DNA of 42,213 nucleotides. Source: a virus. A program made the translations under genes and the position numbers. The DNA lies in the IMG/VR virus record IMGVR_UViG_3300010042_000005, positions 1 through 42,213 of that record; one strand, written 5' to 3'. This document shows positions 1-42,213 of the stretch, piece by piece. Position 1 is the stretch's first letter, and each line of letters starts with the position of its first letter. The notes below the pieces were generated by a model. It searched no databases. It saw nothing but the letters and a program-made list of their open reading frames with translations, and had not been told where the DNA came from.

Positions 1-84
1 CCTGTGGCCATCGTTGAACACGCTGACGGGTTCGTGGATACCGTTCCCGCCCACATGATCCGCTTCCTCGACAAGGAGTCCTGA
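1..84 (+). CDS. 3' end of small early protein (partial copy of the gene at 41935)
   Basis: This is the last 27 codons and stop of the 79-residue protein encoded in full at 41935-42174, cut by the map join. It enters in frame at codon 53 and ends two bases before the next gene. It should be counted once with the right-end copy. Confidence 0.9.
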   Translation, partial: PVAIVEHADGFVDTVPAHMIRFLDKES

Positions 85-123
85 AATGCTGCCCCTTCAA
101 ATCGACACCGCCGAACTTATGGC
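1..123. repeat. Terminal direct repeat, left copy (circular map overlap)
   Basis: This stretch is identical to 42091-42213. It begins inside a reading frame that is complete at the other end of the window and runs into the start of the next gene. That pattern is what an assembler leaves when it closes a circular or circularly permuted molecule. It may equally be a true short terminal repeat, but the break inside an operon makes an assembly overlap more likely. Confidence 0.95.
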
Positions 124-355
124 CCGCGCAGAGAAAGCAATCAGCAGCAGCCTCGCCTCACTGGCCGGTAGCATTGCTCCAAAAGCCGACATGGTGCTGG
201 CCGAAATCACGTTCGCCTACAAGCTGAACCTGATCAGCTACGCCCGCCGTGAGTTGCTGATGATGCAGGCCAAGAGCATCGCCGCGTACCGCGCCAGCGA
301 GTTGGTTCGGCTGAAGAATGCTCCAGTGGTTCACCCGATGGAGGTGCGCCTGTGA
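86..355 (+). CDS. Small early protein, unknown function (89 aa)
   Basis: I do not recognise this 89-residue protein. It is mostly helical in character, with an alanine-rich stretch at about 10-30 and a basic, leucine-rich C-terminal half. An AAGGAG ribosome site lies seven bases before the ATG. The gene follows the previous one by a single base and overlaps the next as GTGA, so it is translated as part of a tightly packed early operon that starts at 41.67 kb across the map join. There is no signal peptide, membrane segment or metal-binding motif. A role in early takeover of the host is possible from position only. Confidence 0.75.
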   Translation: MLPLQIDTAELMARAEKAISSSLASLAGSIAPKADMVLAEITFAYKLNLISYARRELLMMQAKSIAAYRASELVRLKNAPVVHPMEVRL

Positions 356-798
356 ACAACAAAACTATTGAGCTGGCTGCGCTGGCAGCTGGCGTTTCTG
401 GTCAATGGTGCGAATTCACATTGCTAGATTCTGGCGAAAAACGCACTGGTATCGGTAATCCTCAAATCTGGAACCCGAACGTAACTCTGTGGAACCCAGC
501 GGACGATGACGCTCAGGCCCTGCGCCTGGCCGTAAAGCTCGGCATGATGGTCGCGATCTCGCCCACGTCTTCGTCGGCCCGCATGCCGTGCGACTGCCGG
601 TGCAATGCGGTTGCCTACGGTGTCGACGGCACAACGCCGGAAGAACGCACCCGGCACGCAATTCTTCTGTGCGCTGCCAAGCATGGTTCGAGTATGCAGC
701 GCGCTGCCGGCGGGCCGTACTGCCCGGAGTGCGAAAACTACCTTTGCGGCGGCACCAGAATTTTCCAAGGCAGCGAATGCATAGGGATACCTTTCTGA
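352..798 (+). CDS. Hypothetical phage protein with cysteine clusters (148 aa)
   Basis: This 148-residue protein starts at GTG, overlapping the previous stop, with GGAGG seven bases upstream. Its middle part (a tryptophan-asparagine-proline motif followed by acidic residues and an ALRLAVKLG-like stretch, about 41-65) resembles small accessory proteins of other Pseudomonas phages, as I remember them. The second half has Cys pairs at about 80-84 and a CPEC-type pair near 124-127 that could bind zinc, although a full four-ligand site is not certain. It is part of the rightward early operon. The function is unknown. Confidence 0.75.
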   Translation: MNNKTIELAALAAGVSGQWCEFTLLDSGEKRTGIGNPQIWNPNVTLWNPADDDAQALRLAVKLGMMVAISPTSSSARMPCDCRCNAVAYGVDGTTPEERTRHAILLCAAKHGSSMQRAAGGPYCPECENYLCGGTRIFQGSECIGIPF

Positions 799-953
799 TG
801 AAAACGATCATTGCCTTGATTTTTTCTGTTTTGATGCTTTGCGCTCTGGTGCTCGGCCTGCAAGTCATGGTCGGTATCCTCTCCGGGAATTGTTTTTCCG
901 TGGTCGCGAAAACATGGTCCTACCACTCGTATACCTGCCGAGGCGGTGAATGA
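798..953 (+). CDS. Small single-pass membrane or secreted protein (51 aa)
   Basis: This 51-residue protein has an N-terminal lysine followed by an unbroken hydrophobic stretch at about 4-28, then a short polar tail with two cysteines. It could be a membrane anchor or an uncleaved signal sequence with the tail outside the cytoplasm. The ATG overlaps the previous stop (TGATG) and its own stop overlaps the start of the nuclease gene, so translation is coupled on both sides. I do not recognise a family. The packing into the operon is the main support that it is real. Confidence 0.65.
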   Translation: MKTIIALIFSVLMLCALVLGLQVMVGILSGNCFSVVAKTWSYHSYTCRGGE

Positions 954-1756
954 ACACCATCACCAAAGTCCGCGCCTCGTCCTGGGGTTCGCTCTTCGAC
1001 TGCGCTCACAAGTGGGAAGGCGTGCACATGCTGGGCATGCGTTCGCCGTCGTCCCCTCGCGCATTGCTGGGCACCGCAGTGCACGCCGGAACCGCTGCAT
1101 TCGACACCGCCCGCATGGTCGGCGAACCGGTCAGTGCTTTCGAAGCGGCAGAATCCCTGATCGAAACCCTTCGCCACCCGCGTGAAGACGTGAATTGGCG
1201 CGGCAGTGACATCACCCTGGTGAAGGCTGAAACCATCGGCCTTAGCCTGCTGACCAAGTATTGCCACAACGTATCGCCACGCTACACGTTCAAGGCCGTG
1301 GAGCTGACCACCAAGCCGCTGCAGATCGATTGTGGCGGCGGCCAGATCATCGAATTGACCGGCTCGCTGGACCGGATGCGTGCCATCGCTGATACCGAGC
1401 TTGATCGCCTGGCTGACGTAAAGACCGGGCGCGCAGCGGTCAGCAATGGCGTGGCCAAGACAGCGCCGCACCGGGCTCAGCTCGGAACGTACAACTTGCT
1501 TTATGAGCACACCACCGGGCGCCCCACTGACGACGTGTCGGAAGTCATCGCCATGAACACCAGCGGCAGCCAGGAAATCGCCACCGGGGAAACCCGAGGA
1601 ACCCGCGAGCTGATGGTGGGCACTGAGGAATATCCCGGTTTAATCGAAATTGGTTCCGCGATGTTTAGGTCCGGCCTGTTCCCCCCGAATGTCCAGAGTT
1701 GGACCTGTAGCGCCCGCTACTGTCCACGCTGGAAAACTTGCAGATACCACGAGTGA
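950..1756 (+). CDS. PD-(D/E)XK nuclease, Cas4/RecB-like, likely RecT partner exonuclease
   Basis: This 268-residue protein carries the ordered motifs of the RecB/Cas4 nuclease family: His in GTAVHAG (about 61-67), Glu in KAVELT, Asp in GSLDR, the DVK metal-binding core, and a Q-x3-Y motif after it. Cys18 together with Cys253, Cys258 and Cys264 matches the layout of an iron-sulphur cluster that clamps the two ends of Cas4 and AddB-type nucleases. The likely role is 5' to 3' resection of linear phage DNA to give single strands for the RecT protein encoded two genes downstream. The ATG overlaps the previous stop. The cluster is inferred from cysteine placement only. Confidence 0.85.
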   Translation: MNTITKVRASSWGSLFDCAHKWEGVHMLGMRSPSSPRALLGTAVHAGTAAFDTARMVGEPVSAFEAAESLIETLRHPREDVNWRGSDITLVKAETIGLSLLTKYCHNVSPRYTFKAVELTTKPLQIDCGGGQIIELTGSLDRMRAIADTELDRLADVKTGRAAVSNGVAKTAPHRAQLGTYNLLYEHTTGRPTDDVSEVIAMNTSGSQEIATGETRGTRELMVGTEEYPGLIEIGSAMFRSGLFPPNVQSWTCSARYCPRWKTCRYHE

Positions 1757-1767
1757 GGAAGAACCCA

Positions 1768-1986
1768 ATGATTGGCAGCGACCTGTATGTGAAATTGATT
1801 GACCCGACTGGCAGCAAAAAACCAGTCGTCAACCACCACCGCGTTTGGGACGGTCAGTTGTTTCTGGCTTCCCAGCGCACCCTGTACGAAGTGAAGCCGG
1901 AAAACCCAGCCGACAAGCGCATCGTCAGCCAATCCACCGAAGCAGATTACCGCGCCTTCATGGGCTACAAGGAGAAAGCAGCATGA
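1768..1986 (+). CDS. Small protein between nuclease and RecT genes (72 aa)
   Basis: This 72-residue protein of unknown function lies between the exonuclease-like gene and recT. The ATG at 1768 has GAGGAAG about seven bases upstream, and the stop overlaps the RecT start as ATGA. It is rich in beta-forming residues in the first half and charged at the end. Its place between two recombination genes suggests a link with DNA processing, but nothing in the sequence proves it. Confidence 0.7.
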   Translation: MIGSDLYVKLIDPTGSKKPVVNHHRVWDGQLFLASQRTLYEVKPENPADKRIVSQSTEADYRAFMGYKEKAA

Positions 1987-2882
1987 CCGAACAAGCCACT
2001 AACCTCGAAACCCTGCGCCAGCAGCCCGTAGCACGCACAAACGACGCGCCTATGTCCCTGCTGACCGGTTCAGGCTTCGACCAAATACAGCGCGTTGCCC
2101 GTGCGCTCAGCGCCTCCACACTGGTGCCAGTGCAGTACCGTGCATTCACCGAAGTTAAGGAATACGGCAAAGTAATCGGCCATGAGCCAAACAGCGCCGG
2201 CCTTCCGAACTGCATCGTGGCCCTGAACATGGCCCATCGCATGGGCGCCGACCCACTCATGGTTATGCAAAACCTGTACATCATCGAGGGCCGCCCGAGT
2301 TGGTCCAGCCAGTTCGTAATTGCTGCCATCAATAGTTGCGGTCGCTTCAGCCCGCTGCGCTTCGAAATGAGCGAGCCAGGCAAACCGCAGGAAATCACCT
2401 ACACCGCCACCGTCTGGAAAAACAAACAGAAGGTCGACGAAGTACGCAAGGTGAAGGTTCAGCACCAGACCTGCCGCGCCTGGGTGATCGAGAAGGAGAC
2501 CGGCGACCGCCTCGACGGCCCGACTGTTTCGATCCAAATGGCAATCGATGAGGGCTGGCTGACCAAGAACGGCAGCAAGTGGCTGACCATGCCAGACATC
2601 ATGCTGCGCTATCGAGCCGCCGCTATGCTGGGCCGCCTGTACGCCCCCGAGTTGTTGATGGGCCTGCAAACCCGTGAAGAGCACGACGACTATATCGAGC
2701 CGCGCGATACCGACATCCAGGGTATGACCGTGAGCCTCGACGAAATCCGCGAAACACCGCCAGCAGTTCAGCGCAGCGATGACGAAGAAACCGAAACAGA
2801 AATCGTCGAAGGCGAAACGGAAGCGGCTGAAAACGAAACAGCGCCTCTAGTCGAGCAGCCTGACGGCCCGAGCTACGAGTAA
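1983..2882 (+). CDS. recT: RecT-family single-strand DNA annealing protein
   Basis: This 299-residue protein belongs to the RecT family, which coats single-stranded DNA and promotes annealing and strand invasion in phage recombination. Recognisable parts are the N-terminal segment with a LARAL-like helix, the conserved core running from about residue 60 (CIVALNMAHRMGADPLMVMQ) through the LYIIEGRPSWSSQF motif to the LRYRAAAMLGRLYAPEL region near 205-220, and a disordered, strongly acidic tail from about 245. The ATG at 1983 overlaps the previous stop; a longer reading-frame start at 1845 would run through the preceding gene. The nearby Cas4-like nuclease is the likely partner. Confidence 0.92.
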   Translation: MTEQATNLETLRQQPVARTNDAPMSLLTGSGFDQIQRVARALSASTLVPVQYRAFTEVKEYGKVIGHEPNSAGLPNCIVALNMAHRMGADPLMVMQNLYIIEGRPSWSSQFVIAAINSCGRFSPLRFEMSEPGKPQEITYTATVWKNKQKVDEVRKVKVQHQTCRAWVIEKETGDRLDGPTVSIQMAIDEGWLTKNGSKWLTMPDIMLRYRAAAMLGRLYAPELLMGLQTREEHDDYIEPRDTDIQGMTVSLDEIRETPPAVQRSDDEETETEIVEGETEAAENETAPLVEQPDGPSYE

Positions 2883-2885
2883 CCC

Positions 2886-3089
2886 ATGGACATCAGCCAG
2901 ACCATGCTTGACCAGCTCGGTAGCCGTCGTGCCTTCCTGATCAGGCTGGCCGTGGCTGAGTTATTCGCCAGCAACGCCTGGGAAATCCAGTTCACGAAAG
3001 ACATGCGCGACTTGTTCGATAGGGACGGGGACCGCATGACCATGACAGACCTGCAACGCAAACAATTGAACCGGATTGCCGGTTTTTAA
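2886..3089 (+). CDS. Small hypothetical protein (67 aa)
   Basis: This 67-residue, mainly helical and charged protein sits three bases after recT and 17 bases before the FtsK-gamma-like gene. No motif or family is recognised. The ribosome site is weak (GAG about nine bases before the ATG), so translation may depend on coupling with recT. Confidence 0.65.
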   Translation: MDISQTMLDQLGSRRAFLIRLAVAELFASNAWEIQFTKDMRDLFDRDGDRMTMTDLQRKQLNRIAGF

Positions 3090-3106
3090 CCACGAGGAAG
3101 AAACGC

Positions 3107-4084
3107 ATGAAATTGGAACAAAAAGCGATCATCGACGCCGCCGCCCGTGAGGGTAAATTTCCAATGGAAATGGCCAAGGAACTGCTCGGTCACGACCTTC
3201 TGCAAACCATGCTCAACAGCATGCGCGGCCACGCTGTAGCGTTCAAAAACATGTCCCAGCAGCAACAGGACGCGGCCATCGAAATCATGCGCAAAGACGT
3301 GGAAGCGGCTGTAGATACCGCCGTGCGCCTGATCTCTTCGCAGGCCGTGAACACCATCCGCGTGAAGCTGAAGAAAATGGCGGTGGGCGACAAGTACCAA
3401 GTCACCGCCGACGTGGCCACCGACGAAGACTTTATCCACGAGCTGATCGATAAGGTTCGCGATAAGAGCGACGTGCTGATCCTGCTCAGCGAACGCGATT
3501 ACCTTCAGGGGCTGGACCGTGTGCACGGCGAGAAAGACCAGAAGGATTTGCCGTTGGACGACAAGAAGCCGGCCGGTTGGGCGCCAGCAGAATCGAAGCC
3601 AGCTGGCAAAGGCAAACCCGCCGCTGAAACTAAGCCCGTGGAAATCCCAGCCAAGACCCTTGACCAGGCCCGCGAGTTTGTCACCAAGCAGCAGAACGGC
3701 ACGCTGACTGGCCTGCAAAACTTCATCAAGTGCGACACCAGCAAGGCTAAGGCCATTCACGACATTCTCGCTGCTGAAGGCATCCTGAGCACCGGCCAGG
3801 ACAAGGAAGGCAACCGCGAGTTGATCCGCAAGCCGGCCGAACCGAATGCACCTGTAACCGATACCGGTACCGACGACAAGGCAGAGTTGGTAATCCCAGA
3901 CGCCCTGTATGCCAAGGCCAAAACCGCTGTCGTGATTGGTCGCCGGATCAGCACCAGCTTCCTGCAGCAAGAGCTTGAGGTTGATGACGCCACTATTCAG
4001 GCGATTCTCAGCAAGCTGGAAGCTGACGGCGTGATCAGCGAAGAAAACGAGATGGGGGGCCGCACCATTCTCGAAGATGCGTAA
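3107..4084 (+). CDS. Protein with two FtsK-gamma-like winged-helix domains (325 aa)
   Basis: The protein has three parts. Residues 1-140 are a helical domain I do not recognise. Residues about 140-180 are a Lys/Pro/Ala-rich linker. Then come two winged-helix repeats, about 182-243 and 265-325. The second repeat closely follows the FtsK gamma pattern (LY-x2-A start, a GRRIS-x2-LQ turn, an ILSKLEADGVIS helix, then GGR-x-IL). In FtsK this domain reads KOPS sites on chromosomal DNA. No FtsK motor domain is present. A strong GAGGAAG ribosome site precedes the ATG. The neighbours are RecT and an SMC-like ATPase, so a DNA-binding or recombination role is likely. Gene annotations such as cell division protein FtsK would be misleading. 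Confidence 0.7.
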   Translation: MKLEQKAIIDAAAREGKFPMEMAKELLGHDLLQTMLNSMRGHAVAFKNMSQQQQDAAIEIMRKDVEAAVDTAVRLISSQAVNTIRVKLKKMAVGDKYQVTADVATDEDFIHELIDKVRDKSDVLILLSERDYLQGLDRVHGEKDQKDLPLDDKKPAGWAPAESKPAGKGKPAAETKPVEIPAKTLDQAREFVTKQQNGTLTGLQNFIKCDTSKAKAIHDILAAEGILSTGQDKEGNRELIRKPAEPNAPVTDTGTDDKAELVIPDALYAKAKTAVVIGRRISTSFLQQELEVDDATIQAILSKLEADGVISEENEMGGRTILEDA

Positions 4085-4098
4085 ACCCTAAAACCCGC

Positions 4099-4126
4099 TT
4101 GACTTGATGGCTCTACGATATATTCT
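4099..4126 (+). promoter_or_regulatory. Candidate sigma70 promoter for the SMC-like gene
   Basis: TTGACT at 4099-4104 (five of six consensus bases) is followed after 16 bases by TATTCT at 4121-4126 (four of six). It lies in the only sizeable gap of the rightward operon, and its -10 box is inside the loop of a terminator hairpin. Confidence 0.5.
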
Positions 4127-4151
4127 TCATGTCGTAGGGCCATTTTTATTT
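4108..4151 (+). terminator. Intra-operon rho-independent terminator
   Basis: An 11-base-pair stem with one G-T pair (4108-4118 with 4132-4142), a 13-base loop, and TTTTTATTT immediately after. It would stop or reduce transcription between the FtsK-gamma-like gene and the SMC-like gene. Confidence 0.75.
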
Positions 4152-4174
4152 GAGGAAGAAAAGGAGCAACACCG

Positions 4175-5902
4175 ATGAAGATTGACCGCATTGAAGTAGC
4201 AAACGTCCTGGGCCTGTGCCGCGCCGACATTGATATCCCCGGCGGCATCCTGCTGGTGGCTGGGCCAAACATGTCGGGCAAGTCTTCTCTTCGCGATGCG
4301 ATCAGCATGGCCCTGACCGGCACCCCGGCGCGCGTGAGCAAGAAGAAAGACCTCGACCAGGCATTGCACGACGGCGCCAAGAAAGGCCGTGCCACCGTGT
4401 TCTCTGGCGGCGAAGTGATTGGCGAGTTCAAGCTTCCGAAAGGCGAGTTCGCTGCACCTGAATTGGCCGGCGCTGAATACTTGCCGCTGCTGCTCGACCC
4501 TTCCAAGTTCGCCGCACTGCCAAGCGATGAGCGCCGCTCGTTGCTGTTCAAGGTCACCGGTTGCGGCGCCAGCATGAAGGTGATCACCCCGATGCTGGAG
4601 AAGCTCGGCGTCGATATGGAGTTGTTTGGCGAAGTGTCGAGCATGCTGCGCAGCGGCTTCCCTGCTGCTGAGAAGTACGCGGCGGATAAAGCGCGCGAAG
4701 CCAAGGGCGCCTGGCGCGTTACCACTGGTGAAGTGTGGGGAAGCGAGAAGGCCGATGGTTGGGAAGTCGAATTGCAGGGCGAATGCCCAAGCGTCGAAGA
4801 AACCGACAAGGTTGCCGCTCTGGTGCTCAGCCATCAGGAACGCATCGAGGCTGGCGTGCAATTCCATGGCGGCCTGATCCAGCAGCAGAAGCAAGCCGAA
4901 GGCCGGGCTGGGCAGATTGCTGAATTGCAGGAGAAAGCGGACAGCCTGAAGCGTGTCACCATCAAGCTGAAAACCACCCGAACCGACCTGGCTGACTGGG
5001 AAACCAAAGTCACCGACTTGACCGAGGCGCTGGCCACCGCCCGCGCTGCTGCTGAGCTGTGCGAATGCCCGTCCTGCGGCACCAGCCTACGAATGGAAGC
5101 CGGCAAGCTCGTGGAAGCATCGGCGGCAAGCTCGGGAGCATCGGCGGCAGACCTGCAAACCCAACTCAACGAAGCCAAGACCGCCCGCGACCTGCTACGC
5201 CGCACCGAAACCAATGACGTTGCGCTGGTGGCCGCTGCCAACGCCGCAGGGGATCAACTCAAACAGGCCCAGGAAGAGGCGCCAGCGTTCGACGAGGCGC
5301 TAATGGCCAAAACCGTGGCAGGCATCGACCAGATGCGCACCCTGCTGCAACAGGACAAGGCCAAGCTCGACGCCCTGCTGGACAAGCGCGAAGAGTTCAA
5401 CACGGCCAAGGACACTACCGACAAGGCTGCAGCGTTCCACACCGAAATCAGCAAGTGGCTGGCCATCGCCGACGCCATGGCACCGGACGGCATCCCCGGC
5501 GAGTTGCTGGGCCTGGCGCTGGCGCCAATCAACCAGTCGCTTGAAGTGCTCGCCGGCATGGCTGGCTGGCCCATTGTGCGCATCACCCGCGACATCGACA
5601 TCCTGAGCAACGAACGCACCTATGGCCTGTGCAGCGAGTCGGAGAAGTGGCGCGCGGACACCCTGATTGCGTTGGCGATTGCGCAACTTACCGGCCTGAA
5701 GCTCGTGGTTCTGGATCGCTTCGACGTGCTGCAACCAAATGCGCGTGGCCGCCTAATGGGCATGCTGGTGCAGTTGGTTGAGCTGGGCAGCATCGACACC
5801 GCCGTGGTGTTGGGCACGCTGAAAGAGGCGCCAGCGGGCCAGCAGGGAATCACTGGGGTTTGGGTAAATGGCGGTATTGCGGAGGCGGTTGGCAATGCGT
5901 GA
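4175..5902 (+). CDS. Rad50/SMC-like ATPase with CxxC zinc hook
   Basis: This 575-residue ATPase has a P-loop GPNMSGKSS at 30-38, long polar helices likely to form an antiparallel coiled coil, a CPSC hook motif at 298-301 (with an extra Cys at 296), and a C-terminal half with an SESEKWR signature-like stretch and a Walker B ending LVVLD at Asp514. This is the layout of Rad50/SbcC, but much shorter. The residue after the Walker B Asp is Arg, not the usual catalytic Glu, so hydrolysis may be slow or use another residue. AAGGAG lies eight bases before the ATG. No Mre11/SbcD-type nuclease gene is seen anywhere in the window, so it is an orphan or works with the Cas4-like nuclease or a host protein. 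Confidence 0.82.
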   Translation: MKIDRIEVANVLGLCRADIDIPGGILLVAGPNMSGKSSLRDAISMALTGTPARVSKKKDLDQALHDGAKKGRATVFSGGEVIGEFKLPKGEFAAPELAGAEYLPLLLDPSKFAALPSDERRSLLFKVTGCGASMKVITPMLEKLGVDMELFGEVSSMLRSGFPAAEKYAADKAREAKGAWRVTTGEVWGSEKADGWEVELQGECPSVEETDKVAALVLSHQERIEAGVQFHGGLIQQQKQAEGRAGQIAELQEKADSLKRVTIKLKTTRTDLADWETKVTDLTEALATARAAAELCECPSCGTSLRMEAGKLVEASAASSGASAADLQTQLNEAKTARDLLRRTETNDVALVAAANAAGDQLKQAQEEAPAFDEALMAKTVAGIDQMRTLLQQDKAKLDALLDKREEFNTAKDTTDKAAAFHTEISKWLAIADAMAPDGIPGELLGLALAPINQSLEVLAGMAGWPIVRITRDIDILSNERTYGLCSESEKWRADTLIALAIAQLTGLKLVVLDRFDVLQPNARGRLMGMLVQLVELGSIDTAVVLGTLKEAPAGQQGITGVWVNGGIAEAVGNA

Positions 5903-6164
5903 CATCGAGCGTACAGAGTCCGTTGGCTGGGCTCAGGAAAGCCAAGAGCGCCGGGCATTCAACCGAGAAAGCAGCGCGCAACAATTGACGGCGCGAGGGT
6001 TCGTCTTCGTCTCCAATAACGGCGGCGCACATCTGGTTGTCACCCACGGCGCCAAGGTTGTGGACTTCTGGCCTGGCACCGGCAAGTACATTCCTCGCGG
6101 GTTTGGCAAGCCAGGGCGTGGCGTCTTCAACCTGATCAAGCTGCTACTGGTGAAGCCATGCTGA
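5895..6164 (+). CDS. Small phage protein of unknown function (89 aa)
   Basis: The start at 5895 is chosen because GGAGG lies nine bases upstream; it overlaps the SMC-like gene by eight bases. The protein has a hydrophilic N-terminus and a compact C-terminal half with a VVDFWPGTGKYI stretch followed by a glycine-rich GRGVFNL. Motifs of this kind (Asp, aromatic, Pro, then TGK) occur in small conserved phage proteins of unknown role. The GTGK is too isolated to be called a P-loop. Confidence 0.7.
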   Translation: MRDIERTESVGWAQESQERRAFNRESSAQQLTARGFVFVSNNGGAHLVVTHGAKVVDFWPGTGKYIPRGFGKPGRGVFNLIKLLLVKPC

Positions 6165-6346
6165 ACCCATCCACCCAACCCCGCCGACACGCGGCCCACG
6201 TCGAGCGTGAACAGGCCACCCGCCTGCGCGCCCTAGGCGCATCGCTGAACGCCCGCCAGGCCGCCAATCGTGTCGGAATCAGCGAGTTACGCGCCGAGCA
6301 ACTGGCGGCGAAATACGGCTTCACCTACCTACAACACCGAGGGTAA
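6158..6346 (+). CDS. Small helix-turn-helix-like protein (62 aa)
   Basis: This 62-residue, basic protein overlaps the previous gene by seven bases. Residues about 22-55 read as a helix, an ARQAANRVGIS turn and a second helix, which resembles a resolvase- or MerR-type helix-turn-helix. It may bind DNA, perhaps as a regulator late in the operon. The call is based on pattern only. Confidence 0.55.
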   Translation: MLNPSTQPRRHAAHVEREQATRLRALGASLNARQAANRVGISELRAEQLAAKYGFTYLQHRG

Positions 6347-6350
6347 GAAC

Positions 6351-6704
6351 ATGGACAACACCAAACCGTCGTCACTTCTGGACAAGTTCGTGGTTCGCTT
6401 CAACAACGCCGGCCTGCGTGACCGCATCAAGGACCGCGCCAAGGCCGATCATCGCGCAATGAACGACGTGGTGAATTTCGCCGTCGAGCGCTATCTGCAA
6501 GGCGCCGACGCCTTCGACCGCCTGCTGCAACTGGTTGAAAACTCCCTGAAGCCGACCGGGACGGACGGTTATATCCCGGTGAAAAAAGCCACGCTGCTGG
6601 CGCTGTACGACGCTTGCGAACGTGGCCGCCGGCTTTCCCCGGACTCTGCTCCAATGGTGGCGGTCAGCACGATACTGGACATGGAGGGGTTCGGTCGTGA
6701 TTAA
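6351..6704 (+). CDS. Arc-like ribbon-helix-helix DNA-binding protein (117 aa)
   Basis: Residues about 11-50 fit the Arc/MetJ ribbon-helix-helix fold: a short strand FVVRF, a helix RDRIKDRAKAD, a turn with RAMND, and a second helix VVNFAVERYL. In Arc-type proteins the strand enters the DNA major groove as a dimer. The remaining 65 residues are an extra helical domain. It starts four bases after the previous stop. It is the clearest candidate for a transcription regulator in the rightward operon and could switch early to late expression. Its operator is unknown. Confidence 0.72.
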   Translation: MDNTKPSSLLDKFVVRFNNAGLRDRIKDRAKADHRAMNDVVNFAVERYLQGADAFDRLLQLVENSLKPTGTDGYIPVKKATLLALYDACERGRRLSPDSAPMVAVSTILDMEGFGRD

Positions 6705-7035
6705 GCCCATGCAGGCCACCGTCTGGCTGGCACCCACCAAGGGCCGCCGCTACTTCAACCGCAAGGCCGCCATCAAGGGCGAGGCGCGGGCGCTGATTTA
6801 CAAGAAGTTCCCCATGATTGAAGGCTTTGGCATGAACGAGCCGCTGTGCGATATCGCCGAATACGACCCAGAGCGTTACGCGAAACTCCACGCCCGCCTG
6901 TGCCGCATCCTCGACCGGGTAACGCCGCAGAAAGCGCCAAGGGCGATCTCGAATAGCTACGGCAAAGTCGTGACGAGAAAACCCCAATTCCGCTATCCAG
7001 AGCCAATCGAGTCGGAGGGCGGCCACCATGATTAA
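6697..7035 (+). CDS. Small hypothetical protein (112 aa)
   Basis: The GTG start at 6697 overlaps the previous gene by eight bases and is preceded at seven bases by GGAGGGG; an in-frame ATG twelve bases later is an alternative. The protein is basic, with a WLAPTKGRRYF stretch near the N-terminus and a Lys/Arg-rich middle. A nucleic-acid-binding role would fit the charge, but no family is recognised. Confidence 0.65.
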   Translation: MIKPMQATVWLAPTKGRRYFNRKAAIKGEARALIYKKFPMIEGFGMNEPLCDIAEYDPERYAKLHARLCRILDRVTPQKAPRAISNSYGKVVTRKPQFRYPEPIESEGGHHD

Positions 7036-7198
7036 GCCCCGCGTGCACGACCGCTATTTGCACAAGCCCACCAACCGCCGCCTGCGCGTCATGTGGGTGG
7101 AGGATGATCTGGTGCGCATGGAAGGGATCGACAATAAGCCGCAGTACGTGGCGACCAGCGACCTCAACAACAAGCAGGCTTGGGAGAAATTGCCGTGA
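7028..7198 (+). CDS. Small hypothetical protein (56 aa)
   Basis: This 56-residue protein overlaps the upstream gene by eight bases and the downstream gene as GTGA. It is basic at the N-terminus, with alternating residues typical of beta strands in the middle. It has a GGAGGG ribosome site. It is too short for the usual gene-length cut-offs but fits the operon packing exactly. Confidence 0.65.
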   Translation: MIKPRVHDRYLHKPTNRRLRVMWVEDDLVRMEGIDNKPQYVATSDLNNKQAWEKLP

Positions 7199-7662
7199 AC
7201 AAAGTTGAAATTGCTCAACTCATTGGCGAGCGTCTTGAACACAGTTTTGAAATGGAAACTGAACACAGCCAATATGAATTAACTCGGCTTGGTTACTTGG
7301 CCGAACACATATTCAACTTCATAACTTACTGCGACGACATGAGCGAGTTGTTTGCAGGCAAAGCAATTGAAGTGTGCGAAGCAATTACTAACCGCTCAAC
7401 TTTCGAATACATCAAGGATGACGAAAACCATAAGTGGTTTTTGATCATGTGCAATATGCCGTTCTTCCGTGAAAAACTTGAATGGGGCAGCTCAATACGC
7501 GGGGCTTGGTGGGATGAACACCCGCGCGAAAAATATAATCTGGTGACGTGCGGCCTATGGGTGGATCGCAAGCAGGTGCTTGATCCTGACTTCACTGGGG
7601 AGGAATGGGTGGCGTTTATTGTTGCAGTTGTTGCTTTTTCGAAAGTTGAGGTGCCGGCATGA
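7195..7662 (+). CDS. AT-rich hypothetical protein gene (155 aa)
   Basis: The protein is 155 residues, acidic, rich in aromatic residues and mainly helical in the first half (to about 70), with no recognised family. The GTG start has GGGAG eight bases upstream. The coding sequence is clearly more AT-rich than its neighbours (the bases just after the start are near 40 percent GC by count, against a much higher background), which suggests recent acquisition. Its place near the end of the early operon is typical of accessory, possibly anti-host, genes. Confidence 0.7.
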   Translation: MNKVEIAQLIGERLEHSFEMETEHSQYELTRLGYLAEHIFNFITYCDDMSELFAGKAIEVCEAITNRSTFEYIKDDENHKWFLIMCNMPFFREKLEWGSSIRGAWWDEHPREKYNLVTCGLWVDRKQVLDPDFTGEEWVAFIVAVVAFSKVEVPA

Positions 7663-7871
7663 AAGCCATCTTGATCACCTATATGTGCATGAACTTCAAC
7701 GCCGCCGACCAGTGCACGGACCAACAGGTCTACGCCAACGGCGAGTGGTACGGGCCTGACGCCGCAATGCTTTGCGAGGAAGAGTTGGCAGCCTCACGCC
7801 GCCGGCTGATTCGTGATGGGTATGAGCGAATGTTCAATCTACGGTGCGAGATCACCCGCGAAGCGCAGTAA
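7659..7871 (+). CDS. Last gene of rightward early operon, unknown (70 aa)
   Basis: This 70-residue protein overlaps the previous stop as ATGA and is followed within five bases by a terminator. It contains four cysteines spread along the chain and an Arg-rich C-terminal helix. The function is unknown. Confidence 0.68.
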   Translation: MKAILITYMCMNFNAADQCTDQQVYANGEWYGPDAAMLCEEELAASRRRLIRDGYERMFNLRCEITREAQ

Positions 7872-7875
7872 GAAG

Positions 7876-7900
7876 AGCCCGGCCATTGCGCCGGGCTTTC
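7876..7900. terminator. Bidirectional terminator between convergent operons
   Basis: A perfect eight-base-pair GC-rich stem (7876-7883 with 7890-7897) with a six-base loop lies between the last rightward early gene and the last leftward late gene. Short T-rich tails are present on both strands, so it can serve both operons. Confidence 0.75.
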
Positions 7901-7904
7901 TCGT

Positions 7905-8306
7905 TTACAGCAACACCTCCTGTCCAGCGCGATAGCTGAACGCTGGCGAGCCAACCACATTCACCGTGCGCAACCGCGCGTAGTACCCGGCAGGCACAAC
8001 CCCAGTAACCGGCGAAGTCTGTGGCTGCACGCCCTGCAAGGCGATGGCCAGGGTGTATGTCTGACCGACGCCAGCAATGGCCAGGGTTTGCACGTTGGCG
8101 GTAAAGCCGCTGTCGCTGGCGATCTCCAAAATCACGTCGCCCGTCTGGCCCCCAGCAATCGAGGCTGTGACGATTATTTGTACGGAGTACGACACCAGAG
8201 CCATGCGTGTTGCGCTCACCTGAAACGCGGTATTCAGCGCACGGGTAGCGGTCGACTGGCTGGCCGGGGTGGCAGCATCTGGAAAAGACGCCGGGGACAC
8301 CGTCAT
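7905..8306 (-). CDS. Small beta-rich protein, likely virion-associated (133 aa)
   Basis: The ATG at 8306 overlaps the stop of the upstream gene (ATGA), so a longer frame starting at 8372 is not used. The protein is rich in Ser, Thr, Ala and Val, with alternating hydrophobic residues that suggest a beta sandwich, and ends with an aromatic-Arg-Ala-Gly-Gln-Glu-Val-like motif seen in small phage surface proteins. It is the last gene of the late operon. A minor head or tail decoration role is likely but unproven. Confidence 0.7.
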   Translation of the reverse strand: MTVSPASFPDAATPASQSTATRALNTAFQVSATRMALVSYSVQIIVTASIAGGQTGDVILEIASDSGFTANVQTLAIAGVGQTYTLAIALQGVQPQTSPVTGVVPAGYYARLRTVNVVGSPAFSYRAGQEVLL

Positions 8307-8596
8307 GCGATGTACTCCTGCACGCAAAGGCGACCAGCGCCCTTGTCCGACGAAGACCAAGGCATAACCCATACACCTGCAGGCGCTGCGCTAGTTTTCA
8401 CTGGTCCGCCGGCCATAGTTAGCTCGTAGCCTTGGCGGTTGTCGTCGCCGGTCACGCCGGGGGCAGTTGCGCCTTCCCAGATCATGCACGGGTATTCGCG
8501 TTTCGATTGGATTTGGAGCCGGGTTCCTACAGCGATGCCGGTGGCAGCGTAGACGTTGGTCCAAGTGTTCAACGTGGGGAAAATATCGGGAATCAT
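8303..8596 (-). CDS. Small hypothetical late protein (97 aa)
   Basis: This 97-residue protein has several tryptophans and glycines and a beta-rich pattern, and is coupled by ATGA overlap to the gene that follows. It has no signal peptide or membrane segment. The position at the end of the late operon and the pairing with a beta-rich protein suggest a small virion protein, perhaps a fibre or decoration partner. Confidence 0.65.
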   Translation of the reverse strand: MIPDIFPTLNTWTNVYAATGIAVGTRLQIQSKREYPCMIWEGATAPGVTGDDNRQGYELTMAGGPVKTSAAPAGVWVMPWSSSDKGAGRLCVQEYIA

Positions 8597-8660
8597 GGGC
8601 CTACTCCTTGAGGCCGTTGCGAGGGGCTGCGGTGCAACCCATCGCGATTCTAGTCCCGGT

Positions 8661-9122
8661 TTACGAGTCCGACCAATTGGCTTCTAGCGAACGCTTGAGC
8701 GCGGTATTGCTTGGCAGATTGACGCCGGCAGCGTGCCGGTAGAAGTCGACCCCGGCGCGCACTTCGCAGATATCCCGATCAGTCCCATGTAGCACCTGCA
8801 TGGCCACGTAAAGCAGGGAGTCGCAGCGCTCGCGGCTGATCGAATAAGGCTTGCCGCCCACCGTCAGAGACAGGTATTCGCAGCCCTGATCGTGCGTTAC
8901 GTAAGCCTGCCCGAACTGCCCCCATGGAGAAACCACGCCATGCAGCAACTTGGGGATTGATCCGCCGTCTGTCAGCGTCCCAGCCTCGACCGCAAGCCAC
9001 TGGTTGGCGCTGAGCATGAAGCGATACGACCGCAATACACGCCAGTGATCTTTGCCCAGCACTACACTGGCCTCGCGGTCGTAGCGGATATCCAGGGGGG
9101 CGTCGAAGTACGGATAGATCAC
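8661..9122 (-). CDS. DUF1353-family late protein
   Basis: This 153-residue protein shows the TDGGSIP motif (about 51-57) and a later THDQG motif that characterise the DUF1353 family, which is common next to lysis genes in tailed phages and whose function is not established. The conserved Asp and His residues suggest a catalytic or metal site. The ATG overlaps the endolysin stop as ATGA, so the two are coupled. Confidence 0.8.
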   Translation of the reverse strand: MIYPYFDAPLDIRYDREASVVLGKDHWRVLRSYRFMLSANQWLAVEAGTLTDGGSIPKLLHGVVSPWGQFGQAYVTHDQGCEYLSLTVGGKPYSISRERCDSLLYVAMQVLHGTDRDICEVRAGVDFYRHAAGVNLPSNTALKRSLEANWSDS

Positions 9123-9616
9123 TTGGCCACCTTGCCGCCGGCTGCGATGTAATGGCTAATGAAGTCTTCCAGGCTGTGCTCGTGCTGTCCGTATCCGGCA
9201 CCCGGCAGACTAGCCCAAATGTTTCGGCACTTATCCACAGCTTTACCTATGCGCCCGGCGATCACGTCCAGCAGCGCGCCCTGCTCTTTGATCTGGCGTA
9301 TGGCGATTTTGTCCTGGCTGATCGGGGAGAAGTCAGGAAGATTTAGCGCCACCTTGTAGGCTCTGAAATAGCGCAGCAGCAATTGATAGCGGCCCGCCGC
9401 AGTGGACTTCAGCCCTTTTCGATTGACCTGCACCAGAACGGCGGGATGATCACGATAGGAGCTGAACGTGTTGGGGCTGTCGATGCCGCCGACCACTACG
9501 TCGTATCCATCGTCAAGGGTGTGTTTGCTGGTGGACGTTCCTTCAGCCCAAGCCAGCGCATCAAGGAACGCCAGCACATTGGCGCCCCCGGCTTCTTTCG
9601 CAGTGATTCGTGCCAT
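9119..9616 (-). CDS. Endolysin, lambda R-type peptidoglycan transglycosylase
   Basis: This 165-residue enzyme matches the lambda R lysozyme-like transglycosylase family (GH104). It has the FLDALAWAEGT segment with the likely catalytic Glu25, a TFSSYRDHP motif, STAAGRYQ in the substrate cleft, and WASLPGAGYGQ near the C-terminus. Such enzymes cut the MurNAc-GlcNAc bond and leave an anhydro end. There is no signal peptide, so it needs the holin just upstream to reach the wall. The start overlaps the holin stop as TAATG. Confidence 0.93.
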   Translation of the reverse strand: MARITAKEAGGANVLAFLDALAWAEGTSTSKHTLDDGYDVVVGGIDSPNTFSSYRDHPAVLVQVNRKGLKSTAAGRYQLLLRYFRAYKVALNLPDFSPISQDKIAIRQIKEQGALLDVIAGRIGKAVDKCRNIWASLPGAGYGQHEHSLEDFISHYIAAGGKVAK

Positions 9617-9846
9617 TACCTATTTCTCCTGTCATTGGTATCACCAGAGACAGCGCGCTGCTGGATTTGTGTTGCAACAACGATGGCGAAACCGAGGAAG
9701 CCAGAGATCGCCTTGTAGGCGTCGAGGGAAATAACATCCTTCATTTCCGGCAGAGCTTCGCGGAGGATGCCCAAGAGGGGAATGGCCAGCGCCAGCCACG
9801 TGCTGTAACGCTTCCACCAGTTGCGCCAGTTCGGTACGGCCTTCAT
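9616..9846 (-). CDS. Holin (small membrane protein)
   Basis: This 76-residue protein has a basic, tryptophan-rich N-terminus, a hydrophobic segment at about 16-29 and a second at about 47-60, and a charged C-terminal tail. Size, two membrane segments and the place directly before the endolysin point to a holin that permits the endolysin to cross the inner membrane. It is coupled to both neighbours by overlaps. Confidence 0.75.
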   Translation of the reverse strand: MKAVPNWRNWWKRYSTWLALAIPLLGILREALPEMKDVISLDAYKAISGFLGFAIVVATQIQQRAVSGDTNDRRNR

Positions 9847-10148
9847 GTGATCACCTTCGCGATGAACGGCCAGACCTTATCGAACATCACCATAATGGCG
9901 GCGGCGGCACCAAGCCCCCACGTAATCTTGGCACCCATCTTTTCAACCGAGGTATTGATCCTGCTTATCCCAACCTCCAAGTCGTCGAGCTTGTCCGACT
10001 GGTGGGCAAATTGCTGTTCCAGCTTGGTAAGTCGTTCAGGCGATTGGTCATGTCTACGCTCCAACTCTTTCAGTCGATGGCTGTTTACTTTCATGTCCTG
10101 CTCCAATGCACCTATACGGTCGCCCTGGGTTCTGTTTACTGGATCCAT
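9843..10148 (-). CDS. XhlA-like coiled-coil membrane protein of the lysis cassette
   Basis: The start at 10148 has GAGGGG eight bases upstream; a longer frame to 10253 would run into the upstream gene. The protein (101 residues) has a long charged heptad region at about 5-70, likely a coiled coil, followed by one C-terminal membrane segment at about 76-95. That is the build of the XhlA/hemolysin-type proteins that accompany holins. No clear spanin pair is seen in the cassette. Confidence 0.7.
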   Translation of the reverse strand: MDPVNRTQGDRIGALEQDMKVNSHRLKELERRHDQSPERLTKLEQQFAHQSDKLDDLEVGISRINTSVEKMGAKITWGLGAAAAIMVMFDKVWPFIAKVIT

Positions 10149-10215
10149 TTGCCTGCCCCTCGTTGTTGTTGGCGTGCGGTGATGGTAGCGGCGCCGGTTG
10201 CCCAGCGCCACGCTT

Positions 10216-13200
10216 TCACTTGGCTGGAGGGCCGAACAGAATGCCCCGCGCAATCGTTAGGGCGTCAGCTTCCATCTCTCCCTCGCCAACGTCATAGAAC
10301 GTGCGGGTAGCTCTGTTGACCTGGGACGATGGCAGGCCGGTGAGCATCCCCACAGCAGAGGTCATATTTGTTACGAGTGCTTCCGACTTACTGGAGTTCG
10401 TGGCTTTGATCGCCGCGTCAATCCCGCCGCCCAGTGGTGATGCACCGCCGTAGCCAAAATCAGAGAACAGACCAGCAGCGGCATCACGCGCCAGCGGCAC
10501 GCCGTTGGTAACGCTGAGCAGGGTTTGAATGGCCAGGTACTCAGCCCAGCCAGGTTTCTTATCGTCGTCATCATCGCCGTCAGGGAGTGCGCCTTTCACT
10601 GCGCCGGCCAAGATCGACGGGATCACGTTGAGGTAAACGAAACGCTCCAGGGCAACCAACACGCCCTTGGCGTCTTTCTCCCTCAGCGCCTGCCTGCCAC
10701 TGCGCGCGATATCCACGTTGCGGTTCCACAGCAGGGAGGCGTAGCCGTAGACCATCAGGAAGAACTTGGCCATTTCGTTCTGTTGGATTGGTGACAGGTC
10801 CTTTGCGCCGCCGGCCATCTGCGTGAGGCGAACAGCCCGGTCAGCAGCGTGGATTGCATCCTGGCCGCCGTTCGCACTGTTGGCCCCGCCGTTGGCCTCG
10901 TAGGCCGCCATCCAAACCGGCGTATCAACCACCGACTGCATGGCTGACATCGGAACGAAGGCATACCGCTTGATGGCGTCACGCCCATTGGCCAGCTTGT
11001 TCATGGCTGTACCAATGCGGCCTTCGCCCACGCGAATGATTTGCTCAGTAGCCGCACGAATGGCTGGGTCGAGGTTTACCGCCCGATTGCGCATCTCGGC
11101 AGACAGTTCCATCACCAGGGCACGCTGCTTAATTGGGTCCATGGCGAACTTGGCGATGGCGCGCATGTATTCCTTGCGCTGCCCTTTCTGCGCGAAGTAG
11201 TCCAGCGCCTGGGCGTAGCCGCCGAACTGGTTGAGCATTGTGGTAACGCTGTAGCCCATCCAGGCCACGGCAGCGTTTCCGCGCAGGGCCGACATGGTAC
11301 GGCGGAACACACCGATACCCTTTGCGGAACCAGGCGCCAGATCGTTGGCGATACCGTCCAACACGTTAACGAATTGCTGAGCTTGAAACGGCCCCATACG
11401 CTCGTTCATCACGGCACGCACAGTCGGGGCTGTGATCAGCTTTCGGGCGTCAGCGATGGCGACCCGGTGCGTCAGGTCATGAATCACGCCGCTGATGTGG
11501 TTGGCGATCATGGTCACGTCAAGCACGATGGGTGCAGCGAAGCCGTCGATACGCGCCTTGGTGTGGCCCTTCGGCGTGCTGGCGCGCACACCGCCTTGCT
11601 CGTTGAGCGGAGACAGGTCGCCAAGGTTTCCCAGTACCTTCGCGTAAGCCGGCGACATGAAGTCATACACCAGAGGCCAGTAGCCGCCGGTAACAACGCC
11701 GTGCTGCGTGGTGATGGGGGTAGGCTCTACCTTGTCCGGGGAAACGCCGTTCACTTGCTTTTCAAGTGCGACGATATCGGGCCACAGCGATTCCACGGTG
11801 TCCCACATGTTTTGCACATACTGCCAATCGTCTTTGTCCAGTCGGCCAATGATGTCGGCGTGGGAGGCTTCAGGGATTTTGTTCCCGTCCAGCAGCTTTT
11901 TCAGGTTGCTGGCGTTACCGCTGTTGAGCGCCACAGCCAGCATGCCGTTGTAGTCCAGAGATCCGACGCCTGGGATGTCGAAGCGTTGGCCAGCCTTGGA
12001 ACCCTTAGCGTCAAACCACGCTTTGGTTGCGTCCAGAATTTCCTTGGTGATCTTCCGGTTTAGATCATCGCGACGCCCCTGGGCTTCAGCCAGAGGCTGC
12101 CACCAGATGCTCGACCATGCACCGTTCGGATCACCGCCATCGGCCTGCTCAATGATCTGCTCCAACTTCATCAGCGAGCTGTTGCCCTCGGCCATCCAGT
12201 CGCCCATTGCTTGGGGAAGCGTGCGGCTGGAGTCGTTGAGAGCGCGCGGAGCCTGGCGCTTTAGGTTGTCGGTCATTGCGCGAATCAGTAGGGCCTCTGC
12301 TTCTTTCTGATCCTTCACCTTTTTGTTGGCCTGCAGCTTGCCCTTCAGCTTCGACAAGTGGTCAAGGTGCGCCACGAACTCGTCGAGTTCCTGCAACTGC
12401 GCCAGGCTCAGTTCCTTGTAGTTGGTCCGGCCCATGCTGTTCAGGATGAACTCGGGCACCACAGGGTCATTACCGGCTGCCACCTGATCGTTGTACCACT
12501 CACCGAACGTCTTGCGCTTGTCGAGCTGGCGCAGGCTGACGTTGCGGAATTCGTACTGCTCCATCACCGCGTCGATCTGGTCGAGGAAGTCACCGCCGGC
12601 CTTGCCGATACGCTGACGCACGCTGTTGCGGTTGTAGGTGTTGAGCTTGGTCACCATGCCGTCTATATCTGCGCGGGCCTTCACCGCTTCCCTGTACAGG
12701 TAGAAGTTCAGCAACTGGCGCTGTTTGGCCTGATACGCGGCATCGAAGTCGCCCTTGGTGAAAGCCTGGAACGTCTCACGGGAAGCCTTAGCCTCGGCGC
12801 GCTGGTATTCGGCTGGCTGGATGTCGCGCACCTTGCGCTCGGACATCACCCGGCGGGCGGCCTCTTTGAGGATTTGCTGCGAGGTGACGTTCTTGCGATT
12901 GCCCACCTGGGCCAGCCGGCGCAACTCTTTCGCCAGCACGTCAGCGCGGCGCTCGTTGTGAATGGCGGCCTGGGCTTTGTCTGCCGATTCGCCGTTGGCG
13001 CGCAGGGTGCCGTGGCGTTCTTCCATTCGGCGATTCGCTTCGTCCTGCACAACCATGTTGCGCGGCAGTGCGCCCATGATCGCCTTCACCAGCGCGTCGC
13101 CAGACTCAAAGCCCAGCATGTTCGCAGCCATGTCCAGCGGTACGCCTGTGCGGCTATGCATGAAGGCCATGCGCTGGGTTACGGGCTTGCCGTAGCGCTC

Positions 13201-16200
13201 GGACAATTCAGCACTGTTGAGCTTGATGGTGCCTTCGCTGCCGTCTGGCATCTCCCCGGTGCGCAGCGCCTTGATGGCGGCATACTCCGGCTGAAGATCA
13301 ACCTCTTCCCCAACCTCCCGGCGAATGCCGTCGAGCTCTTCGCGCCACCACTTGCCACGGCGACGGTCCTCATCGCGCACAATTTCCTCTTCGATGCTGT
13401 CGCGGGCGTGGGTGTGCGCCAGCTCGATGCTGTCCTGATAGGCGGTGAATTCCTGCTCGGTCATGCCGGCGGCCTGGGCATCTTTGAACAGCGGGATGGC
13501 GTTAGCCACTTGCTCGGCGGCCATGATCTGGTCGTCACTGGCTACCAGGCGGTCAAACACCTTGCGCACGTCGTCAGTCAACTCAACATTAAGCCGGCGC
13601 AAGTCTTTGTAGATCGAGATCAGCCAGCGCTTGAAGCGGGCGAACGCGGCTGACAGTTCAGGGCTCGGCGCTTTACCTTCGGCCAGATAGTGCTCAAAGC
13701 CACGGGCGAACTGTTCGTGCTGGTCAACCGTCAGCTCGGCGTCACCCTCGGCACCAACCCACGAACGAATCAGGTTCACGTCGTTCTTGATCTGCTCCGG
13801 CGCGTTCTCGCTGGTGGCCACCTCCTGCATCACTTCGAGGTAGAAGTGCCCCAGTTCATGCACCAGGGTGGACAGGTCGCGTTTCTCGCCAAGGGTAATC
13901 TGGAATTTGCGGTCACCCTGGCCGCGTGGCGTGAAGGTGATAAAGCCACGGGCGTCTTCGTCGTTGGCGCCTTGGTTGAGCCTTGGCTGGCGATACATGG
14001 CCTCACTCACTTCGAAGTCGCGATTCTTTCCCTTGTTCTCGACGAAGCCGAAACGCTTGTAGAAATCGACCAAGCGGCCTTTAGTTCCGCCGAAATCAGA
14101 CGAGGCGGTAAGCGCCAACTGCTTGCCGTTCGCGTCAGCCCAGCCAGTAATGGCCTGCATGATTTTTGTGCCAGTGCCTTGGTTGCGGCCATCCTTTGGC
14201 AGCTCGATGCGCGACAGGGTGACGGTCGGCCCATTCCCCAGTAGATCGAGCTTCAGCCCTGGGTTTTCTTGCTCAAGCCGCTTAACAAAGTCTTGACGGG
14301 TTTCTGTCTGGAAAAGCGTAGTGTCGGCGTCTGGCTCTATTACCTCTTCGCGCCTAAGGGTGGGAATAAAATACGAATCCTCTTCCGCCCTAATCCCGTC
14401 TTCGCCAAGCTCCGTACCGCGTACCCTGTACTGGTCAACCTGCTCCTTGGTCAGGTCCACATAAACGATTCTGCCTTTCCGGTCAGGCCCTCTTCTTCCG
14501 GTTTCTTGGGTGGTTTTGTAGTAGTCGGCATATTCAAGATCGGGCGTAAACCAACCCCCGACTTTTCCGTCAGGTGCGTCATCCGTAATGAACACATCCC
14601 TATCGTGGTTCTTGTGCTCACCGCGATAGAGCCGCGTCATTCCTGGCGCAGGCGGCGGGCTATTTTCTGTCAGCAACTTTGTCCCTTTTGGAGCGGTAAC
14701 CTCCGCCTTCACGGTACGGAAAGCAGACCGGCGCGCAGCCTCGCCAGCTGGGGAGAAGCTGCCGGCAGGTGCAAACGGATCACGTCGAACCAGGGCGGCA
14801 GCCAGGGCGGCACCTATGCCACGGCCCTGCGCTTCGTCCACAACAATGCTCAGCGTTTCGCCATCTTGGTTCTCGATCTGGCCAACGGCCTTACCGTCCT
14901 GCACGGCGTAGAGAATGCCCTGCTCGTCAGCGACGATCTGCACCGGGTTGCCCTGCTTGTCGGTGAACTCCGATACCGGCTGCGCATCGGCGGGCACGGA
15001 AAGGTCGCCGGCCTTCACGATCACAATGTCGTCTTCGGCGGTTCGCTTGTTGTCCGGATTCACGGCGGCAATGTATTCGTCCTCAGTCATGCCAGCCAGG
15101 CGTTCAAGGTCGGACTGGTTCAGGCGGGCTTCAGTAGGCGCGGCCTGCTCAGCGACAGACGCCGAATTCATCTCGCTACCATTCCACCAGACAATCGCCT
15201 GATCTACCGGTGTGTCGGCGGTCTGCTCGGGGCTGGCGGCGCGGCGCTCGTCGGCGGTCATGGTGCGACGGGCCTCGGTGTTGCGGGCCTCGACTTCGCC
15301 AGCCAGGCGCTTGTAGGTGCTGGTTGGATTGCCAATGGTGCGCATGACCTTTTCAGCCATCTGCACGCGCTGGTCGATGGCCTCGGAGCTTTCCGCGCCT
15401 TTGGCGTCCTGCATCTGCTGATCGGTGATCGCCCGCTCAAAGATATCGGTCAAGTCTCTGGCGGCCTGCTCGTAATCACCGCCGTTGCGCTCAGCCTCGA
15501 CACGCAAGCTGGAAACTGTTGCCCAATAATCCCGGTCGGCCAGAGCTTGATCTTTCTCGGCGCGCAGTACTTCCGGAGAGCCACCAGTGGCGAAACCCTC
15601 TCGCGCCTGAATTGCGTGCTGAATCTCGTGCATCAGAACGTCGAGGGCTGGGGGCTCACCTTCTTGGTAAGTAGTTGGGTCGCCGATCTCAATGAATGAG
15701 CCGGCAATGCCCCGGCCGGGCTGGGCAGAAAACATGCCGCCACCACGACGGCCAGGATTCACGCGCAGACCAACCTGGGCAAGTTCAGGGTATGCAGCGA
15801 GCAAAGCAGGATGCTCGAGCACGTCGGCCAGAGTGACGCCTTCGCTCTGCTCTGCCCGGTCGACCCATTCGTCAAGAGGTTTGAACTGGGCGGTGCTGTC
15901 GTCAATCTCAAAGCGCCAACGACCGTCAGCGCCCTGGAACCAACCGGTATCCTTGCGCACCTGTTCGGCGTTTTCACCATCAGCGATCCGCGCCTTGGCA
16001 TCGTTCAGCGAAACGCCGTCAGCAGTCCATGCGGTAGGGCCGGCGAACTGATCGAGGCGCTGGCCTTGGGCGTCAGGCTGTTGATCGCCGCGCAACACCG
16101 CCAGGGCTTCGTCGTCGCTGAGCTCGTTGATGTCCAGGCCCAACTTGCCGAAGTAGTCACCTAGCTCCGTCAACAGTGCAGCCTGATCGCGCAGCGTGGC

Positions 16201-18579
16201 GTTCTCCTGCTCTGCGCTGTAACGCGGCTTTCCAGCCATCTCATCGCGTACTGCGTCGACGATCAGTTGTGGAGTGACATCCTCGCGGGCAACACCTGGG
16301 AAGTAACCATTCTCCCAGGCCGCCATGGCTGCGTCGTCCAGGCTGCGGCCATCTTTGCGGGCCAACCGGTTGCGGCCAACCTTGCCCACGTCAGCATCAA
16401 GCGCAGCCAGTTCGCCGCCGGCATCGTTCAGACCACCGGAGTCGCGCAGGTATTCGCTGATCGACTTGCCGAACATGTCGCCGGCCTTTGGGATGTCGCC
16501 GGCACGCAAACGTTGGATTGCCAGGCGAGCGTCATCGACAGGGACTGCACGCAACTGCTCCGGCGCTTTGGTGCGAATGTCCAGCGGGAACTGTTGGCGA
16601 AGCTGATCAAGCGCCTGCCCGGTGCGCTCAGCCAGGTTGTTCAGGACCGACAGGTGCAGCGCGGCGTATTGCTCGGCGTCCTGCCGGCGGAAGCCTGCCT
16701 GAATAAGCTCGCCCATAACCTCGCGGTGCGCAACCGCTTGAACGTCTGGTCCCTTGGCAAATTCCTCGGCGATGTTTCCGATCTGTTCTTCCTGCTGCCC
16801 GGTCCAGACCTTGGCATCCTCAACGCTCATTCCGTCAACTGTCAGCCGAACGCTGCTGCTCAACTGCTGGTTGTAGTCGGCCAGGTAGGTCAGATAATCG
16901 GCACCGGTCATGCTGATGCTGCCACCACGGGCAACAGCGTCGGCGTACTGCTCAGTAAGGCCAGGAACTTTTGCCAACAGCGCTGGGATATCAACCTGGC
17001 TGGATTGGTTAAGGCGTTGCAGGGCTTCAGCTGGGAGCCACACTGTTTGCATCGGGCTATCGGCCAATTGCTGGGTGACCAGTTCGTGAAAGCTGCCTGG
17101 ATCTTCAGCACGCAGTTTGCTGGCCAAGGCCGCCTCGGCTGCTGCGTCCATGCTCTTGCTGCCAGCGCGGGCTTCGCGGGATTGCTTCAGGCCGGTGTTG
17201 ATGCGCGCCATAAGCCGTGGGCCACCAAACGCCAAGACATCGAGCGAAGAGCCAGCGGCACCCGCCACGCTCTCCAGCAGCACCTCGCCAGCATCCACTT
17301 TGCCCTCGGCAGCGAATTGGCCAGCGGCTTCGCCAGCGCCCTCGCTAATGCCTTGCACGGGGAATTGCACCGCAAGGTTGGCAACCTCTCGCTGGGTTTC
17401 GCTCAGTGGACGTCCAGCGAAGCGCGTAGGCGCAAGAAGTCGGCCAGCTAGGCCCATGCCTAAGGTATCCACGGCGGTGGTGCCAGCGGCCTTTAATGCG
17501 GCCTTGCTGCGAGCTGTTGTCATCAGGTCGTCGTCTTGCAGCGCTTCCAGTACGGCCTTGGGGTTGTTGAAGTCCACCCCCGCCTCGCGCAACACGTCGG
17601 AAAATTTAACGTCGTATTCAGTGCCGAAGCCGGCAGCAGCCGCGCCACCCACGCCGGTAAGAGCGCCGGCCACCAGCATAGGTGCTGACGAAACAATTGC
17701 GCCGGCAGACGTGCGCAGCGCAAAGCCTGGGTTCTCGCCAATGGATTGCAGGGTGGCGTCAAAGCTTGATTCGCCAAGGCCTTCGATCACCTGCCGTTCG
17801 GTACCGCCAAGCGGGATGCCGATCTGCTCATTGGATTGCAGTTCTTGGATACGGCGCGCACCAGGCTCAACAGGGTTGGCGTCGAGCTCCTGTTGCGTCT
17901 CGCTGATGTTCTGCGCTTGCTTGAGTTGCTGGCCACCAAGACGCTCACGCATTGCCAGGCGCTGCTCAGGATTTGAATTCAGGTAGTCGAAGGCGAATCC
18001 AGTTGGCCCACCTTTACCCTCGTAAGGCTGCCGGCCCTCTGCCTGTGCGGCAGCTACCTCGGCGTCGACAGCATCCAGACTGGTGCCGATGCGCTGCATG
18101 TCGCGGATCTTCGACAGGTCAGAGCCCTGGCCCATCTGCGAAACCTGTGCTGACACCGCACCGAACAGCTTTTCACCGGCGCTCATCTTATTGAACTGGG
18201 AATCTTGCGCAGCGCCCTCGATCAGCTTCAGCGTGTCGAGGTCGTCCTGGCTGACAGCCGCCAGATTGCCGTCACGCATGGCGTTGGCGGTCTTCCGGTA
18301 CTGGTCAAAGATGGTGCCGTAGTAGGTGGATTTCTCGGACTCGTCGAGCTGGTCCTTGTTGCGGTAGAGCACATCGGCAGGCAGAGCCAGCTTGCGACCA
18401 GCTGCCGAAGCCTTGCGGTAGGTGCCTGGATCGAGAGTGGAGACGACCTGAAGCGTGCTCATAAAGTCCAAGCGATCAGCGTCCTGCTCGACGCGCAAGG
18501 TGTCTCCAAGGGTTGGAAGCGCCGAGCCTTCCGGCTTATCTGCAACTGGCTGCTTAAAGCCTGGAATCTCGATGCTCAT
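10216..18579 (-). CDS. Giant polyvalent internal virion protein (2787 aa)
   Basis: It stands where T7-like phages have the gp16 ejection protein. It is built of many segments: hydrophobic stretch about 280-310; HEIQH metalloprotease-like motif at 984-988; GNAT-like segment around 1225-1285 with QGRGIG; ADP-ribosyltransferase-like segment with RLYRG at 1316-1320 and GGWFT at 1341-1345; a second GNAT-like segment about 1440-1520 (RNQGTGT, FYKRFGF); HELGH at 1574-1578; then over 1100 mostly helical residues with GGYWPL, typical of large polyvalent phage proteins. Such proteins are packaged and injected with the DNA, and are thought to act on host targets. Activity of each segment is inference. 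It is coupled to the upstream transglycosylase gene by ATGA. Confidence 0.9.
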
Positions 18580-21020
18580 TGGACCTTAACCCCTAGTTTG
18601 GAAATGCTGCGGATGTACCACGCGGCGATATTATCTTCGGTTAGCGGCTCGCCTGCTTCACGCATTTGGCGAACGATCTGCGCGCGGTCTGCCGGCGGGA
18701 TATCCCCAACTTTGATATCTCCCTTGTCGCGATACACGTTATCCATTTGTTCAGGCGCAACCTCGTACAGCGTTTGGGTTGTATCCCAAAGCAGGCCAGA
18801 TTTAGACAGCTTGACCTGCATCAGCAGGCCTTCAGCGATCTTGTTGGCTTCCTCAGCGCTCGGTTGCTTGCCGTCGTTGGCAGTGGCCCACGCGTCTTTG
18901 CGGTCCTGATAGGCAGCACGAAACTTATTCTGCCGCTCAAGGTTCTGCGGAGTGAGAGCCTTCTGGCTTTCGCCGGTCAGAATCCCGGTCATGCCCATCA
19001 CGCGCGTCAGGTTGTCTTCCTCGGCCTTGAGCGCCTTCTGAACTTTCGCCTCGCCGCCCTTGCCGCTTTTGGCATCAGCAAAGGCTGTGGTGATCTTGGC
19101 AAAGTCAGAGTTGTTCAGGTATGGGCGGGCGTCGCGCATCAGACTGATGTTGGCCAGCTGCTCAGGCGGCAGGCTAAGCAGCTCCTGATATTTGGGAATG
19201 TCCGTAGTCGGCTCTTCACCCTTGCGCCGGTAGTCGTCCAGCTTCTGCAGCTTGATCACGTTGTCGGTGGCGATGTTGTTCAGCATGGCCGGCGGGATTT
19301 TGCTGAACCCTCCACCGCTCATCACGATGCTGGCCGCGTCCTCGTAATTGGCCGTGTCTTCCAGTTGGCGAGCTTTGTCGAGATCGTCCACACGATCAGC
19401 GGCAGCCTTGCGCACCAAGGGGTTATCAATCTTGTTGATCTCACGCATGGCGTTGGCCTTGTCGCGCGCTGCAGAGCGCCCAACCGGAGCAAGTTTCCCA
19501 ATGATGCTGCTGGTGTAGTTCCGGGTTTCCTCGTAGGGGATTTTGTTGATGAATTCCTGATCACTGATGTGCCCGCCAGCGCCATATCGCTTGGCTTGCT
19601 CTTCGTGGAGGCTTTGAGCGTAGGCGTCGGCCTCTTCAGGCGTCTTGAATACCCCGAGGTGCTGTCCAGTCTTCTTGTATTGGGCTATTGCGTCATCGTC
19701 GGAAAGGATGCCGCTACCGTCAGCCGCCACTGTCGGAATCAAAACCTCACCATCGCCAAAGTTAACCGACATGCTCCGCACGGTGCTGATAGAGCCGTCC
19801 TCGTTTTTAACAACGGGGCGGCTATTCAGATCGATGTTTCCTTTTTGCGACATGCCTTTGGCGTTTTCTGGCCCGTAGTAAGCACCGCCCTTTGGTTTAC
19901 GAGGGTCCCCGTATTCCTTAATCCACTCGTCAACCTTTCCGGGGCCAGCGTTGTAGGCGGCCACAGCAAGCGTGGCGTTCCCGTCATACCGGGCCTGCAT
20001 TTCCTTCAGGTATGCGTTGCCCAGCGCCATATTATAATTGGGGTCTGATATGAGCCGAGCCTGATCGTAAGGAATGCCCAGCTTCGCCGACATTTCTTTA
20101 GCTGTGCCTGGCATCAACTGCATGACGCCCATCGCCCCTTTCGGGGAAACGGCAGTTGGATCGCTTCCGCTTTCGGCCTGAATAATCAGGGCAGGCAGCG
20201 CGTTATCACCAGGGCTACCAGTGCTGTAAACGCTAGCCCCGATCTGCGAACCGATCTGTTGGCTAACCCCGGTGACCAGCATCTTGCTGACGCGCAGCTG
20301 ATCGTCAGGCGTCATGTAGCCCTGGGCAGCGGTGGCGTAATACTGCTGAGCCTTCAGCGGGTCTTCCAGGGCCATGCGGCTGATCACGTCGGTGGCAACG
20401 CCGCTGTTGAACTTCTGGATGTTCTGTTCGATGGCTTCCTGCGGCAGGCCCTTACGCTGGCCGTTGCTCAAGATCACCGCCGCGCCTTTGTTCTGGTAAT
20501 AGGCGATTTGGCCTGGATCGTTGAAGTAGGCAGTGGCGCCGGCCTGGGCAGACTTCAGGCTGGCTTCGTCGGTCTGATCGAAGAACACCTGGCGTTCGCC
20601 AAACTCGTAGCGGTTCAGTTCGCCGTTGAGGCTGTTGCGCTGGCTGGCTACCACCTGAGCCCACCTGGCGCGCTGGCGCTCATTGGTCAGCCCGTTGCCG
20701 ATGGCGTCAGCCTGCTGATCGAACTGAGGCAGCGTTTGGTTGGTAATGTCCAGGGCGTTGGCGCCCTTGCGGGAGTAAACACCGTTTTCCTTGTTAAACA
20801 TCGTGTTGAGCTTCCAGTTGCTCAGCTGGGATTCGGCCTGAATCACCGCCGCATTATCAGCGTTTTGCGCCGACTGCTCAGCGATCTGCCCGGCCTTACT
20901 GAGCGCCATCTGCCCGACCTGCAGCATAGGGTCTTCTTCTACGATGTTGCGTACCTGCGGTGTAGGCAGTGCGCGGGAGCGAACGCCAGGCGCATTCATG
21001 GTTGGAATTTGGACAGCCAT
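18576..21020 (-). CDS. Internal virion protein with lytic transglycosylase domain (814 aa)
   Basis: In gene order this is the T7 gp15 position, but it carries the SLT domain that T7 has in gp16. The domain spans about 270-385, with the catalytic Glu283 in IIQAESG, the [13 protein letters not shown] motif and AAYNAGPG. It would open peptidoglycan during DNA ejection. Right after it, about 390-482, comes an inserted domain with a STVRS motif, a VLIPTV motif and a conserved EEADAYA helix near the end. As far as I recall, this domain recurs in phage virion proteins without known function. The rest is helical. Confidence 0.88.
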
Positions 21021-21029
21021 AAAACCCCC

Positions 21030-21581
21030 TTATCGACCTTGAGTGATGCCGGCACGGAACCCGGCTTGACCATTCACGGCCTGGCCGCCGCTGCTGCCGA
21101 ACATGCTGCCGCCGCCACCACCGAACGAACTGCCCATGCCACCAAGCGCACCTCCGATAACCGAAGTCATCACGGCGTTCTTAGCGTTCTTTTGCAGGGT
21201 GCCCGCATTCTTGATCAGCCCAGTGGCTTCGACCTGATACCCGTAGGCCTCGCGCGCGGCGTTGTTGCTGATAGTCAGGGCGTCGAGTTCGCCAAGCTGG
21301 GCGGTGTCCTGCTGGAGAATGGCGTTGCTGCCGCTATCCACCAGGCCGCCATTAGCTGCCTGTGCCGTGCGCTGTGTGCCGATAAAGCTTTCGGTGCCAA
21401 TGCGCTGCCAGTCGGCGTCATACCGGCCACGTTGTAAGGCGTCCTCTGCGGTCTGGTTGAGGTACAGGGCGTTGGTGCGCAAATCCGCTGCCTCTTGCTC
21501 GGCGGCGGCTTTCTTTTGCTGCCCCTGCATGAGGCCCATACCAGCGCCAATTGCTATCGGAATTAATGCTGCGAAACACAT
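21030..21581 (-). CDS. Internal core protein, T7 gp14-like (183 aa)
   Basis: This protein has a hydrophobic, glycine-rich N-terminus (about 3-18), a long helical middle with Ala/Gln/Glu repeats, and a glycine-serine-rich C-terminus. That pattern, the size and the place just before the SLT protein match the gp14 class of ejection proteins, which enter the outer membrane when the phage ejects its DNA. It overlaps the previous gene by 19 bases. Confidence 0.8.
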   Translation of the reverse strand: MCFAALIPIAIGAGMGLMQGQQKKAAAEQEAADLRTNALYLNQTAEDALQRGRYDADWQRIGTESFIGTQRTAQAANGGLVDSGSNAILQQDTAQLGELDALTISNNAAREAYGYQVEATGLIKNAGTLQKNAKNAVMTSVIGGALGGMGSSFGGGGGSMFGSSGGQAVNGQAGFRAGITQGR

Positions 21582-22039
21582 GGTCGGTTACTCCTATCGA
21601 GCTTGAATTGGTGGAATGGTAGCCCTCGCACGCCGGCAGGAACAGCAGGCCCCACGGTGAACCCCAACCACTCCAGCCATCTGATCGCTACGACGTTGCG
21701 AGCATCAACCAGATTCAGTAAGCACCCATAGCGCTGGCGCATCTCCAACAAGATCGATTTGGTGGCCCGCAGGAAACCGCGCGAATGCGCTTCGACGTGC
21801 ACGGTGGTGACCATCCACGGAACCCCGGTTGCCACGTCATGTGGCGCATCCCCAACGGCTGCGATGGCCAGACCGTCGGCCTCTATCACCCAGGCCTTTG
21901 TGCTGACCTTCAGGCCGAACTGCAAAGCCTGCTCAATCGTTACGCCTGCGCCGTCGCGCATTTCCTCAATGTCGGCCTGCCTGGCATCAGCGGCCAGGCC
22001 TGGAATATCGGTGGCTAGCATTGGCCTGATCGTGATCAT
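21563..22039 (-). CDS. GNAT-like protein at the T7 gp13 position (158 aa)
   Basis: The ATG at 22039 overlaps the stop of the tail tubular B gene as ATGA, so the longer frame to 22222 is not used. The N-terminus MITIRPMLATDIP and the C-terminal NVVAIRWLEWLGF follow the GNAT acetyltransferase pattern. Many podoviruses have a GNAT-like gp13 between gp12 and gp14; it is required for virion assembly in T7 and may not be an active enzyme. Confidence 0.78.
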   Translation of the reverse strand: MITIRPMLATDIPGLAADARQADIEEMRDGAGVTIEQALQFGLKVSTKAWVIEADGLAIAAVGDAPHDVATGVPWMVTTVHVEAHSRGFLRATKSILLEMRQRYGCLLNLVDARNVVAIRWLEWLGFTVGPAVPAGVRGLPFHQFKLDRSNRPCVSQH

Positions 22040-24387
22040 TTGCGGCCCCCTGTATCCAGTTGAGGAATTAGCGCCAGCACCTGCAACGGCAGCGGGTCTT
22101 TCTGCACTACGGTTACTTGCCCGTTCCCAGACCAGCGATCTGTGATGGTTTGGGACACTTCTCCGCTGCGCGCTTGTATGGCGCCATATTCGTCTGCGTC
22201 CTCGCGAGGCTTGAACTCCCACATCTGATCTGGTGCGTTAGCTCTGCCGTACCATCCACCGCGCGACTCCAGCAAGATCGCGGTAACACGACGGATGATC
22301 TTCGTTTTGTCTGCCAGAGTTTCCTGTCCTGCCACATTGGGCTCCAGGGTTTGAGCCTCGCTCTCGTAGGGAAGGCCTACGGTCACAATCCCAGCAGGCA
22401 CATCCAGCGAAATGCTGCCACTGGTTACGGTCAAGTCATTCACCACGTTGCCGTCTGCCAGGCACACAACCTTACGGCCTTCCAGATGGCCAAGCCCAGA
22501 CAGAGTGTCGCGGGCAAATGACCAGTTGGTGAATGGAGTTCCGCGAATAGCCGTTGGCACCACCCCTTCAGGGCGAACCTTCACCACCGCGCCGCTCACG
22601 TAACTGATGATCCCCAAGCGCATAGGCTCAGCCCCAGGCGTCACCAGATACTGCACATCGTCGCCGACATCGCCGACAACGAAGCGTGAGGCGTTGGAGC
22701 TGGTCAGCGTCAGTTCTTCAGGCGACTGCCAAAGCGTGCCGCCAGTGAGGGTCATGGTTTCGTTGCTGGTGTTGCTGCCGTCGTATTGCAGTCCGCAGTC
22801 CACAAACCAGCTGTAGTTGATCAGAGGCAGATCGTTGTAGCGCAGCAGTTGGCGTTGAGCCATGCGCTCGATGTAACGGACAGGAACGCCGCCAACAATG
22901 CGTTCAACGCACAGATAGATCGAATCATGGCGCCCTTCTGGAACAGAACACACCGACTTCACATCACCATCGGTGTTGTGCCGGTGCCAGGCGATTACCT
23001 GCTGCTCTTGCAGGTAGGTGATCCCCACCATAGAACCGTCAGTTAGGCATCCCCACACAATGGAATACGGCACCTTCTGGAAGTCCCAATCTACCAGGCT
23101 GTAGCTCTGAAGCATTTGCGGCGAAAGGATGCTGATATCGCTACCGCTGAACCCGTCGTACTGAAGCGAGTAGCCAAACGAAGTAACGCTTCGCCCGCGC
23201 TCCTGGGCGTACACGACGTTGTTATCCAGAACCAGCGGGCGCAGCTGGCCAATGCCGTTGTAGGTGGTCGGATCGCCGTTGATGGTCTTGGCAGTGAACC
23301 CGCCCGCCTGTCCAGAGATCAGCCACTCTGCGCCGTCAGTCAGGGTGATCAGGGTCTTGAACGGGGCCAGGTGGTTGATCTGGTTGACCTCGTTGCTGGC
23401 CATCGTCCAAGTGATCGCGTCGTCATCCTTGGTGGGGAACGAATAGCCGAAGTTGCTGAACACGCCTGTACGAGAGAACCACATGGTTTGTGGTTGTAGC
23501 GTGGTGCCTGCGTAAACCTTGCGCTGTTGGAAATAGCTCACGGTGCGCGGGTAATTCCCTGCACCGATAAACGGGTCGAGCCCAGTAGGCGGCGTGTCGG
23601 TCTTGGTGGGGGCAATGTTGTTGTCCACGAACAACAGCGAACTTGCACGCCCAACGAAACCATATACGCCTGCCCCGGCATTGTCCTTGTAGACGTTGTA
23701 GTAGGAGGCCCCAACCACCGCGGGCCACACTACTTGCGCGATTGGCGCCGAGGTAAACACGTTGATGCTGTTACTTGTTACCGGCAGCGATTCCTCTGTA
23801 TCCGCGCCATTGTCAATTACCGCGGTGATTTGATAGCGCCATGGCAGGACCGGACCAGACGAACCACCACCGCTATAGGTCGCTGTCGCGCTTGCTGGTG
23901 CTGCGATGCTCGGAACCAAACTCACATCGGTGAGCGTCCAGTTGTCGTGCGCAAACCGCTTAAGCAGCGCCGGCTTATGGTTCAGGTGCACGATATCCAT
24001 CACGTCCGCGGACTGCACAAAGCGCAGAGCAAACAACTCGTCCCGCGTGTAGGGAGTAACCAGCTCAAACGGCAGGCCAACGTTTGGCCCGCTGCTGTAC
24101 ACGACCAGACCGCCGTCGCGGTAGAGCCGCATTTTCAGGTGCGTGAACTCCAGGGCATACGTGTCGCTGAAGCTGAACTTGAAGCGGATAAGCCGGGCAA
24201 TCTCATTGCTAGGCGTGGTCGATAGAAACTCAGTACCAGCCCGGTTCAAGATGCCGCCGTAAGGGCTCACGATAAAGTTGCTGCACTTGGCCAGCCCGGT
24301 TTGATACGCCGCCAGGTCAGTGCGTGCGGCGATCTCCGGGCCAACCTCTCCACGGGCAAAACTTGGCTGAATGTTGGAAATGGTCAT
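22036..24387 (-). CDS. Tail tubular protein B, T7 gp12-like (783 aa)
   Basis: Length, position and sequence style match the nozzle protein of short-tailed phages. The N-terminus reads as an FARGEVGPEI motif followed by NFIVSPYGGILNRAGTEFL, typical of this family, with a beta-rich body. The protein forms the distal tail tube with tubular protein A and contacts the fibres. Start and stop are both coupled to neighbours by four-base overlaps. Confidence 0.9.
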   Translation of the reverse strand: MTISNIQPSFARGEVGPEIAARTDLAAYQTGLAKCSNFIVSPYGGILNRAGTEFLSTTPSNEIARLIRFKFSFSDTYALEFTHLKMRLYRDGGLVVYSSGPNVGLPFELVTPYTRDELFALRFVQSADVMDIVHLNHKPALLKRFAHDNWTLTDVSLVPSIAAPASATATYSGGGSSGPVLPWRYQITAVIDNGADTEESLPVTSNSINVFTSAPIAQVVWPAVVGASYYNVYKDNAGAGVYGFVGRASSLLFVDNNIAPTKTDTPPTGLDPFIGAGNYPRTVSYFQQRKVYAGTTLQPQTMWFSRTGVFSNFGYSFPTKDDDAITWTMASNEVNQINHLAPFKTLITLTDGAEWLISGQAGGFTAKTINGDPTTYNGIGQLRPLVLDNNVVYAQERGRSVTSFGYSLQYDGFSGSDISILSPQMLQSYSLVDWDFQKVPYSIVWGCLTDGSMVGITYLQEQQVIAWHRHNTDGDVKSVCSVPEGRHDSIYLCVERIVGGVPVRYIERMAQRQLLRYNDLPLINYSWFVDCGLQYDGSNTSNETMTLTGGTLWQSPEELTLTSSNASRFVVGDVGDDVQYLVTPGAEPMRLGIISYVSGAVVKVRPEGVVPTAIRGTPFTNWSFARDTLSGLGHLEGRKVVCLADGNVVNDLTVTSGSISLDVPAGIVTVGLPYESEAQTLEPNVAGQETLADKTKIIRRVTAILLESRGGWYGRANAPDQMWEFKPREDADEYGAIQARSGEVSQTITDRWSGNGQVTVVQKDPLPLQVLALIPQLDTGGRK

Positions 24388-24995
24388 GCGTGAATCTCCC
24401 GCTCATAGATCGAGCGCTCAGGCCAGGACTGCTGCGCTTCGTTGAGAGTTGCGGCCATGGCGATCTGCGCAAACTGCTCAGCCATCTGCAGCATTTCGTT
24501 GCGCAGGCCTGAATCCTTGGTGAGCGGCATGGCGATCATCGCGGCCAAGCGGAATGCAGCGGCCTCCACGAAGTAGGACGGATAACGCTCTGGCTCTTCG
24601 ATGCGGCGAACATACTTCATCTGCGCCTCTGGGAGATTGGTCAGGATCACCCGGCCGGCAGCCTCGTAGCCGATGACGAACTGCGCGCGGAACGCCTCGG
24701 GAAAGCAGAAGGCTGGATTGCCGTTCTGCATCACCTGCAACGCATTCAAGCAGTCGTTCGGGTAGCGGTATCGGTAGAGCCAGCCATCTGGTGGGTCGCC
24801 AAGATCTGCCAGCGCCACCTGAGTTGTGGCGAAGTTCCAAGGCGTGTCCTTGTACTGGAACAGCGCATCACGGGACGTAGGCCAGAACGCCGAGCACTGC
24901 ACCCGCTCCGGGCTCCGCTCGTTGAGGTCTGCCACCTTGTCGGTGCTGCCGATATGGGCAAGCGCCATGTTGTAAATGTCGATTTCACCGGCCAC
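24384..24995 (-). CDS. Tail tubular protein A, T7 gp11-like adaptor (203 aa)
   Basis: This 203-residue helical protein has the MALAHIGS segment near the start and the WNFAT motif seen in gp11-like adaptors. It would form the ring between portal and nozzle. The start is GTG with AGGAGA seven bases upstream. It is the first gene after a strong terminator, so it probably has its own promoter or relies on read-through. Confidence 0.88.
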   Translation of the reverse strand: MAGEIDIYNMALAHIGSTDKVADLNERSPERVQCSAFWPTSRDALFQYKDTPWNFATTQVALADLGDPPDGWLYRYRYPNDCLNALQVMQNGNPAFCFPEAFRAQFVIGYEAAGRVILTNLPEAQMKYVRRIEEPERYPSYFVEAAAFRLAAMIAMPLTKDSGLRNEMLQMAEQFAQIAMAATLNEAQQSWPERSIYEREIHA

Positions 24996-25047
24996 GGTCG
25001 TATCTCCTGCTTTGTGAATTGAATTCGCTGGTGACTAATATCGCCCG

Positions 25048-25077
25048 CTCTTGCCATAAGCGCCAATCCATGGTGAG
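25048..25077 (-). promoter_or_regulatory. Possible weak promoter for the tail module
   Basis: On the minus strand, after the terminator at 25083-25106, a TTGGCG box is followed at 18 bases by GATATT. Each has four of six consensus bases. The evidence is weak, but a promoter is needed here if termination is efficient. Positions are approximate within a few bases. Confidence 0.25.
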
Positions 25078-25082
25078 CAGGC

Positions 25083-25106
25083 AAAAAAAAGCCCCCGTGA
25101 GGGGGC
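25083..25106 (-). terminator. Strong rho-independent terminator inside the late operon
   Basis: On the minus strand a perfect six-base-pair GC stem with a TCAC loop is followed by eight T residues. It lies just after the gene at 25123 and before the tail tubular A gene, separating the capsid genes from the tail genes. Confidence 0.9.
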
Positions 25107-25122
25107 AAAGGGTGGTGGTGGT

Positions 25123-25584
25123 TTAAGCGTCCGGGAAACCAGAATCGTCGGGCTCGCTTGCCGGCTGTGCGACTTGATCGACCTCGGTCGAGGAAGATTC
25201 AGCGTCCTTGCTTCCGAGGTCGATCGCGCCGCCTTCGTTCAGGCGTTTAGCTTCAGCTTCGGCTTTCGCCTTGGCATCACCGTCAGCCTTCTTGAAGATT
25301 ACGCTAGCCCGGCTGCCGTCGGAGATCCGTTCCACGGACCAGTTGCCGACGCCTACACCAGTACCGCCGTGTTTGATGGCGAACTGATCGGGCAGCTTAG
25401 ACTCCTCTTTCACTGCCTTCTCGGTTTTGGCATCAAGTGGCTGAAGCCAGCGGCCCGGTTCAATCCCATCTTCCAGGGTGACAATAGACTGCTCGCCACG
25501 ATCCGGATACACCAAGCGGCCGCCAATCCAGTGCGCGCCGCCTCCGATGATCAAGTAGCGCTGCGGTTGGTTTTGCTTGCTCAT
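25123..25584 (-). CDS. Hypothetical late protein after the cement protein gene (153 aa)
   Basis: This 153-residue protein has a glycine-rich beta-like N-terminal half and a C-terminal third of charged Lys/Ala/Glu repeats that ends in a disordered acidic tail. AAGGAGG precedes the ATG. It lies between the capsid/cement genes and a strong terminator. A small head protein is likely from position; I do not recognise the family. Confidence 0.75.
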   Translation of the reverse strand: MSKQNQPQRYLIIGGGAHWIGGRLVYPDRGEQSIVTLEDGIEPGRWLQPLDAKTEKAVKEESKLPDQFAIKHGGTGVGVGNWSVERISDGSRASVIFKKADGDAKAKAEAEAKRLNEGGAIDLGSKDAESSSTEVDQVAQPASEPDDSGFPDA

Positions 25585-25593
25585 CCTGCCTCC

Positions 25594-26055
25594 TTAAGCC
25601 AGGTAGTTGCGCTGATATGCGCGCCAGGCTTGTGCATCAGTGGTCAGGAATGCATCGAAGGTTCCGCCTGTCAGCGGGCCAGTAGCCACGGTGTAGCGCA
25701 GACCCAGGTAACGCTCATAGCTGCCAGCCGGCAACTTGACAGCAACCAAGGTAGCGCCGGCTGCCATCTGTGCAATCGAGAACGCAACGGTGGTGAAGTG
25801 GACAGTTGGCGATGTACCCAGGCCAACAACACTGTCCGATTCCAGGGTGATGGTCACGGTCGCGGCACCGGCAGCGGTTGCAGCAGCCAGCATCGACACG
25901 ACCAGATACACGTCCTGACCGGTGCCGATATCGCGCAGCACGTTGTTGATCGCGTTGGCGGCGGTGCCTGCGTACAGGTCCACCACGTTGGTGGAGATGG
26001 CCGTGGCGGTGACCGCCTGAGCGTCCGAGAACTCCGTTTGTTTATCTACGTACAT
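25594..26055 (-). CDS. Capsid cement/decoration protein, Bbp16-like (153 aa)
   Basis: The N-terminus (EFSDAQAVTATAISTNVVDL, about 8-27) and the beta-rich body match the Bbp16 type of cement protein, which in Bordetella phage BPP-1 forms jelly-roll dimers on the capsid surface. It directly follows the major capsid gene, as in BPP-1. AGGAGG lies upstream of the ATG. The family match is from memory of the pattern. Confidence 0.8.
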   Translation of the reverse strand: MYVDKQTEFSDAQAVTATAISTNVVDLYAGTAANAINNVLRDIGTGQDVYLVVSMLAAATAAGAATVTITLESDSVVGLGTSPTVHFTTVAFSIAQMAAGATLVAVKLPAGSYERYLGLRYTVATGPLTGGTFDAFLTTDAQAWRAYQRNYLA

Positions 26056-26066
26056 GGTGGACCTCC

Positions 26067-27062
26067 TTAAACTACGCGGGCTTCGTTGACACCAAGGGCA
26101 TCAACGCGGCGAACTGGAACCTCGGCAAACATCAACGCTGGCTTACCGCCCACGTTGTCGTACTGCAGAGTGCCGGCGGCAACCTTGTTGACAGTTTGAC
26201 GGCGCAGGAACGAACGCAGAGTACGGTCAGCGTAGAACGCTGGGGTTACCCCGGTCAGGCTGTGGATTTTCTCGACTGCCTGAGTCATCAGGTCGATCAA
26301 GTCGGCACCGGCGCTGGCGTTCTTGGTCAGGTCGCTGCGGTCGATGTTGGCGATGCGAACTACATAACGCCAGTCAGGTACAGCGATACCGCACTTCCAC
26401 TGATACCAGTCAGCGTACGCACGGAAGCGGTTCTGGTTGGCGTCAAAGGCGTCGATCTCGCCCAGGTCTTTATGGCGCAGGCCGGCTTCCGAACCTTTCG
26501 GGAAGATGCCATGCACCGAGTTGCTACCCCAGCCGATCAGCCAGAGGGAGGCGTTGTCGGTGCCCGTACCACCTGCATCGATCACGTTCACGGCGTTGGC
26601 CGCGTTGTTGGCGTTCACGGTGTTGAAGCGGGCGGCTAGACCAATAAAGGCCTCTGGCGCAGTGCTGTCGCCGTAGATGGTCTGGCGCTGCATCGTCTGG
26701 TTCATCGATTCCATGAAACCAGTGGCCTGGCTCATACGGAAAGCTGCGGTGTTGCCGTTCAGGGTGGCAATGTCGCAGTCGATTTCAGAACGCGCCTCCA
26801 GAATGCCGCAGGTTTCATCGAGCTGGGCGGTGGTCGCCTTGCTTGGCGGCACGCCGCCGTTGAGCTTACGAAAGATCGCATCAGGCAAGCCGGTGCGCGT
26901 GGTGATGCGGTGGCCGGTCGGCAGGTTGCCTTCGTACCACGGCATGTCGATCAGCATTTCGTTTTCCTGACTGAGCAGCTCAGCGATGGTCGCCGCGCTG
27001 CCGTCAGGGTTGAAGGTTTTGGCAACGTCAAGCAGCGTCACCTTTCCGGACAAAGTAGCCAT
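26067..27062 (-). CDS. Major capsid protein, HK97 fold, BPP-1 type (331 aa)
   Basis: This 331-residue protein follows the scaffold gene and precedes the cement gene. The sequence (an NEMLIDMPWYEGNLPTGH segment, about 33-50, then TRTGLP, and a late DRTLRSFLRR segment) is that of the capsid family found in BPP-1-like and related podoviruses. The length is normal for the family and the protein starts directly with the mature sequence, which fits the use of a separate scaffold. Confidence 0.92.
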   Translation of the reverse strand: MATLSGKVTLLDVAKTFNPDGSAATIAELLSQENEMLIDMPWYEGNLPTGHRITTRTGLPDAIFRKLNGGVPPSKATTAQLDETCGILEARSEIDCDIATLNGNTAAFRMSQATGFMESMNQTMQRQTIYGDSTAPEAFIGLAARFNTVNANNAANAVNVIDAGGTGTDNASLWLIGWGSNSVHGIFPKGSEAGLRHKDLGEIDAFDANQNRFRAYADWYQWKCGIAVPDWRYVVRIANIDRSDLTKNASAGADLIDLMTQAVEKIHSLTGVTPAFYADRTLRSFLRRQTVNKVAAGTLQYDNVGGKPALMFAEVPVRRVDALGVNEARVV

Positions 27063-27085
27063 GTTCTACACCTCTTACGTTGTGG

Positions 27086-27838
27086 TTATTTGAGTCCAGG
27101 CCAGAGCCTTTCTTCTGGTTTTTTGCTGCTGCTTGGTGCTTCTTCCCCGCCATGGACCATGGTGTCCTGCTTCATGGAACTGCCCACAGCGTGGATGAAC
27201 TTGAAGAATTCAGGGTGGGAGCCAAGCGCAGAGTAATTCAGGAACTCGCGCAGCTCAGGGGTGCCGAATTGTGTCATAACGCTGGCCGCGACTTCAGCGG
27301 ACTTAGCGAAGTTTTCGCCGCCAAGTTCTGGAAGCTTTTTGCAGGCCTCTCCCCAGCTGGCATTCAGTGCGGTAATGCGCTCCACCTGCATGGTCTGGAT
27401 CTGCTCTTGGGTAGGCTGGCGGGCCTTGTCGATTTCCATCAGCTTGTTGAGCACTTCCTGGGCCTTGTCCTGCGGCAGGCCAAGTTCTTTAAACAGGTCC
27501 TGCACCATCGGCAGGGCGTTCTCGTCCAGCTCCTCACCTTCCGGCAGGGTGAACGGTTCGTAGGCTTCAGGAACTTCCGCAGGCTTGTCGCCGACATCTT
27601 CGCCTTCCCCTGGCTTAGCGGGTTCGGTTGGTTTGTTCGGATCGTCGCCCAGCAGGCTGGTTGGCTCGGCTGGGGCGGTGGGCTTCTCAGCCGCTGGTGC
27701 AGATTCAGCAGCCGGCGCAGTAGGCGCTTCAGCCACTGGCGCGGCTGCCGGTGCATTACCACCACCGCCATCGCCGCCATCAGTTGGCGCCTCGTTCATG
27801 TACAAGCGGCCCAGCAATTTGATCAGGTTGATGCTCAT
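27086..27838 (-). CDS. Capsid scaffolding protein (250 aa)
   Basis: The ATG at 27838 overlaps the previous stop as ATGA; a longer frame to 28051 would lie over the upstream gene and is not used. Residues about 15-100 are rich in Ala, Pro, Glu and Gly and likely disordered, followed by a helical, acidic C-terminal half. This composition and the place just before the major capsid gene are typical of scaffolding proteins, which direct shell assembly and leave before DNA packaging. Confidence 0.85.
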   Translation of the reverse strand: MSINLIKLLGRLYMNEAPTDGGDGGGGNAPAAAPVAEAPTAPAAESAPAAEKPTAPAEPTSLLGDDPNKPTEPAKPGEGEDVGDKPAEVPEAYEPFTLPEGEELDENALPMVQDLFKELGLPQDKAQEVLNKLMEIDKARQPTQEQIQTMQVERITALNASWGEACKKLPELGGENFAKSAEVAASVMTQFGTPELREFLNYSALGSHPEFFKFIHAVGSSMKQDTMVHGGEEAPSSSKKPEERLWPGLK

Positions 27839-28146
27839 TTGGTTGATTCCTCTTGTTCGGCCAGTTCGTTTTCTACGGAGATTCTGTGCCGATTTTCCAC
27901 CACCATGCGGTCGTAAAGTTCCGGGCAGTGCGTCAACAGGTCGTTGTAAGTCTGCAAGGCCAGAGAGCGCCGACCTTCTGTAAAGGCCAACTCCCCCCAT
28001 TCCGTAGACTTCGCAACCTGAAACATGCCCATCACTTCGAACCGCTCCCACATCACACGCCGAGAACCCTGCGTGCTCATCATCGTGCGGTAGCCTTCGC
28101 TCCGCTCAAGTGCCGCCAATTTAGTGGCTTCTTCTCTACTGGTCAA
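27835..28146 (-). CDS. Bbp19-like small head protein (103 aa)
   Basis: The protein shows the Bbp19 pattern: an RRVMWERFEVMGMF helix, then a TEGRRSLALQ helix and an ELYDRMVVEN helix. The order Bbp19-like, scaffold, capsid, cement is that of BPP-1. The best start is TTG at 28146 with GGAG ten bases upstream; the first in-frame ATG would remove about 20 residues. The function is not known. Confidence 0.75.
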   Translation of the reverse strand: MTSREEATKLAALERSEGYRTMMSTQGSRRVMWERFEVMGMFQVAKSTEWGELAFTEGRRSLALQTYNDLLTHCPELYDRMVVENRHRISVENELAEQEESTK

Positions 28147-28165
28147 AATTTAGACACTCCGTTCA

Positions 28166-29860
28166 TTACTGTGCACCCAGTAAGGCGCTGAGCGCAGTAT
28201 CGCCACCAGTCGGGGTTTCCGCCAATGTCTTGGCGCCGTCTACCAATGCTAGGCCCTGCTCGGTCGCCATTTGCTGTTGCTGTGCGGCTGCCCGCGCTTG
28301 GCGTAATGCGGCCACCTGCTCGGCATCGCGAAGAATGGTTGGCGGTGCACCAATGGCGGTGTAGTACATGGCTTGGGCTTCGTCGGTGTCGATCTTGTCG
28401 AACGCATCGGCAACGCCGGCGCCAACCAACATGCCGGTGAACTGCAACGAACGCTCGATGCTGGCGACAGCCACGGCCTTCTGCGCCTGGGCCAGAATGC
28501 TGATGTACTCCACCCGCAACGGCGTACCATTCAGCTCTTCGGGCGGCGGCGGAATCAGCGGTTGACCTGGCAGCAAGCCCATCCAGCGTGGCAACGACTG
28601 CTCGTAGATTATCGAAAACACCTGATCAATCATTGGGTCGAACAGCTCGTCGTTGTTGCGCTCGACCACTGGCCCAAGCATCAGCATCTTTTCCTCTTTG
28701 CGCTGGGCCACTTCGTAGGCAGTCATCGTGCCTTCGCTCTGGCTGATCAGCATAAACAGGTCTTCATAGAACGCCTGAGCAATGGCCTGCTCGCACTCGT
28801 TGATCTCGGCGCGGATGTTCGGCAGGGCGTTAGGGTTTGGCTCGTAGGTCGGGCGGAATGCTGTCCCCACCAGATTGTCTGGCATCCAGACGATGCCACC
28901 CGGTGCAAGGTTGGCATGCTGCCCGCGCATGCTGATTGGGCCTGCAACGGATGGCCGGCCGTACTGCTGAACCAGTCGCAGTTTGTCCGATTCCAGCAAC
29001 TGAAGCTCTCGAGACTTGCCCAGCGCTACATCACCGGGGCCTGTGCCGTACACGTTGGTGCCGTTCACGTCCCAACGCGGCGCCATGATCGGGAAGTTCT
29101 TGAAGCCGCCCTGGCGGAGCACCATCGTGGGATCGCCTTCCTCCCAGTACGTGGAAAGCCACGCCATCGACTTGTTGTCCACGCGCTCCATGTCAGCGTC
29201 AGGATTTGGCTCGATCAGGTGCTTTACGCAGATATTGCGCTGCTCTCCCCGCTCAGCGGCCAGCTTGGTGTTTGCGTTCAGGCTGTCCATGCCGAACTGC
29301 TGCACCATCTGGCGCGGCGTCATAGTGTACTCGCGGTAGAAGGTGTCTACCTGGCCGCGTGCGCTGGTAGCAAGGGCGAAGGTGCCAATCGGGTAGTGAT
29401 AGAAGCGCACAACATCCGCCTCGTCTGGCAACGCGGCAATGCAGCCGGTTCCGTAAACGACTTCGCTGTGGAACAGCTGCGGCAGGATGTTGTAGACGTT
29501 GGACTTATTCAGTACCTGGCGGATGGCTTCCTGCACGTTGTAAAGCCAGCGCTGCACAGCGAAGTTCTTTACCACGCCGTCTGGCGCTTCAAGCGTGAAC
29601 CACGGCCGTGCCTGGCTAGCCATGCCGGTTGACATGCCCGCCGCTGAAATCTGCGCGCTACGCACCGGGCGCTGGTTGTTCAGTCGCTGATCGCGGCGCT
29701 TGCCGTCGTTCTGCTGGTCACCCTCGAACTGCCCATCGGCCGGCGACAGGAAGTCGCGCTGATCCTTCCATTTTGGCAACCACTTGCTATCGCGCTCATC
29801 CTTTAGGTTCTTGCCTTTCTTGCGGATTCGCTCCGATTCCTTCGCGTCGATATTAGGCAT
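28166..29860 (-). CDS. Portal (head-to-tail connector) protein (564 aa)
   Basis: This 564-residue protein belongs to the podovirus head-to-tail connecting family. Visible features are the charged N-terminus, an FLSPADGQF-like segment near 37-45, GMASQARPWF near 80-90, and a long helical C-terminal barrel region. It would form the dodecameric ring through which DNA is packaged by the terminase encoded upstream. A GGGAG site precedes the ATG. Confidence 0.93.
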   Translation of the reverse strand: MPNIDAKESERIRKKGKNLKDERDSKWLPKWKDQRDFLSPADGQFEGDQQNDGKRRDQRLNNQRPVRSAQISAAGMSTGMASQARPWFTLEAPDGVVKNFAVQRWLYNVQEAIRQVLNKSNVYNILPQLFHSEVVYGTGCIAALPDEADVVRFYHYPIGTFALATSARGQVDTFYREYTMTPRQMVQQFGMDSLNANTKLAAERGEQRNICVKHLIEPNPDADMERVDNKSMAWLSTYWEEGDPTMVLRQGGFKNFPIMAPRWDVNGTNVYGTGPGDVALGKSRELQLLESDKLRLVQQYGRPSVAGPISMRGQHANLAPGGIVWMPDNLVGTAFRPTYEPNPNALPNIRAEINECEQAIAQAFYEDLFMLISQSEGTMTAYEVAQRKEEKMLMLGPVVERNNDELFDPMIDQVFSIIYEQSLPRWMGLLPGQPLIPPPPEELNGTPLRVEYISILAQAQKAVAVASIERSLQFTGMLVGAGVADAFDKIDTDEAQAMYYTAIGAPPTILRDAEQVAALRQARAAAQQQQMATEQGLALVDGAKTLAETPTGGDTALSALLGAQ

Positions 29861-29862
29861 GA

Positions 29863-30180
29863 TCAGCTCCCGAGCAGGCTCTTCATCGAGGTGGAAGCAG
29901 CGCTAGAAAGGCCGGTTGAGCCAGTCAGTTGGTTGCCAGACATGCCCGCTGCTGCCAGTTGGCGCTTGCGCTGGGCGTCACGAGCTGCCTGGGTTTCATC
30001 CGATACTGCCGTGGGTGCCGCCTCGACCGCCGCTACGCTGCCAGTCACTGGGTCAACCGGGTCTTGAACAAACCCGAAGTCATCACCGAACATCGAAGGA
30101 AGCCCCAATTTGTCCAGAATTACGTCGCCCCCAAGCAGAGGGTCAATTTTCTTGATGTTCTTTTTTAGCTTGGTCGTCAT
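29863..30180 (-). CDS. Small hypothetical head-region protein (105 aa)
   Basis: The ATG at 30180 has GGGAG nine bases upstream, which favours it over a longer start at 30204. It overlaps the GNAT-like gene by 38 bases. The N-terminus is Lys-rich, the middle acidic, and the C-terminal third rich in Ser, Gly and Ala with RKRQLAAAG, a pattern seen in small proteins next to podovirus portals. The function is unknown. Confidence 0.7.
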   Translation of the reverse strand: MTTKLKKNIKKIDPLLGGDVILDKLGLPSMFGDDFGFVQDPVDPVTGSVAAVEAAPTAVSDETQAARDAQRKRQLAAAGMSGNQLTGSTGLSSAASTSMKSLLGS

Positions 30181-30613
30181 GGTCTTGCGCTCCCAGGATG
30201 GCAAATACGATTAGGTCGGTTCGGTCTGGCGCCCCCTGGCGCATTATGGATTCTTGACGCAAGCCGATTGCGCGTAAGAATACCTGAGCGGCGCGGTCTT
30301 GCACGGAAGCCGTGCTTTGCATGCGGTGGATGCCCAGCACGGCCATCGCTTGCAGCATCCTGGCCCTGAGCAGGCGGGTAATCAAACGGCCATGCCCAGC
30401 GGCTTTGTCGCGGTCCACAACGGCGAAGCAATCCGCTACCCCGTCCCACACGGACATACAGCCGCTCACCGCAACTGGCTGACCATCCAGAAGCACGGTG
30501 ACTGCGCCGCGCACGTTCTCTTCAACGTACTCAAGCCAGCCGGCGAATGGGTCGGGGTCACGGCCGCCGATGCAGGCGATGTCGCCGTTCTGGTAGGTGC
30601 GCCAGCTAATCAC
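30143..30613 (-). CDS. GNAT-like acetyltransferase between terminase and portal (156 aa)
   Basis: This protein has the order of GNAT elements: a beta-rich first half, then HGRLITRLLRARMLQAM (the acetyl-CoA-binding turn and helix, about 80-96), a strand with HRMQSTAS, and a later AQVFLRAIGL helix-loop. It overlaps the large terminase gene by four bases. Such genes are common in this place in podoviruses; the substrate is unknown. Confidence 0.7.
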   Translation of the reverse strand: MISWRTYQNGDIACIGGRDPDPFAGWLEYVEENVRGAVTVLLDGQPVAVSGCMSVWDGVADCFAVVDRDKAAGHGRLITRLLRARMLQAMAVLGIHRMQSTASVQDRAAQVFLRAIGLRQESIMRQGAPDRTDLIVFAILGAQDHDDQAKKEHQEN

Positions 30614-32145
30614 GCGTAAGAGTCCGAGCTAGAGGTATATCCATCCTTCAGCGCCTCGTATGGGTCATATGGCTTCTGGCTGTGGCCTTGATCGGCCAGC
30701 TTCATCACCGGCATGGCAAAGGTCAGAGCCAGTGCGTCACCGTTGTCTGGCGATATGCCCAGGCGCTTTTTGATATCGGCCTTCTTCTCCAGCGCCAGAC
30801 GGTCATGGGCATTGTGGGTGTACTCAGGAGAGCACAGCTCGGCTTCAAGATCCGGGCACATCTCTATGGCCAGGCCGGACTTCAGCGCATCGCGCAGCTT
30901 CCACCACATGTATGTACGCATATTGGCGTAGTGGCTGTCCGGTGGGCCGTCTGCGAAGTTCACGTCAATGATCGGCACCCCAGGCATCAGCCGGCGCAAC
31001 TGGTCAGCAACCGGGCCGCCAACGCCCGTGCTGTCCACGAACACAGCATCTGGCTTGCGATCCACAACCTCTGTAACCACTCGGGCGATGAACTTCGTGG
31101 TGTCGCGCGTCTCACTGCCGGGAATCTTGATTGGCGCAATGGTTCTGGCGTCCATCCCGCGCCGGAACCTGATCACGTTGCTGTCAGCGCCGCCACGGGC
31201 AATGTCGATGCCACATACCAGCGCATCACTCAGCCCATACACGGCCTCACGCTTCTTGGACATGGCCGCAGCCACCCAGTCGGTAGGTATCAGTTGCAAG
31301 TCGGAAGCCCTCGGGAACATGCCGCGCACACGGACGCGAACGAAGTCGGAATCCTCGCCGTAGTCGGCGATCCATTTTGCGATTTGGTTGGAGTTCAGGC
31401 CCTCGACCGTGCGGCTGTCGATCTGCAGGTGGGACCAGCGGTGGGCGTACTTGGTGAAACACTCACGGAAACGGCCCGTGGTCTTGGTCGGGTTGCCGAA
31501 GGCCGCCCATATGATTTCGGTGTTGGCGTCGGTCAGGGCGCCTTCTGCTACTTCCCACACCAGATCGGCAATGGCTGAAGCCTCATCGAAGATCAGCAGA
31601 ATGCGCTTCCCCTCGTTGTGCAGACCGGCGAATGCCTCGGTGTTCTGCTCGGACCATGGCACGGCATCCATGCGCCAGTTCTTTTCGTGGTCTGGGTCGG
31701 TGCTAATCAGGGCTGTGGCCGTCAGCCGGAACCAGTGCGCAGTGATCGATAGCCGGTTCCATTTGGCGACCTCGGGCCAGGTCTTGGTGCGCAGCTGCAG
31801 TTCGGTATTGGCGGTGATTACCCCACGGGTGTCGACGGCGGTATCCAGCGCCCACTTGATGATCCACGACACCAGCGCCGATTTGCCGATGCCGTGGCCG
31901 CTGGCCCGCGCTTCCCTGATGATCTCGCCCAGGTCGCGTGCGCCGGCTCTGATCTTCTTGCCGATAGATTCCAGTACATCGATCTGCCATTGACGCGGGC
32001 CTGGCTTGTTGGCCAACTCGGTGCCCGGCTCGCCCCACGGGAAGGCATACCAGACGTAGCCCAGCGGGTCGTCGGCGAACGACAGGATGTCGTCGACCAG
32101 TTCGTCTTCTATCTCGTCCGGGGTTTTCTTCAGCGCCTGGGCCAT
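30610..32145 (-). CDS. Terminase large subunit (511 aa)
   Basis: The DNA-packaging motor: an ATPase with Walker A GHGIGKS around Lys88 and Walker B LLIFDEAS with Asp187-Glu188, then a nuclease domain with the Asp of GIDIARGG, the VFVDSTG strand and a late DALALTF. It cuts concatemers and pumps DNA into the prohead through the portal. The start overlaps the small subunit stop as TAATG. Confidence 0.95.
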   Translation of the reverse strand: MAQALKKTPDEIEDELVDDILSFADDPLGYVWYAFPWGEPGTELANKPGPRQWQIDVLESIGKKIRAGARDLGEIIREARASGHGIGKSALVSWIIKWALDTAVDTRGVITANTELQLRTKTWPEVAKWNRLSITAHWFRLTATALISTDPDHEKNWRMDAVPWSEQNTEAFAGLHNEGKRILLIFDEASAIADLVWEVAEGALTDANTEIIWAAFGNPTKTTGRFRECFTKYAHRWSHLQIDSRTVEGLNSNQIAKWIADYGEDSDFVRVRVRGMFPRASDLQLIPTDWVAAAMSKKREAVYGLSDALVCGIDIARGGADSNVIRFRRGMDARTIAPIKIPGSETRDTTKFIARVVTEVVDRKPDAVFVDSTGVGGPVADQLRRLMPGVPIIDVNFADGPPDSHYANMRTYMWWKLRDALKSGLAIEMCPDLEAELCSPEYTHNAHDRLALEKKADIKKRLGISPDNGDALALTFAMPVMKLADQGHSQKPYDPYEALKDGYTSSSDSYA

Positions 32146-32666
32146 TACTCGCGATCCTCGGCCGCCTTCTTGCGTCGGCGCGCCAGTTCCATTCGGGCGC
32201 CAAGGCCGCTGTTATCGGTAACTTCCAGCAGCTCAGCAAAGGCTCGGACGCCGATATGGCTGCCCATGAGTTTTATGACTTGGAGTTTGTCCTGCATCTT
32301 GATGCGGCCGGTTTTCAGATCCACTTCTTTGACCATCTGACGCCACAATAGCGGCCACTGCTTGATCGGCAGCAACTTGCCTTCGTCGTCGTAAATGTCC
32401 CCGATATCCATGGTTTCTATTGCGGCCAGGCGCTTAAGCACATAGTCCGCATCAATCCCGGTACGCTTGGCGCGCTTGGCCAGTTCAGCCTCGTAGTAGG
32501 CCTTTACGTGCGGCAGCGAAAGCGCCTTTGTCACCGCCGCATTGGGGTTCTTGCCATAGCCGGCCTTAATCCCGGCCTCTCGCTGAGATATACCTTCGTT
32601 CGTTAACAGCGCCTCGACCAGTCCCAACTGCAAGGGCGTGAGGTTCTTTAGCTTCTTGTCTGCCAT
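32145..32666 (-). CDS. Terminase small subunit (173 aa)
   Basis: This 173-residue protein of the Terminase_2 type has an N-terminal helix-turn-helix (about 10-45: LTPLQLGLVEALL, then SQREAGIKAGYG) that recognises the packaging site, and a helical oligomerisation region with basic residues at the end. It precedes the large subunit directly. A rho-independent terminator lies just upstream of the gene, so read-through or a nearby promoter must supply its message. Confidence 0.9.
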   Translation of the reverse strand: MADKKLKNLTPLQLGLVEALLTNEGISQREAGIKAGYGKNPNAAVTKALSLPHVKAYYEAELAKRAKRTGIDADYVLKRLAAIETMDIGDIYDDEGKLLPIKQWPLLWRQMVKEVDLKTGRIKMQDKLQVIKLMGSHIGVRAFAELLEVTDNSGLGARMELARRRKKAAEDRE

Positions 32667-32692
32667 GTCCTAATACCTTCCACCAGAAACAG

Positions 32693-32716
32693 AAAAACCG
32701 GCTCTGTGGCCGGCTT
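32693..32716 (-). terminator. Terminator between rusA and the terminase genes
   Basis: On the minus strand a five-base-pair GC stem, extended by G-T and A-T pairs, with a CACAGA loop, is followed by a run of five T residues. It would limit transcription from rusA into the late genes. Confidence 0.65.
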
Positions 32717-32754
32717 GTTGATGTTTGCCTAGTCGGCGTTGAGTGATATTTGTA

Positions 32755-33201
32755 CTACCGGATTGGCTCGGCGCATAGCGGTGTCACCACAGCTTGAACA
32801 TAGGCGGTTTCCCCAAAGCGCTTGCGAATGGTGAAATCTGTGGCCATTACGTCGTCAGTCCACACCACGCCATTGAAGCTGTCGCACACGGCTTTGAGCA
32901 CGTTATCAACGTCCGGCTTCTTGGTTGGGCGGATTTCTCCAGATAGGCACTTGGCACGCTTCAGCTTTGAATAGCTGGCTGGAACCTCGAACACAAGATC
33001 CAGCTCAAGCAGGCATGGTCTGGCAAATGGATCTCTCCCATTCATGCTGGCCGTGGCCTCGGTCCTTATCCTGTCTTCGTACTGGCGCGTTTTCGCTGGC
33101 GTGTACATACGGACAAAGCCGCCAACAGATGACGCTTTCGCGCGCCCCTTGCCGATTGGCTCGCCTTCGACGATAACCAAAACGCTCTTGAAATCTTCCA
33201 T
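32755..33201 (-). CDS. rusA: RusA-type Holliday junction resolvase (148 aa)
   Basis: This protein has an N-terminal GEPIGKGRAKA segment, a TPAKTRQYEDR segment and the catalytic KKPDVDNVLKAVCDSFNG region followed by VWTDD, which supplies the aspartates that bind metal in RusA. It resolves branched DNA before packaging. The ATG at 33201 is chosen because the sequence homologous to RusA starts there; a longer frame to 33318 would run over the promoter region and the fibre gene start. Confidence 0.9.
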   Translation of the reverse strand: MEDFKSVLVIVEGEPIGKGRAKASSVGGFVRMYTPAKTRQYEDRIRTEATASMNGRDPFARPCLLELDLVFEVPASYSKLKRAKCLSGEIRPTKKPDVDNVLKAVCDSFNGVVWTDDVMATDFTIRKRFGETAYVQAVVTPLCAEPIR

Positions 33202-33240
33202 TCCATCCACCCGTTTGCTCGCCCTGCTCTTCGGCAGGTG

Positions 33241-33269
33241 CTGATTGTGTGCGCTGTGGCGCGTACTAT
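33241..33269 (+). promoter_or_regulatory. Possible promoter for the tail fibre unit
   Basis: CTGATT at 33241-33246 and TACTAT at 33264-33269 are 17 bases apart on the plus strand, upstream of the fibre gene. The match is weak, but a promoter is expected because the fibre gene faces away from the late operon. Confidence 0.3.
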
Positions 33270-33278
33270 CCTGAGCGA

Positions 33279-33287
33279 ATTCTAACA
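33279..33287 (-). promoter_or_regulatory. Candidate extended -10 promoter for rusA and late operon
   Basis: On the minus strand TGTTAGAAT forms an extended -10 element (TAGAAT has five of six consensus bases with TG one base upstream). No good -35 box is present, which is usual for extended -10 promoters or those that need an activator. Confidence 0.4.
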
Positions 33288-33302
33288 GAGGGGCGCCACA
33301 CC

Positions 33303-35045
33303 ATGACTGTTTCGTCAACCATTGATCGCGAGGACTTCCCCGGAAACGGGGTGGCCACGGTTTTCTCGCTCCCGTTCCGCTTTTTCTTCGACTCCGAAAT
33401 TGAGGCCAGTCTCATCGATGACGCCACAGGCTTGGTCACTCCCCTGACCTTAGGGGTGAATTACTCCCTGTATGGCGCCGACCAGCCTGAAGTCGATGGC
33501 AGCGCTGTCAGTCAGCTGACCATGGTTGTTGCACCACCAGTCGGCAAAACCCTATTCGTCCAGCGCGTTCTTCCGTTCACGCAAAAAACCAGCATCGTCA
33601 ACCAAGGCCGGTTCTTTGCGATCATCCATGAGAACGTCTTTGACCGCCTGACCATGCTCATGCAGCAGCTCATGGGGGACTCTTCTCGTTATCTGCGCGT
33701 ACCAGCATCAGACGTAGCACCGGACGCACTGCCTAACGCGGCGACCAGAGCAAACAAGGTTCTTGCCTTCGACGCTGACGGCAACCCGGTACAGTCGAAT
33801 CTTTCGCTAGATGACATCGAAAGCGGTAGCACCGACGCCGCTGCTTATGCGGAGTTGTCGCGTAAGTGGGCAGAAAACCCTGAAGACGTCCCGGTAATTA
33901 CTGGCGAATTCTCATCGCTGCACTGGGCGGCCAAGTCTGAAGACTTCTCCATAGCTGCCGCCGCTTCAGCTGCTAGCGCCGCACGCATCAACTCATCAGT
34001 TGCCACAGGCACGGTGAACGCCCTTGTTGGTGCTTATACGCCAGCCATTGCCGCACTCTCCGCTGGGCTGTTCTTATCGCTTCGGCCAACTGGCGCGAAT
34101 ACTTCGGCTACTCCGACTTTCACACCTAACACAGGCGTGATCGCAGCCAAGACAATCGTCAAAGGAGCCAACCAGCCACTGGTGAGCGGCGACATTGCTG
34201 GCGCAGGCCACTGGCTGGAACTGCAATATGACGCGACGCTGGATAAGTGGGTTCTCCTAAACCCAGCCAACTCGGCTGCTCAGCCAAACCAGATCCAGCC
34301 CATAGCCGCATCTGTTGCGGCCAACGCACTAACATTTACGCTCAACCCAACCCAGCTTGATTTCAGATCTGCAACGCTAACTAACGGCGTACCGAATAAG
34401 CGCGCTGTTAATACCGCTATAACTCTTGTTGTTCCTTCAGGCGCAACACTTGGAACTGTTAGTGGTATTGCAAGCAAGTTGGTTCTACTAGCAATGGATA
34501 ACGGCGGGACAATTGAGCTCGCAGTGGCTAACTTGGCAGGCGGCATTAACTTTGACGAAACAACCCTGATCAGCACAACAGCAATAAGTGCAGCCGCAAC
34601 TTCCGCCAGCGTTATCTATTCAACTACGGCTCGTTCTAGTTTGCCGTTCCGCGTTGTCGGTTTATTCGATTCGACTCAGGCTACTGCTGGGGCATGGGCA
34701 GCAACTGGCAACACTCAGGGCGTTGGCGGGCAAGCCCTTACCTCCCTGGGCAGTGTTGGCTTTGGCCAGACGCCTCAACTGGTTACAGGTAGTCGTGCAC
34801 TTGGCACCACCTACTACAACACCAGCAACCGCCCACGCATGGTTTATATCTCGGCGACCCCGAACACCACCACCACAGTGTTCAACTTCACTATTAACGG
34901 CGTTGTTGTGTTTGGCACTACGCAAACAAACAACAGTTTCCAGGCATCCGACAGGTTTGCAGCAATGATTCCACCAGGCGGCAGTTATTCATTCTCTGCA
35001 GTTTCAGGCGGGGCTACGACCTTTGCTTGGGCTGAAACTTTCTAA
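33303..35045 (+). CDS. Tail fibre protein with T7-type N-terminal anchor (580 aa)
   Basis: Residues 1 to about 150 (FPGNGVATVFSLPFRFF, then a YSLYG segment and a VQRVLPFTQ strand) form the T7-fibre-like domain that attaches to the tail. The middle is Ala/Ser-rich with a helical linker around 200-250, and the rest is beta-rich, probably a trimeric shaft and receptor-binding tip. GAGGGG precedes the ATG. It is on the opposite strand to all other virion genes and its middle section is more AT-rich, which fits exchange of host-range modules. Confidence 0.9.
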   Translation: MTVSSTIDREDFPGNGVATVFSLPFRFFFDSEIEASLIDDATGLVTPLTLGVNYSLYGADQPEVDGSAVSQLTMVVAPPVGKTLFVQRVLPFTQKTSIVNQGRFFAIIHENVFDRLTMLMQQLMGDSSRYLRVPASDVAPDALPNAATRANKVLAFDADGNPVQSNLSLDDIESGSTDAAAYAELSRKWAENPEDVPVITGEFSSLHWAAKSEDFSIAAAASAASAARINSSVATGTVNALVGAYTPAIAALSAGLFLSLRPTGANTSATPTFTPNTGVIAAKTIVKGANQPLVSGDIAGAGHWLELQYDATLDKWVLLNPANSAAQPNQIQPIAASVAANALTFTLNPTQLDFRSATLTNGVPNKRAVNTAITLVVPSGATLGTVSGIASKLVLLAMDNGGTIELAVANLAGGINFDETTLISTTAISAAATSASVIYSTTARSSLPFRVVGLFDSTQATAGAWAATGNTQGVGGQALTSLGSVGFGQTPQLVTGSRALGTTYYNTSNRPRMVYISATPNTTTTVFNFTINGVVVFGTTQTNNSFQASDRFAAMIPPGGSYSFSAVSGGATTFAWAETF

Positions 35046-35055
35046 GGGGATTCCT

Positions 35056-35460
35056 ATGCACTACCAATCAGTTGATGGCGCACTGCACTTTCTTGAGTCC
35101 GCAGAGTTTGAATATTTACTCCCGCCCGGGTCGGTCAAGATCACCGAAAAGAAGGCTGCAGCCATACGGCTTGCGTCAATCCCGAAAGAGCAAGCGCTTT
35201 GGGATTTCCAAACGGCAATCCAATCGCACCTTGATGAAAAGGCCAGAGCTTCTGGCTACGACGACATCAAGTCAGCCGTGACCTACGCAGAAGAGCCAGC
35301 AGTGCCTCGGTTCCAGGCAGAGGGCCAGGCGTTCCGTGCTTGGCGCTCGCGGTGCTGGGCGTATGGCTACGAGCAGTTGGCCAAGGTCGAGTCGAAAGAA
35401 CGTGAACGCCCGACCATTGAGCAGCTTATTGCTGAGCTGCCGGCACTGGAAATGCCTTAG
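35056..35460 (+). CDS. Tail fibre assembly-like protein (134 aa)
   Basis: This 134-residue protein follows the fibre gene by ten bases with AAGGGGA upstream. It has a short N-terminal beta section and a long helical part that includes YDDIKSAVTYAEEPAVPRF and FRAWRSRCWAYGYEQL, typical of small chaperones encoded after fibre genes (DUF4376-like). The likely role is to help the fibre fold or attach. Confidence 0.78.
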   Translation: MHYQSVDGALHFLESAEFEYLLPPGSVKITEKKAAAIRLASIPKEQALWDFQTAIQSHLDEKARASGYDDIKSAVTYAEEPAVPRFQAEGQAFRAWRSRCWAYGYEQLAKVESKERERPTIEQLIAELPALEMP

Positions 35461-35477
35461 CCCTAGCCGAAACGAAC

Positions 35478-35502
35478 AAGCCCGCATTGCGCGGGCTTTT
35501 TT
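35478..35502 (+). terminator. Rho-independent terminator after the fibre unit
   Basis: An eight-base-pair GC-rich stem (35478-35485 with 35491-35498), ATTGC loop and a run of T residues. It separates the fibre unit from the convergent leftward early operon. Confidence 0.9.
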
Positions 35503-35509
35503 GTGGCTG

Positions 35510-35791
35510 TCATCTGGACTGGCAGTAGAAGCCTGACCATGTGGCCGCGTCCTTGCCGTGTTCGCCGATGAGTTGTTCAAGTAGCTGCGCCAGCACCTGC
35601 CTGGCCTGACCGGTATTGATTGGGCCGTTGCTGCGCCATGAGCGGGTATCCAACTCGCCGTCTGGCATCTGCAGCCATACGGCGCCAATCCACACGACTG
35701 GTTTCTTGGGCAGCTTACCGATGGTGCGCGGCACGGTGGTTGGCTTGCTCGCGCTTACCCCAAAGCGGACAGTGGTAATAGCCGCGAACAA
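35510..35791 (-). CDS. Last gene of leftward early operon, unknown (93 aa)
   Basis: This 93-residue, basic protein has no recognised family. The ATG at 35791 has GGAG six bases upstream but gives a 77-base overlap with the gene before it; a GTG at 35734 would shorten it to 74 residues and remove most of the overlap. I favour the ATG because of its ribosome site. The end lies just before the terminator of the opposite unit. Confidence 0.55.
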   Translation of the reverse strand: MFAAITTVRFGVSASKPTTVPRTIGKLPKKPVVWIGAVWLQMPDGELDTRSWRSNGPINTGQARQVLAQLLEQLIGEHGKDAATWSGFYCQSR

Positions 35792-35897
35792 TGGTTAGCT
35801 CCGGATTGGATAACGCCAGTTTTTCGCTAGCCTCTTTACACGTACCGGCCAGTTCGAAATACCCAGGCTCCCGCCCATCCTGCAAATCAGTCGTCAT
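35715..35897 (-). CDS. Small hypothetical protein (60 aa)
   Basis: The ATG at 35897 with GGGAG eight bases upstream is a better start than the longer frame from 36032, which lies over the upstream gene. The protein has a YYHCPLWGKR segment towards its end and a basic tail. The function is unknown. Confidence 0.55.
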   Translation of the reverse strand: MTTDLQDGREPGYFELAGTCKEASEKLALSNPELTIVRGYYHCPLWGKREQANHRAAHHR

Positions 35898-36159
35898 GGT
35901 GCGTCTCCCATTGTTGGCAGTTTTCGCAGTAGCGTTTGCCGGGTAGCGCTGGATTCCTACAGTTGTCGAACTCACCAACCGGCCAAGCGCATTGTTTTTG
36001 TGCTGGCTGACTATTGCGCACCAGAGCATCAAGCCGCGCCCAGTCCGTGAGCAGTGCTTTTAGGTCGTGCCGGACGACAATTACGTCGTTATGGCTTCGG
36101 CATGCGCCTCTTTCGTTGGCAGAAGCTTTAAGCCGCGATAGTGAATTATGGAAGCTCAC
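35887..36159 (-). CDS. Small cysteine-containing protein (90 aa)
   Basis: This 90-residue protein has a C-terminal half with four cysteines (CAWPVGEFDNC, then CENC), suggesting a small zinc-binding domain. The N-terminal half is basic and helical. The ATG overlaps the previous stop. A nucleic-acid-binding role is plausible but not shown. Confidence 0.6.
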   Translation of the reverse strand: MSFHNSLSRLKASANERGACRSHNDVIVVRHDLKALLTDWARLDALVRNSQPAQKQCAWPVGEFDNCRNPALPGKRYCENCQQWETHHDD

Positions 36160-36629
36160 AATCTCCCCTCCTTCGGGCTGGGTGGCAGGGGCGCGGCACA
36201 GATCATCGCCCGGTAAGTACCGTCCATAGTTGGCTTCTCGTCACGATTAAAGCAGCGTTCGATATATTCCTCCGCTGCGTTGCGCATACCGACGCACAGG
36301 TCATCGGGAACCAACATAAACCCTTCCGGCACCTTCCCCGCCAACCCTGCGACGATTGCGCGGTGCTGGGCGATGGTCATAAGTGGCTCGACCACATCGG
36401 CGCTGTTATCGCGATTCAGGTGCACGTAGGTTTCGTAGTGATCGTTCCTCATCAGGTGCGCCACGACAGTAGGCTCGACACCCTCGGGCGCAGGGAACTG
36501 GCTCAGATAGCCAAGGACAGCCTCAACTTCTGCCGCCTCGTTATCCATGTTCGATTCACTGTTCCACATCGCCAGCGCTGCTTTGCCCAGCGCTTCGACC
36601 AGCATTTCTATGCGAGCTTGGTTATTCAT
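36156..36629 (-). CDS. Accessory early protein, Ea22-like style (157 aa)
   Basis: This 157-residue protein has a helical N-terminal half and a C-terminal segment KVPEGFMLVPDDL followed by a region with AAEEYIERCF and YRAMICAAP. That segment recurs, in my memory, in accessory early proteins of many enterobacterial and Pseudomonas phages. The function is unknown. It overlaps both neighbours by a few bases. Confidence 0.7.
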   Translation of the reverse strand: MNNQARIEMLVEALGKAALAMWNSESNMDNEAAEVEAVLGYLSQFPAPEGVEPTVVAHLMRNDHYETYVHLNRDNSADVVEPLMTIAQHRAIVAGLAGKVPEGFMLVPDDLCVGMRNAAEEYIERCFNRDEKPTMDGTYRAMICAAPLPPSPKEGRL

Positions 36630-36993
36630 CGGTGGGGGCCTCTTTGCATGCTGGACACAAGATCATTGGCGAGCAGCTTGTCCCATAGCCTATGGTCCCC
36701 AGGTCTTGGCATATTTTGCACGCTGGCTCAGCCTTGGCCGGCGCCTTGTTCAGTGCCGCTACGTCGTCAAGCGCTTGGTTGTAGATCGCTACTGCCTGCC
36801 CGAAATCAACGCGTCCGTACATTCCGAGCGCGCCAAGAATTACGTCTACATTGCTTCGGCTAGCACGCTCAGGCATCACCACCTCCCCGCTATCCGGCGC
36901 AGCGAGGGCGGCGTCGATGCGGACCATGTACTTCATCGGAACCATCAGGCGTATCTCTTTCAAAAGCCCGCGCAAATTGTCGTTTGTGGTCAT
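36622..36993 (-). CDS. Hypothetical protein with zinc-ribbon-like end (123 aa)
   Basis: This 123-residue protein is helical for the first 85 residues, then has CKIC and, about 20 residues later, CPAC, which could form a zinc ribbon. It is coupled to the next gene by ATGA overlap. No family is recognised. Confidence 0.65.
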   Translation of the reverse strand: MTTNDNLRGLLKEIRLMVPMKYMVRIDAALAAPDSGEVVMPERASRSNVDVILGALGMYGRVDFGQAVAIYNQALDDVAALNKAPAKAEPACKICQDLGTIGYGTSCSPMILCPACKEAPTDE

Positions 36994-37175
36994 CGTCTAA
37001 CCCTCACTACGCCAGGGCAGCTGTTGGTGATGCGAGAATGTTTGGCGCCGATCAGCAGATCGCCGCACGCTGGGCATATGCCGGTTACCTGTTGAGTGCC
37101 ACGGTCACGGCGCTCTATTTCCTCCCGGTAACGCTTAAGCAGCGGCGACTCTTCTTCGTCTTGGTAGCGGCTCAT
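36990..37175 (-). CDS. Small protein with CPAC motif (61 aa)
   Basis: This 61-residue protein has a charged helical N-terminus (about 5-27) and a CPAC pair followed by a further Cys near the end. It is coupled on both sides by ATGA overlaps. The motif resembles a half zinc finger; the function is unknown. Confidence 0.6.
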   Translation of the reverse strand: MSRYQDEEESPLLKRYREEIERRDRGTQQVTGICPACGDLLIGAKHSRITNSCPGVVRVRR

Positions 37176-38485
37176 ACCTTCGACCCCTTCTGGCGGGTGG
37201 CGAGCAGGGCGCGCAGTGCGTCAGCGAGTTCGTGCAGCTCGCTGTAGTAATCCTCTTGATGCGGATTGCGGAACTCTGTGCAGCCCGTGTCGTTGTCGTA
37301 GCTGCCGTATTCGTTTGCATATTCGCTGGCCCGGTTTTCCAGATATGCGACGCAGCGCTTAACGCCTGGCGCGATATCCTGCACAACGTCAGCGGCCACG
37401 GGCTGGGCTTGCTCAAGGCGCGATACAGCGCCTGTCTCCCATGCTCGCAACTTCCGCTCAGCATCCTCGGCTCGCGCTGTTTGGGTGGCGAGGCCTGAGC
37501 GCATAAACATGCGTTCACCCATGCCGGCGATGTTGTCTTCGTGTTCTTTCTGCCAGCCTTTACTGGCCACCTCATAAGCGGCAATCAGCGTTCCCGCACC
37601 ACCGCAAACCTGGCAGTCACATTCGATTTCATGCGCGTCTGGCCCTGAATCGCTAAGCCTCATGCCTTCGCCGGAACCTTTGCACTCGGGGCAAGCCTCA
37701 CCGTCTTGAGCAACGTCAGCGGCAAGCGGGTTGAGGGCCAGTGCGTTATCAATATCGCCCTTCAAATCAATCCATTCTTGGCTGTCGTCGTCCCACATTT
37801 CGACAAAGGCAACAGCTCGACGCAGCAGTACAACCGCCCCCGCCTTGTCGCTTACCCCTGAGCAGCGATTCAGCTCTGACAGCTTGTAAAGTGGCTCAAG
37901 GTCATCAGGTGAACCTGGCTCGTCTGCCTTGTCAGCGAAAATCAGCATCCGCCCATCAGAAGTAACATAAGCAAACGGACAGGGTGGCGCATCGCCTACA
38001 GCCTTGTCGCTTACCAGTGGCGCGGCGTTCAGTGCTCCGTGCAAGTCGGCGATGCCTTCAAAGATCGGCGTAGAGGTACGGTTATCACGTGCGTAGTCAA
38101 TTCGCTCGTTCAGCCCATCAAGAACAACCTGGGACGCGGAACGCAGCTCCGCAAGCTCGGCCTGTAACGCGCCAGCTTCGTCTTGCCAGCGTCTTGCCGA
38201 TTTACGCATCAGGTCAAGCTCGGCCTGTAGCTGGACAACTTCACGGCACTTATCGGCCAGTGAGTTGCTGCACGCATCGGACACAGCCCGCAGATCAGCC
38301 AGTTCCGCGTCTCGGGTGGCGAGGGCTTCTGCGATTTCAGTTCGCAACACCTCACATCCAGCCCCTTGCGCATCTGCAATTGATCTCCAGCCGCAGTCAT
38401 ACAAGCGCTCGTAGAACGCCTCTTTGTCGGCCAGCCAAGCAACAACCGGCAGCGCGTCAGGTTTACCGCCATAATTATTTTCCAT
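37172..38485 (-). CDS. Ea22-like coiled-coil protein with DnaJ-type zinc motifs (437 aa)
   Basis: The ATG at 38485 has AGAGG eight bases upstream and is preferred over a GTG nine bases earlier. Residues about 45-140 form charged heptads, likely a coiled coil. About two thirds along come CPECKGSG and CQVCGGAG, two CxxCxGxG motifs as in the zinc centre of DnaJ. The C-terminal part repeats the helix pattern ASEYANEYGSYDND and LADALRALLA seen in Ea22-type accessory proteins. The function is unknown; a mosaic of accessory modules is likely. Confidence 0.72.
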   Translation of the reverse strand: MENNYGGKPDALPVVAWLADKEAFYERLYDCGWRSIADAQGAGCEVLRTEIAEALATRDAELADLRAVSDACSNSLADKCREVVQLQAELDLMRKSARRWQDEAGALQAELAELRSASQVVLDGLNERIDYARDNRTSTPIFEGIADLHGALNAAPLVSDKAVGDAPPCPFAYVTSDGRMLIFADKADEPGSPDDLEPLYKLSELNRCSGVSDKAGAVVLLRRAVAFVEMWDDDSQEWIDLKGDIDNALALNPLAADVAQDGEACPECKGSGEGMRLSDSGPDAHEIECDCQVCGGAGTLIAAYEVASKGWQKEHEDNIAGMGERMFMRSGLATQTARAEDAERKLRAWETGAVSRLEQAQPVAADVVQDIAPGVKRCVAYLENRASEYANEYGSYDNDTGCTEFRNPHQEDYYSELHELADALRALLATRQKGSKV

Positions 38486-38542
38486 ACCAACCACCTCTCA
38501 ATTTCGATCTAGTTGTGTTGTTTTTCGTTTGTATTCAGTTGC

Positions 38543-39019
38543 TTACGTCAGAAGCTTTGAATTAAGCCGCGACAAAATCTCATCGCGATCAGCTTCCTGC
38601 TCTGCTGCCCAGTACTGCTCAAGCACGATCAGGGCGTCAGAGATCGCGATAAGGCGGTCGCCGAGAATTGCGCGGTCTGCCCCGCCATCAAGCATATCGA
38701 CCACATAGGACTGCATATCGGGGTGATACGCGATTTTGGCGATTGCCATGCTCTCCATGGCTTCCTCGATAGCCTGAATCGCTTCGGAATTGGCCCTGGA
38801 TCGCAGAAACTCATCCGACCCCTGGCACACGTAGCTGGTATCAAACTGCGCATCAGCCAGGCAGCTCTGAGTGGCCTCTACAGATTTATCCCCGATCAGA
38901 TACCGCCAGCACACCGCAAGGCCAAGCAGGACTCCCCACGGGTCGACGGTGGAGGCGTACCAGATCGCCAGGGCGGTCAGCAGGATGACGCTTATGGATT
39001 TCCAGGCGTTGGGGGTCAT
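38543..39019 (-). CDS. Membrane-anchored hypothetical protein (158 aa)
   Basis: One or two hydrophobic segments (about 8-23 and 27-42) are followed by a soluble helical domain of some 110 residues, acidic and rich in Ala, Glu and Ile. GAGGAAA precedes the ATG. It follows the helicase gene by 15 bases, so it is part of the replication operon. It could tether a process to the membrane, but no family is recognised. Confidence 0.68.
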   Translation of the reverse strand: MTPNAWKSISVILLTALAIWYASTVDPWGVLLGLAVCWRYLIGDKSVEATQSCLADAQFDTSYVCQGSDEFLRSRANSEAIQAIEEAMESMAIAKIAYHPDMQSYVVDMLDGGADRAILGDRLIAISDALIVLEQYWAAEQEADRDEILSRLNSKLLT

Positions 39020-39033
39020 GGGTGTTTCCTCGG

Positions 39034-40386
39034 TCAGTCCAGCAGGGAGCTGGTGGAATATGGCCGGTCTGGCTTGTTTGCAGCCGCGCCGATCAGGTCG
39101 TTGAATTTCGAATACTTGCCCTGGTACTGCGTGCGCACGGTGCCTGGCTCGAAGTCGCGGGCAGCGGCAGTGATGATCTCGGCAATTCCACGATCCTCGG
39201 TGCCAGGGTGGTAAACCTCGTCGCGGTACACGAACGAAATTATGTCCGCGTCCTGCTCCAGGCTGCCGCTGTCGCGAAGGTCGGCACAGATCGGGCGTTT
39301 GTCCGGGCGTTTCTCAAGCTCGCGGTTGAGCTGCGAAAGCAAAATCACAGGGATGCCTAGCTCGGTTGCCATGAGCTTCGCCTGGCGGGTGATCTCGCTG
39401 ATGCGCTGGGTGGCGTTCTCGCCCCGCGACTCGCCATCGACAAGGCCAACGTGGTCGATTTCCAGCAAGTCGAGGCCTTCCAGCATTTTCATGCGGCGGG
39501 CCATCGAGCGGATGCGGCTGATGCTCAAACCCTTGCGCGTGGACAGGCGCAGCCCCGACTTAGCCAAGCGGCCCATGACGTCGTTGTACTGGCTTGGGTA
39601 TTCACGCAGGGCAGCCCCAGACTTCACGTAGTCGAGCGGAATACCACCCTCGGACGAAACCATGCGGTCCATCAACTGGGTGTTGCTCATCTCCAGGCTG
39701 ACGACCAGAACCTTCTTGCCCTGCAGCGCGTTGTGGCTGGCGATGTTCATGGCCAGCGTGGTCTTGCCCATCTTCGGACGCCCAGCGATCAGGATTAGTT
39801 GACCGGGCTTCATGCCGCCCCACTTGCGGTCGAGAATGCCCAGCCCAGTGCTCAGCCCGTCCATGGCACCGTCCAGCGCTTCCCGACGCTCCATCTCCGC
39901 AGCATGGGCGTGCATGATCTCGCCGGCTGTCACGGTGTCGGGTGACTGTGTTTCGGTGTTCAGCGCTGCAACCTCGGCCTGGGCCTGGGCCACCTTGTCG
40001 CTGGCGTCCATGGTGCTGGTGCTTAGCTCGTGGATGTTATGCGCGGCAACGGCAAACTTTCGGTCCATGCTGCGCTCCAGCACGATCCTGGCGTATTCCT
40101 TCGCGTTGGCAGCGCTCGGGGTGTTCTTGTGGATTGCTGCGGTATACGCGATGGCGTTGGTGCCGTCGTGCATCGTGACGATCTCATCAGCCACCGTCAG
40201 GAAATCCACGCTGCTGCCCTTGGCCTTCAGCGCCATGATCGCGGTGAACACGGCGCGGTTGTCGGCGAAGAAGAAATCCTTGGTCACCAGATCAGCCGAC
40301 AGGATGTCGATCAGCTCTGGCTTGATCAGCATTGCGCCCAGGACACCGCACTCGGCTTCCTCGCTGTAGGGTTCGCGTGTGCTCAT
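39034..40386 (-). CDS. dnaB: Replicative DNA helicase, DnaB family (450 aa)
   Basis: This 450-residue helicase has the N-terminal helical domain (PYSEEAECGVLGAML, about 6-20), a linker helix, and the RecA-like motor with Walker A AGRPKMGKTT around Lys208, a DLLEIDHVGL Walker B strand, the SQLNRELEKRPDKRP segment and DLRDSGSLEQDADII near the end. It unwinds phage DNA at the fork. It overlaps the initiator gene by four bases; the pair resembles lambda O-P in function, with its own helicase in place of a loader. Confidence 0.94.
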   Translation of the reverse strand: MSTREPYSEEAECGVLGAMLIKPELIDILSADLVTKDFFFADNRAVFTAIMALKAKGSSVDFLTVADEIVTMHDGTNAIAYTAAIHKNTPSAANAKEYARIVLERSMDRKFAVAAHNIHELSTSTMDASDKVAQAQAEVAALNTETQSPDTVTAGEIMHAHAAEMERREALDGAMDGLSTGLGILDRKWGGMKPGQLILIAGRPKMGKTTLAMNIASHNALQGKKVLVVSLEMSNTQLMDRMVSSEGGIPLDYVKSGAALREYPSQYNDVMGRLAKSGLRLSTRKGLSISRIRSMARRMKMLEGLDLLEIDHVGLVDGESRGENATQRISEITRQAKLMATELGIPVILLSQLNRELEKRPDKRPICADLRDSGSLEQDADIISFVYRDEVYHPGTEDRGIAEIITAAARDFEPGTVRTQYQGKYSKFNDLIGAAANKPDRPYSTSSLLD

Positions 40387-41108
40387 TTGTAATTCCCCTC
40401 AACCACTTTTTTGAAATTGCCCTTTGTCAAAAACCAATCGAAGGCAAAAGAATTTCGCTCCATCAGGAACGGTGTTTTTGATATATCCGTGAAATACCTC
40501 TCCCACCAATCGACGCTCTGAAACCTCTTGTCGCTGTTCCAGCGATCCCTCAATTTCTTTTTGCGGTCCTCATCGAAAAGCCGTGGTTTTGGTTTCTTCG
40601 GAAGTATTCGCGAATAAGCGGCCAGAATTTCTTCGTATGGTACCGGTGGCTTTTCTGGTCTAAGAAACCCGCAATCGTCATCGCCAGATGACAAGGGTTT
40701 TTGATCTTCTTCTTGTAGTTCTAGATCTTCTTTATTGTGGTCAACTGCTGGCGATCTGCTGGTCATCTGTTGGTTATTTGCTGGCGATGTGTCTTGGTAC
40801 AAAGCCCAGTTAGTTATTGAAATGATTGAGAATTTGCTCTCTGATTTGATGGTTATCTGCTGGAGACTTTCGAGCACTTTTAGAGCGCCGCGAACAATAC
40901 TCTCGGAAACACCAGTCCTTTCAGAGAATTTATGGCGCCCGAACACCAATTGCCCTGGTTTTAACCTGACAACTTGTCTTCCTACGAGAACTTCCCCTTC
41001 TTTGTAGGAGGCGGAAAGTATCAAGTGAATCCAGACAGACAGGTACTCAGGTTTCGATGCAATGGCGCTGGTCAAGAGCTTCCTTGAGACCTTCACCCAA
41101 CTCGACAT
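40383..41108 (-). CDS. Replication initiator, lambda O-like (241 aa)
   Basis: Residues about 1-110 form a winged-helix domain (KLLTSAI, then FGRHKFSERTGVSESIVRGALKVLE and a wing) like the DNA-binding part of lambda O. Then comes a polar linker, about 105-160, and a C-terminal helical domain with RDRWNSDKRF and WWERYFTDISKTPFL, as in initiators that contact the helicase. Iterons lie within the gene, over the linker and the end of the winged helix, matching the place of lambda ori in O. The gene is AT-rich compared with its neighbours. AGGGGA precedes the ATG. Confidence 0.82.
   Translation of the reverse strand: MSSWVKVSRKLLTSAIASKPEYLSVWIHLILSASYKEGEVLVGRQVVRLKPGQLVFGRHKFSERTGVSESIVRGALKVLESLQQITIKSESKFSIISITNWALYQDTSPANNQQMTSRSPAVDHNKEDLELQEEDQKPLSSGDDDCGFLRPEKPPVPYEEILAAYSRILPKKPKPRLFDEDRKKKLRDRWNSDKRFQSVDWWERYFTDISKTPFLMERNSFAFDWFLTKGNFKKVVEGNYK
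40745..40788 (+). repeat. Four tandem 11-base iterons
   Basis: Units at 40745, 40756, 40767 and 40778 read CTGCTGGCGAT, CTGCTGGTCAT, CTGTTGGTTAT and TTGCTGGCGAT. The 11-base period is out of step with codons, so the repetition is not caused by a repeated protein sequence. Confidence 0.9.
40846..40867 (+). repeat. Two further iteron copies
   Basis: TTGATGGTTAT at 40846 and CTGCTGGAGAC at 40857 each match units of the main cluster at nine of eleven positions and abut each other in the same direction and spacing. Confidence 0.7.
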
Positions 41109-41110
41109 GG

Positions 41111-41359
41111 TTATCCCCTAACCTCAAGGGCTTCAACAATTTCGCAGTCTGGCTGGCCCCGGTCGTTTAAATCGTGCGTGATCTCGTCTCGCTCAACAGC
41201 TAGCGGCATGTTGTGGTTGATGAATTGAGCTATCAGCCTTGCCTGCCAAGGGCGCAGCACAATGTAATTTTGCTCACCAGAATCCCGGTCGATGCTTCTC
41301 AGCATGTAATTAGCATCAATCAAGCGGATAGAAACCTTGTCACCGTTTTCAAGTTCCAT
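41111..41359 (-). CDS. Small hypothetical early protein (82 aa)
   Basis: This 82-residue acidic protein starts with an N-terminal beta-like stretch (LENGDKVSIRLID) and ends in a charged tail. GGAGG lies about eight bases before the ATG, overlapping the end of the Cro-like gene. It precedes the initiator gene by two bases. A regulator or initiator accessory is possible; no family is recognised. Confidence 0.7.
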   Translation of the reverse strand: MELENGDKVSIRLIDANYMLRSIDRDSGEQNYIVLRPWQARLIAQFINHNMPLAVERDEITHDLNDRGQPDCEIVEALEVRG

Positions 41360-41362
41360 AGC

Positions 41363-41563
41363 TCATTCCTCCCCCAACGCCACAAACTCGCTGGCCTTCA
41401 TACCGAAGGCGCCGGCCAGAAGCCTGATCGTCGATGCGGTGGCCTCTGGATTGTTTGCCAGTTGATTGAGCCAGCTTGAGCTGCGGCCCAATCGTTCAGC
41501 CAACTGGTTCTGTTTCATGTCGTGCTTTGCCAGCGCGACTTTGATTGACTTGCCGATATTCAT
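41363..41563 (-). CDS. Cro/C1-type helix-turn-helix regulator (66 aa)
   Basis: Residues about 16-38 form a classical helix-turn-helix (MKQNQLAERLG, SSSWLNQLANN), followed by TASTIRLLAGAFGMKASEF, as in small Cro/C1-type repressors. It is the first gene of the leftward operon, with AAAGGAGG upstream, and starts 28 bases from the -10 box of its promoter. It probably binds the inverted repeats between the two divergent promoters and controls both early operons. No separate full-length CI-type repressor is present. Confidence 0.85.
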   Translation of the reverse strand: MNIGKSIKVALAKHDMKQNQLAERLGRSSSWLNQLANNPEATASTIRLLAGAFGMKASEFVALGEE

Positions 41564-41590
41564 TTGGTGCCTCCTTTGTAGATGCTGCGA

Positions 41591-41619
41591 ATAGTGAGGC
41601 TGCTAGTTGATGGTGTCAA
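41591..41619 (-). promoter_or_regulatory. Leftward early promoter
   Basis: On the minus strand a perfect TTGACA (41614-41619) is followed after 17 bases by CACTAT (41591-41596, three of six). It drives the Cro-like, initiator and helicase genes. Confidence 0.6.
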
Positions 41620-41656
41620 CGGCATATTGTGGATTTATTCTGTTGACACGGCAAAC
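41606..41656. promoter_or_regulatory. Candidate operator pair between divergent promoters
   Basis: Two 15-base sites face each other: GTTGACACCATCAAC (minus strand, 41606-41620) and GTTGACACGGCAAAC (plus strand, 41642-41656). They agree at 11 of 15 bases, and each covers the -35 box of one promoter. The left site is itself an inverted repeat (GTTGA, five bases, TCAAC). This suits a dimeric helix-turn-helix repressor. Confidence 0.6.
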
Positions 41657-41671
41657 GCCTGCATCTACATT
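41643..41671 (+). promoter_or_regulatory. Rightward early promoter
   Basis: A perfect TTGACA (41643-41648), a 17-base spacer and TACATT (41666-41671, four of six) make this the best sigma70 promoter in the window. It drives the operon that continues across the map join to 7.9 kb. The leader of roughly 110 bases contains two small hairpins (stem TGGCCC/GGGCCA at 41740-41763, and a CACCC/GGGTG stem before it) without T runs. Confidence 0.75.
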
Positions 41672-41785
41672 TGCCATCACCCCGCAACGACAACGGGTGC
41701 CGCCGGCTCGACAGGAGTTGAGCAGGGAAACGAGGGGACTGGCCCGCCTTGGCATAAGGGCCAACTAACTCACTGGAGTAGCGAA

Positions 41786-41938
41786 ATGAAATCCCAAGCA
41801 ACCCGCCTCAAAGACCTTCCCGCCGTTAAGCGTGTGCAGTGGCTGAATAACTTCATTGTGCTGCCGGTGACTGGGCTGGCAATCGTGGTGATCTTCGCCG
41901 CGCTGGCGATGAACCTGTTCGGGCTGGCGCCGCAATGA
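41786..41938 (+). CDS. Small single-pass membrane protein (50 aa)
   Basis: This 50-residue protein is the first of the rightward operon. It has a basic N-terminal half (about 1-17) and one hydrophobic segment at about 24-46. GGAG lies seven bases before the ATG. The stop overlaps the next start as ATGA. It may sit in the inner membrane with its basic end in the cytoplasm. Small membrane proteins made first are often host-takeover or superinfection-exclusion factors; that is inference. Confidence 0.7.
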   Translation: MKSQATRLKDLPAVKRVQWLNNFIVLPVTGLAIVVIFAALAMNLFGLAPQ

Positions 41939-42174
41939 GCCGCAAGGTGCAGGTGTTCAAGTGGAAGGTTGAGCCAATCGGCCCACAGCACGTTCCTGGC
42001 TCAATACACAAAGTCACGTCATCGAAAGTCGAAGACTTCGAAGCCACCTTCCACCAGTTCGGCCAAGAAACCGACGAAGACGGCGCCCAGCCTGTGGCCA
42101 TCGTTGAACACGCTGACGGGTTCGTGGATACCGTTCCCGCCCACATGATCCGCTTCCTCGACAAGGAGTCCTGA
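41935..42174 (+). CDS. Small early protein, unknown function (79 aa)
   Basis: This 79-residue protein has alternating charged and hydrophobic residues and no membrane segment. Its last 28 codons are repeated at the left end of the window. It overlaps the previous gene by four bases. No family is recognised. Confidence 0.72.
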   Translation: MSRKVQVFKWKVEPIGPQHVPGSIHKVTSSKVEDFEATFHQFGQETDEDGAQPVAIVEHADGFVDTVPAHMIRFLDKES

Positions 42175-42213
42175 AATGCTGCCCCTTCAAATCGACACCG
42201 CCGAACTTATGGC
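42091..42213. repeat. Terminal direct repeat, right copy
   Basis: Identical to bases 1-123. The last 38 bases repeat the start of the gene encoded at 86, so the operon is continuous across the join. Confidence 0.95.

Follow-up and report, generated by a model that had tools for sequence, protein, structure and literature searches.

Does the initiator gene of this phage carry, within its own coding sequence, the replication origin on which its product would act, and if so, is that origin of the lambda type, as the original prediction held? The window, by which we mean the whole 42,213-nt (42 kb) stretch of the IMG/VR record analyzed here, has a GC content of 58.5% and comes from a tailed phage, with family matches to RecT, an exonuclease, a terminase, a major head protein and a head-tail adaptor. 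An early leftward run of genes leads from a Cro/C1-type HTH gene through an 82-aa ORF to a 241-aa initiator and a 450-aa DnaB-type helicase, the start of which overlaps the initiator stop (Table 1). From comparison of the initiator gene with its relatives, we consider it very probable that this gene embeds a theta-type replication origin that works through its own initiator and the neighboring helicase in the manner proposed below. Judged by the initiator, the isolates in the phage collection that come closest are Orisa and Orimi (66% identity), phages of Pseudomonas syringae, and one scan of bacterial genomes gave no relatives. A group of Pseudomonas-type phages in which the initiator gene is annotated as hypothetical thereby gains a well-supported predicted origin. 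In the late region, the window also holds a single 2787-aa ORF (10216-18579) whose matches are limited to families of unknown function.

The initiator and the repeats in its linker codons

In the AlphaFold2 model, the initiator folds into a winged helix at its N-terminus (residues ~1-105) and a helical domain at its C-terminus (157-237). A linker (~106-150) joins the two, and its low model confidence, at residues 116-150, suggests that it is disordered. A fold search of the PDB with the model returned generic winged helices only, none at E <= 0.001. Directly after the DNA-binding domain, the coding (minus) strand carries four units and a conserved half unit at an 11-nt step (40735-40785), where a unit is defined by the core ACCAGCA with one change allowed. 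By the AlphaFold2 domain layout, this array and an A-rich element beyond it fall in the linker codons, which carry TCGCCAGCAAA TAACCAACAGA TGACCAGCAGA TCGCCAGCAGT TGACCACAATAAAGAAG on the coding strand, the last of these being the half unit.

Table 1. Coordinates of genes, domains and sequence elements at the initiator locus (positions in the window; a point marks elements given no strand).
Feature	Coordinates	Strand	Basis
Cro/C1-type HTH protein (66 aa) that opens the early leftward run	41363..41563	-	Pfam HTH_26 above cut-off
82-aa ORF immediately upstream of initiator	41111..41359	-	ORF list; without family match
Initiator, 241 aa	40383..41108	-	ORF; PHROG 2514 DnaD-like (4e-29), PHROG 345 O-like (3e-28); AlphaFold2 model
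Winged-helix DNA-binding domain codons	40794..41108	-	pLDDT ~90 over most; resembles phage replisome organizers in BFVD and generic winged helices in PDB
Weaker pair of units forming cluster 2 (CTCCAGCA, ACCATCA)	40846..40867	-	Wing codons for LQQITIK; synonymously fixed
Further AT-rich stretch separating the two repeat clusters; ranks second among the least stable 40-mers of the window	40811..40850	.	Stability scan, synonymous identity
Iteron 1, core GCCAGCA	40779..40785	-	Lag-11 score, relatives' alignment
Iteron 2, core ACCAACA	40768..40774	-	Lag-11 score, relatives' alignment
Iteron 3, core ACCAGCA	40757..40763	-	Lag-11 score, relatives' alignment
Iteron 4, core GCCAGCA	40746..40752	-	Lag-11 score, relatives' alignment
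Half iteron 5, ACCACAA (ACCAC = 40737-40741)	40735..40741	-	CCACA kept in 14/14 gap-free relatives
A/purine-rich 40-mer, the least stable of the window; a probable DNA unwinding element	40697..40736	.	Stability scan; synonymous identity 0.97-0.98, residues 124-136, n=15
DnaB-type replicative helicase, 450 aa	39034..40386	-	Pfam DnaB_C 2e-76, DnaB N 7e-23; PHROG 19 7e-100

The original prediction described four 11-base repeats in perfect tandem at 40745-40788. The spacing is indeed perfect, but the copies are not: Tandem Repeats Finder reports period 11, 4.0 copies and 75% matches over this interval, and the spacings within the repeat family are 11, 11, 11 and 79. No other lag-11 stretch in the window scores as high as the one at 40745 (25/33), and synonymous-codon shuffles of the initiator gene reach this score in 12 of 3000 trials (p ~0.004). 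Judged on the window alone, the 11-nt repeat is moderately improbable, and the case for it is built on the relatives rather than on this one genome.

The repeats were also said to lie inside the initiator gene and to give different amino acids in each unit. We do find that they are read in a frame that changes from one unit to the next, with successive units encoding PA / NQQ / TS / PA / DH. Such an arrangement bears directly on the idea that the repeats are a by-product of a low-complexity, Q/S/T/P-rich protein linker. A linker predicted to be disordered could tolerate repeats, but 11 nt is no multiple of three, and among relatives the core is conserved at all codon positions, together with synonymous sites, while the encoded residues differ. 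We rejected the protein-repeat explanation on this conservation independent of codon position, and regard it as barely credible.

Constraint on the DNA and a proposed mechanism

Synonymous identity was computed in 12-codon windows across 15 related phage genes, the window's own gene counted among them. It rises from ~0.38-0.57 over initiator residues 1-84 (~0.45 for the greater part of the upstream domain) through ~0.68-0.77 (residues 77-116) to 0.90-0.98 at residues 109-140, the segment that holds the array and the A-rich stretch that follows. All five units keep the core CCA without change in the 14 gap-free sequences, despite a codon position that differs from unit to unit, and the core holds ~1.8 bits in each of the three codon positions, against 0.7-1.0 for the spacers (p = 1.3e-7). 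One related gene (L006) has lost residues before the array and gained residues after it, and keeps four full in-phase units. Across the 15 related genes, the 11-nt phase is retained while residues vary, the outcome that the original prediction had named as its alignment check. Its claim that the repeats are kept for DNA function is likewise borne out by the synonymous identity at the array and the conservation of the core in every codon position, and comparison of these genes indicates that the array is maintained for a function of the DNA and not for the encoded protein. Structure in the initiator mRNA, acting in translation or termination control, could also produce synonymous constraint; however, fixed 11-nt direct repeats, with iteron words that change along with the DNA-binding domain, point to protein-DNA recognition, and an RNA element seems to us most implausible.

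When all 40-mers of the 42 kb are ranked by stability, the two at the bottom sit on opposite sides of the array. The first corresponds to a T-rich, low-GC stretch that had been noticed beside the repeats, and this description is accurate: 40698-40744 has 30% GC, against 58.5% for the window, contains the bulk of the least stable 40-mer, and has a coding-strand purine content of 70%. All 14 sequences listed are A-rich in the corresponding segment. The second of these 40-mers, on the other side of the array, had been overlooked.

Two further repeat copies predicted at 40846-40867, here called cluster 2, are real as sequence and are synonymously constrained. Cluster 2 lies 79 nt from the main array, which is not a multiple of 11, and it is thus out of phase. 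We initially suspected that it reflected nothing but coding constraint on LQQITIK, and dropped this explanation on finding that the synonymous sites L82 CTC, T86 ACC, I87 ATC and K88 AAA are fixed in 15/15 sequences. Because of this fixation we retained cluster 2 as a candidate part of the origin, possibly a second binding site, though its role is uncertain.

From this layout we infer a course of events that runs from initiator binding and its monomer stoichiometry, through melting and helicase delivery, to origin activity. Each 11-bp iteron would most likely be bound by the winged-helix domain of a single monomer, which would place one initiator at every helical turn on one face of the DNA, a geometry that we read from the pitch alone. 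As the array occupies codons of a putatively disordered linker, the DNA would be free to keep the array sequence. Once assembled on the array, the initiator would strain the adjoining A-rich element and cause it to melt, and the AT-rich stretch on the other side may melt too. Next, the C-terminal domain would recruit the DnaB-type helicase that the phage itself encodes in the gene that follows and deliver it to the single strand, with host primase and polymerase coming after the helicase.

The same contacts could serve regulation. Initiators of iteron replicons commonly autoregulate, and an initiator bound to the array would block transcription as well, such that the repeats might be bound mainly for autorepression or copy-number control while the origin lies elsewhere. 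Set against this, the array sits mid-gene rather than at a promoter, the window's two least stable stretches flank it, and an equivalent layout in HK620 and phage L is annotated as an origin, by annotation or prediction and not by footprint. We consider the operator reading very unlikely. GC skew, a check proposed along with the origin, gave no independent sign of one, as its extremes are simply the two ends of the window.

Relationship to lambda and to other proposed embedded origins

The label of a lambda-type origin is apt for the overall design and not for the parts. As in lambda, iterons and then asymmetric A-rich DNA lie within the initiator gene, and iterons within the initiator gene are likewise a feature of P22 gene 18. 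In the strict sense, a lambda-type origin would have a homolog of lambda O that binds as dimers to four long iterons, and a P-type loader for the host DnaB. The pitch, the protein family and the downstream gene all differ here. Repeats in lambda ori and P22 gene 18 are spaced ~20-24 nt apart, those of lambda being four iterons of ~18-20 bp, and no 11-nt period was seen in the lambda O gene. Both also have another N-terminal domain, and BLAST with either the N or the C half of lambda O gave no match to the window initiator, which is followed by a DnaB-type helicase gene rather than by a P-type loader. We therefore rejected strict lambda membership, which we hold to be highly improbable. A simple palindrome score did not clearly separate lambda iterons from the window units, and for this reason we make no claim about dimers.

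An embedded origin with 11-bp iterons fits a design already known from phages L, HK620 and HK022. In gene 18 of Salmonella phage L, six imprecise 11-bp repeats have been proposed as the likely origin, and gene 12 of that phage is a DnaB-type helicase (PMC8022706). Phage L resembles the window phage in having repeats inside the initiator gene, a DnaB-type helicase gene next to it and lag 11 as its top period, and its distantly related protein retains recognizable N-terminal homology to the window initiator (N-domain BLAST 43 bits). It differs in its iteron word, TGTCCAACGGA, and in having two clusters of ~2.5 units 66 nt (6 x 11) apart. HK620 shares the identical core ACCAGCA and the 11-nt pitch, under an annotated rep_origin, and in both HK620 and HK022 gene P is a DnaB-type helicase and the initiator has ~25% protein identity to that of the window (tblastn against their O genes, 3e-7 to 2e-6; N-domain BLAST to HK620, 48 bits). 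These two phages have two short clusters in place of the single 4.5-unit array, and a longer N-terminal tail. In HK620 (L009 2318-2413), phage L (L194 1650-1726) and mEp234 (L206 1441-2331), the two clusters are exactly 66 nt apart, and hence in helical phase.

The window phage lacks this layout of two phased clusters, as do its Pseudomonas-type relatives, all of which have a single array, and we do not treat the layout as defining for the HK022/HK620/phage L-type module. The window does have winged-helix homology, 11-bp direct repeats in linker codons and a DnaB-type helicase gene directly downstream, and on these sequence features we assign its phage to the HK022/HK620/phage L class, in a new phage group. 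Orisa and Orimi share the position and pitch of the array and the same helicase gene; their second iteron is degenerate and their initiator is annotated as a hypothetical protein.

More distant systems share parts of this arrangement. Staphylococcus phages with DnaD-like initiators (IME1364_02 and relatives) have a homologous winged helix and many TCAACAACAAA-type units at 11-nt pitch followed by A-rich DNA, but have another C-terminal domain and no adjoining helicase gene. For 80alpha, the evidence for an origin within the initiator gene is genetic: ORF20 was not complementable in trans and ORF20-21 drove autonomous replication, from which the authors place the origin in ORF20 (PMC5499656). 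This initiator has another winged helix, a DnaC-like loader downstream and, in gp20 (L209 40-810), ~15-bp repeats of the GGAAAAACCGTTAAC type, a multiple of three.

Reach of the 11-nt pitch and combinations of domains

Period 11 is top or near-top in almost all of 33 non-redundant homologs, which share kinship and are not independent trials, and it always lies just 3' of the winged helix; some search patterns in this survey contained linker sequence and can favor repeat-bearing genes. Only 1/96 control ORFs has a lag-11 score of at least 22. The 11-nt pitch is present in 36/39 genes with this N-terminal domain, Staphylococcus phages included, and in 1/7 genes with another (Fisher p = 6e-5), at a cut-off of 21 picked after the data were seen and with a small comparison set of seven. 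A pitch reported for phage L alone (PMC8022706) is thus common to a wide initiator family. In open PubMed Central papers, a search for a family-wide 11-bp pitch turned up phage L only, and subscription papers or reviews may already describe the wider occurrence.

The iteron word also varies between groups of genes. Among 74 coliphage-type O genes, many of them close relatives, 62 have ACCAGCA and 12 have TCCAACG. The two groups share 0.46-0.58 identity in the N-terminal domain, with C-terminal domains that are up to identical; the O proteins of HK620 and mEp234, for instance, are 98% alike in the C-terminal domain and 49% in the N-terminal domain. Alignment thus indicates that the iteron word is co-inherited with the N-terminal domain. 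Such natural swaps, in which the same C-terminal domain is joined to a different N-terminal domain and iteron word, make the iteron-reading residues directly testable.

Hybrid initiators of two kinds were seen. The Pseudoalteromonas phage HS2 (L195 1489-2259) and C996 (L199 1501-2418) combine this N-terminal type and an 11-nt array with a lambda-O-like C-terminal domain, and PP9W2, PseuP_224 and YMC P52 combine this C-terminal type with other N-terminal domains, without the 11-nt pitch. Taking these cases further, the winged helix, the 11-bp-pitch array and the A-rich element may form one exchangeable cassette of Gram-negative and Gram-positive phages, fused to different C-terminal domains (with DnaB-type helicase partners, lambda-O-like ends or DnaC-associated ends), with the initiator bound as one monomer per helical turn in a geometry distinct from that of the lambda O-some. 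We give this full reading an even chance; its sequence part is supported by the alignments, and its monomer-per-turn geometry is one we infer.

Several individual genes add to the variety of arrangements. L003-L006, L023 and L025-L027 share the N-terminal domain and array and have different C-terminal domains; the downstream gene encodes a DnaB-type helicase in some of them, and others have no recognized partner. In two initiator genes (L200 1042-1767 and L201 1099-1836) the N-terminal domain is unrelated and looks DUF1376-like by eye; they too contain short repeats spaced at ~11 nt, of AATGCT-type words, perhaps an independent case. In PseuP_224 (L196 1327-2079), the gene annotated as primosomal protein I spans just 1849-2079 and is apparently truncated, as the open frame from 1327 covers a full-length initiator.
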